Positions 1 to 49,734 of a stretch of 49,734 nt of DNA are shown piece by piece. The position numbers and the translations under genes were made by a program. Position 1 is the stretch's first letter; each line of letters begins with the position of its first letter. The stretch comes from Eubacteriaceae bacterium (GTDB taxonomy: Bacteria; Bacillota; Clostridia; Eubacteriales; Alkalibacteraceae): assembly GCA_013335935.1 (NCBI GenBank), contig JAAXUP010000008.1:1-49734 (forward strand). The letters are read 5' to 3'. Under the pieces are notes generated by a model that was not told where the DNA came from, ran no database searches, and saw only the letters and a program-made list of their open reading frames with translations.

Positions 1-161
1 GTTTTATCAATGCCGCAAAGGTGTCCCGCTTCAGCTCTCTCTCTATAGATGTCCTTGAAAAAGGTCTTAGCTTCTGCATCTGTAAAGCCGATCAGATCAA
101 GACCGTACTTTTTCGATAGCTTACCTGCTTCTGTTTGGAAATTTTCTATTGTATTTTGCAT
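1..161 (-). CDS. queG: Epoxyqueuosine reductase QueG, N-terminal part (cut by window edge)
   Basis: Only the first 53 codons are inside the window; the gene runs off the left edge. The visible protein starts MQNTIENF and contains KYGLDLIGFTDAEA followed by an ER-x-EAG-x-LCG segment, the usual opening of clostridial QueG-like proteins, which reduce epoxyqueuosine to queuosine in the tRNA wobble base with a cobalamin and two 4Fe-4S clusters. Those domains lie outside, so the call rests on the N-terminus alone. The ATG is set by a GGAG-containing ribosome site ending 4 nt upstream. An iron-sulfur protein of similar N-terminus is the alternative. Confidence 0.6.
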   Translation of the reverse strand, partial: MQNTIENFQTEAGKLSKKYGLDLIGFTDAEAKTFFKDIYRERAEAGHLCGIDK

Positions 162-244
162 AGTCTCCTGCTCCAATTAATAACCTTTTATTCATTATAA
201 TCTTATTGTTAACCATTTTCTATATTTGATTCCGGAAAACAGCA

Positions 245-284
245 AAAAGAGAGATACAAAACATAAGAAAGTTTTGTATCTCTC
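245..284 (-). terminator. Intrinsic terminator after engB
   Basis: On the minus strand a GAGAGATACAAAAC / GTTTTGTATCTCTC stem of 14 bp with an 8-nt loop is followed by TTTTT. It starts a few bases beyond the engB stop codon and ends the lon-engB transcript. Confidence 0.9.
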
Positions 285-290
285 AGCCAT

Positions 291-917
291 TTAATCCTCC
301 TGAGGCATTTCAGCATCTCCGTCTTCTGCATTCTCCTGCAGGACTTCATCAATGATCTTCTCGACCTGAAGTTTTCCCACTTTGGTATCCGATGAGAAAA
401 GGATAACCTCATCCCTGTCTTCGATTCCCATGGTCTGCATCAGGACCTTGATGTTTTTATTATGTTCGCTTCTTTTTACCTTGTCGACCTTGGTCGCCAC
501 AATCAGAGGATAGATCTCCTCCAGCATCAGCCACTGGGTCACCGCCACGTCATCTTCGGTGGGCTTATGTCTGAAATCGACCAGCTGTACCACCATGACC
601 AGGTTATCCCTTTTTTTGATGTACTCCTCAATCATTTTTCTGAAGCTTCTCCGTTCTTCCTTGGACACTTTGGCATAACCGTATCCCGGCATGTCAACGA
701 AGCAGAAGGTATCTTCAACATTGTAGAAATTTACCGTCCGTGTTTTCCCAGGACTGGAGCTGGTTCTTGCCAGCGCTTTTCTGTTGATGATCGCATTGAT
801 GAAAGATGACTTCCCTACGTTGGACCGTCCCAGAAGAAGGATCTCAGGCAGGTCATGCTCCGGATAATGAGAACTGTTCACAGCGCTCGTTATCAAATGG
901 ACATTATTTATCTTCAT
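291..917 (-). CDS. engB: Ribosome biogenesis GTPase EngB (YsxC/YihA)
   Basis: Essential small GTPase of the TrmE-Era-EngA-EngB family that acts in assembly of the 50S subunit. The 208-residue protein shows G1 GRSNVGKS (residues 30-37), G3 DMPG (75-78) and G4 TKVD (142-145), and ends in an acidic tail rich in Asp and Glu. Its ATG overlaps the lon stop codon (ATGA), so translation is probably coupled to lon, and the intrinsic terminator behind it closes the pair. The lon-engB order is common in Firmicutes. Confidence 0.97.
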   Translation of the reverse strand: MKINNVHLITSAVNSSHYPEHDLPEILLLGRSNVGKSSFINAIINRKALARTSSSPGKTRTVNFYNVEDTFCFVDMPGYGYAKVSKEERRSFRKMIEEYIKKRDNLVMVVQLVDFRHKPTEDDVAVTQWLMLEEIYPLIVATKVDKVKRSEHNKNIKVLMQTMGIEDRDEVILFSSDTKVGKLQVEKIIDEVLQENAEDGDAEMPQED

Positions 918-3268
918 TTCAGTTCACCTGAAAATACGATCCTTATGACATCTTCCATTTTTTCTACGGTATTGATATGGAGTTTTGACAGGATATCCCC
1001 AGGAATTTCTTCCAGATCCTTTTCATTCTCTTTTGGAATGATGATGTTGATGATCCCTGCCCTATGTGCCGCAAGAAGCTTTTCTTTAAGCCCGCCTATG
1101 GGAAGAACTCTGCCTCTCAACGTGATTTCTCCAGTCATTGCCAGATTTTGGTTGACTGGTCTTTTCGTCAGCAAAGACACCAAAGCTGTCGTCATGGTGA
1201 TGCCTGCTGATGGGCCATCCTTAGGAATGGCACCTTCAGGAACATGGAGATGTATGTCCAGATCCTTATAGAAATCAGGATCGATTCCCAACTCTTCCGC
1301 TCGGGATCTGATGTAGCTTATTCCAGCCTTAGCAGATTCCTTCATTACATCACCAAGCTGACCGGTAAGCTCCAGCTTGCCTTTTCCAGCCATGGCTACC
1401 GCCTCTATCTGGAGAGTATCTCCCCCTACAGAGGTCCAGGCAAGGCCGTTTACTACTCCGATTTCCTGCTTGTTTTCAATGATTTCATATCGGTATCTTT
1501 TCATGCCCAGGAATTTATCCAGGTTTTTTCTATTTACAGTGATTTTCTTTTTGTCTTCTTCGACGATACTTCTGGCTGCCACTCTGCAGACACGAGCCAG
1601 CTGTCTTTCCAGTTCCCGGACACCTGATTCCCTTGTGTAATAATTGATAATATCCCTGATTGCTTCTTCCGTCACACTGATATTGCTCTTCTTCAGACCG
1701 TGATTTTTTGTCTGTTTGGGAAGGAGATATTTTGTTGCGATGTTCAGCTTTTCTTCTTCGATATATCCCGTGACTTCAATGATTTCCATTCTGTCCAGCA
1801 GCGGCCTTGGAATTGTGCTTATGGTGTTGGCCGTGGTCAAAAACATTACCTTTGAAAGGTCAAAAGGAAGCTCCAGGTAATTGTCGGTAAATGTGGAATT
1901 TTGCTCGGGATCCAACACTTCAAGAAGTGCTGCCGCAGGATCTCCCCTGAAATCCTGGCTCATCTTATCGATCTCATCCAGGAGGAACAGCGGATTTTTG
2001 CTGCCCGACTGCTTGATGTTGTAGATGATCCTTCCCGGTATGGCTCCCACATACGTTCTTCTGTGGCCGCGAATTTCCGCTTCATCTCTCATCCCACCCA
2101 AAGACATCCTGACGAAGTTTCTTCCCAGGGCTTTGGCGATGGATTTTGCAATGGAGGTCTTCCCTACTCCGGGAGGTCCTACCAGGCAAAGTATAGGTCC
2201 TTTTAAGGTGTTTGAAAGCTTCAGAACGGCCAGGTATTCTAGGACTCTCTCCTTTACCTTGTATAAGGCATAATGGTCGGTATCCAGTATCTGTCTTGCT
2301 TTCTTGATGTCGATTTCTTCAACCGTTTCCTTGTTCCAGGGCAGGTCGAGTATCCACTCGATGTAAGTCTGAATGACCCCGGCTTCAGAGCTTCCTGAAG
2401 GAACCTTGTTAAGTTTGGAAATTTCTTTCTCAACTTTCTCCTTGATTTCCGGGACAAGGTCCAGCTTGTCAAGTCTTTCGTAGTAGTCTTCTACGGTACT
2501 TATGGTTTGTCCTTCTCCGAGTTCATCCTGGATGACTCTGATCTGCTCTCTCAGGAAATACTCCTTCTGTTGTTTATCCATCTGGCTTCTGACCTTATCA
2601 TCGATATCTTTTTCGATTTCCAGAAGTTCCAGCTCTTTCGCCAGCATTTCATAGGTTTTTGAAAGCCTGAGTACAGGATCGGTTTCCTGAAGTAGTTCCT
2701 GACTTTCTTCGTGCTCGATATCCATATTGGAGCAAATCAGATCGATGAGTTTATCGGCTACCTTCATCCCCTGAATCGCCAGGATAAGATCCGGAGACGT
2801 TTTTCGGGTAAGATTGATGTATGTAATAAACGCCTGTTTCGTCATTCGAAGTCTTGCTTTATATTCCTTGTCTTTAGGCTCGGCAGGAATGATATCTTCA
2901 ACTTCCACAACAAAAAACGGTTCTTCTTCTAAATAATTCTTGATAAAAACCCTGTTCTCTGCTTCCACAAGGACCCTGATGATTTTCCCTGGCATCTTCA
3001 GAAGCTGTTTTACCTTGGCTCGAACCCCAACGCTGTATATATCCTCCTGCTGGGGAGAGTCCACGTCAAGGTCGATTTGAGCAACCAGCACTACCTCCTG
3101 ATTGTCTGTCATGGCGGCATCGATGGCTTTAATGGATTTTTCCCTGCCCACATCAAAGTGGATGACGGTATCCGGGTATACGCTAAGGCCCCTCAAAGGT
3201 ATTAAGGGCAGTCTATTTGATTTTGGCATATCTTGGTATTCGGGACTTTGTGCATCAAGTCTGTTCAT
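914..3268 (-). CDS. lon: ATP-dependent protease La (Lon)
   Basis: Cytosolic AAA+ serine protease that degrades misfolded and regulatory proteins. The 784-residue protein has the N-terminal substrate domain (starting near LPLIPLRGLSVYPD), a Walker A GPPGVGKT near residue 360, a Walker B LFLLDEIDK, and the C-terminal peptidase domain with the Ser of KDGPSAG (about residue 687) and the Lys of GGLKEKLLAAHRAG (about 728), the catalytic dyad. An upstream in-frame GTG exists, but it lies inside the AGGAG ribosome site; the ATG 8 nt after that site is the likely start. It is separated from clpX by a terminator, so it probably has its own promoter, and it is coupled to engB. Confidence 0.98.
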   Translation of the reverse strand: MNRLDAQSPEYQDMPKSNRLPLIPLRGLSVYPDTVIHFDVGREKSIKAIDAAMTDNQEVVLVAQIDLDVDSPQQEDIYSVGVRAKVKQLLKMPGKIIRVLVEAENRVFIKNYLEEEPFFVVEVEDIIPAEPKDKEYKARLRMTKQAFITYINLTRKTSPDLILAIQGMKVADKLIDLICSNMDIEHEESQELLQETDPVLRLSKTYEMLAKELELLEIEKDIDDKVRSQMDKQQKEYFLREQIRVIQDELGEGQTISTVEDYYERLDKLDLVPEIKEKVEKEISKLNKVPSGSSEAGVIQTYIEWILDLPWNKETVEEIDIKKARQILDTDHYALYKVKERVLEYLAVLKLSNTLKGPILCLVGPPGVGKTSIAKSIAKALGRNFVRMSLGGMRDEAEIRGHRRTYVGAIPGRIIYNIKQSGSKNPLFLLDEIDKMSQDFRGDPAAALLEVLDPEQNSTFTDNYLELPFDLSKVMFLTTANTISTIPRPLLDRMEIIEVTGYIEEEKLNIATKYLLPKQTKNHGLKKSNISVTEEAIRDIINYYTRESGVRELERQLARVCRVAARSIVEEDKKKITVNRKNLDKFLGMKRYRYEIIENKQEIGVVNGLAWTSVGGDTLQIEAVAMAGKGKLELTGQLGDVMKESAKAGISYIRSRAEELGIDPDFYKDLDIHLHVPEGAIPKDGPSAGITMTTALVSLLTKRPVNQNLAMTGEITLRGRVLPIGGLKEKLLAAHRAGIINIIIPKENEKDLEEIPGDILSKLHINTVEKMEDVIRIVFSGELK

Positions 3269-3324
3269 GTGATACACTCCTCTCTATGTTAAAATTACTT
3301 AATACTACTATATCATAATTTAAA

Positions 3325-3357
3325 GAATTAAAAAGCAGTCAAATTGATGACTGCTTT
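3325..3357 (-). terminator. Intrinsic terminator between clpX and lon
   Basis: AAAGCAGTCA / TGACTGCTTT form a 10-bp stem with a 6-nt loop, followed on the minus strand by TTTTTAATTC. It sits 12 nt after the clpX stop and separates the tig-clpP-clpX transcript from lon-engB, perhaps incompletely. Confidence 0.85.
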
Positions 3358-3369
3358 AAATTAATCGGT

Positions 3370-4647
3370 TTATGATGCGCTCTCCTGATCAGGCTTTTTT
3401 TCTTCCTTGCTGTTATCTTTGTAAACCAGCATAGGCGGCTTATTCTTATTTACCGTATCTTTTGAGATGATGCATTTTATGATATCCTTCCTTGAAGGAA
3501 TATCATACATTACGTCCAGCATGATATCTTCCAGAATCCCTCTCAGGCCCCTGGCTCCCGTTTCATGCTTAATGGCTTTTGCGGCAATCGCCTTCAGTGC
3601 ATCCTTCTCGAAAGAAAGTTCTACACCGTCAACTTCAAGCATTTTCTTGTACTGCTTAACCAAAGCATTTTTAGGTTCTGTTAGGATTCTGATCATAGCG
3701 TCCACATCCAAAGGTTCCAGGGTGGTCACGATGGGAATCCTTCCTACAAACTCAGGAATCAGCCCGTATTTCAAAAGGTCTTTTGGCTGGATCTGTTTTA
3801 GAAGCTCATAGGAATCTACATTCTTTTTACTTTTAATATCAGCGCCGAAGCCCATGGCCTTGGTGCTGGTACGATTTGCAATGATTTTTTCGATACCGTC
3901 AAAAGCTCCTCCGCAAATAAACAGAATATTTGAAGTATCGATCTGCAAAAACTCCTGATGAGGATGCTTCCGTCCACCTTGTGGCGGTACGTTCGCCGTA
4001 GTTCCCTCAATGATTTTCAGAAGGGCTTGCTGAACTCCCTCGCCGCTGACATCTCTCGTAATGGAAGGATTTTCACTTTTCCTGGCAATCTTATCGATCT
4101 CATCGATATAGATGATCCCTTTCTGGGCTTTTTCGATATCATAATCTGCAGCCTGGATCAGCTTGAGGAGAATGTTTTCCACATCTTCCCCTACGTACCC
4201 TGCCTCCGTGAGGGAGGTGGCATCAGCGATTGCAAAGGGCACATTCAAAAGTCTCGCCAAAGTCTGGGCAAGAAGTGTCTTTCCTGAGCCGGTAGGACCC
4301 AACAGAAGGATATTGCTCTTTTGAACCTCCACATCCGTTGATGTTTCTTTAATGTTTATTCTTTTGTAGTGATTGTAAACAGCTACCGCAAGAGACTTCT
4401 TTGCTCGCTCCTGGGAAATGACATACTCATCAAGATATTTTTTGATGGATTCAGGAGTAGGTATATCTGTCATCTCTTCGATTATTGAATCGGGAACATA
4501 TTCCTCTTCAATGATTTCCTGGCAGAGTTCGATGCACTCGTTGCATATATACACTCCTGGTCCTGCAACCATTCTCTTTACCTGATTCTGTGATTTGCCG
4601 CAAAATGAGCAGCGGATCTGCTGTTTGTTGTCATCAAGTTTTGACAT
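3370..4647 (-). CDS. clpX: ATP-dependent Clp protease ATP-binding subunit ClpX
   Basis: AAA+ unfoldase that feeds substrates to ClpP. The 425-residue protein starts with the ClpX zinc-binding domain (Cys13, Cys16, Cys35, Cys38), followed by Walker A GPTGSGKT near residue 118, a Walker [10 protein letters not shown], the RKHPHQEF region, and GAFDG, the ClpX version of the IGF-type segment area. The length is normal for ClpX. It follows clpP with a 25-nt gap and a GATGAGGT ribosome site, in the common order tig-clpP-clpX, and is probably transcribed from the tig promoter. Confidence 0.98.
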
Positions 4648-4672
4648 AATTTACCTCATCTTCTTCCGGTTA

Positions 4673-5263
4673 TTATTTTGAAGATACAATAACCTTGTCT
4701 ATAAGGCCATATTCTTTGGCCTGGTCTGCTGACATGAAATTATCCCTGTCAGTGTCTTTGTCGATTACCTCAATAGGCTGTCCTGTTCTTTCGCTTAAGA
4801 TTCTGTTAAGCTTTTCTCTTGTCTTTATCAGTCTGTTTGCATAGATCTGTACGTCGATAGACTGGCCCTGGGCTCCCCCAAGAGGCTGATGGATCATGAT
4901 TTCGCTGTTTGGAAGGGCAAATCTTTTGCCTTTTTTCCCTGCAGCCAGAAGAAATGATCCCATAGATGCAGCCATTCCGATACAAATTGTGGATACATCG
5001 CATTTGATGTAATTCATTGTATCAAAAATCGCAAAGCCTGCCGATATGGATCCTCCCGGACTGTTGATGTAGAGCTGAATGTCCTTGTCAGGATCTTCCG
5101 CTACCAGAAACAGCAGCTGAGCAACAATAAGACTTGCGGTTATATCATTGACTTCCCCATTAAGGAAAATGATTCTTTCTTTTAACAGTCTGGAGTAGAT
5201 ATCGTATGACCTTTCACCTCTGCCAGTCTGTTCGACAACCATTGGCACTAAATTCATTTCCAT
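4673..5263 (-). CDS. clpP: ATP-dependent Clp protease proteolytic subunit ClpP
   Basis: Serine peptidase that forms the double-heptamer chamber used with ClpX. All three catalytic residues are visible: Ser100 in GMAASMGSF, His125 in MIHQPLGG, and the Asp of DTDRDNF near residue 171-174. At 196 residues it has the normal length. It lies between tig and clpX, 23 nt after tig, with an AGGAGT ribosome site. No CtsR-type heptad repeat was found near it, so stress control, if any, would act on the tig promoter. Confidence 0.98.
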
Positions 5264-5286
5264 AAAATCACTCCTGTTCGATTAAT

Positions 5287-6576
5287 TTATTTTTGTACTG
5301 CGTTGTCCACCAAAAATTCAATGGTTTTCTTTCTTTTTACATTGCCGCTAAAATAATCCAGCTGCTCATCCTTTAATGTCTTTTTAAATTTATCCAACTC
5401 CATATTGTACATCTTTGCATAATCTTCGATTTCCTTGTCAGCATCCTCATCAGACGCTTCAATACCCTCAACCTTGGTTATTTCGGAAAGAACCAGGTCT
5501 CTGCTAATTCTTTTTACAGCATCTTCCCTGATATCTTCTTTCAGTTTCGCCTCATCGGTATTTGTGTACATAAAGTAGTCTGACATATTTATACCCTGCA
5601 TTTTAAGCTGATATTCAAAATCTTGTAAAGATTTATCAACTTCATCAAGGATCATCGGCTCAGGGATCACAAATTCAGCAGCTTCAACAGCAGCGTCTGT
5701 CAGTTTCAGTTTAGCTTCTTCCTTAAGGGCTTTCTCTTTTCTTTCTTTTGTTTTTGCAGAAAGATCCGCTTTCAGCTCGTCAAGAGTATCAAATTCACTG
5801 ACGTCTTTTGCAAATTCATCGTCAAGTTCAGGCACTTCCTTTACTTTCACTTCATTTACTTTTACGTTGAATACTGTTTCTTTTCCGGCAAGATCAGGTG
5901 CCTGATATTCCTCAGGGAAAGTAACCTTAACCTCTACCTCGTCGCCCTTTTTCGCTCCCACCAGCTGCTCTTCAAATCCCGGGATGAAGGATTTAGATCC
6001 TAATACCAGTGTGTGATTTTCGCCTTTTCCGCCCTCGAAAGGTACGCCATCCAGGAATCCTTCAAAGTCGATGATCGTAGTATCCCCGTCTTTTGCTTCT
6101 CCCTCTTCAGAAGATACAAGCCTTGAATTCTTATCCTGCATCTTGACAAGTTCTTCCTTCACATCTTCTTCTGTCACTTCATATTCAAGCTTTTCAATTT
6201 CAAGGCCCTTATATTCTCCCAATTTCACTTCTGGTCGCACAGCAACAGATACTGTCATTTTAAGCCCTTTCTCTGCACTGATTTCATCGATGCTTTCCAT
6301 GGCAGGTCTTGATACGGTATCCAACTTATTTTCCTCAATAGCATTTACAAACGCATCAGGAAATGCGAAGTCTATGGCATCTTCGTAGAATACGTTCTTG
6401 CCATATTTATTTTCAATGACTTTTCTTGGTGCTTTTCCTTTTCTGAAGCCGTCGATATTGAATTTGCCTCTGTTTTTGTTAAAAGATTTAATTACCGCTT
6501 TTTCAAAATCCGCAGCTGACACTTCTATTTTTAAAGTTGCCACATTTTTTTCGATTTTCTCGATACTAGAACCCAT
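5287..6576 (-). CDS. tig: Trigger factor, ribosome-associated chaperone and peptidyl-prolyl isomerase
   Basis: Binds at the ribosomal exit tunnel and helps nascent chains fold. The 429-residue protein has the ribosome-docking signature GFRKGKAPR in the N-terminal domain (near residues 43-51), then an FKBP-type isomerase domain (GDTTIIDFEGF to FIPGFEEQL, about residues 163-240) and a long helical C-terminal chaperone domain. AGGAGG lies 6 nt upstream of the ATG. It is the first gene of the tig-clpP-clpX operon, with a clear sigma-A promoter about 90-120 nt upstream. Confidence 0.98.
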   Translation of the reverse strand: MGSSIEKIEKNVATLKIEVSAADFEKAVIKSFNKNRGKFNIDGFRKGKAPRKVIENKYGKNVFYEDAIDFAFPDAFVNAIEENKLDTVSRPAMESIDEISAEKGLKMTVSVAVRPEVKLGEYKGLEIEKLEYEVTEEDVKEELVKMQDKNSRLVSSEEGEAKDGDTTIIDFEGFLDGVPFEGGKGENHTLVLGSKSFIPGFEEQLVGAKKGDEVEVKVTFPEEYQAPDLAGKETVFNVKVNEVKVKEVPELDDEFAKDVSEFDTLDELKADLSAKTKERKEKALKEEAKLKLTDAAVEAAEFVIPEPMILDEVDKSLQDFEYQLKMQGINMSDYFMYTNTDEAKLKEDIREDAVKRISRDLVLSEITKVEGIEASDEDADKEIEDYAKMYNMELDKFKKTLKDEQLDYFSGNVKRKKTIEFLVDNAVQK

Positions 6577-6669
6577 TTAATTTCCTCCTAATTTGTATAT
6601 TAAATTTGTATTTGCTTATCATTCTATAAAACCTCTGAAAAAGGTTCAATTTATGACTTTAACCGTGTA

Positions 6670-6699
6670 ATTATAACATGAAACCTGAAATAAAATCAA
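6670..6699 (-). promoter_or_regulatory. Sigma-A type promoter of tig-clpP-clpX
   Basis: On the minus strand TTGATT and a perfect TATAAT are separated by 18 nt. The inferred leader is about 85-90 nt long and ends in the tig ribosome site. Confidence 0.75.
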
Positions 6700-6715
6700 C
6701 TAGTGAATTAATCAG

Positions 6716-7201
6716 CTATTGATTCGGCAGTTCCCTTACCTTAATTTGTTCAAAAGCTTTCATTTGATCAAGTTCCTTATCCAGTCCGATGATCTCTATC
6801 CAGAGGCTGCCGTAGTTGAAGCCCAGACTGTTCCCATCAAGGAACGCTGATACGGATTTATCGTTGTCCATATTAAAGAATACGGCTTCTTTGGTGACTT
6901 TTTGGGGACTGATGATCATGATTGTTCCATTGTCCAGCTTTTTCATGATGCCCTGGATCGCTTCTTTGTCATTCAATATTTTTTTGACTTCAGCCTTTGA
7001 ATTGAATGCGTCTCCCTCGTACTTTACATATACGATTTCCCGGACATCTTTGATCTGCAGCCTGGCAAAGGCCAGCTGCTTCAAGGTAAGGGGGAGGATA
7101 AATCCAATGGCCAGTGCCAAAAAAATCAGGGTAATAATGACTTTATTTTTATTTCTTGCAAAGTTTTTCTTCAATTGTTTCCCGGTCGTTTTTAAATCCA
7201 T
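6716..7201 (-). CDS. Hypothetical single-pass membrane protein in the uvrBA operon
   Basis: I do not recognise a family. The 161-residue protein has a basic N-terminus, one hydrophobic segment (VIITLIFLALAIGFILPL, about residues 22-39) and a soluble C-terminal part of about 115 residues, so it is probably anchored with the bulk outside the cell. The ATG chosen lies 11 nt after AGGAG; two earlier in-frame ATGs have no ribosome site. It follows uvrA by 59 nt with no terminator between, so it is likely read with uvrBA, although nothing in it suggests DNA repair. Confidence 0.7.
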   Translation of the reverse strand: MDLKTTGKQLKKNFARNKNKVIITLIFLALAIGFILPLTLKQLAFARLQIKDVREIVYVKYEGDAFNSKAEVKKILNDKEAIQGIMKKLDNGTIMIISPQKVTKEAVFFNMDNDKSVSAFLDGNSLGFNYGSLWIEIIGLDKELDQMKAFEQIKVRELPNQ

Positions 7202-7260
7202 GAAGCATTCGTCTCCTAATTTTTTAATCATTCCCTGCATCGATTGGGGTGTAACGACTA

Positions 7261-10077
7261 CTATTTTAACACTTTTTTCAAGTATTGTCCTGTAAATGAG
7301 TCTTTTATTTGGGAAACTTTTTCCGGTGTTCCTTCTGCAATGATTACGCCGCCTCTGAAGCCTCCTTCAGGTCCCAGATCAATAACATGGTCGGCGACCT
7401 TGATGACATCCAGATTGTGTTCGATCACCACGATGGTATTGCCGCTGTCAGCCAGCTGATTAAGAACGGAAAGCAGCTTGTCTACATCTGCCATATGGAG
7501 TCCGGTTGTGGGTTCATCAAGAATGTACAAGGTCTTTCCTGTACCCCTTTTGCTGAGTTCCGTAGCCAGCTTGATCCTTTGGGCTTCTCCTCCGGAGAGC
7601 TGGGTGGAAGGCTGCCCAAGCTTTATATAGCCCAGACCAACATTATTCAAGGTCCTGAGTTTGTTCTCTATTCTCGGAATATTGCTGAAATATTCGATAC
7701 CTTCCTCTACGGACATATCCAGAACTTCAGAAATATTTTTACCCTTGTATTTTACCTGCAGGGTTTCCTTATTGTATCGTTTGCCCTTACAGACCTCGCA
7801 GGGGACATAGACATCCGGCAGGAAGTGCATCTCGATTTTTATGATTCCATCTCCGCTGCAGTTCTCGCATCTTCCGCCTTTCACATTGAAGCTGAACCTT
7901 CCTTTTTTATAGCCTCTGGTTTTTGCTTCAGGGGTTTGGGAAAAGAGGTCTCTAATGAAATCAAACATTCCCGTATACGTGGCAGGATTAGACCTGGGGG
8001 TCCTTCCAATTGGCGACTGATCGATATCGATGATCTTGTCGATATTTTCAAGGCCTTGAATGCTGTCATGTTTACCAACTTTCTGATAAGACCGGTTAAG
8101 CTTCTGGGATATCCCTTTGTATAGTATTTCATTGATCAAAGTACTTTTTCCGGAGCCGGACACTCCTGTGACCGCTGTGAATTTTCCAAGGGGGATAACC
8201 ACGTCAATATTTTTCAGGTTGTTCTCTTTCGCTCCCATGATCCGAATGAAATTGCCGTTTCCTTCCCTCCTGGTTTCCGGTACGGGGATCACTTTTTTTC
8301 CGGAGAGATATTGCCCTGTGATGGATTTCTTATTCTTGATGATATCCCCATAGGTCCCCTGGGCTACGATTTCTCCCCCGTGTATTCCTGCGCCGGGTCC
8401 GATATCCACCACATGGTCAGCCCTGCGGATGGTATCTTCATCGTGCTCCACGACAATGAGGGTATTCCCCAGATCCGTCAGATTCCGAAGGGCTTTCAGA
8501 AGCCGGTCGTTATCCCGCTGGTGAAGTCCGATGCTTGGTTCGTCAAGGACATAAAGTACGCCCACCAGGGCAGAGCCGATTTGAGTGGCCAGCCTGATCC
8601 GCTGGGATTCTCCCCCTGAAAGTGTTCCTGCACTCCTGGAGAGGGTCAGGTAATCAAGACCCACATCGATGAGAAAAGTGAGCCTGTCTTTAATTTCCTT
8701 GAAAATCTGATGGGAGATGACCTCTTCCCGCTGACTGAGGGTCATGCCTGTGAAAAAATCAAAACATTCCCCCACCGCCATATCGGTGATATCGATGATA
8801 TTTTTACCCTTTACTGTAACCGCCAGACTGTTATCGTTCAGCCTCTTGCCTTTACACACCGGACAGGGAATTTCAGACATATACCGCTGGATTTTACCCC
8901 GAATGTACTCTGAGGAAGTTTCCCTGTACCTTCGCTGCATATTGTTGACCACACCTTCAAACACTACTTCCCGTTCCTTCCAGCCACCAAAGTAGGAATT
9001 AAAATTGATGGACAGGGGTCTTTCGTCCCCGTAGAACATAGCATGGATAAATTCTTCTGGTGCTTCCTTAAGGGGTTTGTCCAAGGAAAAATCATAGAGC
9101 TTTGCCAGCTCACCAATGATCGAATTATAATAGGTCGTTTCCTCACTTGCGCCAAAAAATCCTAATGCTCCTTTATTTATGGAAAGCTCCCAGTCGGGTA
9201 TCAGCAACTCTGGATCCACCTGGCTGTGGCTTCCAAGACCGTTGCAGTGCGTACACATGCCGAAGGGTGTATTAAAGGAAAACATTCTCGGTTCCAGCTT
9301 GTCTATGGCGATCCCGCAATCTGCGCAGGCAAATTTCTCAGAAAAAATCATGCGCTCCCCATCGATAACATCAATATACAACATCCCGTCGGAAAGTTTA
9401 AGTGAGGTCTCGATAGAATCTGCAAGCCTTTTTCCTATCCCTTCCCTTACTTTCAGCCTGTCGACAACAATTTCAATATTATGCTTTTTATTTTTATCCA
9501 GCACGATGGTTTCTTCATTCAGTTCAAACAACTCTCCATCCACAACCACTCTGACAAAGCCATCTTTTTTAATGGAATCCAACAGTTTTTTGTGCTGTCC
9601 TTTTTCTCCCCTGATGACAGGAGCCAGAATCTGAAATCTTGTCCCTTCCTCTAAAGCCATAACGGCCTCCACCATCTGGTCGATGGACTGGGAGGCGATC
9701 TCCTTCCCGCACTTTGGACAGTGAGGGATCCCGATCCTGGCAAAGAGGAGCCGGAAATAATCGTAGATTTCCGTTACCGTTCCCACTGTGGATCTGGGAT
9801 TCCTGTTAGTTGTCTTCTGGTCGATGGAAATCGCCGGAGAAAGTCCTTCAATATATTCCACGTCCGGCTTGTTCATCTGTCCCAGAAACTGCCGGGCATA
9901 GGAGGAAAGGGATTCCATATACCGGCGCTGTCCCTCCGCATAGATGGTATCAAAGGCAAGAGAGGATTTGCCTGAGCCGCTAAGTCCGGTAAATACGATA
10001 AATTTATCCCTGGGAAGTGTAATGCTTATATTTTTAAGATTGTGCTCTTTGGCACCTACAACATTGATATGATCCAT
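7261..10077 (-). CDS. uvrA: Excinuclease ABC subunit A
   Basis: Damage-recognition ATPase of nucleotide excision repair, which loads UvrB on DNA. The 938-residue protein has two ABC modules: Walker A GLSGSGKS near residue 31 and GVSGSGKST in the second half, with LSGGESQRI and LSGGEAQRI signature motifs. It also has CxxC pairs of the zinc modules ([38 protein letters not shown]). It starts 11 nt after uvrB with an AAGGAG site and shares its LexA-controlled promoter. Confidence 0.99.
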
Positions 10078-10088
10078 TATTTTTCTCC

Positions 10089-12062
10089 TTAGTCGATGAT
10101 CTTTAAAGCTTTTTTCAGGTATATGATCCTGTCTCTCAATTTGGCCGCTTTTTCAAACTCCAGATTCTCCGCTGCCAGGAGCATATCCTCTTCAAGCTGA
10201 GCCAGATTGCGGCTCTCTTCCAGCAGCAGTTCTTCCGTTTCGTATATTTCCCCTTCTTCCGCTGCTTTTGTCGCTTCGATGACATCATGAATCTTCTTGA
10301 TGATGGATTTTGGGGTTATCCCATGCTCTTCATTATACTTTCGCTGGATTTCACGCCTTCGATTGGTTTCATCTATGGCGATTTTCATGGAAGGTGTGAT
10401 TTTGTCTGCGTACATGATCACCCTGCCGTCAATATTTCTTGCAGCCCTTCCAATGGTCTGTATCAGGGCAGTGGACGACCTGAGGAAACCTTCCTTGTCT
10501 GCGTCCAGGATCCCGATCAGCCCAACTTCTGGGATATCCAGTCCCTCTCTAAGGAGATTTATCCCGATCAGGACGTCAAATTCTCCAAGACGAAGCTGCC
10601 GGATGATCTTGATTCTTTCCAGGGTTATAATATCTGAATGGAGATATTGTACCTTTATTCCGATATTCTTCAGGTAAGCCGTCAGGTCCTCGGACATCTT
10701 TTTCGTCAAGGTGGTGACCAAAACCCTCTGCCCCATTTCCACCTTCTTGTTGATCTCGCCGATCAAATGATCGATTTGGTGGGCGCTAGGCCTCAGTTCA
10801 ATTTCAGGATCGATAAGTCCCGTGGGGCGAATGATCTGTTCCACCAGTTTTTGCTGTTTTTCGCTTTCGTAGGGTCCTGGTGTTGCCGTTGTAAAAATCA
10901 CCTGGTTTATTTTCTTTTCAAATTCTTCAAAATTAAGGGGGCGGTTGTCAAGGGCGGAGGGAAGCCTGAAGCCATAGTCTACCAAATTCATTTTCCTTGA
11001 CCTGTCTCCAGCGTACATTCCCCTTACCTGAGGCACACTGACATGGGACTCATCGATGATCAGAAGAAAATCCTCTGGAAAGTAGTCGATCAGGGTAAAG
11101 GGCGGACTTCCCGGGGGAAGACCGGTTATATGCCTTGAGTAATTCTCGATTCCGTTACAATAACCCATTTCCTTAAGCATTTCGATATCGTAGTTTGTCC
11201 TCTGGAGGATCCTCTGGGCTTCCACCAGCTTGTTGGCATCAATGAGCTCGTCATATCGTAAATTGAGTTCTTCCCGAATGCCTGCAATCGCCTTCTCCAG
11301 CTTTTCATCCGTTGTAGCGTAGTGAGACGCCGGGAAGATGGAAACATGGGACCTCAATCCGGATATTTCCCCAGTGAGGACATCGATTTCTGTGATCCTG
11401 TCGATCTCATCCCCGAAGAATTCCACACGCATTGCTTTGTCCGTGGAACTTGCCGGGAAGATTTCAATAATGTCTCCTCGTACCCTGAAGGTGCCCCTAG
11501 TAAAATTAATGTCATTTCTCATGTATTGGATATCTACCAGTTTTCTTATGACCTCGTCCCTGTCCTTTTCCATACCCGGCCTTAAGGAGACCACAAGGTT
11601 TTTGTAGTCAATGGGACTTCCCAGACCATAAATGCAGGATACGCTGGCAACAATAATCACGTCTCTTCTCTCAAACAGAGAAGCTGTAGCGGAGTGACGA
11701 AGCTTGTCGATTTCGTCATTTATGGAAGCATCCTTCTCAATGTAAAGATCTGATGAAGGAACATAGGCCTCCGGCTGATAATAGTCATAATAGCTGACAA
11801 AATATTCGACGGCATTTTCCTGGAAAAATTCCTTGAATTCATTGTAAAGCTGGGCCGCAAGGGTCTTGTTATGGGCCATTACCAGGGTGGGTTTCTGCAC
11901 GGCCTCAATGACCTTCGCCATGGTGTAGGTTTTACCGGACCCTGTTACTCCAAGGAGCGTCTGATATTTTAAACTGTCCTTCAGCCCTTTGACCAACTCA
12001 TCTATCGCTTTTACCTGATCGCCCTTCGGCTCAAAGTCAGAGGTTACCTTAAATTCATCCAT
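10089..12062 (-). CDS. uvrB: Excinuclease ABC subunit B
   Basis: DNA helicase-like subunit that verifies damage and recruits UvrC. The 657-residue protein begins [15 protein letters not shown] and has Walker [11 protein letters not shown], the beta-hairpin region [10 protein letters not shown], the DESH box (LLIIDESHV), helicase motif [11 protein letters not shown] and the C-terminal UVR domain that binds UvrC. Several starts are possible; the ATG at 12062 has a GGGTGG site at 6 nt, whereas the ATG two codons earlier abuts that site. First gene of the uvrB-uvrA operon. Confidence 0.98.
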
Positions 12063-12100
12063 ATCCATCCACCCGATTCTTCCCGTATATTCAATAATGC

Positions 12101-12114
12101 AAAACATATGTTCG
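12101..12114 (-). promoter_or_regulatory. LexA (SOS) operator at uvrBA
   Basis: The minus strand reads CGAACATATGTTTT, which fits the Bacillus/Clostridium LexA box CGAAC-N4-GTTYY almost fully. It lies just downstream of the -10 box, over the expected transcription start, a position suited to repression. This indicates SOS induction of uvrBA. Confidence 0.85.
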
Positions 12115-12119
12115 ATACG

Positions 12120-12148
12120 ATTATACCCTATACTTTTGTAAATATCAA
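12120..12148 (-). promoter_or_regulatory. Sigma-A promoter of uvrB-uvrA
   Basis: TTGATA, a 17-nt spacer and TATAAT on the minus strand, near consensus. The LexA box begins 6 nt downstream of the -10. Confidence 0.85.
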
Positions 12149-12172
12149 TTCTATAATACCCTAAAAAGAGCT

Positions 12173-12232
12173 ATGAAAGCAGGTTGCTTTCATAAATTCA
12201 ACCCCTGGGGGTCAAAACCTCCGGGGGTTGAA
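12173..12232 (-). terminator. Two tandem hairpins after recR (terminator region)
   Basis: A long stem (TTCAACCCC/GGGGTTGAA at 12197-12232 with an inner GGGGGT/ACCTCC stem) is followed on the minus strand by a second hairpin ATGAAAGC/GCTTTCAT (12173-12193) and CTCTTTTTAG. Together they separate the dnaX-ybaB-recR transcript from the uvrBA promoter. Confidence 0.75.
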
Positions 12233-12247
12233 TGATGATCAAATTAT

Positions 12248-12847
12248 TTATATTTCATGTCTGCCTTCGATTGATTTTGCCAGGGTCACCTCATCGGCGT
12301 ATTCAAGGTCTCCCCCAACTGGCAGTCCGTGAGCGATCCTGGTGACTCTGATCCCCGAAGGTTTGACAAGCTTAGAGATGTACATGGCCGTGGCTTCCCC
12401 TTCAATAGTAGGATTGGTGGCCAGAATCAATTCTTTGACATCTTCCTTCTGAAGCCTTATGATCAGTTCTTTGATCCTTACATCATTGGGTCCGATTCCA
12501 TCCATGGGGGAAATCGCGCCCTGGAGCACGTGGTAAAGACCTTTATAGTCTCTTGTTTTCTCGATGGCGATAATGTCCTTAGCTTCCTGTACCGCACAAA
12601 GGATGCTCCTGTCTCTTTTCTGGTCGGTGCAAATGTGGCAGGGATCCTCATCTGCAATATTGAAGCAAATTGAGCAGTACCTGATTTTATCCTTTGCCTC
12701 TATGATGGCATGAGCCAGTGCAGAAGACTCTTCCTTGGACACCTTCAGAAGGTGCATAGCCAGGCGTTGCGCCGTCTTATTGCCTATCCCGGGTAATTTT
12801 GCCAGCTCATTGATAAGCCTGGACAATGAAGCTGAGTAATAATCCAT
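12248..12847 (-). CDS. recR: Recombination mediator RecR
   Basis: Part of the RecFOR pathway that helps load RecA on gapped DNA. The 199-residue protein has the N-terminal helix-hairpin-helix ([20 protein letters not shown]), a four-Cys zinc finger ([16 protein letters not shown]), and a Toprim domain with [14 protein letters not shown], ending in [18 protein letters not shown]. The length is standard. It starts 3 nt after ybaB and is the last gene of dnaX-ybaB-recR, an order conserved across bacteria. Confidence 0.98.
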
Positions 12848-12850
12848 TGC

Positions 12851-13198
12851 TTAGAACATTCCTGGCATATTCATTCCGCCAGTTACTTTTGCCATTTCTC
12901 CTGAAACCATTTCTTCTGCTTTTCTCAAGGCTTCGTTTACAGCTGCAAGGACCATATCCTCAAGCATTTCCACATCCTCCGGATCCACTGCTTCCGGTTT
13001 GATTTTGATGGAAACCAGTTCTTTTTTTCCTGTTGCTACAACCGTGACTGCTCCGCCGCCGGAAGTTGCTTCAACTTCTCTTTCCTGGACTTCTTCCTGT
13101 ACCTTTGCCATATCCTGCTGCATTTTTTGTACCTGTTTCATCATGTTGTTCATGTTTCCCATACCGCCACCCGCACCCGGGAATTTATGTTTTGCCAT
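12851..13198 (-). CDS. YbaB/EbfC family nucleoid-associated protein
   Basis: Small DNA-binding dimeric protein of the YbaB/EbfC family, always found between dnaX and recR. The 115-residue protein has the Gly/Met/Asn-rich start ([17 protein letters not shown]), a long helix of Gln and Lys ([16 protein letters not shown]), the central strand segment [16 protein letters not shown] and a Met/Gly C-terminus. A strong AAGGAGGA site lies 8 nt before the ATG. The role in this organism is not shown by the sequence. Confidence 0.95.
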
Positions 13199-13225
13199 TT
13201 TGTATATCCTCCTTGTTATTTTATT

Positions 13226-14779
13226 CTATTTAATAAAGTCAACCTTGTCCTCTCCGAAAATCTCCAGAGGCAATGTTTTCATAAAAAACTCGCTGTCGTT
13301 TTCCCGGAGCTTTACATCAAAGCCCGCGTCATCTCCAAAAAGCTTCCTGACGATTTTTGTGATTTGTTCTTTCTCCTTTAATATAGCATCATAATGGAAC
13401 TTATTGGCCTCATCGTAGTAGAGAAGGATCTTCTTATTCTCAATTTTAGCTTTCCCTGGACCCAAAGACATTCCCAATAAAGGTTTTTCCTTGCTGATCT
13501 CTTTTACCGCCTGATTCCAGCTGAAAGGTTTGCCTGCTTCTGCTGTATCTTCTTTAACTGCTGCCTTTTCTGGAGGAGCGGAAGGTTTTTGAGAGGTTTG
13601 CAGGATTTGGGCTCTTTCCAGAGCAGGTTCCTTTTTAACGGCTTGGTAACTCCCTCTTTCTTCCCTGACACCGGCTGCCGCTTTTTCCGGCTTCGTCCAG
13701 GTGCAAAGCTTAATCAGGGTGACCTCCATGAGGATTTTGGGCAAGGATGAGAACTTGATTTTGTTTTCCCTGTCAGCCAGGATCTCAATATATTCACTGA
13801 TTTTTTCAAGATCATCCAGCTGGACTTTCTTCAGGATTTCAGATTCTTCATCTCTGATCTCCACCATCAGGTCAGCATTACCTGTTATTTTATAAATCAG
13901 GATATCCCTTAAGGCCAATGCCAGCTGATCGATCAGCTGAGTCATTTCCTTACCCATGTTGTAGGCTATATCCAGGTTAACCAGCGCTTTTTTCACATCC
14001 CAGTCAAGAATGGCCTCAATGATGGAATAGACGATCTGATTGTCAGTGATCCCAAGGATGGTTTTCACTTCTTCGTACTCTATGATATTGTCTCTGCTGA
14101 TGGACATACACTGGTCGAGGATGCTTAAGGCATCCCTCATGGCTCCATCCGCGTTTTTCGCGATCAGCTTGACTGCAGCGTCCTCAATTTCAACATCGAT
14201 ATCCTTACATACATAAAGCAACTGCTTGATAATATCCTCTGCACTGATCCTTTTAAAATTGAATCGCTGACATCTTGAAAGGATCGTCGCTGGCAATTTA
14301 TTGGGTTCAGTGGTGGCGAGTATGAATATGGCATGAGAAGGCGGTTCCTCTAGTGTCTTAAGTAGGGCATTAAAAGCCTCCATGGTGAGCATATGCACCT
14401 CATCGATGATGTATACCTTATACTTGCCCATAGAAGGCAGATATTTCACTTTATCCCTGAGCTCCCTGATTTCATCGACGCCTCGATTTGAAGCCGCATC
14501 GATTTCTATGATATCCATAACGCTATTGGATTCCAGATTGATGCAGGATTCACAGGTATTGCAGGGTTCCCCCTGGGAATTGTTTTCACAGTTCACAGCC
14601 CGGGCAAAAATTTTCGCTGCGGATGTTTTTCCTGTTCCCCTGGTGCCGCTGAAGAGATAAGCATGGGCTATTTTATCCATTATGATCTGGTTTTTAAGTA
14701 TTGTGACGATGTTTTCCTGACCGATCATTTCTCTGAATTCTTTTGGTCTGTATCTGCGATATAATGCGACATATTCCAT
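13226..14779 (-). CDS. dnaX: DNA polymerase III subunits gamma and tau
   Basis: Clamp-loader ATPase of the replisome. The 517-residue protein has Walker A GTRGTGKTSAAK (near residue 45), a four-Cys zinc motif (CENNSQGEPCNTCESC), Walker B VYIIDEVHM, the sensor segment ATTEPNKLP and the SRC motif LSRCQRF. A linker rich in Lys, Ala, Glu and Pro (about residues 365-425) leads to a C-terminal tau-like domain. GGGAG lies 7 nt before the ATG. The gene heads dnaX-ybaB-recR, and its upstream region carries the tandem hairpin repeat and ffs. Confidence 0.98.
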   Translation of the reverse strand: MEYVALYRRYRPKEFREMIGQENIVTILKNQIIMDKIAHAYLFSGTRGTGKTSAAKIFARAVNCENNSQGEPCNTCESCINLESNSVMDIIEIDAASNRGVDEIRELRDKVKYLPSMGKYKVYIIDEVHMLTMEAFNALLKTLEEPPSHAIFILATTEPNKLPATILSRCQRFNFKRISAEDIIKQLLYVCKDIDVEIEDAAVKLIAKNADGAMRDALSILDQCMSISRDNIIEYEEVKTILGITDNQIVYSIIEAILDWDVKKALVNLDIAYNMGKEMTQLIDQLALALRDILIYKITGNADLMVEIRDEESEILKKVQLDDLEKISEYIEILADRENKIKFSSLPKILMEVTLIKLCTWTKPEKAAAGVREERGSYQAVKKEPALERAQILQTSQKPSAPPEKAAVKEDTAEAGKPFSWNQAVKEISKEKPLLGMSLGPGKAKIENKKILLYYDEANKFHYDAILKEKEQITKIVRKLFGDDAGFDVKLRENDSEFFMKTLPLEIFGEDKVDFIK

Positions 14780-14820
14780 AAAACCGCTCCCGAATTTAAT
14801 ATTGTATTTATTATACCATA

Positions 14821-15020
14821 CAACTACAGCATCTCCGATGCAAAGCTAGTGGAACTTTCTTACAATCACAGCATCTACGATGCTATTCTTGTATTCCGGG
14901 AAAGTTTGGACCCCAGCAAGCTAGTCGAACTTTCCTACAATCACAGCATCTACGATGCTATTCTTGTATTCCGGGAAAGTTTGGACCCCAGCAAGCTAGT
15001 CGAACTTTCCCGGAATAAAA
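14821..15020. repeat. Tandem copies of a two-hairpin element (dnaX-ffs intergenic)
   Basis: A 75-bp unit is repeated exactly at 14862-14936 and 14937-15011; the second copy continues into an A-rich edge. A truncated, diverged relic lies at 14821-14859. Each unit has a small hairpin (AGCATC-TAC-GATGCT) and a larger palindrome whose last copy pairs TATTCCGGGAAAGTT with AACTTTCCCGGAATA around the core AGCAAGCT. The same element is at 33777, 40317 and 45128. It lies between dnaX and ffs and may be transcribed as the dnaX leader. Confidence 0.85.
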
Positions 15021-15045
15021 AAAGAACTCCTCAAAGTCCTTGAAT
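15017..15045 (-). terminator. Intrinsic terminator of ffs
   Basis: On the minus strand AAGGACT / AGTTCTT (one G-T pair) with a short loop is followed by seven T. It begins about 14 nt after the SRP RNA 3' end; the T-tract touches the hairpin repeat. Confidence 0.75.
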
Positions 15046-15054
15046 TCCTAAAAA

Positions 15055-15322
15055 ATGTCGTGCACCCAACTTCGAATACAGCCATCAAGCGTTACCAGAT
15101 CAGCCAGCTCAAATCAGGTAGACCCGCGGCACATAGAAATCCCAGCTTACCGCTGCTTCCTTCCGGACCTGACGGGGTTCACAAGTATCTATTGCACAGG
15201 GCCCGACTCTCAACACCACTTTATCTGGGCAGACCTTAACAGCTGCAGCCTAGGTCGGGAATTCAACCCTGCTACAGCGGATTGCAGGTACAGGGCACCG
15301 CTAGTTCCCCGTCTAGCACGAC
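15055..15322 (-). ncRNA. ffs: Signal recognition particle RNA (large, Gram-positive type)
   Basis: The minus strand holds the universal SRP domain IV core GTCAGGTCCGGAAGGAAGC, followed by AGCGGTAAGC. The molecule starts GTGCTAGACGGGGAACTAG and CGGTGCCCTGTACC, the 5' Alu domain seen in Bacillus and Clostridium SRP RNAs, and its ends can pair (GTCGTGC with GCACGAC). The length of about 268 nt fits the Alu-containing class. Exact ends are inferred from that pairing. It scaffolds Ffh for membrane targeting, and lies upstream of dnaX as in many Firmicutes. Confidence 0.95.
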
Positions 15323-15363
15323 AAAAGTTTATGTTATCCTTATCGGATCACAAGCGATTCAAC

Positions 15364-15383
15364 GATTACACTACTGTGTAATC
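15364..15383. promoter_or_regulatory. Perfect palindrome upstream of ffs
   Basis: GATTACAC-TACT-GTGTAATC, an 8-bp perfect inverted repeat about 45 nt upstream of the SRP RNA 5' end. No T-tract follows on either strand, so it is not an intrinsic terminator. It could be a protein-binding site near the ffs promoter (a weak TTGAAT-N18-GATAAC lies between it and ffs). Confidence 0.4.
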
Positions 15384-15520
15384 TACATTAGAATTGTACC
15401 ATATAAATATCAAAAAGCAAGAATTTTTAGAAGCTTTTAGAAAATTAAAAATTGTAAATTAATCCATCATTATGTTATATTTGACCTATATTACAATAAC
15501 CTGTTTAAAGGGGGTATATC

Positions 15521-16132
15521 ATGAAGAAAAAATTAATTGCGGCCACAGGCGCTTTTGCCTTGCTTCTGCTTTTATTCCAGCCGGCTATGGCCAGCATCAG
15601 CGGTGCTCTGGGTAGCGATGAGAATCAGGAAAATCTTCTCACAACCGATGCTGTTTTGGTTGCAGATGCCGATGGCGAGGACAAACTGGCTGATGACCCG
15701 AAGGAAGAAGAAGACGTTTTGGAAGACACCAATGGAGACCAGATTCCGGATGTGGTGGAAGGCCTGGACGCAGCCACCGTCGCTTCTCTTAGAGAAATGA
15801 AATTGGGCTATGGACAGATCGCTCAGATTTTCAGTCTCGCTGAAAAATACGGAATTGCCTTTGACGATCCTATTGATTCTGAAGATACTAACGAGGATTA
15901 CGATGACTTCCAGGATATTGTTGACCTCTTTACGAAACACGACGACATAAACGGCGGTTACGGCCAGGCTAAGAAAGCCCTAGAAGATAAAGCTGCCACC
16001 ACTGAGACACTCACCGACGAGCAGGGAACAGATGAAGAGACTTCTGACATTGCAAGCCCAGAAAAAGTTAACAAGGGACAAACGATGAAAGCCGCAAAAG
16101 CTCAAATCAAGGCTGCAAAAGTAAAAAAATAA
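15521..16132 (+). CDS. Secreted acidic protein with a calcium-loop-like motif, unknown function
   Basis: The 203-residue protein starts with a clear signal peptide (MKKKLIAATGAFALLLLLF, cleavage likely after AMA near residue 25). The mature part is very acidic, with a DTNGDQIPDVVEG segment (about residues 69-81) that resembles EF-hand or thrombospondin type 3 calcium loops, a helical middle (LREMKLGYGQIAQIFSLAEKYG), and a basic Lys/Ala tail. No membrane anchor or sortase motif is seen. AAAGGGGGT lies 7 nt before the ATG and an intrinsic terminator follows, so it is a single-gene unit. I do not recognise a family. Confidence 0.8.
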   Translation: MKKKLIAATGAFALLLLLFQPAMASISGALGSDENQENLLTTDAVLVADADGEDKLADDPKEEEDVLEDTNGDQIPDVVEGLDAATVASLREMKLGYGQIAQIFSLAEKYGIAFDDPIDSEDTNEDYDDFQDIVDLFTKHDDINGGYGQAKKALEDKAATTETLTDEQGTDEETSDIASPEKVNKGQTMKAAKAQIKAAKVKK

Positions 16133-16159
16133 ATAGCCTTAAGCAAAGTACACTTACCA

Positions 16160-16187
16160 AATCAGCCGAGGAATCGGCTGATTTTTT
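16160..16187 (+). terminator. Intrinsic terminator of the secreted-protein gene
   Basis: AATCAGCCGA / TCGGCTGATT stem with a GGAA loop and a run of six T, 27 nt after the stop codon. Confidence 0.92.
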
Positions 16188-16279
16188 GCATATAGGGAGT
16201 TTTTTTACTTGAACTTTGAGCAAAAGACCATTATTATTAGGTGATACTGTGAAACAAATTTCATTTGGAGGATAACATC

Positions 16280-17425
16280 TTGAAAAGAATAAGCATATTA
16301 GGTTCTACCGGCTCTGTGGGAACCCAGGCCCTGCGGGTCATCGAAGCAAATACGGACAAAATCAGGGTAACAGCATTATCAGCCGGAAATAACATTGACC
16401 TTCTTGAAAAACAGATAAAGACCTTTGATCCCGAGGTCGTATGTGTCCTGAACATCGAAAAGGCAGCTGAACTTCGCTCCAGACTCGGAGGAAAGATCCC
16501 GGTGCTCTCAGGCCTTGAAGGACTTATTGAAGCCGCTTCCCATGAAAATACTGACCTGGTTCTTACCGCAGTTCCCGGGATGATCGGGCTTCTACCCACC
16601 CTGGCAGCCATTGATAATGGAATCGATATCGCACTGGCCAATAAGGAAACCCTGGTTGCAGGAGGCGAACTTGTCATGAAAAAAGCCGCAGAGAAAAATG
16701 TGAACATCTATCCCGTGGACAGCGAACATAGCGCGATTTTCCAGTGCATGATGGGAAATTCCTATAAAAGCATCCACAAGATCATCCTTACCGCGTCAGG
16801 TGGTCCCTTCATAGGTTGTTCCTATGAGGAGCTTAAAAATGTGACCGTCGAAAAAGCCCTTAAGCACCCCAACTGGTCAATGGGAAGAAAAATCACCATT
16901 GATTCCTCCACACTGATGAACAAAGGTCTTGAGGTTATCGAGGCAAGGTGGCTTTTTGATCTTGAACCTGATCAAATCGAGGTCGTGGTACACCCCCAAA
17001 GCATCATCCATTCTCTTGTTGAGTTCAACGATCATTCCACGATGGCTCAGCTGGGATACCCTGACATGAGAGTCCCCATACAGCTTGCCATGTTTTATCC
17101 GGAACGGCTGGAGAACAAGATCAAAAGCCTTAACCTGGCTGAAATCGGAGCCCTGACCTTCCACAAGCCCGATATGGATTCCTTCAAATGTCTGTCTCTC
17201 GCTTTTGACGCACTAAAAATAGGAGGCAGCATGCCTGCAGTCCTGAATGCATCCAACGAAATCATGGTTGAAAGATTCCTCAACCGAGAAATTGGTTTTC
17301 TCCAGATCCCTGAAATCATTCAGGCGGTAATGAAAAAACATAACCCCGTTTATAACTTTGACCTGGATACCCTTTTGGAAATTGACAATTGGGCTCGCAG
17401 GATCAGTCTCGAATTACAAGGATAG
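16280..17425 (+). CDS. dxr: 1-deoxy-D-xylulose 5-phosphate reductoisomerase
   Basis: Second step of the non-mevalonate isoprenoid pathway: NADPH-dependent conversion of DXP to MEP. The 381-residue protein has the NADPH site GSTGSVG at its start, ANKETLVAGG, the metal/substrate motif PVDSEHSAIFQC, TASGGPF, and HPNWSMGRKITIDSSTLMNKGLE. The start is a TTG 8 nt after GGAGG; another TTG 15 nt upstream lies before that site. Unlike in many Firmicutes, no cdsA, rseP or ispG flank it, so dxr stands alone here. Confidence 0.97.
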   Translation: MKRISILGSTGSVGTQALRVIEANTDKIRVTALSAGNNIDLLEKQIKTFDPEVVCVLNIEKAAELRSRLGGKIPVLSGLEGLIEAASHENTDLVLTAVPGMIGLLPTLAAIDNGIDIALANKETLVAGGELVMKKAAEKNVNIYPVDSEHSAIFQCMMGNSYKSIHKIILTASGGPFIGCSYEELKNVTVEKALKHPNWSMGRKITIDSSTLMNKGLEVIEARWLFDLEPDQIEVVVHPQSIIHSLVEFNDHSTMAQLGYPDMRVPIQLAMFYPERLENKIKSLNLAEIGALTFHKPDMDSFKCLSLAFDALKIGGSMPAVLNASNEIMVERFLNREIGFLQIPEIIQAVMKKHNPVYNFDLDTLLEIDNWARRISLELQG

Positions 17426-17464
17426 GAAAAATCAGCCAAACTTTCCCTGTCTGAAAGAATATAA

Positions 17465-17493
17465 TTGACAACCCCTTTTCACATCTGTATAAT
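17465..17493 (+). promoter_or_regulatory. Consensus sigma-A promoter of tRNA-Ser
   Basis: Perfect TTGACA, a 17-nt spacer and perfect TATAAT. The -10 ends 22 nt before the mature tRNA 5' end. Confidence 0.92.
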
Positions 17494-17515
17494 TATATTT
17501 TGCACGAGAGTGTAT

Positions 17516-17606
17516 GGAGAGATGTCCGAGCGGCCGAAGGAGCACGCCTGGAAAGCGTGTGTACGTCAAAAGCGTACCGAGGGTTCGAATCCCTCTCTCT
17601 CCGCCA
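17516..17606 (+). tRNA. tRNA-Ser (anticodon GGA)
   Basis: A 91-nt type II tRNA with acceptor stem GGAGAGA/TCTCTCC, encoded CCA, long variable arm (GTACGT...GCGTAC) and T-arm GGGTTCGAATCCC. The anticodon loop CTGGAAA gives GGA (17550-17552), reading UCC and UCU. It has its own consensus promoter and terminator. Confidence 0.98.
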
Positions 17607-17620
17607 TTTAATGAAAACAA

Positions 17621-17649
17621 ACGTCTGCTAAGATAGCAGGCGTTTTTTT
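17621..17649 (+). terminator. Intrinsic terminator of tRNA-Ser
   Basis: ACGTCTGCT / AGCAGGCGT stem (one G-T pair), short loop and seven T. Confidence 0.9.
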
Positions 17650-17662
17650 AATGTGCTGATAT

Positions 17663-17808
17663 AGGAGAGGGATTCGAACCCCGAGGGGGTGAGCTGCGTT
17701 AAGTCAATGTGGTAAATCCACATTGATAGCTGCGAAGTCCGAGTACTGCAGAGCAGTGCGACGGACATAGATGAGCAAGAAGTGCTCAGCTGTTCCCTCT
17801 CTCTCCGC
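17663..17808. repeat. Cloverleaf-like element whose ends match the tRNA-Ser 3' end
   Basis: The outer arms GGAGAGGGA and TCCCTCTCTCTCC can pair, helped by GAGCTG/CAGCT. Inside are three hairpins: TCAATGTGG/CCACATTGA (17704-17726), GTCCG...CTGC/GCAG...CGGAC (17737-17766) and GAGCA/TGCTC (17774-17788). The right end repeats the last 16 nt before the CA of tRNA-Ser (TCCCTCTCTCTCCGCC). The left part, read on the minus strand, contains GGTTCGAATCCCTCTCC, a T-arm copy. It could be a mobile structured repeat, an attachment-site scar, or an RNA. Confidence 0.6.
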
Positions 17809-17868
17809 CCTTATAAACAAGATCCGCGCCTTTGGCGCGATTCAAGTAGTGCTAAGGGGCGAACCCTC

Positions 17869-18378
17869 TTATTTTTTCACCAGGATCTTTTCGATTTCTG
17901 CGATGTACATGGTATGGAAATCTTTGTCAGGGTACCACTCTTCGTCCACACCTTCTACGGTGAAACATTCCGGTTGATATGCCTGGGAATACAGCTTTTT
18001 ACAGATCACTGCCATATTGGCTTCTTCAAAAAAAGGTGTGTCACCTTCGTGGACCACGGTAAGTCCAGATTTACCAATTTTATCTTCATCCCTGCCAGAA
18101 ACCGAACCAATATAGCCCAGCTGCTTCTTGAAGTTTTTCTCAAGAAACGATAGGGAGAATGTACTTGCGGCATCCACAAATTCTTTTGTGTATCTTTGAG
18201 GACGAATAACAATAAAAACAACATTTTTTGACCACATTACTCCAAGTCCTCCCCATGCTGCAGTCATGGTATTCACTTTCCCATCCTTCTCTGCAGTAAT
18301 AAGCATCCAGTCCACCCCAATCAGCTTAAATGGATTTTCATCAAATTGCTCCGGTGTTATTTCTTTGAACTTTTTCAT
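17869..18378 (-). CDS. Flavin reductase family protein (FMN-binding split barrel)
   Basis: A 169-residue protein of the flavin reductase-like domain family, which bind FMN and often reduce it with NAD(P)H or serve as flavin-binding redox proteins. Family features are the opening PFKLIGVDWMLITAEKDGKVNTMTAAWGG, the central VVFIVIRPQRYTKEFVDAASTFSLSFL and a later SGRDEDKIGKSGL. GAGGG precedes the ATG. A GC-rich hairpin after the stop (CGCGCC/GGCGCG near 17825) may act as its terminator. The partner is unknown. Confidence 0.85.
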   Translation of the reverse strand: MKKFKEITPEQFDENPFKLIGVDWMLITAEKDGKVNTMTAAWGGLGVMWSKNVVFIVIRPQRYTKEFVDAASTFSLSFLEKNFKKQLGYIGSVSGRDEDKIGKSGLTVVHEGDTPFFEEANMAVICKKLYSQAYQPECFTVEGVDEEWYPDKDFHTMYIAEIEKILVKK

Positions 18379-18812
18379 CTTAAACCCTCGATTCGTATTT
18401 GCATTTTTCTTCTTTACTACCTTCTATTTATATCCTGATTTTCGGAAATTATTCAATAAGTCGCCAGTCACTAGTCTCAAGTCGCTAGTATGCCAGATTT
18501 GTGCACTTCAGCACTCCTGCTTCTACAATTTACAATTTACAATTTACAATGTACAATTATTGTGGTTTTAGAACAATAATTTTGGAAGAATCTATATTCT
18601 TATTCAATTCTAAAAACTCTTTGTTTAATTTAACTACATTTTAGAAAATCGCTCTTCAATAGCATTTATCAGGGATGGGTTTTCTAAAATGAACCACCAT
18701 TGTAAATTATACACTGTACATTGTACATTGAATTTGTCACCCAACCACCTAGTCACCTAACCACCCATTATATGATATAATATCCTCAGTATATTACATA
18801 GGAGATGATCGG
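18379..18812. other. 434-nt gene-free stretch rich in short repeats
   Basis: No coding region seen. It holds a block of GTCGC(C/T)AGTCAC-like repeats (18465-18495), a MITE-like inverted repeat of ATTGTACATTGTAAATTG type (described separately), CACCYAACCACC repeats (18737-18768), and at 18775 a TGATATAAT extended -10 that may be the promoter of the aldo/keto reductase gene. Spacing to a -35 is poor. Confidence 0.6.
18527..18741. repeat. MITE-like inverted repeat with ATTGTACATTG arms
   Basis: The left arm repeats CAATTTA three times and ends CAATGTACAATTATTGTGGTT. The right arm is its imperfect reverse complement (AACCACCATTGTAAATT... TGTACATTGTACATTG). Inside lies a perfect 12-bp inverted repeat CATTTTAGAAAA (18637-18648) / TTTTCTAAAATG (18680-18691). 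No open reading frame fits, so this may be a non-autonomous element. Confidence 0.55.
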
Positions 18813-19946
18813 ATGCTTTATCGGAATTTTAAAAAGGATGAACTTAAAGTTTCACAGCTTGGCTTTGGCTGCATGAGACTGCCTGTAACAGATAATGACG
18901 CCTCAAAGATCGACCGGGTGGAAGCTTCAAAAATGCTGAAATACGCCATTGACAACGGAGTAAATTACATTGATACCGCATGGCCTTACCATGGTGAAAA
19001 CAGCGAAACCTTTGTAGGAGACTTTCTCGAGGAATATGAGCTGAGAGACAAGGTGCTGCTGGCAACTAAACTTCCCACCTGGATGACGAAAACCTACGAG
19101 GATTTCAACAGATATCTGGAAATGCAGCTTAAAAAACTCAAGACTGATCATATCGATTTTTATCTTCTCCACTCTCTTGATAAGGAGAAATGGGAAAACC
19201 TGAACAAAATCGATATCCTTAAATTTATTGAGGAAGTAAAGAGCAGCGGCAAGGTGAAATATATTGGATTTTCCTTCCACGACGACCTTGAAACCTTCAA
19301 GAAAATTTGTGATTCCTACAGCTTTGATTTCTGCCAGATCCAGCTGAACTACATGGATGAAAATTATCAGGCAGGACTGGAGGGGCTTTCATATGCTGCC
19401 TCTAAAAATATTCCTGTCATCGTCATGGAGCCCATAAAGGGCGGAAAACTTGCTTTCAATCTTCAAAGCCAGCTGGCTGAAATCTGGGATCCTGAAGACG
19501 CAAGTCTTACTCCGGCAGAGCTTGCGTTAAAATATGTCTGGGATAAGCCTGAAGTTCTGCTGGTGTTAAGCGGCATGACCACCATGGAGCAGGTGATCGC
19601 CAATGTGGATAGTGCTTCCAGGCTGACAGCAGGCAGTCTGAGTGAAAGTGAAAAAAATCTCATAGGCAGACTTCGTGCCTATATCAAGGAAATGACGGAA
19701 ATAAACTGTACTTCCTGTCAATACTGTTGCGGATGCCCAAAACAGATACCCATCTGGAGTATATTCGATATGTACAACAACGCGAAAATTTACGATGCGC
19801 TGAAGAGCTCCAAGTTCAGCTACCAATTCATCAGTCCGGACCGAAGAGCCGATCAGTGCATTCAGTGCGGAGCCTGTGAAGAAGTCTGTCCACAGAAAAT
19901 CAAGATCATGGAGAATCTGGCAAAGATCCATCCACTTCTCACCTGA
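18813..19946 (+). CDS. Aldo/keto reductase with C-terminal 4Fe-4S ferredoxin domain
   Basis: The 377-residue protein joins an NAD(P)H aldo/keto reductase barrel to a bacterial-type ferredoxin tail. The barrel shows LGFGCMRLP, YIDTAWPYHGENSE (Asp and Tyr of the catalytic tetrad), LATKLP (Lys) and DFYLLHS (His). The tail has CTSCQYCCGCP and CIQCGACEEVCPQ, which suggest one or two iron-sulfur clusters. Such proteins are common in strict anaerobes, but the substrate is generally unknown. TAGGAGATG lies before the ATG. It is a single gene ended by a terminator shared with the convergent operon. Confidence 0.93.
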   Translation: MLYRNFKKDELKVSQLGFGCMRLPVTDNDASKIDRVEASKMLKYAIDNGVNYIDTAWPYHGENSETFVGDFLEEYELRDKVLLATKLPTWMTKTYEDFNRYLEMQLKKLKTDHIDFYLLHSLDKEKWENLNKIDILKFIEEVKSSGKVKYIGFSFHDDLETFKKICDSYSFDFCQIQLNYMDENYQAGLEGLSYAASKNIPVIVMEPIKGGKLAFNLQSQLAEIWDPEDASLTPAELALKYVWDKPEVLLVLSGMTTMEQVIANVDSASRLTAGSLSESEKNLIGRLRAYIKEMTEINCTSCQYCCGCPKQIPIWSIFDMYNNAKIYDALKSSKFSYQFISPDRRADQCIQCGACEEVCPQKIKIMENLAKIHPLLT

Positions 19947-19961
19947 TAAACCCATCACAAG

Positions 19962-20021
19962 AAAAGCTTTAGAAATTCTCTGAGAGAACGATCTCTGAAG
20001 AGATTTCTAAAGCTTTTTTTA
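19962..20021. terminator. Bidirectional terminator between convergent units
   Basis: AAAGCTTTAGAAAT(T)CTCT pairs with AGAGATTTCTAAAGCTTT; seven T follow on the plus strand and TTTTC on the minus strand. It serves the aldo/keto reductase gene and the ABC/CPBP operon, whose last stop lies at its edge. Confidence 0.88.
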
Positions 20022-20023
20022 TT

Positions 20024-20944
20024 TTAGACCAGGAGAATCAGCACCACATAAAGCGTCACTGTCAGTGCCATGGGCACATTAATAATTAGCTCCTTCCAGG
20101 TCACTTCACTCTTAACATCCTGATAATCATTTTCCCGGATCATCTTCTTGATGAAATGCACGGTCATATAAATCCCCACAACGAGAACGATCACCGCAAT
20201 AACGATCATGAGCGCCTGATCGACCAGCCCGGTTTCAGCCGGGATAATGTCGCTGCCCAAAGACAGATCAAAAATTTCAGGATAATATTTGGCAAGTATT
20301 TTAAATACGGCCAAAACAGCAAAGGAAGTGAAATTGTTAAAAAAGTGAAATAATATCCCGCCCCAGAGAGAGCCCGTTACCAGGACTATGCAGGCGATCA
20401 TGATCCCAAGAGCCGTTGCGTAACCCAGCTGTCCCGGGTCAAGATGCATAAACCCAAACATGAGCCCTGTTATCACGGCGCTCTGCAATAGATTCGTATC
20501 CCGAAACCGATCCAGGATCACTCCCCTCACCAGGATCTCTTCTAAAAACACAGGTATTACCGCCACTGCGATAAAAAATATGAAGAGATCCGGAACCATT
20601 TCAAGAACCTTCATGGTTACAGCACCGGTATCCACCCCGGTAAAAATAGTAGCCAGATAATTGACCCCATATTTGATCAAAAAGCTTACAAGGAACAGCT
20701 GAAAAATCCGAAGGACGTTCTGCTTGTTCAAGCCTTTATCAAGGCGAAGGGTTCTTAAAACAGGCTGTCTGGTAATCAAAAGGTACAGCAGGCAGGGAAT
20801 CAGAATGTCTGCAAGCTCGTGGTAGAGGGCGAATTCTTTGTAAAAAAACAAACTGATGATCAGACTGCCTGCTATAAAAACTGAAAACATGATCAGAAAA
20901 AGCCACATCCCGCTTTTATACGTTTTTTCTTTCAAAATATTCAT
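20024..20944 (-). CDS. CPBP family intramembrane metalloprotease (CAAX/Abi)
   Basis: Multi-pass membrane protein of 306 residues with the family motifs EEILVRG (EExxxR), FMHLD (FxxxH) and HFFNN, which form the metal site of CAAX-type proteases. In Gram-positive bacteria such proteins serve in bacteriocin self-immunity, peptide maturation or signalling. It starts 4 nt after the ABC permease gene, a tight link suggesting that it acts with the transporter, for example by processing or destroying a peptide substrate. That role is inferred. Confidence 0.9.
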   Translation of the reverse strand: MNILKEKTYKSGMWLFLIMFSVFIAGSLIISLFFYKEFALYHELADILIPCLLYLLITRQPVLRTLRLDKGLNKQNVLRIFQLFLVSFLIKYGVNYLATIFTGVDTGAVTMKVLEMVPDLFIFFIAVAVIPVFLEEILVRGVILDRFRDTNLLQSAVITGLMFGFMHLDPGQLGYATALGIMIACIVLVTGSLWGGILFHFFNNFTSFAVLAVFKILAKYYPEIFDLSLGSDIIPAETGLVDQALMIVIAVIVLVVGIYMTVHFIKKMIRENDYQDVKSEVTWKELIINVPMALTVTLYVVLILLV

Positions 20945-20948
20945 AGGT

Positions 20949-22595
20949 TCACCATTGTAATCGAAGTTTTTTAAACATGCTGAAAATGAGGGCAGTCAGC
21001 AGTATGCTTACAACAAGAATAAGCACCAGGAGAAATCCAATTCTGGCTGTGTTAAAAAGCAAAATGGATATGAATCCCATCAAAGCTGCAAATCCCATCC
21101 CCGCAAACATTGAAAAAACCACATTCAAATTCTGTTTTACGGCTTTTTGAGGATCATCCCACTCCAGCTTGGGTCTGTAGCCATCGATAAGTATCCCAAA
21201 GGAAATCGTGGGAAGGGATGCCACCAGTCCAACAATAAAGGACAATAACGCTGTAAATAATGACAGCTTTAAAAGAAAAATCAAAGGCACAAGAATGAAT
21301 AACATGGTTATGACCTGAAGGATCAGCGGAAAGATCATCCTGCCAATAAATATTTCCGGACGCTTAGCAGGGATCATGACTGTGATCCAGCTGGATTTGC
21401 CTTCCCTTGAAAAAGTGGTGGATGCCGTTGGATTCGTTGCCCCTATCAATACGAAAAGTCCGATGAGTACCAGGGTAAAAACATTTTTGAATTCTCCATA
21501 AAGCTGGGCGATGATATTCACATCTCCTCCCCCGGAAAAGAATGGCATTAAAATAAGCAGCAGGGGTATCAGTACGACTACGCTGACGCAGTTGAACATA
21601 TAAATGGGCGTTCGCATGACAAGCCTCATATCATTTTTAAATATTGCCTCCCAGGTGCTGTCGCTTTTCATTCCTTTTCTGTAGTCCACTCCAGTGGTTT
21701 TTTTCTTGGCATCATTTTTATTGAAATAGCCTTTTATGTAGATGCTTTTTCCTGTGAAGATCGCTCCAGCGAAAAAAACAGCGGAAGCCGCTATAAATAG
21801 TATCATTGAAAATACCGCGCTGATATTTTCCTGATAAAGCGCTTTGCTCATCCATATGGCAGGAGGGTATGATCTCCCCAGCACATTTACAAGACTATTG
21901 GGATTTCTTAATAAGGCCGCAAGGTATTCGCCTTCACTACCAGGGGTCATGGAAGATGTTGCCTGATTGATCAAAAGCTGCACCCCTAAAATTACTCCCA
22001 GCATGAGAAAAAGACTGATTGTTCGGATCAAATCTTTTTTGCCGCTGATGTTGATAAATTTCATAATGGACATCACTACTATGGCCGCGATAGATAGGGG
22101 AATCACAGGCACCAGGAGCATTCCTATGATAAAATTAATGGTATAAAGCAATCCACCCATGTCCGCATACGCGGTAACAAAAACAGGGGCAAGGAAAGGG
22201 ATGACGATCAGATACTCATATATGATCATATTGATAAACTTAGCCGTTATGATACTTTCTTCCTTTAAAGGAAGATATAATAGCTGTTCCATATCTTTGG
22301 AAAAATAAAAGGTGGACATCACGTAGATAAGTCCGAAAAATAATACCATCAGGGCGACTCCTGAGAAGGTCATTGCGAAAATAGCCCCCTCTTGTCCAAG
22401 CAAAAACAGTTGCATATAAACACTGTCAAGAATGCTTATATAAAGGTAGTAGGCAGGCAGCAAGGACACAACAGCCAGAACAATAAGAACTGGCATCAGC
22501 ATTTTTTTTCGATTTGTCTTAAACTGGTATAACGTCTGAGAAAATCCGAAGTTGGCATTTAACAGAACCTTTGTGAGCATCATGATTTCTTTCAT
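20949..22595 (-). CDS. ABC transporter permease, about 12 membrane segments
   Basis: A 548-residue integral membrane protein. Hydrophobic helices are spread over the length, with a soluble loop near residues 300-320 that contains the ITGKSIYIKGYFNKND-type basic stretch. It resembles large ABC-2 type permeases of ATP-dependent exporters. The ATG overlaps the stop codon of the ATPase gene (ATGA). No substrate can be read from the sequence. A second in-frame ATG four codons later is also possible. Confidence 0.85.
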   Translation of the reverse strand: MKEIMMLTKVLLNANFGFSQTLYQFKTNRKKMLMPVLIVLAVVSLLPAYYLYISILDSVYMQLFLLGQEGAIFAMTFSGVALMVLFFGLIYVMSTFYFSKDMEQLLYLPLKEESIITAKFINMIIYEYLIVIPFLAPVFVTAYADMGGLLYTINFIIGMLLVPVIPLSIAAIVVMSIMKFINISGKKDLIRTISLFLMLGVILGVQLLINQATSSMTPGSEGEYLAALLRNPNSLVNVLGRSYPPAIWMSKALYQENISAVFSMILFIAASAVFFAGAIFTGKSIYIKGYFNKNDAKKKTTGVDYRKGMKSDSTWEAIFKNDMRLVMRTPIYMFNCVSVVVLIPLLLILMPFFSGGGDVNIIAQLYGEFKNVFTLVLIGLFVLIGATNPTASTTFSREGKSSWITVMIPAKRPEIFIGRMIFPLILQVITMLFILVPLIFLLKLSLFTALLSFIVGLVASLPTISFGILIDGYRPKLEWDDPQKAVKQNLNVVFSMFAGMGFAALMGFISILLFNTARIGFLLVLILVVSILLTALIFSMFKKLRLQW

Positions 22596-23317
22596 CGTTC
22601 AGTCAGCTCCAAAAATATATTTTCAAGACTCTCATGGCTGTTCACATCGCCCTTGAGTTCCTCCATAGTTCCTTGCGCAATTATTTTGCCATTATCGATA
22701 ATGGCTACTCTGTCACAGATTTTTTCAGCAACCTCAAGTACATGGGTGGAAAAGAATACACATTTCCCCTGATCACACCTTTCTCTCATGACTTCCTTCA
22801 AATTGAAAGCCGATTTGGGATCAAGACCAACGAGAGGTTCATCCAGGATGAATACCTGAGGATCGTGAAGCAATGCCCCTGTGAGTACAATTTTTTGTCT
22901 CATTCCATGAGAGTAGCTGCTGATAGGATCGTTTACCGCTTTTTTCATATCAAAAAGGTCAAGGTACCTTTCCATTGCCTGGGTTCGGTCCTCTTTTGAC
23001 ACACTATAAACATCCGCCATAAAGTTCAGGTATTCGATTCCTTTCAGTTTTTCAAAAACTTCCGGATTATCCGGGACATAACTCATCTGCATTTTAGCTT
23101 TGATAGGATCCACCGAATTATTGATCCCATTTATTCGTATGCTGCCGCTGTCCGCCTTAAGCAGTCCAACGATCATTTTTATGGTTGTCGTCTTTCCGGC
23201 ACCATTAGGTCCCAGAAAACCAAAGATTTCACCCGCATTTACTTCTAAAGAAATGCCGTCTACAGCATTTGTCTTTCCATTATCATAAGACTTTGATACA
23301 TTCTCCAATTTAAGCAC
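22592..23317 (-). CDS. ABC transporter ATP-binding protein
   Basis: Nucleotide-binding subunit for the permease that follows. The 241-residue protein has Walker A GPNGAGKTTT (near residue 36), a signature SYSHGMRQK in place of the common LSGGQ, Walker B VFILDEPLVGLD and the switch His in FFSTHVLE. The start is GTG, 7 nt after AGGAGG, sharing one base with the upstream TAG stop. This subtype is typical of ABC-2 exporters for peptides, antibiotics or lipids. Confidence 0.95.
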   Translation of the reverse strand: MLKLENVSKSYDNGKTNAVDGISLEVNAGEIFGFLGPNGAGKTTTIKMIVGLLKADSGSIRINGINNSVDPIKAKMQMSYVPDNPEVFEKLKGIEYLNFMADVYSVSKEDRTQAMERYLDLFDMKKAVNDPISSYSHGMRQKIVLTGALLHDPQVFILDEPLVGLDPKSAFNLKEVMRERCDQGKCVFFSTHVLEVAEKICDRVAIIDNGKIIAQGTMEELKGDVNSHESLENIFLELTER

Positions 23318-23865
23318 TATTTTGCCTCCTCAAGCTTTTCTGTCTTCTCTACATTCGTTTCAAAATCTGCCAGAAACCCGTCAAAATCGTTGGGAGACAG
23401 CAGCACCATAGTTTCTTCGGTCTCAAGTACAAGAGCCTTGGTTCCTGAACATAAAAGCAGCGCATCCATTCCGTTTTTAAGCTTGAACCTTCCTTCTTTA
23501 TAGCTGCCCATACTTGTCCCAAATTTTCTGACAGTGGGAGTATAGGCGTCGTTCACTTTCCAGTCAATGACATATGATTTTGTAATTTCTTCAGCGGAAA
23601 GGTCGATTTTCTTTAAACCCGTAATAAAAGTCGCTTCTACCCTGCCGCCTTCAATGCTGATTTTATTGTAGTATCTCATCCCACCAAACATGGATCCGAT
23701 CAGAACCGCTACAAACACCAGGATGATTATATCAAAAAGATCTTTTCTGTTCTTCTCTGCTTTCTTTAAATAAGTAAAAAGCTTTACTCCAAAGGTTAGT
23801 GCGATGACTCCAAAAATTGCTATTGGAATATATTGCGAACCCGACGAAACGGTTACCTGATACAT
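23317..23865 (-). CDS. Membrane protein with PH-like C-terminal domain
   Basis: First gene of the ABC/CPBP operon. The 182-residue protein has two N-terminal hydrophobic segments (PIAIFGVIALTFGVKLF and IIILVFVAVLIGSMFGG), then a soluble part (GGRVEATFITGLKKIDLSAEEI ... ALVLETEETMVLLSPND) whose strand pattern resembles bacterial PH domains. The ATG at 23865 has GGAGG 5 nt away; an ATG 25 codons upstream also has AGGAG (9 nt), so a longer form of 207 residues cannot be excluded. A regulatory or assembly role for the transporter is an inference. Confidence 0.65.
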   Translation of the reverse strand: MYQVTVSSGSQYIPIAIFGVIALTFGVKLFTYLKKAEKNRKDLFDIIILVFVAVLIGSMFGGMRYYNKISIEGGRVEATFITGLKKIDLSAEEITKSYVIDWKVNDAYTPTVRKFGTSMGSYKEGRFKLKNGMDALLLCSGTKALVLETEETMVLLSPNDFDGFLADFETNVEKTEKLEEAK

Positions 23866-23954
23866 GGGGACCTCCAAAATTTTTATTGATAAATTTATAA
23901 CAATATTGTATAGTAGAACTATTACATTTTCACCGGTCATTTGACCACACTCCT

Positions 23955-23983
23955 ATTCTATTGTTTTCAGCGTTAAAAATCAA
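23955..23983 (-). promoter_or_regulatory. Promoter of the ABC/CPBP operon
   Basis: TTGATT, 17-nt spacer, TAGAAT on the minus strand, about 90 nt before the chosen start of the first gene. It overlaps no other signal and diverges from the serC promoter. Confidence 0.6.
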
Positions 23984-24001
23984 TCATGTTTGGAATAAAC
24001 C

Positions 24002-24030
24002 TTGATAATCTCTCTGAAATAAATTAGAAT
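24002..24030 (+). promoter_or_regulatory. Promoter of the serine operon
   Basis: TTGATA, 17-nt spacer, TAGAAT. The leader of about 75 nt contains two TGTTCCCGG direct repeats (24056-24080) that can also form a bulged hairpin, a possible regulatory site. No T-box features were found. Confidence 0.65.
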
Positions 24031-24113
24031 AAAACAAATACAATAAACAATTATTTGTTCCCGGGTGGTTGACACTGTTCCCGGAATAGTTTAATAAAAA
24101 AGGAGGATTTACA

Positions 24114-25205
24114 ATGGACAAAAGAGTATATAACTTTTCTGCAGGACCCTCCGTTCTGCCAGAGGAAGTTTTGATTGAAGCATCCAAAGAAATGCTTAAT
24201 TATAAGGGCTGCGGCATGTCGGTCATGGAAATGAGCCACCGGTCAAAAGAGTTTATGGGCATCAATTCCCAGGCGGAGCAGCTTTTAAGAGAACTGATGG
24301 ATATCCCTGATAATTATAAGGTATTGTTCCTTCAGGGAGGAGCATCTACACAATTTGCAATGGTTCCTTTAAATTTATTTACGAACTCCAAAAAGGCTGA
24401 TTTCATTGATTCAGGCGCATGGTCTGCAAAAGCCATAAAGGAAGCAAAGAAATACGGCACAGCAAATGTTCTGGCCTCTTCAAAGGAATCCACCTATTCT
24501 TACATCCCGAAAGTAGCTCCTGAAAATTTTTCAAAGGACGCCGATTATTTTCACATAACAACAAACAACACGATCTACGGCACAAGATTCACACCGGATA
24601 ATATACCTGACACAGGAGATGTTCCTCTTGTGGCAGATATGTCCTCCAACATCCTTTCCGAGGTATATGATGTATCCAAATTCGGACTGATCTATGCAGG
24701 GGCACAGAAAAATATGGGACCTGCAGGAGTCACGGTAGTTATTATTCGGGAAGATCTCATGGGGCATGCCATGGACATCGCACCTACTATGCTGGATTAC
24801 AAAATCCACGCCGACTCCGACTCCCTTTATAACACCCCCCCATGCTTTTCAATCTATGTTTGTTCTCTCGTTTTCAAATGGCTTAAAGATAAAGGCGGGG
24901 TTGCCGCTATGGAGAAAATCAACCGAGAAAAGGCGCATATCCTCTACGACTTCCTGGATAACTCAACGATGTTCCGAGGCACTGTCGCGGCAGAAGACCG
25001 GTCACTGATGAACATTCCTTTCGTAACAGGCAATGACGAGCTGGATGCCGCATTTATTAAGGAAGCCACCACAAAGGGCTTCGTCAACCTTAAAGGACAC
25101 CGTTCCGTTGGGGGAATGAGAGCAAGCATCTATAACGCAATGCCTGTCGAAGGCGTAAAAGCCTTAGTAGCGCTAATGGGCGAATTCGAAACAAAACACA
25201 GATAA
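24114..25205 (+). CDS. serC: Phosphoserine aminotransferase
   Basis: PLP enzyme that converts 3-phosphohydroxypyruvate and glutamate to phosphoserine. The 363-residue protein shows the SerC opening [36 protein letters not shown], and the PLP lysine in [28 protein letters not shown] is the usual C-terminal motif. AAGGAGG lies 8 nt before the ATG. It heads the operon with a phosphoglycerate dehydrogenase 12 nt downstream and a DUF1015 gene. Confidence 0.97.
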
Positions 25206-25217
25206 TGGAGGCTAACT

Positions 25218-26384
25218 ATGTTTAAGATAAAAACACTGAATAATATATCACAAGATGGTCTAAACCTTCTTGGTGACCGATATGTGATCACCGATGAAGA
25301 ACAGGTAGACGGAATACTGCTTAGAAGCTTTAAAATGCATGACATGGTGCTTCCTGAAAGTGTCAAAATCGTTGGCCGTGCCGGAGCAGGGGTAAACAAC
25401 ATCCCTATAGAGGAATACGCCGCAAAAGGTGTCGTGGTTGTCAATACACCAGGCGCCAATGCAAATGCCGTAAAAGAGCTGGTTGTTCTGGGACTTCTTC
25501 TTTCATCAAGAAGAGTCGTGGAGGGGATCAACTGGGCACAGTCTGTAAAAGGCGAAAAGGAAGTCACGAAGCTTATCGAAAAAGAAAAATCAAAATTTGC
25601 CGGCCAGGAGCTTACAGGTAAAAAAATCGGAGTCATCGGCCTTGGGGCTATCGGTGTAATGGTTTCGAATATCGCCCTTTCACTGGGAATGGAAGTTTAC
25701 GGCTACGACCCGTTCATATCTGTGGAATCCGCCTGGGGACTCAGCTGTGACGTTAAAAGAGCCCTGAACCTGGATGAAATCGTGCGTGACTGCGATTATA
25801 TTACCCTTCACGTGCCATTGATCGACCAGACCAAAAATATGATGAATGCTGAAAGACTAAAGAATGCCAAGCCCGGACTTAAGCTTTTAAACTTTGCCCG
25901 AGGCGCATTGGTTAGCAATGCCGACATTAAGGAAGCCATTAAAAACGGCAATGTCTCCTGTTATGTCACCGATTTTCCTGACGAAGAGCTCCTCAACATG
26001 GAGGGCGTAATTTCCATCCCCCATCTTGGCGCATCAACCTTCGAGTCAGAGGAAAACTGTGCAAAAATGGCAGTCCATGAAATCAAGGAATACCTGGAAA
26101 ATGGAAATATCATCAATTCCGTAAACTATCCTGACTGCTATATGGGCGGATGTTCCACCATCGCAAGGCTGGCAATCAATCATACCAATGTACCTAACAT
26201 GGTGGGACAGATCACCGGAGTCCTTGCTGCAGAAAACATCAATATCGCAGACATGCTTAATAAATCAAAAGGCAGCTATGCCTATACCCTTATTGATATC
26301 GACTCTCCAACGAATGACAGCATATCAGAGAAGCTATCAGGGATTTCCGGAGTGCTGAAAGTCAGGATCATAAAAAATAAATAA
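25218..26384 (+). CDS. serA: D-3-phosphoglycerate dehydrogenase with C-terminal ACT domain
   Basis: NAD-dependent 2-hydroxyacid dehydrogenase that starts serine synthesis. The 388-residue protein has the NAD site GLGAIGVMVSNIA (near residue 141), the catalytic Arg in NFARGALVSN, a Glu in DFPDEELL and the His in ISIPHLGAST. An ACT domain at about residues 315-388 (NVPNMVGQITGVLAAENINI) suggests feedback control by serine. The neighbouring serC supports the phosphoglycerate assignment over other hydroxyacids. Confidence 0.93.
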   Translation: MFKIKTLNNISQDGLNLLGDRYVITDEEQVDGILLRSFKMHDMVLPESVKIVGRAGAGVNNIPIEEYAAKGVVVVNTPGANANAVKELVVLGLLLSSRRVVEGINWAQSVKGEKEVTKLIEKEKSKFAGQELTGKKIGVIGLGAIGVMVSNIALSLGMEVYGYDPFISVESAWGLSCDVKRALNLDEIVRDCDYITLHVPLIDQTKNMMNAERLKNAKPGLKLLNFARGALVSNADIKEAIKNGNVSCYVTDFPDEELLNMEGVISIPHLGASTFESEENCAKMAVHEIKEYLENGNIINSVNYPDCYMGGCSTIARLAINHTNVPNMVGQITGVLAAENINIADMLNKSKGSYAYTLIDIDSPTNDSISEKLSGISGVLKVRIIKNK

Positions 26385-26402
26385 TACCCCAAGGAGAATT
26401 CT

Positions 26403-27647
26403 ATGGCAATCATAAGAGAATTTAGTGCCGTAAGACCCGACTTAACCTATATCGACAGAGTTGCAGCCCTTCCCTATGACGTATACAGTTCTCAGGAAGC
26501 GAGAGAGGCAGTAAAGGATAATCCCTATTCCTTTCTCCACATTGACAGAGCGGAAATAGATCTGCCCATAGGAACAGATATTTACAGCAAGGAGGTCTAT
26601 CTGAAAGCGCGAAGCACAATGGATGACTTTATCTCCAAAAGCGTGTTTATCCAGGATACCCAACCCAGCCTGTATATTTACAGACTTACCATGAACGGCC
26701 GGGCTCAGACAGGCCTTGTCTGCTGTAGCTCCATTGACGACTATCTGAATGGAACCATAAAAAAACATGAACTAACAAGGGAAGATAAGGAACAGGACCG
26801 TATCAATCATGTGGATCACTGTGACGCAAATACAGGCCCCATTTTCCTGGCTTATCATTCCCATGATCTCATCAACAAAATCATTGATTCCTGGACTGAA
26901 AGCAATGACAAAACCTATGATTTTGTCAGCGATGACGAGATCAGGCACGAGGTGTGGATGATTGACAATCATGAGATCCTCTTGATTCTAAAAGAGTTAT
27001 TCATGAATGTTGAATCTACTTATATTGCTGACGGCCACCACCGTGCGGCATCCGCTGTAAAAGTCGGCTTAAAGAGAAGAGAAGAATATCCCGACTATAC
27101 GGGAGAAGAGGAATTCAATTTCTTTTTAAGTGTGCTTTTCCCTCATGACCAGCTATACATCATGGACTACAACCGGGTGGTAAAGGACACCAACGGTCTG
27201 AGCACGGAGGAGCTGATTGCCGCTCTCAGGGAAAACTTCACCCTTGAGCTTAAGGGCAAAGATGCTTATAAACCGTCTGCTAAAGGCGAAATTGGAATGT
27301 ACCTCCAGGGAATCTGGTACAAGCTTGCAGCAAATTCCAGTCTCCTTGATGTGGATGATCCCGTTGCAGGTCTCGATGTCTCTATACTTCAGGAATACGT
27401 ACTAAAACCGATCCTTGGTATCAAGGATATCCGAACGGATAAACGGATAGATTTTGTCGGGGGAATACGAGGTCTTACCGAACTTGAGAGAAGATGCTCA
27501 CTGGATATGACCTTGGCTTTCGCCATGTACCCTACCTCGATACAGGAACTGATGAAAATCTCCGACGCAGGCCTTTTGATGCCGCCGAAATCTACCTGGT
27601 TCGAACCAAAGCTGAGAAGCGGAATATTCATACATAAACTTAAATAA
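26403..27647 (+). CDS. DUF1015 family protein in the serine operon
   Basis: A 414-residue protein recognisable as DUF1015 by the start RPDLTYIDRVAALPYDVYSS, the motif EDKEQDRINHVDHCDANTGPI and the central IADGHHRAASA. The last resembles the GHHR signature of ParB-like folds, which include known serine kinases. It is 18 nt after the dehydrogenase gene with an AAGGAG site and is the last gene before a terminator. No classical phosphoserine phosphatase lies nearby, so it may provide or regulate the last step of serine synthesis. That is an inference. Confidence 0.85.
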   Translation: MAIIREFSAVRPDLTYIDRVAALPYDVYSSQEAREAVKDNPYSFLHIDRAEIDLPIGTDIYSKEVYLKARSTMDDFISKSVFIQDTQPSLYIYRLTMNGRAQTGLVCCSSIDDYLNGTIKKHELTREDKEQDRINHVDHCDANTGPIFLAYHSHDLINKIIDSWTESNDKTYDFVSDDEIRHEVWMIDNHEILLILKELFMNVESTYIADGHHRAASAVKVGLKRREEYPDYTGEEEFNFFLSVLFPHDQLYIMDYNRVVKDTNGLSTEELIAALRENFTLELKGKDAYKPSAKGEIGMYLQGIWYKLAANSSLLDVDDPVAGLDVSILQEYVLKPILGIKDIRTDKRIDFVGGIRGLTELERRCSLDMTLAFAMYPTSIQELMKISDAGLLMPPKSTWFEPKLRSGIFIHKLK

Positions 27648-27653
27648 TAAGAG

Positions 27654-27681
27654 AAGACCATCAGGGATCCCTGATGGTCTT
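27654..27681. terminator. Perfect 28-nt palindromic terminator between DUF1015 and tadA genes
   Basis: AAGACCATCAGGGA / TCCCTGATGGTCTT, 14 bp per arm, in the convergent intergenic space. The tadA stop codon lies inside it, so the last tadA codons are part of the hairpin. Weak T-rich sequence follows on both sides. Confidence 0.75.
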
Positions 27682-28146
27682 GTTATATCTCTGGTCGCTG
27701 GTCGTCCGCCTTCTTTCCTGAAAAAACTTATTCAGGAGCTCAGCGCATTCCTCTTCCATTATGTTTTCGTATACTTCTATATTTCTCAGAAGGTCTTTTT
27801 TCCCGGAATACCGGACAAGGTCCAGACCTCCCTTTAGGCTGTCCCCTGATCCGAAGATAAGTCTTCCTATCCGGGCGTTGATCAAAGCGCCTAAGCACAT
27901 GATACAGGGCTCCAGGGTAACATACAGATCACACTCGTTAAGTCTCCAGTTCCCCAGCACTCTTGTAGCAGCTTTGATAGCCAGTAGTTCTGCATGAGCT
28001 GTTGGATCCTGATCCCTCTCGATTCGATTCCCTGTTGATGCAATTATCCTGCCTTTATAGGTTACAACCGCACCAACCGGAATCTCTCCCAGTTGATAGG
28101 CTGTCAATGCTTCCTGGTACGCTTCATTCATGTATTTCCGCATCAT
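27661..28146 (-). CDS. tadA: tRNA-specific adenosine deaminase (A34 to inosine)
   Basis: Zinc deaminase that makes inosine in the tRNA-Arg(ACG) wobble position. The 161-residue protein has the HAE motif (DPTAHAELLAI) and the PCxxC motif (LEPCIMCLGA). The chosen ATG is 9 nt after AAGG and 17 nt after the isocitrate dehydrogenase stop; a longer reading frame would overlap that gene. The C-terminus (RRTTSDQRYNKTIRDP) is encoded by a GTCGCTGG-type repeat and the terminator palindrome, and looks like run-on sequence. A general cytidine/guanine deaminase is less likely. Confidence 0.9.
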   Translation of the reverse strand: MMRKYMNEAYQEALTAYQLGEIPVGAVVTYKGRIIASTGNRIERDQDPTAHAELLAIKAATRVLGNWRLNECDLYVTLEPCIMCLGALINARIGRLIFGSGDSLKGGLDLVRYSGKKDLLRNIEVYENIMEEECAELLNKFFQERRRTTSDQRYNKTIRDP

Positions 28147-28163
28147 TGATCCATACCTTAATT

Positions 28164-29354
28164 TTATTTGATGTAGCTGCTCCATTTATCATTGAGTCCA
28201 GGATCTTTGACGGTTTCCATGATGTAGTCTGCATATTCCTTGCTTGATGCTCCGTCGGTTCTGCCGGTTATGTTCAACTTTTTCTCATAAAGGCCACAAA
28301 CATCCAGGGCTTTGGAAAGTGCTTCTGCTTTGTCGATTTTCCCTAAATGTTCCAGAAGCATAACGGCAGCACGCATAATACTGCTGGGATCCGCGTACTC
28401 TCCTCTTCCCTCAGAAACCATTCTTGGTGCAGAACCATGGATCGCTTCAAACATGGCATATCTTTTTCCGATGTTCGCACTGCCTGCTGTGCCGACTCCT
28501 CCTTGAAACTCTGCTGCTTCGTCCGTCAGGATATCACCGTAAAGATTTGGAAGAACCATGACTTTAAAATCAGTTCTCCTTTTTTCATCGATGAGCTTTG
28601 CTGTCATGATATCAATATACCAATCATCCCACTGAACTTCAGGATACTCTTTAGCTACTTCTCTGGCGATGGCCAGGAACTTGCCATCTGTGGTTTTGAT
28701 GACATTAGCTTTTGTGATCACTGTTACCTTGTTCTTGCCTGACTTTCGCGCGTAGTCAAAAGCGGCTTTTATGATCCGGTGTGAGCCTTCATAAGTGGCT
28801 ACTGTAAAATCGACGGCCAAATCATCATTCACATGGATCCCTTTACTGCCCAGGGCATATGCTCCTTCTGTGTTTTCCCTGTAGAACATCCAGTCGATAC
28901 CTGACTCAGGCACCTTCACCGGTCTGACATTGGCAAACAAATCCAGTTCTTTTCTCATGGCCACATTGGCGCTTTCAATATTCGGCCAGGGATCTCCCGC
29001 TCTGGGTGTAGTTGTAGGCCCCTTTAGAATAATCGGGCATTTTTTAATTTCTTCAAGAACATCAGAAGGGATGGCTGTATTTTGTGCCGCTCTGTTTTCT
29101 ATGGTAAGTCCATCAATGACTTTAAACTCAATTTTTCCTGTCTGTACTTCGTTGTCCAGTAAAAATTCAAGAACTCTGTGAGCCTGTTCCGTTATGTAAG
29201 GTCCGATCCCATCTCCGCCAACGACCCCTATTGTAATTTTACCAAGTGAATTGTAGTCGATGAACTCTTTCTCTTCGTTCATTTTTTCAATTCGCTTCAG
29301 CTGTTCCTCGATCAGTTTTCCAAAATGTTCTTTTGCAAATTCTATTCTATCCAA
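28164..29354 (-). CDS. icd: Isocitrate dehydrogenase (isocitrate/isopropylmalate family)
   Basis: Metal- and NAD(P)-dependent beta-decarboxylating dehydrogenase, 396 residues. It shows the N-terminal GDGIGP, the substrate segment NIESANVAMRKELDLFANVRP, with the Ser and Asn expected for isocitrate, FYRENTEGAYALG, the Lys in ITKANVIK, and the DILTDEAAEFQGGVGTAGSANIG and HGSAPR motifs. Isocitrate is therefore preferred over isopropylmalate, though a relaxed family member is possible. The start is TTG, 6 nt after GGAGGG. It has its own promoter and precedes tadA by 17 nt. Confidence 0.82.
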   Translation of the reverse strand: MDRIEFAKEHFGKLIEEQLKRIEKMNEEKEFIDYNSLGKITIGVVGGDGIGPYITEQAHRVLEFLLDNEVQTGKIEFKVIDGLTIENRAAQNTAIPSDVLEEIKKCPIILKGPTTTPRAGDPWPNIESANVAMRKELDLFANVRPVKVPESGIDWMFYRENTEGAYALGSKGIHVNDDLAVDFTVATYEGSHRIIKAAFDYARKSGKNKVTVITKANVIKTTDGKFLAIAREVAKEYPEVQWDDWYIDIMTAKLIDEKRRTDFKVMVLPNLYGDILTDEAAEFQGGVGTAGSANIGKRYAMFEAIHGSAPRMVSEGRGEYADPSSIMRAAVMLLEHLGKIDKAEALSKALDVCGLYEKKLNITGRTDGASSKEYADYIMETVKDPGLNDKWSSYIK

Positions 29355-29391
29355 AATCAACCCTCCATATTAAAAATTTAAAGTGAAAATT

Positions 29392-29420
29392 ATTATATAT
29401 TATAACGCAGAATAATTCAA
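29392..29420 (-). promoter_or_regulatory. Promoter of the isocitrate dehydrogenase gene
   Basis: TTGAAT, 17-nt spacer, TATAAT on the minus strand; leader of about 30 nt to the TTG start. Confidence 0.7.
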
Positions 29421-29434
29421 GTTCACTGAAATGT

Positions 29435-29767
29435 CTATTTTCTAGCCTTTTTCAGCATTTTTCTTGCCCACCCAATCATTCCGATCACTGCTGCAGCAAG
29501 GATAATGACTATAGCCGCTCCCATCGCATAACCAAGATATATCGAGAATTCAAGCCCATAGCCTTTAATCGCCTTATCGATCACCTTTTGGTTTTCAGAT
29601 TTATCCTGATCCGGCTGGGTGATGCCAAAGGCCAAATCTATGCTTTCCTCCTGACTGAAAGGTGGAACAGCTTCTTCCCTGGCCTGAACAGCCTGCAGGG
29701 GAGACATCCCCAAAAGCAGGGTCACTGTAAAAACGGCCAATATGAAAACTGACAGTATTTTTTTCAT
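29435..29767 (-). CDS. Small exported membrane protein, unknown function
   Basis: A 110-residue protein with a signal peptide (KKILSVFILAVFTVTLLLG, likely cut after VQA), an external acidic middle, one transmembrane segment near residues 75-98 (YLGYAMGAAIVIILAAAVIG) and a basic cytoplasmic end (ARKMLKKARK). The ATG has AAGGAAA upstream and begins 3 nt after the mpg stop, so the two are read together. No family recognised. Confidence 0.7.
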   Translation of the reverse strand: MKKILSVFILAVFTVTLLLGMSPLQAVQAREEAVPPFSQEESIDLAFGITQPDQDKSENQKVIDKAIKGYGLEFSIYLGYAMGAAIVIILAAAVIGMIGWARKMLKKARK

Positions 29768-29770
29768 CAA

Positions 29771-30355
29771 TTATTTCCTTTCAATAAAAAATCTCCATGG
29801 AAAGTCTTTCGCTTCCATGGCATAATCGATATTGATCCTGGGAGAAATGTGCACTTTAAAATCAGTAAATCCATCAACTTCAACATAAAAATCATTTTCA
29901 AGGGTTAGCCTGACGTTGTTATCTTCTTTTGAGATTCCAAGAGCCCTGCATAATTTTCCAGGCCCATTCATGAGATTCTTGATCTGATATTTTGATGCTA
30001 TTTCCCGGGAAATCCCATATCTGTTCATGAAAATCTGATCTTCATAGCCTTCAAGAGGCTCGGCCGCCCGTATGAGGACTGCACAGCCTTCTCCGGCTTT
30101 CTCTGTCACAATATTCAGACAGTAATACATCCCATAAATCAGATAGATGTAACTGCAGCCGCCTTCTAAAAACATTACTTCAGTTCGTTTTGTTTTTTTA
30201 TTGCCGTAACAATGGGCAGCCTTGTCGATTCTTCCAATGTAGGCTTCGGTTTCTGTGATTCTTACCTTTAACCCTTTAAAGACCAGCACCTTCCCCAGCA
30301 ATTTTTCTGCTGCTGACAAAGTATCCTGCTGATAAAATTCTTTCCCCAGTATCAT
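29771..30355 (-). CDS. DNA-3-methyladenine glycosylase (AAG/Mpg family)
   Basis: Removes 3-methyladenine and other alkylated purines from DNA in base excision repair. The 194-residue protein shows the family features AEKLLGKVLVFKG, the catalytic Glu region ETEAYIGRIDKAAHCYG, GGCSYIYLIYGMYYCLNIV, VLIRAAEPLEG and LMNGPGKLCRALGIS. GGGA precedes the ATG by 8-9 nt; an ATG 6 codons earlier sits directly on a GGAG site and is less likely. It follows the coiled-coil membrane gene by 23 nt. Confidence 0.93.
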   Translation of the reverse strand: MILGKEFYQQDTLSAAEKLLGKVLVFKGLKVRITETEAYIGRIDKAAHCYGNKKTKRTEVMFLEGGCSYIYLIYGMYYCLNIVTEKAGEGCAVLIRAAEPLEGYEDQIFMNRYGISREIASKYQIKNLMNGPGKLCRALGISKEDNNVRLTLENDFYVEVDGFTDFKVHISPRINIDYAMEAKDFPWRFFIERK

Positions 30356-30378
30356 TTTCACATCCCGTTGCATCTCCG

Positions 30379-31464
30379 TCAGGCTGTCTGACTGTTTTCT
30401 TCTGCAGCCTTTTCGATTAATTTTCGGATCTCTGAAAGATCATTTCGATCAATGATAATTTCTCTGGTACTGTCTTTAAGTTTAACCTCGTCTTTAGTGA
30501 TATCAGGCGCATTAAAAATCGTCTCATAGATCTGATTTTGGACAATACTGCTAAAATTATCTTCTCTTTCCTCAACAAGTTTAAGCTGCTTTTTGATATA
30601 GACTTCCTTTTCCTCGAGCAGGGTCATTCTTTCTTTTATGGTTTTAGAAATCTGTTCCAGATTCTGAATGGTCTGTTCAATAATTTTTTCCTTGCTGTTT
30701 ACGACTTTTGCTCTTTCAAGAAGTTCTTTTTCCTTATTTAGCAGTTCATCCTGAGTGACTTTGCTGTCTTCTATGAGCTTTTCATTTACAACAGTTTCTT
30801 CCCGCTGGGCTACCTGACCATATTGATTGAAGCATTTTTTAAGATCTTCAATATCGAAGTCTATTTTAATTGGCAAAGATATTCCCTGATTTTCTTTAGC
30901 CCGCAATGTCGCATCGATCTCTCTCTCCCGGAGTGAAGCCTCCTTTAGTTCGATCGCCTTCACTTCCAATTTGCTCTCCAGATCCTTGATGACGGTTTTT
31001 TTCTCTGCAATTTTACTGTTCATTTCCATAAGCTGAACTTGAACCTGTTCATATTCGTCTTTTGCCTTATGGATAGGATTTTCTTTTTCATCAGAATGCA
31101 TTTGGTTGAAAAGAAGTCCAGCCAGATTTACCAGCACGATATCAATAACAGCCACCAGAAGGTGCATGTAATAGTCCCCTGTTGATATGCCTGTGTACAG
31201 CAGGTACAGATAGGCGATCCCGTTTGCGATGAGCACGCCAACCGTCATGATGATATGCTCGAACCTGACCGCACAAAGGAGCAGAAATAGAACAATCACA
31301 AACATTTTAATGCTGACCAGATTGAAAAGCCACGGAGTGATCAGTCCTTCATAACCTTTGTACATACTAAAATATAAGCTCAGGTAAAAACTGAGCTTAT
31401 ATGAACCTATAAGTATAAAAATATTTACTATGAAAAGTATTATGGTTTTCATCTGATTCTTCAT
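30379..31464 (-). CDS. Four-helix membrane protein with long cytoplasmic coiled coil
   Basis: A 361-residue protein with four N-terminal membrane segments (residues about 5-125) and a long charged, heptad-rich coiled coil (about 150-330, with DLESKLEVKAIELKEASL and EELLERAKVVNSKEKIIEQ-like stretches). Its membrane part resembles that of the next protein upstream, sharing a Y-L-x-TGIS motif and similar spacing, so the two are paralogous there. Start choice: the ATG is 13 nt after GGGAG; a TTG three codons earlier is 4 nt after it. Function unknown; a scaffold or sensor partner of its neighbour is an inference. Confidence 0.7.
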   Translation of the reverse strand: MKNQMKTIILFIVNIFILIGSYKLSFYLSLYFSMYKGYEGLITPWLFNLVSIKMFVIVLFLLLCAVRFEHIIMTVGVLIANGIAYLYLLYTGISTGDYYMHLLVAVIDIVLVNLAGLLFNQMHSDEKENPIHKAKDEYEQVQVQLMEMNSKIAEKKTVIKDLESKLEVKAIELKEASLREREIDATLRAKENQGISLPIKIDFDIEDLKKCFNQYGQVAQREETVVNEKLIEDSKVTQDELLNKEKELLERAKVVNSKEKIIEQTIQNLEQISKTIKERMTLLEEKEVYIKKQLKLVEEREDNFSSIVQNQIYETIFNAPDITKDEVKLKDSTREIIIDRNDLSEIRKLIEKAAEENSQTA

Positions 31465-31531
31465 TGTAAGCAACCATCTCCCGAAAATAAAATGTCTTTT
31501 ATAGTATAACATAAATCGAAGGGATCTACTT

Positions 31532-33667
31532 CTATTCTTGAAATTTTGGAGTATAATCCTTGTCAAGCTGTGACAGATAAGCGACAGCTTCCGCTGGGCT
31601 TTCCTGTTCAAGCTTAATTTTCATATTGTCCATGAGTTTTTTGACGATCATATAATCTACTTTGGAGCGATTTATGCTTCTAATATAATTATGTTCCGTT
31701 TTATGGGATTCATCCTCTTCAAGTCCTGCATCCATGTAGATTTCAGCATCATACTTCATGTTTACATGGGCAGCTTTTCCCACTTCATCGCTGAAACAGC
31801 CCGCCAATGCCCCGAAAAATGCTGGAACAAATATTTGATCCCCCGCAAAGATGGAATTCACTCTAGTGGTTTCATCGCCCTGAAGTACCTGAAGCGCCAT
31901 TTGTGCCCCTTCCCCATGGGTATAGAAATATGCAAAGGCCTCTTCCGGGTTAATTTTTAAGTTGGTATACTCGCCCCTGAGCATTCTTTCCAGATTGACT
32001 GAAGTAACATCCAGTGCTGAGCCCAGGCGTATGATCCTGCACTTCGTCGTAGTATATTTGCTGTAAGCTTCGATCATAATTTCAGCATTCCTGAATATCG
32101 CTCCGGCAACCGAGTTGCTGCGATGAGCTTTTGTGGAGGATATCAATAAAAATTCCTTGATTTCTTTATCTTTTATTTCTTCAATAAATTTCAAGGTTTC
32201 CAGGAGGTCTTTCATTATCGCCTCTGCTGGCTCTGTTTCGCATTCATCCGTGCCAGAAACAGGCAGGGAATAAATAATCAGATCCGTGGTTTTATCCATC
32301 AATTTCTCCAACGCCTCAGGACTTGTCCATGTATGATGATATATTTTTGTCTTGTTTACTAAACTGTTCTCTGATTTGGCTGGTGTATCCATAATGATAT
32401 CTATTCGTTTGGTTTCATTTTTGATAAATACATTTACCATATCGTCTGTGAATGCATTTCTGTTGATAAAAAGCACCTTTGAATAATTAAAAGCACTTTG
32501 ATCATCCACATCGATTTTAAAACGGGACAGGATACTATCCAAAGTTTTAAATTGATTAATTGTTCCGTCGGCTTCAGCGCAGTATAATTGCTTTTTAGTA
32601 TGAGAAGCCGTCCTTACGATTTTCATAAAATCCCTGCGGGACATCATGGATCCATAGGCAGCTACAATATCATAACCACCAGATGAAATGACGTATTCCA
32701 GAAAATCCGTATCACCATAAAAATCCGGACCATCTTCGCTGTTTTCTTCTGCGAGCACAAAGGTAGAAATTTCATCCATTTTCTTTCTGAATTCTTTTAC
32801 TTTGACTGATTCACTTCCAAAAATTATCAGATGTTTTACTGCAGGTATCTCCAATATTTCTGGGATCACTGGTTCTGGTTCTGGTTCTGGTTCAGGTTCA
32901 GGTTCAGGTTCTGGCTCAGGCTCTGGTTCAGGTTCTGGCTCAGGCTCTGGTTCAGGTTCTGGCTCAGGCTCTGGTTCAGGCTCTGGTTCAGGCTCTGGTT
33001 CAGGCTCTGGTTCAGGCTCTGGTTCAGGCTCTGGTTCAGGCTCTGGTTCAGGCTCTGGTTCAGGCTCTGGTTCCGGTTCGGGCTCTGGTTCTTCAGGCAA
33101 TTCTTCTATAAGTTTCAAATCCTCACTGCCGTACAGTTTTCTGTTTTCATCTGGAAGGTCTTTTATTTTATCAAGCATCTCTTTGGATTCTCGTGAAAGC
33201 ACATTTACGATATCATCCTCTGCAATGACCGCATCCCCGGCTGTGATTGCCTCCTGGGTTTTGCTGGGTTCAGCTGACTCTTTTTTGACTGCTTTTTTCT
33301 CATAGATCAAGACTGCTCCTGCTATTGGCAGGAAGAGGATATCAAACAAAATATTAAGGTAAGTCAGCTCGTACATAAAACTGATGCCAGTAAATAAATA
33401 GTAACTTGCGACAACAATATTTGCTGTAAGAACTAAAAGAATGTATTGAAGAAATTTGAATTTTTTAGTCAGGAAAAAGATGAAAATCATCAGGACCAGA
33501 CTTTTAATCGAGAGTACATAGGGCGACATTTTGTTGAAAAGCTTCATATAGTCGAATGCGGGATTTATAAAATTCATGCAGTAAAGTGCTGCAAAAAAAG
33601 ACGAAGCAAACAGAAGTACAAACACCAAAAAAATCAGCTCAATTTTTATTAAACTCATCTTCTTCAT
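31532..33667 (-). CDS. Membrane protein with Glu-Pro rod and degenerate CapD/WbpM-like dehydratase domain
   Basis: A 711-residue protein. Order: four membrane helices (about 1-130), a charged linker, a Glu-Pro repeat (about 191-267), a CoA-binding-3-like segment beginning HLIIFGSES, and a C-terminal SDR-like domain. The plan matches long polysaccharide 4,6-dehydratases (WbpM/CapD), but the catalytic motifs are broken: the expected STDKA reads SSTKA, GATKR reads GAIFR, and the glycine-rich NAD loop is lost ([10 protein letters not shown]). It may be a pseudoenzyme. The ATG used has GGGGG 9 nt upstream. Confidence 0.7.
32868..33095 (-). repeat. In-frame 12-nt tandem repeat coding for the Glu-Pro rod
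   Basis: The plus strand repeats GGCTCTGGTTCA and close variants about 19 times; on the coding strand each unit reads Glu-Pro-Glu-Pro. Middle units are nearly identical while both edges are diverged, as expected for slippage or unequal exchange. The rod could bridge the membrane and a distant partner, as in TonB. Confidence 0.93.
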
Positions 33668-33696
33668 GCAACACATCCCCCATATCGCTTCATCAA

Positions 33697-33724
33697 TTTA
33701 TAGTATATCTTAATTATATTTCAA
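33697..33724 (-). promoter_or_regulatory. Promoter of the membrane-protein/mpg gene cluster
   Basis: TTGAAA, 16-nt spacer, TATAAA on the minus strand, about 30 nt before the gene start. The next 60 nt upstream separate it from a two-hairpin repeat. Confidence 0.6.
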
Positions 33725-33776
33725 TCCCTGCATTTCTGCAACGATGATGACCCTTCTTTTCCAAATATAATCACTG

Positions 33777-33866
33777 AACAAGAATAGCGTCGACCACGGG
33801 TTATTCAAGTAGACTAGTAAAGTTTGGACCCCAGCGAGCTAGTCGAACTTTCCTAGTCTAAAAAAG
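33777..33866. repeat. Two-hairpin dispersed element, copy 2
   Basis: First hairpin AATAGCGT...ACG-GGTTATT, then a large palindrome TAGACTAGTAAAGTT / AACTTTCCTAGTCTA around a core AGCGAGCT, and an A-rich right edge. The outer stem bases differ from the 14.9-kb copy on both arms, so pairing is kept. It lies 30 nt after a terminator T-tract of the neighbouring minus-strand gene. Confidence 0.85.
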
Positions 33867-33896
33867 ATAAAATAATAAACATTAATTAATATATAC

Positions 33897-33926
33897 CCAA
33901 AAAAAACCCTGAACATCGGTTCAGGG
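33897..33926 (-). terminator. Intrinsic terminator of the class II aldolase gene
   Basis: CCCTGAAC / GTTCAGGG with a 4-nt loop and eight or more T on the minus strand, 10 nt after the stop. Confidence 0.93.
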
Positions 33927-33935
33927 CTGTATGAT

Positions 33936-34598
33936 TTATAATATTAATTTGATCTCCTTTGGATATTCCCAAAGCTGAAGTTCTTCCATTGGTAAAGTTT
34001 TCGGTTCTTTCCCACCATTAGCCATGAGTGCTCTGTAATAGATCTCAGCAAGTTCTTCAATATAATTTGCTTTCAGCAGAGCTTCTTTTGGACTCTTGTC
34101 CACCGCAACGACTCCATGACTTTCCATTAGCACGCAGTCTGCCCGTTTTACAGCATTCGCAACGCTGTCGGACAACCCGTATGTTCCAGGCCTTCCATAG
34201 GGTGCAACTGGGATAATTCCGTCTTTCAGTCCTAAAACCGCAACTTCGTAAACAATTGCAGGAATGGGCTTGTTCAGTACAGCAAAGGCTGTTGCAAAAC
34301 GAGAATGGGTATGAGCGACTGCATTGACATCAGGTCTGGTTTTATAAATCGCAAGATGCATAAGTAGCTCACTTGTTGGCTTCAATTTTGTCACTGCCTC
34401 GATGACATTCGCATCCAAGTCGGTAACACAGATATCGTGATAGGTAAGCTCATCCCTGTCAACACCTGAAGGGGTAACAACCACATATCCCGTTTCCTCA
34501 TCTCTGATGCTGAAATTTCCTGCCCTGTGCTTGCAAAGTCCGCATTTTTCCGCACTTTTCGCGATTTCGACTACTTGCTTTTTCAATGCCTCTAACAT
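33936..34598 (-). CDS. Class II aldolase/adducin family protein (fuculose-phosphate aldolase type)
   Basis: Zinc-dependent aldolase or epimerase of sugar phosphates. The 220-residue protein shows GNFSIRDEETGYVVVTPSGVDRDEL, the zinc His pair in AHTHSRFATAFA, and CVLMESHGVVAV, a later zinc His. Substrate cannot be fixed: L-fuculose-1-phosphate, L-ribulose-5-phosphate and methylthioribulose-type substrates are all handled in this family. It stands alone, with AGGAGAGG before the ATG and a terminator behind; a cre-like site lies in the divergent promoter region. Confidence 0.88.
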   Translation of the reverse strand: MLEALKKQVVEIAKSAEKCGLCKHRAGNFSIRDEETGYVVVTPSGVDRDELTYHDICVTDLDANVIEAVTKLKPTSELLMHLAIYKTRPDVNAVAHTHSRFATAFAVLNKPIPAIVYEVAVLGLKDGIIPVAPYGRPGTYGLSDSVANAVKRADCVLMESHGVVAVDKSPKEALLKANYIEELAEIYYRALMANGGKEPKTLPMEELQLWEYPKEIKLIL

Positions 34599-34711
34599 TA
34601 AATCCTCTCCTCTTCACTACATATTTTGTACAATAGCGGCTCATCATAATATCAGCTGCTACTGTCCTTGATCACTCTACTTATATTGTAGAGTAATTGC
34701 AGGTTTACGTC

Positions 34712-34791
34712 TACCCATTTGGGTAAACAGAATAAATATGAAAACGTTTAGTTAGAATTCTGTCTGGTTATTTCCTAATCTAGGTAAATAG
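34712..34791. promoter_or_regulatory. Two related dyads flanking a cre-like site in a divergent promoter region
   Basis: TACCCATTTGGGTAAACAG (from 34712) and TCCTAATCTAGGTAAATAG (from 34773) share the form CC-x-A-x-x-T-x-GG-TAAA-Y-AG. Between them ATGAAAACGTTTAG (34738-34751) fits the Firmicute CcpA site WTGAAARCGYTTWN. They lie between the aldolase gene and the diguanylate cyclase gene, so either or both may be regulated. A small ACTCTAC/GTAGAGT hairpin is at 34676-34696. Confidence 0.5.
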
Positions 34792-34894
34792 TTAATTTGA
34801 TGCTTTCATTTTTATCATTTATCTAGTAAAATGTATTTATATACATTAACCCCCCTAACCCGTTCTATTCTAACTCCCGGAAGGAAGTGTTGAA

Positions 34895-36055
34895 TTGATA
34901 GCAGGCATGCCTTTAGTTCTTCTTAAATGCCTTTTTTATTCTGTGCTTTTTATTTATTCCATAGAGAAGCAGATAAATTACCAAAAATCCAGATCGATCA
35001 GCAGTCTGATCGATTTAGTTGTATTGTTCACATTATTCATGTTTTTGCTGTCTGGAATGCCGGAATACATCGCTTTCCCGATCATCCTTTCCGCATCGAT
35101 CCTGATGATCAAAAAGGAATACAGGGTATCCGTTTTTGTATCGGCAATCACCGGCTTTATCGCCTTGTCCATAATCACCATGGCGGATTTTATCACGCTC
35201 CACCTGATGAGTAGTCTCCAGGGACTTCCACAGCTGCTGGACAAGCCTTTCGTTTCAGAAATTTCATATTTCGTGATCATGCTTGCACTGCTGGGGCTTT
35301 TAACCGACTTGATCAACCGATTTTTCCGAGACATTTACATTGACAGAGACATACACTTCAAATATGAAGCCACATTTATCTTGATGCTGTATTCGGTAAT
35401 CATGCTAATAAGCTTTCTTACCATGTTATTTCATTTCCCAGAGGAAATCAGCGGAGAATACGCTACTTTTGGATTCATCTTCCTGGGCATTCTCCTCTCC
35501 GGTGTTCTAACCTTTGTCATCATGTTTAAGGAATATCTCTTCCAGAAGAAAAGCCTTGAAGAAATGAAGCGCCAGGTAGAGATCGATCCAATGACCGGCA
35601 CCATGTCGAAGAATTCCGGGATAAAATACATGAAGGAACTCATGAAAAAATGTGCGGAAGACAATGTGTGCATCACCTTTGGCTTTATGGATATGGATAA
35701 CCTGAAAGAAATCAACGATAAGTATGGACATCAGGAGGGCGACCGAAGTATCATCAAGACGGCTTCCATCATTAAAAACAACCTTCGTGTAAGCGACATT
35801 ATCTGCCGTGTAGGCGGGGACGAATTTATTATCGCTTTTACCGGCTGCACCTATGAACAAGCACAGGACATCATTGACAGGATCAACTATTCTTTAAAAA
35901 AACTGTCCGAAACCCTTCCTTACCGAGTGACCATCAGTGTTGGCCTCTTTGAAAAGGAACCCTCCAGAAGGATGCTAATGGAGGAAATAATCCGAATAAT
36001 CGATAGTGAAATGTATAAAAATAAGAACGAATTTAAAAAAAAAATATTTAGCTGA
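34895..36055 (+). CDS. Membrane diguanylate cyclase (GGDEF domain)
   Basis: Makes the second messenger c-di-GMP from two GTP. The 386-residue protein has about six or seven hydrophobic segments (residues 1-205) and a C-terminal GGDEF domain with the intact active-site motif CRVGGDEF; RVSD five residues before it fits the RxxD inhibitory site. Metal and substrate motifs DPMTGTMSKN and DMDNLKEINDKYGHQEGD are present. The start is TTG, 7 nt after AAGGAAG; the ATG four codons later is too far from it. A small membrane gene follows. Confidence 0.93.
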   Translation: MIAGMPLVLLKCLFYSVLFIYSIEKQINYQKSRSISSLIDLVVLFTLFMFLLSGMPEYIAFPIILSASILMIKKEYRVSVFVSAITGFIALSIITMADFITLHLMSSLQGLPQLLDKPFVSEISYFVIMLALLGLLTDLINRFFRDIYIDRDIHFKYEATFILMLYSVIMLISFLTMLFHFPEEISGEYATFGFIFLGILLSGVLTFVIMFKEYLFQKKSLEEMKRQVEIDPMTGTMSKNSGIKYMKELMKKCAEDNVCITFGFMDMDNLKEINDKYGHQEGDRSIIKTASIIKNNLRVSDIICRVGGDEFIIAFTGCTYEQAQDIIDRINYSLKKLSETLPYRVTISVGLFEKEPSRRMLMEEIIRIIDSEMYKNKNEFKKKIFS

Positions 36056-36070
36056 CGGGAGGTGAAATAA

Positions 36071-36253
36071 CTGAACACAAAATTAGTGATCAATCTGGCG
36101 GTTGTTGTGATATCCTATGTTCTTTATATGGTTACCAAACAATCCATTTTTACTGTGATCCTTACGGCATCATTCCTCTACTGGGTTTATACCTTTGCTA
36201 TACCCCATGTGAAGGAATATAATAAAAAGCATAGAAACGACAAAAAAAAATAG
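36071..36253 (+). CDS. Small membrane protein, likely CTG start
   Basis: A 60-residue frame directly after the diguanylate cyclase gene. A strong GGGAGGTG site is 8 nt before CTG, and no ATG, GTG or TTG fits that spacing. The product has two hydrophobic stretches (LVINLAVVVISYVLY and IFTVILTASFLYWVYTFAI) and a basic end with KKHRNDKKK. A terminator follows immediately. Frame, ribosome site, hydrophobic pattern and terminator support coding; the family is unknown. A later GTG at codon 6 would need no ribosome site. Confidence 0.65.
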   Translation: MNTKLVINLAVVVISYVLYMVTKQSIFTVILTASFLYWVYTFAIPHVKEYNKKHRNDKKK

Positions 36254-36260
36254 TAGCCAT

Positions 36261-36293
36261 AAACAAACCTCCCAATCAATGGGAGGTTTGTTT
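36261..36293. terminator. Bidirectional terminator after the small membrane gene
   Basis: AAACAAACCTCCCA / TGGGAGGTTTGTTT, 14 bp with a 5-nt loop, between convergent units. The transporter gene stop codon touches it. Confidence 0.9.
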
Positions 36294-37407
36294 ACTTTCC
36301 TATATTCATATTCTTCATTACATAGTATATAATGATCCCTATTGTAAATCCCACAGCCATGTTGATCAAAATAGCGCCTAAGGCCGTCGCAGCCAGAGAT
36401 ACGGAATTTATAATGGAGCTGTATTTTTTAAGTGATTTGTATCCTCCCAAAATCAGCTGATATCCCACAAAAAGCATCATTGCGCCGATGATTGCCATAG
36501 GAAATCTGCTGAATAGCAAAGCGATGGAGGTACCAAGAAATAATCCAAGGAGTATTTCGATAGTGCCCTCTATAATATTTGTACCGCCGGTCCTGGCACC
36601 AAAAGTATACTGGCCAGCTAATCCCCCGGCTCCATGACAAAGAGGCATACCCCCCGCAAGAGGTAATACGAGATTCATGATTCCCATATTTACAGCCAAC
36701 TGCTTTTCTGTGACCTTACTGTCAGGCCAATATTCCTTCAGCAATGCGGCTGTAGCGATAACAGCATTCGTTATTGTCAGAGGAATCTGAGCGAAACCGG
36801 CTAAAACCATACTCTCCCACATATCCCTTAGTGACACTGTCTGAAGCACAGGCAAGCTGATCCCTTTATATGTTATCCCTGCCATTTCTCCCTGGGCAAC
36901 CATTAAAAGAATACCCCCAAGAATCAGCACCAATGCAGCAGGAAAATATCGGCTGTCTTTCAGCAGGATGATGATAACAAATGCTACTGCACCCAGCATC
37001 CAGCTTCCCCCAATCATCTTTAACGCTTCCATAGCAAGGAGCAGTCCAAGTCCCATCTGAATTCCTTTCACTACTGATTTTGGTACCAGCAAGGCAATCT
37101 TATCCATAATCCCAGATAAATATAACAGTATCCATACCAGACCCGTCGCCACTCCTGCGGCATGAATAAGGGAAGGCTCCCACCTTTGAGCGATGGCCGT
37201 AATCGCGATCACTTTCATTGGTTCAATTGGCATTGGCAGCCTGTATACGATACCTGTTGCTATATTAGCGATACCGATCATGATCAGCAAACCTGCGGGA
37301 TCCACTCCGCATATCGCAATATACCCCACAACAAGAGGAAAGAGTGTACCAAAATCCCCCATGGAACCTGCTAATTCTCTCAGATTAAATTCAAAATGTC
37401 TTTTCAT
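36292..37407 (-). CDS. Putative sulfate/molybdate transporter (MOT1-like)
   Basis: A 371-residue multi-pass membrane protein. It opens FNLRELAGSMGDFGTLFPLVVGY and contains a later PLCHGAGGLAGQYTFGARTGG motif, both typical of MOT1-like anion transporters related to SulP but lacking the STAS domain. About ten membrane segments are seen. Molybdate or sulfate is the likely substrate; no molybdenum cofactor or sulfate genes are nearby to decide. A GGAGGA site precedes the ATG. Confidence 0.85.
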   Translation of the reverse strand: MKRHFEFNLRELAGSMGDFGTLFPLVVGYIAICGVDPAGLLIMIGIANIATGIVYRLPMPIEPMKVIAITAIAQRWEPSLIHAAGVATGLVWILLYLSGIMDKIALLVPKSVVKGIQMGLGLLLAMEALKMIGGSWMLGAVAFVIIILLKDSRYFPAALVLILGGILLMVAQGEMAGITYKGISLPVLQTVSLRDMWESMVLAGFAQIPLTITNAVIATAALLKEYWPDSKVTEKQLAVNMGIMNLVLPLAGGMPLCHGAGGLAGQYTFGARTGGTNIIEGTIEILLGLFLGTSIALLFSRFPMAIIGAMMLFVGYQLILGGYKSLKKYSSIINSVSLAATALGAILINMAVGFTIGIIIYYVMKNMNIGK

Positions 37408-37467
37408 TGTATTCCTCCTCTATAGATCCAGTCCACCGGGACATTTATAGATTCCTATTTATTCAAT

Positions 37468-37647
37468 TCACTAAAAGCATATGCGCAATAGGCCCAAATA
37501 TGGCACAAAAAATAATTACAACGTCCAGATCTGTTTTGACCAATATCTGGTCGTATTCTCTTTGGAAAGTTTTAACAAGCAGAATATCATAAGTGCAAAA
37601 TGGAAAATAAGAACAATAATAGGCAATAACTCAACCAGATTTATCAT
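37468..37647 (-). pseudogene. Frameshifted mini-gene resembling PLDc_N-type small membrane proteins
   Basis: Starts ATG 7 nt after TAGGAGG, 12 nt downstream of the Mg2+ ATPase gene. Frame one reads 43 residues (INLVELLPIIVLIFHFALMI... KQIWTL) and stops at 37516. A one-base frame change at that point continues with VIIFCAIFGPIAHMLLVN. Together they match the pattern of short two-helix proteins with K-x-x-W then GPI. Either a recent frameshift or a sequence error. Confidence 0.5.
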
Positions 37648-37659
37648 TCTATAGGCCTC

Positions 37660-40200
37660 CTACCAGGATTGATGTGCATAGAATATTTTTTTTGCGATTT
37701 CTGCCGCAGCAACATATAATCCCGTCAAGGCAACAAGTGCGATCATGACCCAGACAGGGAGCGGCGTAAAGCCAAGAAAATGACTGAAGGGCAAATACGG
37801 AATCACCAGTGTTGCTATGCTGACAACAAGGGTCAGCATCCATAAGGCCTTCCCTGGACGGCTTCGGAAAAATGGCCGGCGGGTTCGCACCACCAGTGCG
37901 ATCACCAGCTCCGTGAGTAAGGACTCAATGAACCAACCTGTCTGGAACTGCTGCTCCGTAGCGTGTACCACAAACAGAAGAATTCCGAATGTTGCATAGT
38001 CGAAGACAGAACTCACCAATCCAAAAACGATCATAAAATTCCGGATAAAATGGATATTCCACCGGTGAGGCTTCTCCACCAGATCATTATCAACATTATC
38101 TCCAGGGATTCCCATCGCCGGGAAATCAGAAAGGAAATTGTTTAGTAAAATCTGTTTGGCTAAAAGCGGCAGGAAGGGCAGAAAAATCGATGCCCCAGCC
38201 ATGCTGAGCATATTGCCGAAATTGGCGCTGGTCGTCGTAAAGATATATTTAAGGGTATTTGCAAAAGTTCGCCGACCTTCCTTGATTCCAGCTAACAGCA
38301 CATCCAGATCGTGGCGAAGCAACACAAAATCGGCAGCCTCCTTTGCCACATCCACCGCCTGATCCACCGAGATCCCAACGTCAGCTGCATGCAGGGCAGG
38401 GGCATCGTTTATACCGTCACCCATATACCCCACAACATGCCCCATTTTCCGAAGCGCCAGGATAATATGTTCCTTCTGGTTTGGGTCCACCTCTGCAAAG
38501 ATCGTAGTGCGCTCGGCAATATTCCAAAGAGCTTCATCATTCAGATCTCTCAGCTGACTGGCCGTGATGATGCTGTCAACCGGCAGGCCTACAGCCTCAG
38601 CAACATGTCTGGCTACCAGACGGTTATCACCAGTTATGATTTTCACCTGTACTCCGAGTTTCGTGAGTGCTTCCAGGGTGATCTTCACATCGGTTTTGGG
38701 CGGATCAAAAAACAATAGAAACCCGGCAAAAATCATCTCACACTCATCTGAATCTACGGTGTAAGCATTCTTTCGGGGCACATCTTTCACCGCAATGCCA
38801 AGTACGCGGTAACCCTGAGCGCTCCATTCTGCGTATTTAAGGTTTATGGCAGTTTTGTATTCCTGATTGAAGGGTACTGCTTCTTTTCCACTGCGCACAA
38901 ATGCACAAATCGCAAGGATCTTATCCAGTGCTCCTTTGGTGATGAGCAAAGGCTTTATTTCCGTCCCCGGATCAGCATCCACAACTACACTCAGGCGCTT
39001 GCGGATGAAGTCATAGGGAATCTCCTCGAGCTTGTCCATCCCACTGGTGTCAAGGTGTTGATGAACAAGGATTGCTTCGTCAAGAGGATTAGCAATCCCT
39101 GTTTGGAAGGCTGCATTGAGGTATGCCAAACGCATCACTTCATCCGACGAGGAGCCATTGACATCAAGAGCGCCATCCAGATGAACCACACCCTCGGTTA
39201 GGGTACCCGTCTTGTCTGTACATAATATATCCATACTTCCTAAATTTTCTATCGCATTAAGCCGGCGAACAATTACTCCACTTTTAGCCATGGTTTCTGC
39301 ACCTTTTGAAAGGTTGATGCTGATGATCGCCGGTAAGAGCTCAGGGGCAATTCCCACAGCAAGAGCGATTGCAAACAGAAGTGAATCGATTGGAGGTTTG
39401 GCAAGAAAAATATTGATTGCCAGTACAGCCAGTACCAGAGCGGTCATAATTTGCGCAAGCAAGTTCCCGAATCGCTGAATACCACGTTCAAACTCGGTCT
39501 CCGGCGGTCTTAGTGTCAGCCGCTCAGCGATTTCGCCAAACTCCGTGTTTGCGCCAGTTTTAGTGATGAGTACTTTCGCTGTACCGCTTCGGGCACTTGT
39601 CCCCATGAACACCATGTTAATGCGGGCGGGCAAAACCGTATCTTTTTCAACGGCGCCAACCTTTTTTTCCACCGGAAAGGTTTCCCCGGTGAGTACAGCC
39701 TGATTGACGAAGAAGTCCCTAACCTCAAGTACGATCCCGTCTGCTGGTATTAAGCTCCCAGCAGAAAGCAATATCATATCCCCTGGTACAATTTCTTCCG
39801 CAGGAAGAATCTGCGGCTTTCCATCCCTTACTACAGTAGACTTAATCGCTACCTGAGCTCGCAGTTTTTCTACAGACTGGCTCGCCCGATATTCCTGCAC
39901 AAAGCTTAACATTGCGCTTGCAATGACAATGATCACCACAATTACCGCATCGGTCCACTCACCCGCAATCGCAGACACAATAGCAGCAAAAATAAGGATA
40001 AGAACTAACGGACTGGTGAACTGGGTAAGAAGCGACTTTAAAACGGTATCATGCCGGTGTGGTGTCAGAACGTTTGCCCCGATTTGATGAAAACGTTTCT
40101 TGGCTTCAGTCGTTCTCAGACCATCTGGAGTACTGCCTGTTTGAGTAAGGAGGTCTGAGGTTGAGAGGCTCCAATAAGGTTTTTTGATTTTTTTGCTCAT
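37660..40200 (-). CDS. mgtA: Magnesium-transporting P-type ATPase (MgtA type)
   Basis: P-type IIIB pump for Mg2+ uptake. The 846-residue protein has the actuator motif VLTGETFPVEKK, the phosphorylation motif CTDKTGTLTEG, the nucleotide-binding ITKGALDK, the hinge MGDGINDAPAL and a ten-helix membrane plan, with a long N-terminal cytoplasmic part. The ATG at 40200 is preceded by AAAGGAGAGG; earlier in-frame starts lack a site. No M-box riboswitch was seen upstream. A mini-gene follows it in the same direction. Confidence 0.95.
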   Translation of the reverse strand: MSKKIKKPYWSLSTSDLLTQTGSTPDGLRTTEAKKRFHQIGANVLTPHRHDTVLKSLLTQFTSPLVLILIFAAIVSAIAGEWTDAVIVVIIVIASAMLSFVQEYRASQSVEKLRAQVAIKSTVVRDGKPQILPAEEIVPGDMILLSAGSLIPADGIVLEVRDFFVNQAVLTGETFPVEKKVGAVEKDTVLPARINMVFMGTSARSGTAKVLITKTGANTEFGEIAERLTLRPPETEFERGIQRFGNLLAQIMTALVLAVLAINIFLAKPPIDSLLFAIALAVGIAPELLPAIISINLSKGAETMAKSGVIVRRLNAIENLGSMDILCTDKTGTLTEGVVHLDGALDVNGSSSDEVMRLAYLNAAFQTGIANPLDEAILVHQHLDTSGMDKLEEIPYDFIRKRLSVVVDADPGTEIKPLLITKGALDKILAICAFVRSGKEAVPFNQEYKTAINLKYAEWSAQGYRVLGIAVKDVPRKNAYTVDSDECEMIFAGFLLFFDPPKTDVKITLEALTKLGVQVKIITGDNRLVARHVAEAVGLPVDSIITASQLRDLNDEALWNIAERTTIFAEVDPNQKEHIILALRKMGHVVGYMGDGINDAPALHAADVGISVDQAVDVAKEAADFVLLRHDLDVLLAGIKEGRRTFANTLKYIFTTTSANFGNMLSMAGASIFLPFLPLLAKQILLNNFLSDFPAMGIPGDNVDNDLVEKPHRWNIHFIRNFMIVFGLVSSVFDYATFGILLFVVHATEQQFQTGWFIESLLTELVIALVVRTRRPFFRSRPGKALWMLTLVVSIATLVIPYLPFSHFLGFTPLPVWVMIALVALTGLYVAAAEIAKKIFYAHQSW

Positions 40201-40277
40201 AAAATCCTCTCCTTTCACAAATCTGACCATTTGAAACAAATCAATTTTAACTTACTTGCAATTACTATCAGTATGTG

Positions 40278-40316
40278 TACTTAAAGATAATAATTCCCTT
40301 TAACAAGGTACTTAAA
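40278..40316. repeat. Direct repeat GTACTTAAA upstream of mgtA
   Basis: Two exact 9-nt copies at 40278-40286 and 40308-40316, 30 bp apart (about three helical turns), in the mgtA upstream region. A spacing of whole turns suits a DNA-binding protein, but a chance match is possible in AT-rich sequence. Confidence 0.3.
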
Positions 40317-40378
40317 CAGTTGATACTAGTGCAAAGATAGGTCCTCAGCAAGCTAAGGCGATCTTTCCCACTCTACAA
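40317..40378. repeat. Two-hairpin dispersed element, diverged copy 3
   Basis: A small AGT-TGAT-ACT hairpin is followed by AGTG-AAAGAT ... ATCTTT-CACT around CCTCAGCAAGCTAAGG. Compared with the other copies, AAAGTT/AACTTT became AAAGAT/ATCTTT and the inner GAC/GTC became CCT/AGG, so both arms changed together, while AGCRAGCTA is kept. An A-run follows, which is the T-tract of the ndpA terminator. Confidence 0.7.
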
Positions 40379-40414
40379 AAAAATCAAGAACTTCAGATAA
40401 ATCTGAACCCCTTG
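40375..40414 (-). terminator. Intrinsic terminator of the nucleoid-associated protein gene
   Basis: CAAGGGGTTCAGAT / ATCTGAAGTTCTTG with G-T pairs, then GATTTTTTTG on the minus strand, 15 nt after the stop. Confidence 0.8.
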
Positions 40415-40428
40415 ATATGCATAGCGAT

Positions 40429-41436
40429 TTATTTGTTGCTTAGTATTTCAATATCTTTAATTACTATTGATATGGTCCCATTGATATTATTAACAAATTC
40501 AACGATGCTGTCATCCGCTAAAAAGCTTGTTGGTATGCTTATTTCTATCCCTGAATCAGTAACAAGTTTATGTTTCTTCATTATTCTCTTTTCGGCATTG
40601 GGACTAATTTTGATTTTTCCCTCATAAATTCCGGCCTTCGCTATTTCCTGTTTGAAAATATTTCTCCCATTTTCATCATCAAATGTAGCATCCGCAATCT
40701 TTTCTAAATTAATTTCATTTGTCATGGCATAGCCATCCGACACCACTTTTTTGAAGGTGTTTAATTTGCTTACATCGTTATCGTACTCGGTTTGGATAAC
40801 CCTTTTACCCGCTTTCTCGACGATATCCACAACAGTTTTATCCGAAAATGCGCTATCTGTATTTAAAATGAATTTTGTTAAATAATACTCTTTAACTCCA
40901 TTGACTTCATACTTTTTTTCTTTAACTTTGATACTATCGTCTGATAATTTAATCAGTGCAAATTCATCTAATTTTTGTGTTTCTAAAGGCAATGCACAAA
41001 TCTGATTAACAATAGTATTTCTGATCCCATCATTTGATTCGACAAAATGGATAAAACTATTCTTATAGTTGAGCTTTAACAGACCTAAATACATTTCATT
41101 ATCACACATGAAATCAACGATTATCAGGTCACCGGAAGGAACTGTTGTACCTTGATTGATAATGTCCATATATAGGCCGGCTATTTTTTTACTTGTTATA
41201 AGAAATGAGTCGTCCTGCTTAAACGATTTTACTATCGATAAAAATTCATTATTATGATCATCTTTGAACTTTGTATTCTTTACATCAATGTCAGAAAAAC
41301 ATTTCTGCAGGTGTTTGGAAATATACTCATCGATCTCAGAAGTCAGCACCATCGCTTTATCAGACACGATTGATAAGCCCCCTGAATTATCGATGATCTG
41401 CAATATTGCTCTATTTATCCTAATCTCATTATTCAC
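40429..41436 (-). CDS. Nucleoid-associated protein (NdpA/YejK family)
   Basis: A 335-residue protein of the 37-kDa nucleoid-associated family. Matching features are the N-terminal INRAILQIIDNSGG, the SDIDVKNTKF segment, KKIAGLYMDIINQGTTVPSGDLIIVDF and the C-terminal KISPNAEKRIMKKHK. The start is GTG, 7 nt after AGGAG; the frame extends upstream but over the tRNA terminator, without a ribosome site. It is AT-rich relative to its neighbours and lies directly behind tRNA-Arg, a place where mobile DNA often integrates, and family members are often seen on phages and islands. No integrase remains. Confidence 0.85.
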   Translation of the reverse strand: MNNEIRINRAILQIIDNSGGLSIVSDKAMVLTSEIDEYISKHLQKCFSDIDVKNTKFKDDHNNEFLSIVKSFKQDDSFLITSKKIAGLYMDIINQGTTVPSGDLIIVDFMCDNEMYLGLLKLNYKNSFIHFVESNDGIRNTIVNQICALPLETQKLDEFALIKLSDDSIKVKEKKYEVNGVKEYYLTKFILNTDSAFSDKTVVDIVEKAGKRVIQTEYDNDVSKLNTFKKVVSDGYAMTNEINLEKIADATFDDENGRNIFKQEIAKAGIYEGKIKISPNAEKRIMKKHKLVTDSGIEISIPTSFLADDSIVEFVNNINGTISIVIKDIEILSNK

Positions 41437-41469
41437 TTTATCACTCCTAATAATTTGTAGTTTAACAAC

Positions 41470-41492
41470 AAAAAAAAGACCATCGCGGTCTT
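41470..41492 (-). terminator. Intrinsic terminator of tRNA-Arg
   Basis: AAGACC / GGTCTT with a 5-nt loop and eight T on the minus strand, 23 nt after the tRNA 3' end. Confidence 0.85.
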
Positions 41493-41514
41493 GTACAATA
41501 AATGGCAAAAAAAA

Positions 41515-41590
41515 TGGTGCGCTCGAGATGATTCGAACATCCGACGCATGGTTTAGGAAACCAATGCTCTATCCCCTGAGCTACGAGCGC
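41515..41590 (-). tRNA. tRNA-Arg (anticodon CCT)
   Basis: A 76-nt tRNA with encoded CCA. The acceptor stem is GCGCTCG/CGAGCGC, the D-arm contains AGCTCAGGGGATAGAGC, and the T-arm is GGATGTTCGAATCATC. The anticodon loop TTCCTAA gives CCT (plus-strand AGG at 41555-41557), reading AGG. Confidence 0.97.
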
Positions 41591-41601
41591 ATATTGTGAA
41601 C

Positions 41602-41629
41602 ATTATATATATTAACACAGAAGCCACAA
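41602..41629 (-). promoter_or_regulatory. Promoter of tRNA-Arg
   Basis: TTGTGG, 16-nt spacer, TATAAT on the minus strand; the -10 ends 12 nt before the tRNA. The -35 lies within the terminator hairpin of the upstream gene. Confidence 0.55.
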
Positions 41630-41660
41630 GTATTGCAAGAAAGATTGCAATACTTGTGGC
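41623..41660 (-). terminator. Perfect 16-bp hairpin after the VanY-like gene
   Basis: GCCACAAGTATTGCAA / TTGCAATACTTGTGGC with a 6-nt loop. The sequence after it on the minus strand (TTCTGTGTT) is only partly T-rich, so termination may be incomplete and could pass into tRNA-Arg. Confidence 0.7.
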
Positions 41661-41672
41661 AATTTGGCAATT

Positions 41673-42674
41673 TCATTTCAGAGCAAAGAATTCCTCAACG
41701 GTCAGACCGCTGTCAAAAATTTCTTTCGCAAGTTCATAACCTACATATCTAAGGTGCCAGGGCTCGTAGGCATAACCCACCACATCTTCTTTCCCTTCAG
41801 GGTATCTGATGATAAAACCGTAGGTGTAGGCATTCTCTTTTACCCACAGTCCTTCTTTTGTCTCTCCGAAGTCTACCGTCAGTTCATCTCCTGCAGAGGA
41901 GCTAGTGATGTCAATGGCCAGCCCGGTCTGGTGTTCGCTTTTTCCAGCCTCAGCGCTGTATTTCGACGCATATTCCTGCCCTTTCGTGCTTACATTTCCA
42001 TTATAGAGCGCATTCTGGGTACTATATGATCGGTAGCCAGATCTTGCCTTTAACGTAACGCCTTGAATTTTGGCAGTCTCAAACAGTGCGGACAAACTGT
42101 CAGCTGCCACTTTTCTGAGCTGGTTAATTTCTGGATTTGCCAGGACGGTAGGCACCGTTAATTTGACCAAGTCAGAAGGAACATAGTCTTTCGGCAGGGA
42201 ACGTTCCTTATTGACGATGGCATCGATGTCCCCATAGTCTGTGATGATTCCATCTGCACCAATCGTTTTATCCGGCGATTTTAGCACGATGTATTCAAAT
42301 ATTTTGGACTTCTCTTCAACACTCACGGTTATGGTAATCTTCTGGCCGCTGATTGCCGTTGCATCTACGATAAACTCTGAACCGTCTAATTTAATCGGGG
42401 CTTCACTATCGATTTTTATACTGACATCCTTTGAGACGGTACTGGCTTTTTTCCCTTCCTCATCCGTATATTCCACTTCCGTAGTGATGATCACCTTTTG
42501 GCCTGGAACAACATATTCACTTTCCGTATTGTCCTTGAATTCGATTCCGGTTATTTTGAGTTCTCCGTACAATTTGATTCCATTGATTGTCGTCACTTTC
42601 TCCGTTTTGCATGCGGTCAGCAAAACTGACAGCATCAGCAGTATGGAAAATATTAAGAAAATGGATCTTTTCAT
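41673..42674 (-). CDS. Lipoprotein D-alanyl-D-alanine carboxypeptidase, VanY-like (M15B)
   Basis: Zinc carboxypeptidase that trims the terminal D-Ala of cell wall precursors. The 333-residue protein has a lipobox LLTAC (Cys22), an N-terminal region of repeated strands that looks Ig-like (about 30-120), and a C-terminal peptidase domain with SEHQTGLAID (His and Asp ligands) and EPWHLRYVG (catalytic Glu, His ligand). GGAGGTG lies 8 nt before the ATG. It follows metY by 44 nt with no terminator, although the functions are unrelated. No vancomycin resistance genes accompany it. Confidence 0.9.
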   Translation of the reverse strand: MKRSIFLIFSILLMLSVLLTACKTEKVTTINGIKLYGELKITGIEFKDNTESEYVVPGQKVIITTEVEYTDEEGKKASTVSKDVSIKIDSEAPIKLDGSEFIVDATAISGQKITITVSVEEKSKIFEYIVLKSPDKTIGADGIITDYGDIDAIVNKERSLPKDYVPSDLVKLTVPTVLANPEINQLRKVAADSLSALFETAKIQGVTLKARSGYRSYSTQNALYNGNVSTKGQEYASKYSAEAGKSEHQTGLAIDITSSSAGDELTVDFGETKEGLWVKENAYTYGFIIRYPEGKEDVVGYAYEPWHLRYVGYELAKEIFDSGLTVEEFFALK

Positions 42675-42718
42675 TTTGTGCACCTCCAAGGTGTATATCC
42701 CTTCCGTTCAAATCTCAA

Positions 42719-44005
<1,287 letters not shown>

Positions 44006-44035
44006 TCATCGCTCCTCGTATTTATCGATTGTAAA

Positions 44036-44962
44036 TTAATTATTTTCAGCCAGTTCGTCCAGATCGAAAGGTGTTTCCTGATAGACATAATAGTTCAGCC
44101 AGTTACAGAACAAAAGATTTGCATGAGCCCGCCATCTGACAACCGGCATTTTGGAAGGATCATTGTCTGGATAATAATTTATCGGCACCTCAACTTCAAG
44201 ACCTAAATCAGCATCCCGGTCATATTCGAATTTTAAAGTATCCCAATCGTATTCGGCATGGCCGGTGACAAATACATGTCGGTTATCTCTGCTTCTGACG
44301 AGATATACTCCAGCTTCCCTGGACTCTGCTAATATTTCGATTTCCTGGATTTTTTCGATATCTTCCCTTCTCACTTCCGTATGTCTGGAATGGGGTGCGT
44401 AAAACTCTTCATCAAACCCTCTGAGAAGCATGGTCGTATTGTTGGTAAGATAGTGAGAAAAAACTCCGAACATTTTTTTCTCCAAAGGATATTTCGGGAT
44501 TCCATAGTGGTAGTAAAGTCCTGCCTGAGCACCCCAGCAGATGTGCAGGGTTGAAAAAACATGGGCTTTACACCACTCCATGATTTCCTTCAATTCTTCC
44601 CAATAATCCACATCTTCGTACTCGAGTTTTTCAATGGGCGCGCCGGTAATGATCATGCCGTCATACCGCTTGTTTTTTATTTCATTGAAGCCTTTATAAA
44701 AATTGTCCATATGGTCACGGGAAGTGTTTTTGGACTCATAGGTCCTGGTATGCATGAGCTCAACCTCCACCTGCAAGGGAGTGTTTCCCAGAAGACGCAT
44801 CAGCTGAGTTTCCGTTATGATTTTAGTAGGCATCAGATTAAGGATAAGGATCTTTAACGGTCTTATATCCTGACGTTTTGCCCTTTCTTCTCCCATAACA
44901 AATATATTTTCCTGGGCTAATATATCGATTGCCGGTAAATTATCCGGTATTTTAATTGGCAT
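44036..44962 (-). CDS. metAA: Homoserine O-acetyltransferase (MetA/MetAA family)
   Basis: Activates homoserine for methionine synthesis. The 308-residue protein has the catalytic Cys in [10 protein letters not shown], the His-x-Glu in [12 protein letters not shown], and [16 protein letters not shown]. The Glu in that last motif is at the position that decides acyl donor choice: Glu favours acetyl-CoA, Gly succinyl-CoA. Acetyl is therefore expected, in line with the O-acetylhomoserine enzyme downstream. The ATG is 9 nt after AAGGG. No S-box or T-box leader was found. Confidence 0.93.
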
Positions 44963-45053
44963 TATGATCAACGCCCTTTCTATTCTCTAGTTATTCCTAT
45001 CGTTCTAGTAATATATTAACATGTATTTCCTTCCCTCGCATAGTTTTTTTGTA

Positions 45054-45067
45054 CAAACCATGGTTTG
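45054..45067. promoter_or_regulatory. Perfect palindrome CAAACCATGGTTTG upstream of metA
   Basis: A 14-nt perfect dyad in the divergent region between metA and the Cys-rich gene, about 90 nt upstream of metA. It could be an operator for methionine control in the absence of a riboswitch, or serve the divergent gene. Confidence 0.4.
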
Positions 45068-45117
45068 CGATTTAATTGATCCGATGGATTATTAATGTCA
45101 AAAAAAATGGGTATAAG

Positions 45118-45123
45118 TATAAT
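45118..45123 (+). promoter_or_regulatory. Possible -10 box (TATAAT) for the Cys-rich gene
   Basis: TATAAT preceded by an A-rich segment; no clear -35 at normal spacing. If used, the two-hairpin element would lie in the 5' leader. Confidence 0.35.
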
Positions 45124-45127
45124 TAAC

Positions 45128-45214
45128 ACAAGAATAGCGTCTTCGACGCATTATTCATGTAGACCAGGAAAGTTTGGACCCTAGCGAGCTAGTCGAACTT
45201 TCTTAGTCTAAAAT
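45128..45214. repeat. Two-hairpin dispersed element, copy 4
   Basis: Hairpin AATAGCGTC-TTC-GACGCATTATT is followed by the palindrome TAGACCAGGAAAGTT / AACTTTCTTAGTCTA around AGCGAGCT and an A-rich edge. One mismatch and one G-T pair occur in the outer stem. It ends 37 nt upstream of the Cys-rich protein gene. Confidence 0.85.
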
Positions 45215-45251
45215 AATCCGGTCTCAAATAATTTCACGAGGAGTGGTTGTG

Positions 45252-45602
45252 ATGACTAAAGAAGTAATCCCTAACAACAGACGCTGGATGAGAGGCGGCC
45301 ATCTGAATTCAAAACGTATCTTTGAGCTGACAGAAGAGGAAAAAGCAGGTATTTCCCACTGCACTGGTACAAAATATGAGCATCCCTGCAAAAATCCGGT
45401 TTTCAGATGTTCCGAATGCGGAAACTATGGGTGTGATCAGGAGGTTCCTGACAAGTGCACAGCCCAAGGCTTCAAAAATGGAAAATGCATGCACTGCGGT
45501 GTAATGGACAGTAGGATACCGGTCATGGAACATGAATTTAAAAAATTTGTCGCGGAATGGGAAAAGGAAATCCCCATCGTCGAAGAACCGAATAAAGATT
45601 AA
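45252..45602 (+). CDS. Small Cys-rich protein, putative zinc-binding, unknown function
   Basis: A 116-residue protein with eight cysteines at about 37, 46, 53, 56, 61, 69, 79 and 82, including CSECGNYGC and CMHC pairs that suggest one or two zinc ribbons or an iron-sulfur site. The ends are charged and lack membrane segments. The ATG chosen is 8 nt after GAGGAG; in-frame GTG codons just before it are too close to that site. It is the only plus-strand gene in this part, with a shared terminator behind and a two-hairpin element in front. I do not recognise the family. Confidence 0.8.
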   Translation: MTKEVIPNNRRWMRGGHLNSKRIFELTEEEKAGISHCTGTKYEHPCKNPVFRCSECGNYGCDQEVPDKCTAQGFKNGKCMHCGVMDSRIPVMEHEFKKFVAEWEKEIPIVEEPNKD

Positions 45603-45605
45603 AAG

Positions 45606-45634
45606 AAAAACGGCACATATGTGCCGTTTCTTTA
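45606..45634. terminator. Bidirectional terminator between Cys-rich gene and cooT-like gene
   Basis: AAACGGCACAT / ATGTGCCGTTT perfect dyad; CTTTATTATT follows on the plus strand and TTCTTTT on the minus strand. Confidence 0.85.
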
Positions 45635-45823
45635 TTATTCCTGAATCAGTATTTTATGATCTACAAGAGCCATTTCTTTTATGGTACCTTTAACGGTTTT
45701 CCGCTCACCAAAAATATTTTCTATGTAAATCCCTGCTTCCCCTGGAACAATTCTGTCAACAGCCTCCATGATCAAGGTTTTATCTCCGCCTTCATTTACC
45801 AAATAGACATTAGCTTCACACAT
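45635..45823 (-). CDS. CooT family nickel-binding protein
   Basis: A 62-residue protein of the CooT family. It opens MCEANVYL with Cys2, the residue that binds nickel in characterised CooT, and continues to a small beta-barrel-like sequence ending DHKILIQE. CooT assists nickel insertion into CO dehydrogenase, but homologues in other anaerobes need not have that partner; no CODH gene is in the window. GGGAGG precedes the ATG. It starts one base after the DUF3842 gene and closes the nickel/cobalt import cluster. Confidence 0.88.
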   Translation of the reverse strand: MCEANVYLVNEGGDKTLIMEAVDRIVPGEAGIYIENIFGERKTVKGTIKEMALVDHKILIQE

Positions 45824-45824
45824 C

Positions 45825-46241
45825 TTAATAACCTCCCAGAATATTCTTAATTATTTTAATCGAATCATCCACATAATGGGGCAGAGGTTGATTAACCACT
45901 CCTGCTATATGGATATCACATTTATTCAAAGGGATAAACACTTTTTTCGCCTCACTTTTTGAAATCGCCTCAGCCATTTTAGCGGTGAGTTCTCCCGTCA
46001 TGGAATCGGGAACGATTGCGGCGATGCTGCCGGTGATGATGTCGACTTTTTTTGAGTTGACGATAATGGCATTTTCTCCTGTTGCTCCCTCATTTGCACC
46101 TGCCTTCAGCATAGCAGCCGTTGCAAGGGCATTGGTCCCCAGTGCAATAATGTGTATTTTTTCCTCGAATTCATTTCTCAACTTTTCGATCAAAGCTCTG
46201 CCTATTCCACCGCCCTGACCATCGATAACAGCTATCCTCAT
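45825..46241 (-). CDS. DUF3842 family protein
   Basis: A 138-residue protein with an N-terminal IAVIDGQGGGIGRALIEKL, a nucleotide-binding-like glycine loop, then ALGTNALATAAMLKAGANEGATGENAI and HIAGVVNQPLPHYVDDSI. This fits DUF3842, a small family of anaerobic Firmicutes with no known function. Its place between the CbiO-type ATPase and CooT suggests a role in metal handling, which is an inference. Confidence 0.85.
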   Translation of the reverse strand: MRIAVIDGQGGGIGRALIEKLRNEFEEKIHIIALGTNALATAAMLKAGANEGATGENAIIVNSKKVDIITGSIAAIVPDSMTGELTAKMAEAISKSEAKKVFIPLNKCDIHIAGVVNQPLPHYVDDSIKIIKNILGGY

Positions 46242-46278
46242 AAAACACCGCCTTGTTTTCAGTTATTGCTTATGGCTA

Positions 46279-47040
46279 TTATATCATTTTATCGCTTCCG
46301 CAAACAGGGCATTTTTGCATGCTCAAAGGTCTTTCCAGGCCGCTTCGTTCCAGGAGTTCATCATCAGACATGATATCTTTTGTCCTGCCATCCGCTATGA
46401 CTCTTCCCTCGCTGATCACGATGGTTCGTTCACAAACTTCTACCGCCATATCCAGGTCGTGGGTGGCGATGATTTTTGTATGCTCAAACTCTTTTAAAAT
46501 TCCGATAAGTCTTCTCCTGCTTTTGGGATCAAGAGCTGCAGTAGGTTCGTCCATCAAGAGTATATCGGGATCGATGGATAATACTGCGGCAATCGATACC
46601 GACCGCTTCTCCCCACCGCTTAGTTTATAAGGGGGCCGGTCTTTAAGATGCAGTGCTCCTACCCGCTCAAGAGATTGAGTTACCCTCTTTTCTACCTCTG
46701 CCTCATCCAATTTATAATTCCTGGGTCCGAAAGCAACATCCTCATAAACGGAGTTCATGAAGAGCTGGTCATCGGCATTTTGGAAGGTAAAACCAAGCTT
46801 TTGCCTGATAATGGGCAGCGTATGTTTGGTGACAGGAGTATCCCCAATGTGGATCTCACCACTTTGGGGAAAGAAGATCCCCACCAGCAGCATAAAGAGT
46901 GTGGATTTCCCTGCACCGTTTGAACCCACCAGGGCAACAGATTCACCGTGATGAATATCAATGGTAATACCATTTACCGCTTTTTTCCCATCAGGATAAG
47001 CATAGTGAAGATCATGAATATTAACTTTATGATGGCTCAT
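46279..47040 (-). CDS. cbiO: Nickel/cobalt ECF transporter ATPase (CbiO type)
   Basis: Energizes the CbiMNQ importer. The 253-residue protein has Walker A GSNGAGKSTL, signature LSGGEKRSV, Walker B ILLMDEPTAALD and the switch His ATHDLD. Its last 14 residues carry a CPVCG pair that is not part of the ATPase fold and could bind metal. The ATG overlaps the cbiQ stop (ATGA), so the two are translationally coupled. Confidence 0.92.
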   Translation of the reverse strand: MSHHKVNIHDLHYAYPDGKKAVNGITIDIHHGESVALVGSNGAGKSTLFMLLVGIFFPQSGEIHIGDTPVTKHTLPIIRQKLGFTFQNADDQLFMNSVYEDVAFGPRNYKLDEAEVEKRVTQSLERVGALHLKDRPPYKLSGGEKRSVSIAAVLSIDPDILLMDEPTAALDPKSRRRLIGILKEFEHTKIIATHDLDMAVEVCERTIVISEGRVIADGRTKDIMSDDELLERSGLERPLSMQKCPVCGSDKMI

Positions 47041-47849
47041 TGAAAAACTCCTTGCAAAAATATTTCGATCAAAACAGGCACATCGTAAATCCTGAACAAA
47101 AGGAAGAATACCAGCCAGACCATAAGAAAAGTGATGTCCTTTGTATTTATTTTCCTTCTATGGACCATTTCAAAGTCTCCATGGAAACCTCTTAATACCA
47201 TTGCCTCGTATACCCTTTGTCCCCTGTCGTAGGTTCGTAACAGCAGCTGCCCTAAAAGGGAACCCCAGATCTCCATACGTATGCCTTTTTCTCCTGGAGC
47301 TCTTAAGGAATACGCCGTCCAAATGCTTGCCGCTTCCTCCATCAAAACAGAAATATATCGGTAGGTAAGAAGTAGCAGAATCACAAATATTTTAGGTACC
47401 TTCAGCTTACGCAAGCTATGGGCGATATCCTCTATACCAGTCGTGGCAATCAGTATGATGGCAGATGATACAGTGAGAATCCCTTTCAACAGGAGGCTGA
47501 AAAAGGATATCCATCCACCGGACAAACTTACCCCTTCCATAAGAACCACAGGAATTGTGTCCAAAAATGGATTGAATATGCCGATTCCAATGATAAAAGG
47601 TAAAGCCAGAAGCATCCTTTTGAGGATTTCCTTGTAAGACAGTTCTCCCAGGCTCATACATGCTATGGGATAGATGAACATGGGAAGAAGACCCCCGAGC
47701 TCATATTTCCCGAAGGAAACCGTGGTAATAATGAATATAAAAGTAACAATGAGCTTTACCGAAGGGTCCACCCGGTTAAGGGAGGTGTCCCTTTGTGAAA
47801 GCTCATCCAGATATCGGATATTGTAGATCGCGCCGGTGATGTTTGACAT
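47037..47849 (-). CDS. cbiQ: Nickel/cobalt ECF transporter transmembrane subunit (CbiQ type)
   Basis: T component of the ECF importer, 270 residues, with about five or six membrane segments. It shows the cytoplasmic coupling features typical of CbiQ: LRKLKVPKIFVILLLLTYRY and RGQRVYEAMVLRGFHGDF, whose A-R-G type ends contact the ATPase. It lies 15 nt after the CbiM-type gene. Confidence 0.92.
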   Translation of the reverse strand: MSNITGAIYNIRYLDELSQRDTSLNRVDPSVKLIVTFIFIITTVSFGKYELGGLLPMFIYPIACMSLGELSYKEILKRMLLALPFIIGIGIFNPFLDTIPVVLMEGVSLSGGWISFFSLLLKGILTVSSAIILIATTGIEDIAHSLRKLKVPKIFVILLLLTYRYISVLMEEAASIWTAYSLRAPGEKGIRMEIWGSLLGQLLLRTYDRGQRVYEAMVLRGFHGDFEMVHRRKINTKDITFLMVWLVFFLLFRIYDVPVLIEIFLQGVFQ

Positions 47850-47864
47850 GGTGTTCTCCCATCT

Positions 47865-48881
47865 TTAAGTCGTTCGTTTCTTCCTTTTGAACATATTTAT
47901 TGCTGAACCCATGATGACTGCCAAGGCAAGGGTAAGGGCTCCTCCAAAGATGCCAGAAAAGCTGGTGCCGCCGGCTGCGATGGAATCCACTGCAGTTTCA
48001 CTCTTTTTAAAGCTGTAATCTGGAAGTATCGCAGTCTTTTCCTGTATGGAGGACATGACTTCGTGAACTATGCTGGTGCCAGTGATTTCCTCTTGGCCTG
48101 TTGTATTAAAGATCGCCCACTCCAAACCATCCGGGTTGGAAGAAGCAAACCATGAAACAACGCCACCAAGCAGTATGGCTCCAATCACCATCACAGTCAT
48201 AACTTTTTTTAAATTGAGTCCGGTAAATTTCTTTCCTTCAAGGGAATTTGTGATGATTTCAGGCCTTGCCTCCCAAATAAAGGTTACAACCGCTGCGGTA
48301 ATCAGTCCTTCTACCAGTCCAATGGCTAGATGGATCGGTTGCATCAAAGAAACAAATGTGAGGAAGGGCAATTCCGTTTTGCCGGAAAGTATCGTCTCCA
48401 GGACAACCCCAAAGGCACCAAACTGCAAACCTATGACGGCCGAGAGGACTGAAGCGATTGCCAGTTTCTTTTTCGTGTAGCCTTTTCCCATGATTTTTTT
48501 ATAGATCAACGGATAAGCGATGAAGCATGTAAAAAAGCCCATATTAATGATGTTGCAGCCTAGCGCCAGAAGTCCACCATCAGCAAAGAAAAGCGCCTGA
48601 ATAGCCAATACCGCAGCCATTGTGAGAAATCCTGCATAAGGTCCTAAAAGTATCGCTAAAAGCATTCCGCCTCCGATATGCCCGCTGGAGCCTGTTGCGG
48701 GAATTGTAAAGTTGATCATCTGGGAAGCGAAAACAAAAGCTCCAATGACACCCATCAGGGGAATTTTTTTTTCGTCCAGTTCGTTTTGTAATTTATTAAT
48801 GGAATAGCTTGCCGTTCCTGTGGCAGCAGCCCAAAGAGTTCCTCCAACGATTGGTGTGATCAGTGCGTCAGCCATGTGCAT
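47865..48881 (-). CDS. Nickel/cobalt ECF substrate-binding protein, CbiM-CbiN type fusion
   Basis: S component of a metal importer, 338 residues. The ATG places MHMADALITP at the mature N-terminus, where His2 and the amino group bind the metal. The first about 210 residues form the CbiM/NikM core with SGHIGGGMLLAILLGPYAGF. The C-terminal part has the CbiN/NikN hallmark ASSNPDGLEWA between two membrane helices. Nickel and cobalt cannot be told apart from sequence, but the CooT-like neighbour favours nickel; no cobalamin riboswitch is upstream. GGGGAGATG sets the start. Confidence 0.88.
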   Translation of the reverse strand: MHMADALITPIVGGTLWAAATGTASYSINKLQNELDEKKIPLMGVIGAFVFASQMINFTIPATGSSGHIGGGMLLAILLGPYAGFLTMAAVLAIQALFFADGGLLALGCNIINMGFFTCFIAYPLIYKKIMGKGYTKKKLAIASVLSAVIGLQFGAFGVVLETILSGKTELPFLTFVSLMQPIHLAIGLVEGLITAAVVTFIWEARPEIITNSLEGKKFTGLNLKKVMTVMVIGAILLGGVVSWFASSNPDGLEWAIFNTTGQEEITGTSIVHEVMSSIQEKTAILPDYSFKKSETAVDSIAAGGTSFSGIFGGALTLALAVIMGSAINMFKRKKRTT

Positions 48882-48970
48882 GAAAATCATCTCCCCAAAA
48901 AATTTAAGACCCAAAAAGTAACCTGATAAAGGCTCTTCATGAGTCTGTTGAATGCTTGATTAAAGCAGAT

Positions 48971-48987
48971 GAAATCTTCATGATTTC
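48971..48987. promoter_or_regulatory. Candidate operator GAAATC-N5-GATTTC at the metal importer promoter
   Basis: A 6-bp inverted repeat with a 5-nt centre lies about 10 nt downstream of the -10 box, over or just behind the transcription start. This fits a repressor site for a metal sensor, whose identity is unknown. Confidence 0.5.
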
Positions 48988-48996
48988 TATGTCTAA

Positions 48997-49025
48997 AATA
49001 TATCATCTTTCCTTCCAACTGTCAA
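48997..49025 (-). promoter_or_regulatory. Promoter of the cbiM-Q-O-DUF3842-cooT operon
   Basis: TTGACA, 17-nt spacer, TATATT on the minus strand, about 110 nt before the importer start codon and just after the DUF3786 stop. Confidence 0.75.
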
Positions 49026-49045
49026 TAATAATCTGTATATACAAG

Positions 49046-49690
49046 TTAAATATCATACATCCCCAAATCCTCGGGTATTTGTCCGCCCTTCAGGAAATAA
49101 CTTATGGCCACGTCCCCAACTACCGCCAGATCTTCAGCATCAAAATAATCCTCGATGTTGGCATCAAAAAGTATATTAGCAGAAGGAGGGAGCTCCTCAT
49201 CTCCATGCCAGCATATAAATGTGATCTGGACATTTTTCATGAAATCAAAGGATATGGAAAAGTCGCCGGACTTTATTTTCAGAAAGCCCGGGAGGTTCTG
49301 AGCTCCGGTATAGATTTCTTCATTCCCATCGAAGGTGTCTGCCAGCTTTTTTATCGTCCTCCGGTTAAAATTCGGATAGTAGATTTGACCATTGGAGATC
49401 TCCTTGAAGGTGATATTCCGGCCTGTCAGCTGGCTTCCTTTTCCGTTTACCAGATACCTGAGGATGAGGATGCGAAGGATATACGAACTGACTTCATTCA
49501 TCCTGGAGTCATATACCCTTCCATCAGGGCAGGATACGACATAATCCTTCCCCATCAAATTCACCAAAATCCTGGAACCTTCATCTGTCGGGGGTAATCC
49601 CAGTCGATCAACTATTTCATGGATATCAAGTTTTTGAAATCTTTCTAAAGCAAATTCATAGGGAACCCGTCCCTGGGTATTGTCAGCCAT
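49046..49690 (-). CDS. DUF3786 family protein
   Basis: A 214-residue protein recognisable by its C-terminal block ITFICWHGDEELPPSANILFDANIEDYF, the signature of DUF3786, a family of anaerobes with no firm function and often linked to corrinoid or CO dehydrogenase loci. The ATG has AAGGAGATA upstream; the frame extends nine codons before it without a ribosome site. It is followed by the metal importer promoter, which suggests shared physiology rather than one transcript. Confidence 0.85.
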   Translation of the reverse strand: MADNTQGRVPYEFALERFQKLDIHEIVDRLGLPPTDEGSRILVNLMGKDYVVSCPDGRVYDSRMNEVSSYILRILILRYLVNGKGSQLTGRNITFKEISNGQIYYPNFNRRTIKKLADTFDGNEEIYTGAQNLPGFLKIKSGDFSISFDFMKNVQITFICWHGDEELPPSANILFDANIEDYFDAEDLAVVGDVAISYFLKGGQIPEDLGMYDI

Positions 49691-49734
49691 AGTAATATCT
49701 CCTTTTATTTTGTCCAAATAATGAAATATCGTAT

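Follow-up and report, generated by a model that had tools for sequence, protein, structure and literature searches.

TLRs have been known since 1978 and are described for E. coli and Enterobacterales; E. coli K-12 carries 22 of them at ten loci, each repeating over 18-19 bp at its 3' end the 3' end of the tRNA or rRNA gene that precedes it, and they had no known function (PMC8144298). The same paper gives read-through expression for three TLRs behind rRNA operons, with no known function for the others, and mentions that a stringent-response claim for tyrT was retracted (PMC8144298). RrA, RrB and RrF bind Hfq and CsrA (PMC8144298), and regulation or a decoy role in tRNA processing has been proposed for them. 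In Actinobacillus, Northern blots detected RtT RNAs (PMC4986893).

In our comparison, the E. coli tyrT/tyrV repeats are tandem units ending in the tRNA-Tyr 3' end, with which their left arm GGGGAAGGAU can pair, and the arg repeat behind argV has a left arm GGGAGGAU for which the right tRNA copy is likewise a possible partner. The repeat at lysV, a RefSeq feature named 'RtT sRNA' that matches the Rfam RtT model with 47.3 bits, consists of a terminator (T1), the inverted T-arm GATTCGAACCTGC together with the hairpin ACCUGCAGCAGGU, then the core, an exact tRNA-Lys 3' end, and T1 duplicated as T2. A megablast search with the lysV region matched 5,375 of 5,426 E. coli genomes, 1,901 of them with a place covering at least 80% of it, where a lower coverage is not absence by itself: the RtT feature is still present in H6 and H8, which reach 77%. 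In contrast to these, strain WCHEC025970, with 225 bp at lysV vs 381, has an exact empty site, 156 bp shorter.

Anatomy of the unit behind tRNA-Ser(gga)

The window, i.e. the whole stretch of 49,734 nt from a Eubacteriaceae bacterium that was analysed here, carries an element at 17664-17809 on the plus strand, directly behind tRNA-Ser(gga) and between two terminators (Table 1). The gap from the end of the tRNA to the element is 57 nt on the same strand, as given by the sequence and ARAGORN, and this element, like most of the relatives examined, follows a tRNA gene directly, in the position described for TLRs, which lie behind tRNA or rRNA genes. The left end GAGAGGGATTCGAACCC is, over 17 nt, the exact reverse complement of the tRNA at 17581-17597 (GGGTTCGAATCCCTCTC), and the right end TCCCTCTCTCTCCGCC is the 16-nt 3' end of tRNA-Ser without its final A, the terminal bases of the element being CCGCCC vs CCGCCA in tRNA-Ser. 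The agreement of 18-19 bp with the 3' end of the upstream gene that characterises TLRs is found here as well, the window copy being slightly short at 16 nt and changed in its last base.

In the predicted fold an outer helix (GGAGAGGGA/UCCCUCUCU) encloses four internal hairpins, forming a five-way junction, and the plus strand reaches -68.1 kcal/mol (z -6.45), a value that none of 200 shuffles equalled, the minus strand folding more weakly (-55.7 kcal/mol, z -3.96). A sequence-only reading of the locus had described a cloverleaf-like element with tRNA-derived ends behind tRNA-Ser, and sequence and fold bear this out: the 16-nt copy at the right end and the inverted T-arm at the left end are both there, at coordinates that were right to within 1-2 bases, and the outer pairing also stood. 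The four-way junction with three hairpins did not, the hairpin ACCCC-GAG-GGGGU having been missed.

The unit between the direct repeats holds no gene. The genes around the element are metabolic, its neighbours being dxr, a flavin reductase-like gene and an aldo/keto reductase, and no integrase was present among the five neighbouring proteins tested. The window also contains, at 15058-15321 on the minus strand, a large bacterial SRP RNA gene (Rfam RF01854, 207.8 bits). From the empty site at the tRNA-Arg of a relative, described below, terminator T1 is probably part of the inserted unit.

Table 1. Features of the tRNA-Ser(gga) locus in the window, from promoter to second terminator
Feature	Position	Strand	Basis
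Promoter of the tRNA-Ser unit, TTGACA-N17-TATAAT	17465..17493	+	12/12 consensus match
tRNA-Ser(gga), host gene	17516..17606	+	ARAGORN; Rfam tRNA
Terminator T1, between tRNA and element	17619..17645	+	terminator scan
P1 5' strand, partner is the right copy UCCCUCUCU	17664..17672	+	fold
Left arm: inverted T-arm copy and four acceptor-side bases	17665..17681	+	sequence; tracking in 61 loci
Hairpin a, ACCCC-GAG-GGGGU	17678..17690	+	fold; alignment A2 columns 2-14
Hairpin P2, long inner stem 17703-17727, conserved GUGA and GAAG at its flanks	17693..17733	+	fold; covariation
Hairpin P3 (GUCC...GGAC)	17737..17766	+	fold; helices 4 and 5 of the covariation analysis
Variable hairpin P4	17767..17792	+	fold
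Right copy of the tRNA-Ser 3' end, 16 nt, CCA to CCC	17794..17809	+	sequence; 15/16 over the last 16
Terminator T2, behind element	17853..17871	+	terminator scan

By anatomy, the window element is a TLR and not a member of RF00391. No known Rfam family matched it at gathering, the only matches up to E 5 being of chance level; the RtT model (RF00391) found nothing in the window's genome at E<=1, nothing in the window and L034 elements at E<=5, and nothing in 14 loci at the gathering threshold. In the opposite direction, our core model R2, defined below, scored 9.9 bits (E 0.29) where the lysV repeat lies and in its orientation, and 14.4 bits (E 0.033) on the opposite strand, and thus gave no convincing match.

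The lysV TLR resembles the clostridial element in its place behind a tRNA after a terminator, in its inverted T-arm, in a hairpin that reuses this inverted T-arm, in a structured core, in the copy of the tRNA 3' end, in the repeated terminator and in having an empty allele, whereas the core sequence and the hairpins differ, as do the hosts, Enterobacterales vs Clostridia. The RtT left arm at tyrT/tyrV pairs with the tRNA 3' end like that of the clostridial element, but is without the T-loop part. RrA, RrB and RrF, like the window element, lie between two terminators, and their expression is by read-through (PMC8144298); unlike the clostridial element they are linked to 5S rRNA, bind Hfq and CsrA, and have no tRNA arms. 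Common descent of the clostridial and E. coli repeats is only possible, because neither covariance model finds the members of the other group significantly, and convergence is just as possible.

Occurrence among genomes and tRNA genes

A DNA search of 61 genomes of the window's relatives matched eight, and the real elements among these are found behind tRNA-Ser, tRNA-Gly and tRNA-Arg, with ends copied from the respective tRNA, although in the Alkalibacter copy (L005) the right end is gone. The cultured Alkalibacter mobilis also has a copy, on contig NZ_JADNRK010000016.1 (L088). A pattern made for the left end gave 7 matches in five of 67 genomes of the order, the reversed control giving none, and was present in five of 391 genomes of a class sample. 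In a collection of 84,980 species genomes it matched 78 stretches, nearly all of them from rumen or gut Clostridia. A complete tRNA lies at most 400 nt upstream in 62 of the 84 pattern-match rows, two rows being duplicates of others, and the isotypes concerned are Arg, Lys, Ser, Pro, Gln, Gly and Ala; among the other 22 rows are some that lie at the end of a contig, some that are the second copy of an array, and some that are preceded by a tRNA 3' half.

Two covariance models of the core were also used, R2, built from exact rows only with the left arm represented by AACCC only, and an earlier model, R1, that likewise includes only AACCC from the left arm. R2 matched 22 of 148 genomes of a Clostridia sample (E<=0.001) and nine of the 67 genomes of the order (E<=0.01), with up to 10 matches per genome, and the element also occurs in many rumen Oscillospiraceae. 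Within the order, a complete same-strand tRNA was found upstream in 21 of 29 R1 matches, and the same was the case for 15 of 28 further R1 matches examined; some of the 13 loci without one are contig ends, arrays, or placed behind a tRNA 3' fragment. The R1 matches add Leu, Trp, Glu and Met to the host types, together with further Pro, Ser and Lys types, the isotypes hosting elements overall being Arg, Lys, Leu, Pro, Ser, Gln, Gly, Ala, Trp, Glu and Met. The window's genome has a single copy by the model searches, while 8, 6, 10 and 7 matches were obtained in the multi-copy relatives G018, G007, G075 and G177, respectively.

Outside the Clostridia, two Coriobacteriia loci (L063 and L065) have the same left end, L065 also with a tRNA-like right end that would extend the kind to Actinomycetota. 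A weaker model match (L110, G038:C243) lies behind a tRNA fragment in a repeat of different make-up (CCCCTGTCACGAAGAGGTGCGAGG), which may be a further type or unrelated. Pattern matches in Omnitrophota, Anaerolineales and Dietzia (L052, L060, L090) had neither right copy nor core by eye and were treated as chance. A phage origin was considered and rejected: the pattern found two stretches in a viral collection, of which one (L099) is a tRNA-Arg with an element near a contig end and the other (L098) has no such element by eye.

Arms matched to the host tRNA and a covarying core

The right end agrees with its own tRNA at 14 or more of 16 positions in 54 of 61 loci, and the mean match over the first 42 loci was 15.7 to the own tRNA vs 9.1 to other tRNAs. 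The 7-nt T-loop is copied inverted in 58 of the 61 loci (mean 30.1 and maximum 41 of 61 with shuffled labels), a tracking that is tested only by those loop positions that vary and by the 12 loci found with a model, because 49 of the 61 were found by a pattern demanding a T-arm-like left end. Loops other than TTCGAAT, which is the commonest, were tracked in 17 of 19 cases, the two clear misses among the rarer T-loops being Trp copies. The tracking extends beyond the T-arm by about 4 nt towards the acceptor end, whereas at the opposite border of the T-arm it breaks off sharply; at these four acceptor-side positions agreement with the own tRNA is 0.69, 0.62, 0.49 and 0.39, vs 0.34, 0.36, 0.24 and 0.22 for other isotypes. 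The T-loop part of the left arm has no pairing with the right copy, and its tracking therefore points to the tRNA itself as template or partner. By eye, hairpin a varies together with this part of the left arm, the Pro and Lys copies having ACCUUAAGAAGG and ACUCUAAGAGAG and most copies ACCCUGAGAGGGU.

In the covariation set of 22 exact rows, 98.5% of 654 cells pair, and 15 of the 30 pairs are changed on both sides, in 61 such cells; none of 500 shuffles was as high, and the slid controls reached a maximum of 6 pairs and 8 cells. The unpaired GUGA and CGAAG are invariant or nearly so. G-T cells on the plus strand number 71 vs 6 A-C cells, a count that leans towards the plus strand, being made on an RNAalifold structure that permits G-U. 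By these data, selection maintains the fold of the core, on the strand that has the sense of the tRNA.

Two other readings of the fold were tried and set aside. A tRNA-like RNA on the minus strand, which reads as an acceptor-like 5' strand, hairpins and a T-arm, is disfavoured by the weaker fold and the helix variation. An internal terminator is not a general function, the P2 stem being terminator-like in most rumen copies and not in the window.

Empty sites, arrays and the proposed spread of the unit

One relative (G004) has an element behind tRNA-Arg(acg), and in two others (G005 and G001) the same tRNA adjoins the terminator that follows the right copy in G004. The net difference between G004 and G005 at this place is 200 bp, with a direct repeat of 21 bp, and the terminator next to the tRNA-Arg in G004 is part of the extra unit; the flanks of the two genomes agree upstream and close downstream and differ further downstream. 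From this alignment, insertion in G004 rather than loss is likely, although precise deletion between the direct repeats in G005 and G001 could also account for the empty sites. For the tRNA-Ser of the window itself the comparison gave no clean empty site: G001 is without the element there but differs in its downstream flank. In a comparison of G018 with G007 at the Leu(tag) and Pro(ggg) loci, G007 has an element-free allele at Leu(tag), without a shared downstream flank. G004 also carries, on contig C37 (L142), a second and different tRNA-Arg gene, followed by a terminator and flank near-identical to those of tRNA-Arg(acg), which suggests an older duplication of tRNA downstream regions.

The window element is, very probably, a tRNA-linked repeat of a clostridial type, which seems to sit at tRNA genes as a small unit matched to its host tRNA. 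The unit at the 3' end of the tRNA gene has the order T1 terminator, inverted T-arm, structured core and tRNA 3'-end copy; the tRNA keeps an intact 3' end and a terminator, the old terminator becoming T2, and many different tRNA genes are followed by related cores, flanked in each case by two ends that fit the tRNA concerned. A transcript started at the tRNA promoter would mostly end at T1, and read-through would yield an element RNA closed by P1, in which the left arm pairs with the second tRNA 3' end, this RNA ending at T2 and being trimmed at its tRNA-like 3' end. The T1-element-T2 layout fits such read-through transcription and processing with the tRNA. The unit itself may spread by inserting as a short piece of DNA, and the tRNA at the new site would serve as the source of its arms or as the sequence to which they are corrected, the left arm being rewritten for example by template switching between inverted repeats and the right arm by recombination between direct repeats, which is in our view the simplest idea of the rewriting. 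A bolder alternative would have the left arm pair with the T-arm during insertion. The regenerated tRNA end and terminator would keep the load on the host low.

It is possible, if unlikely, that the element is instead a processed trailer RNA useful to the host, acting in regulation or as a decoy in tRNA processing, which is passed on together with its tRNA and rarely copied elsewhere. The strong structural conservation with its nearly invariant unpaired motifs would agree with this, as would the protein binding of RrA, RrB and RrF cited above (PMC8144298) and the clustering of tRNA labels on the core tree. On the tree of 38 cores the tRNA label changes 16 times, the minimum possible being 7 and the shuffled mean 22.4, with none of 200 shuffles as low; moves between tRNAs are hence infrequent, since the labels cluster. 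The 16 changes themselves speak for the main reading, in which the unit moves between tRNA genes, and so do well supported core clades, one combining Ser(gct), Gln(ctg) and Arg(ccg) hosts and another Lys, Ser, Arg and Pro hosts. The trailer RNA is opposed by the patchy presence within one genus, where G004 and G005 have the element behind tRNA-Ser and G001 does not, and by varying copy numbers, arrays, truncated copies and empty alleles both in the relatives and in E. coli, which give the look of a dispensable repeat.

A further explanation, which we regard as improbable, is that ordinary tandem duplication or slippage at tRNA genes produced an immobile unit whose arms are kept alike by gene conversion. 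Arrays do consist of tandem units with a shortened last copy, and in 13 of 42 loci the stretches that follow the two tRNA ends share 30 or more of 40 bases, so that the terminator is repeated too at those 13 loci; in 10 of the 42 at least 20 bases directly after CCA are identical. However, duplication alone cannot carry a core to a new tRNA, related cores are found behind unrelated tRNAs, and neighbouring copies within one array can have different cores and spacers (L029, L040, L118/L124). In L029 and L040 the first unit, behind tRNA-Ser(gga), has a core of a second type (GGGATTCGAACAAGGAGGGAG...) between ends that match the tRNA in the same way, the common type being in the same array; there are therefore several core families with the same layout.

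Integrases that target tRNA genes leave a direct repeat of the tRNA 3' end. An attR scar of a lost prophage or integrative element at tRNA-Ser is highly improbable: it would account for the direct repeat (16 nt in the window) and for the large elements that the same tRNAs also carry in some genomes, with tRNA 3' halves upstream of the repeat, but not for a gene-free unit of about 200 bp without an integrase among its five tested neighbours, for the same covarying core in dozens of genomes behind different tRNAs, or for an inverted T-arm, which is foreign to a normal att repeat. Integrative elements at att sites resemble the clostridial unit in that the tRNA 3' end is restored on insertion and a direct repeat of it remains, and differ from it in the same features of size, gene content, inverted T-arm and shared core. 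Seven loci (L062, L037, L071, L073, L079, L023 and L108) have upstream only a tRNA 3' half starting near the anticodon, which would fit the crossover of a larger integrative element in the anticodon loop, and the same tRNA genes seem to host both kinds.

The sequence-only reading had offered an attachment-site scar, a mobile repeat with tRNA termini and a structured RNA. The first is unsupported as the main reading, whereas the second gains from the homologues behind many tRNAs and from the empty sites, and the third from the covariation; the search it proposed for the core next to other tRNA genes did find homologues, and the element is not a single occurrence.

More tentatively, such repeats could form a genome-wide class of very small mobile units that contain no genes and can settle at any tRNA gene: the folded strand would recognise the near-universal T-arm through its complementary left arm, both arms would be rewritten from the new host on insertion, and the unit would regenerate the tRNA 3' end and supply a terminator, the same strategy being used in Clostridia and Enterobacterales with unrelated cores. 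No publication on TLRs in Clostridia was found in the literature searched, whose coverage leaves out most subscription journals, and this widespread Clostridia branch of TLRs is apparently undescribed. With a Clostridia-wide class that has a covarying core, at least 11 tRNA isotypes tracked and precise empty sites, the TLR kind is much wider than Enterobacterales. The minimal TLR unit is now defined as a terminator, an inverted T-arm, a core and a tRNA 3' end, and the spread of the units and the matching of their arms to the tRNA become testable questions.
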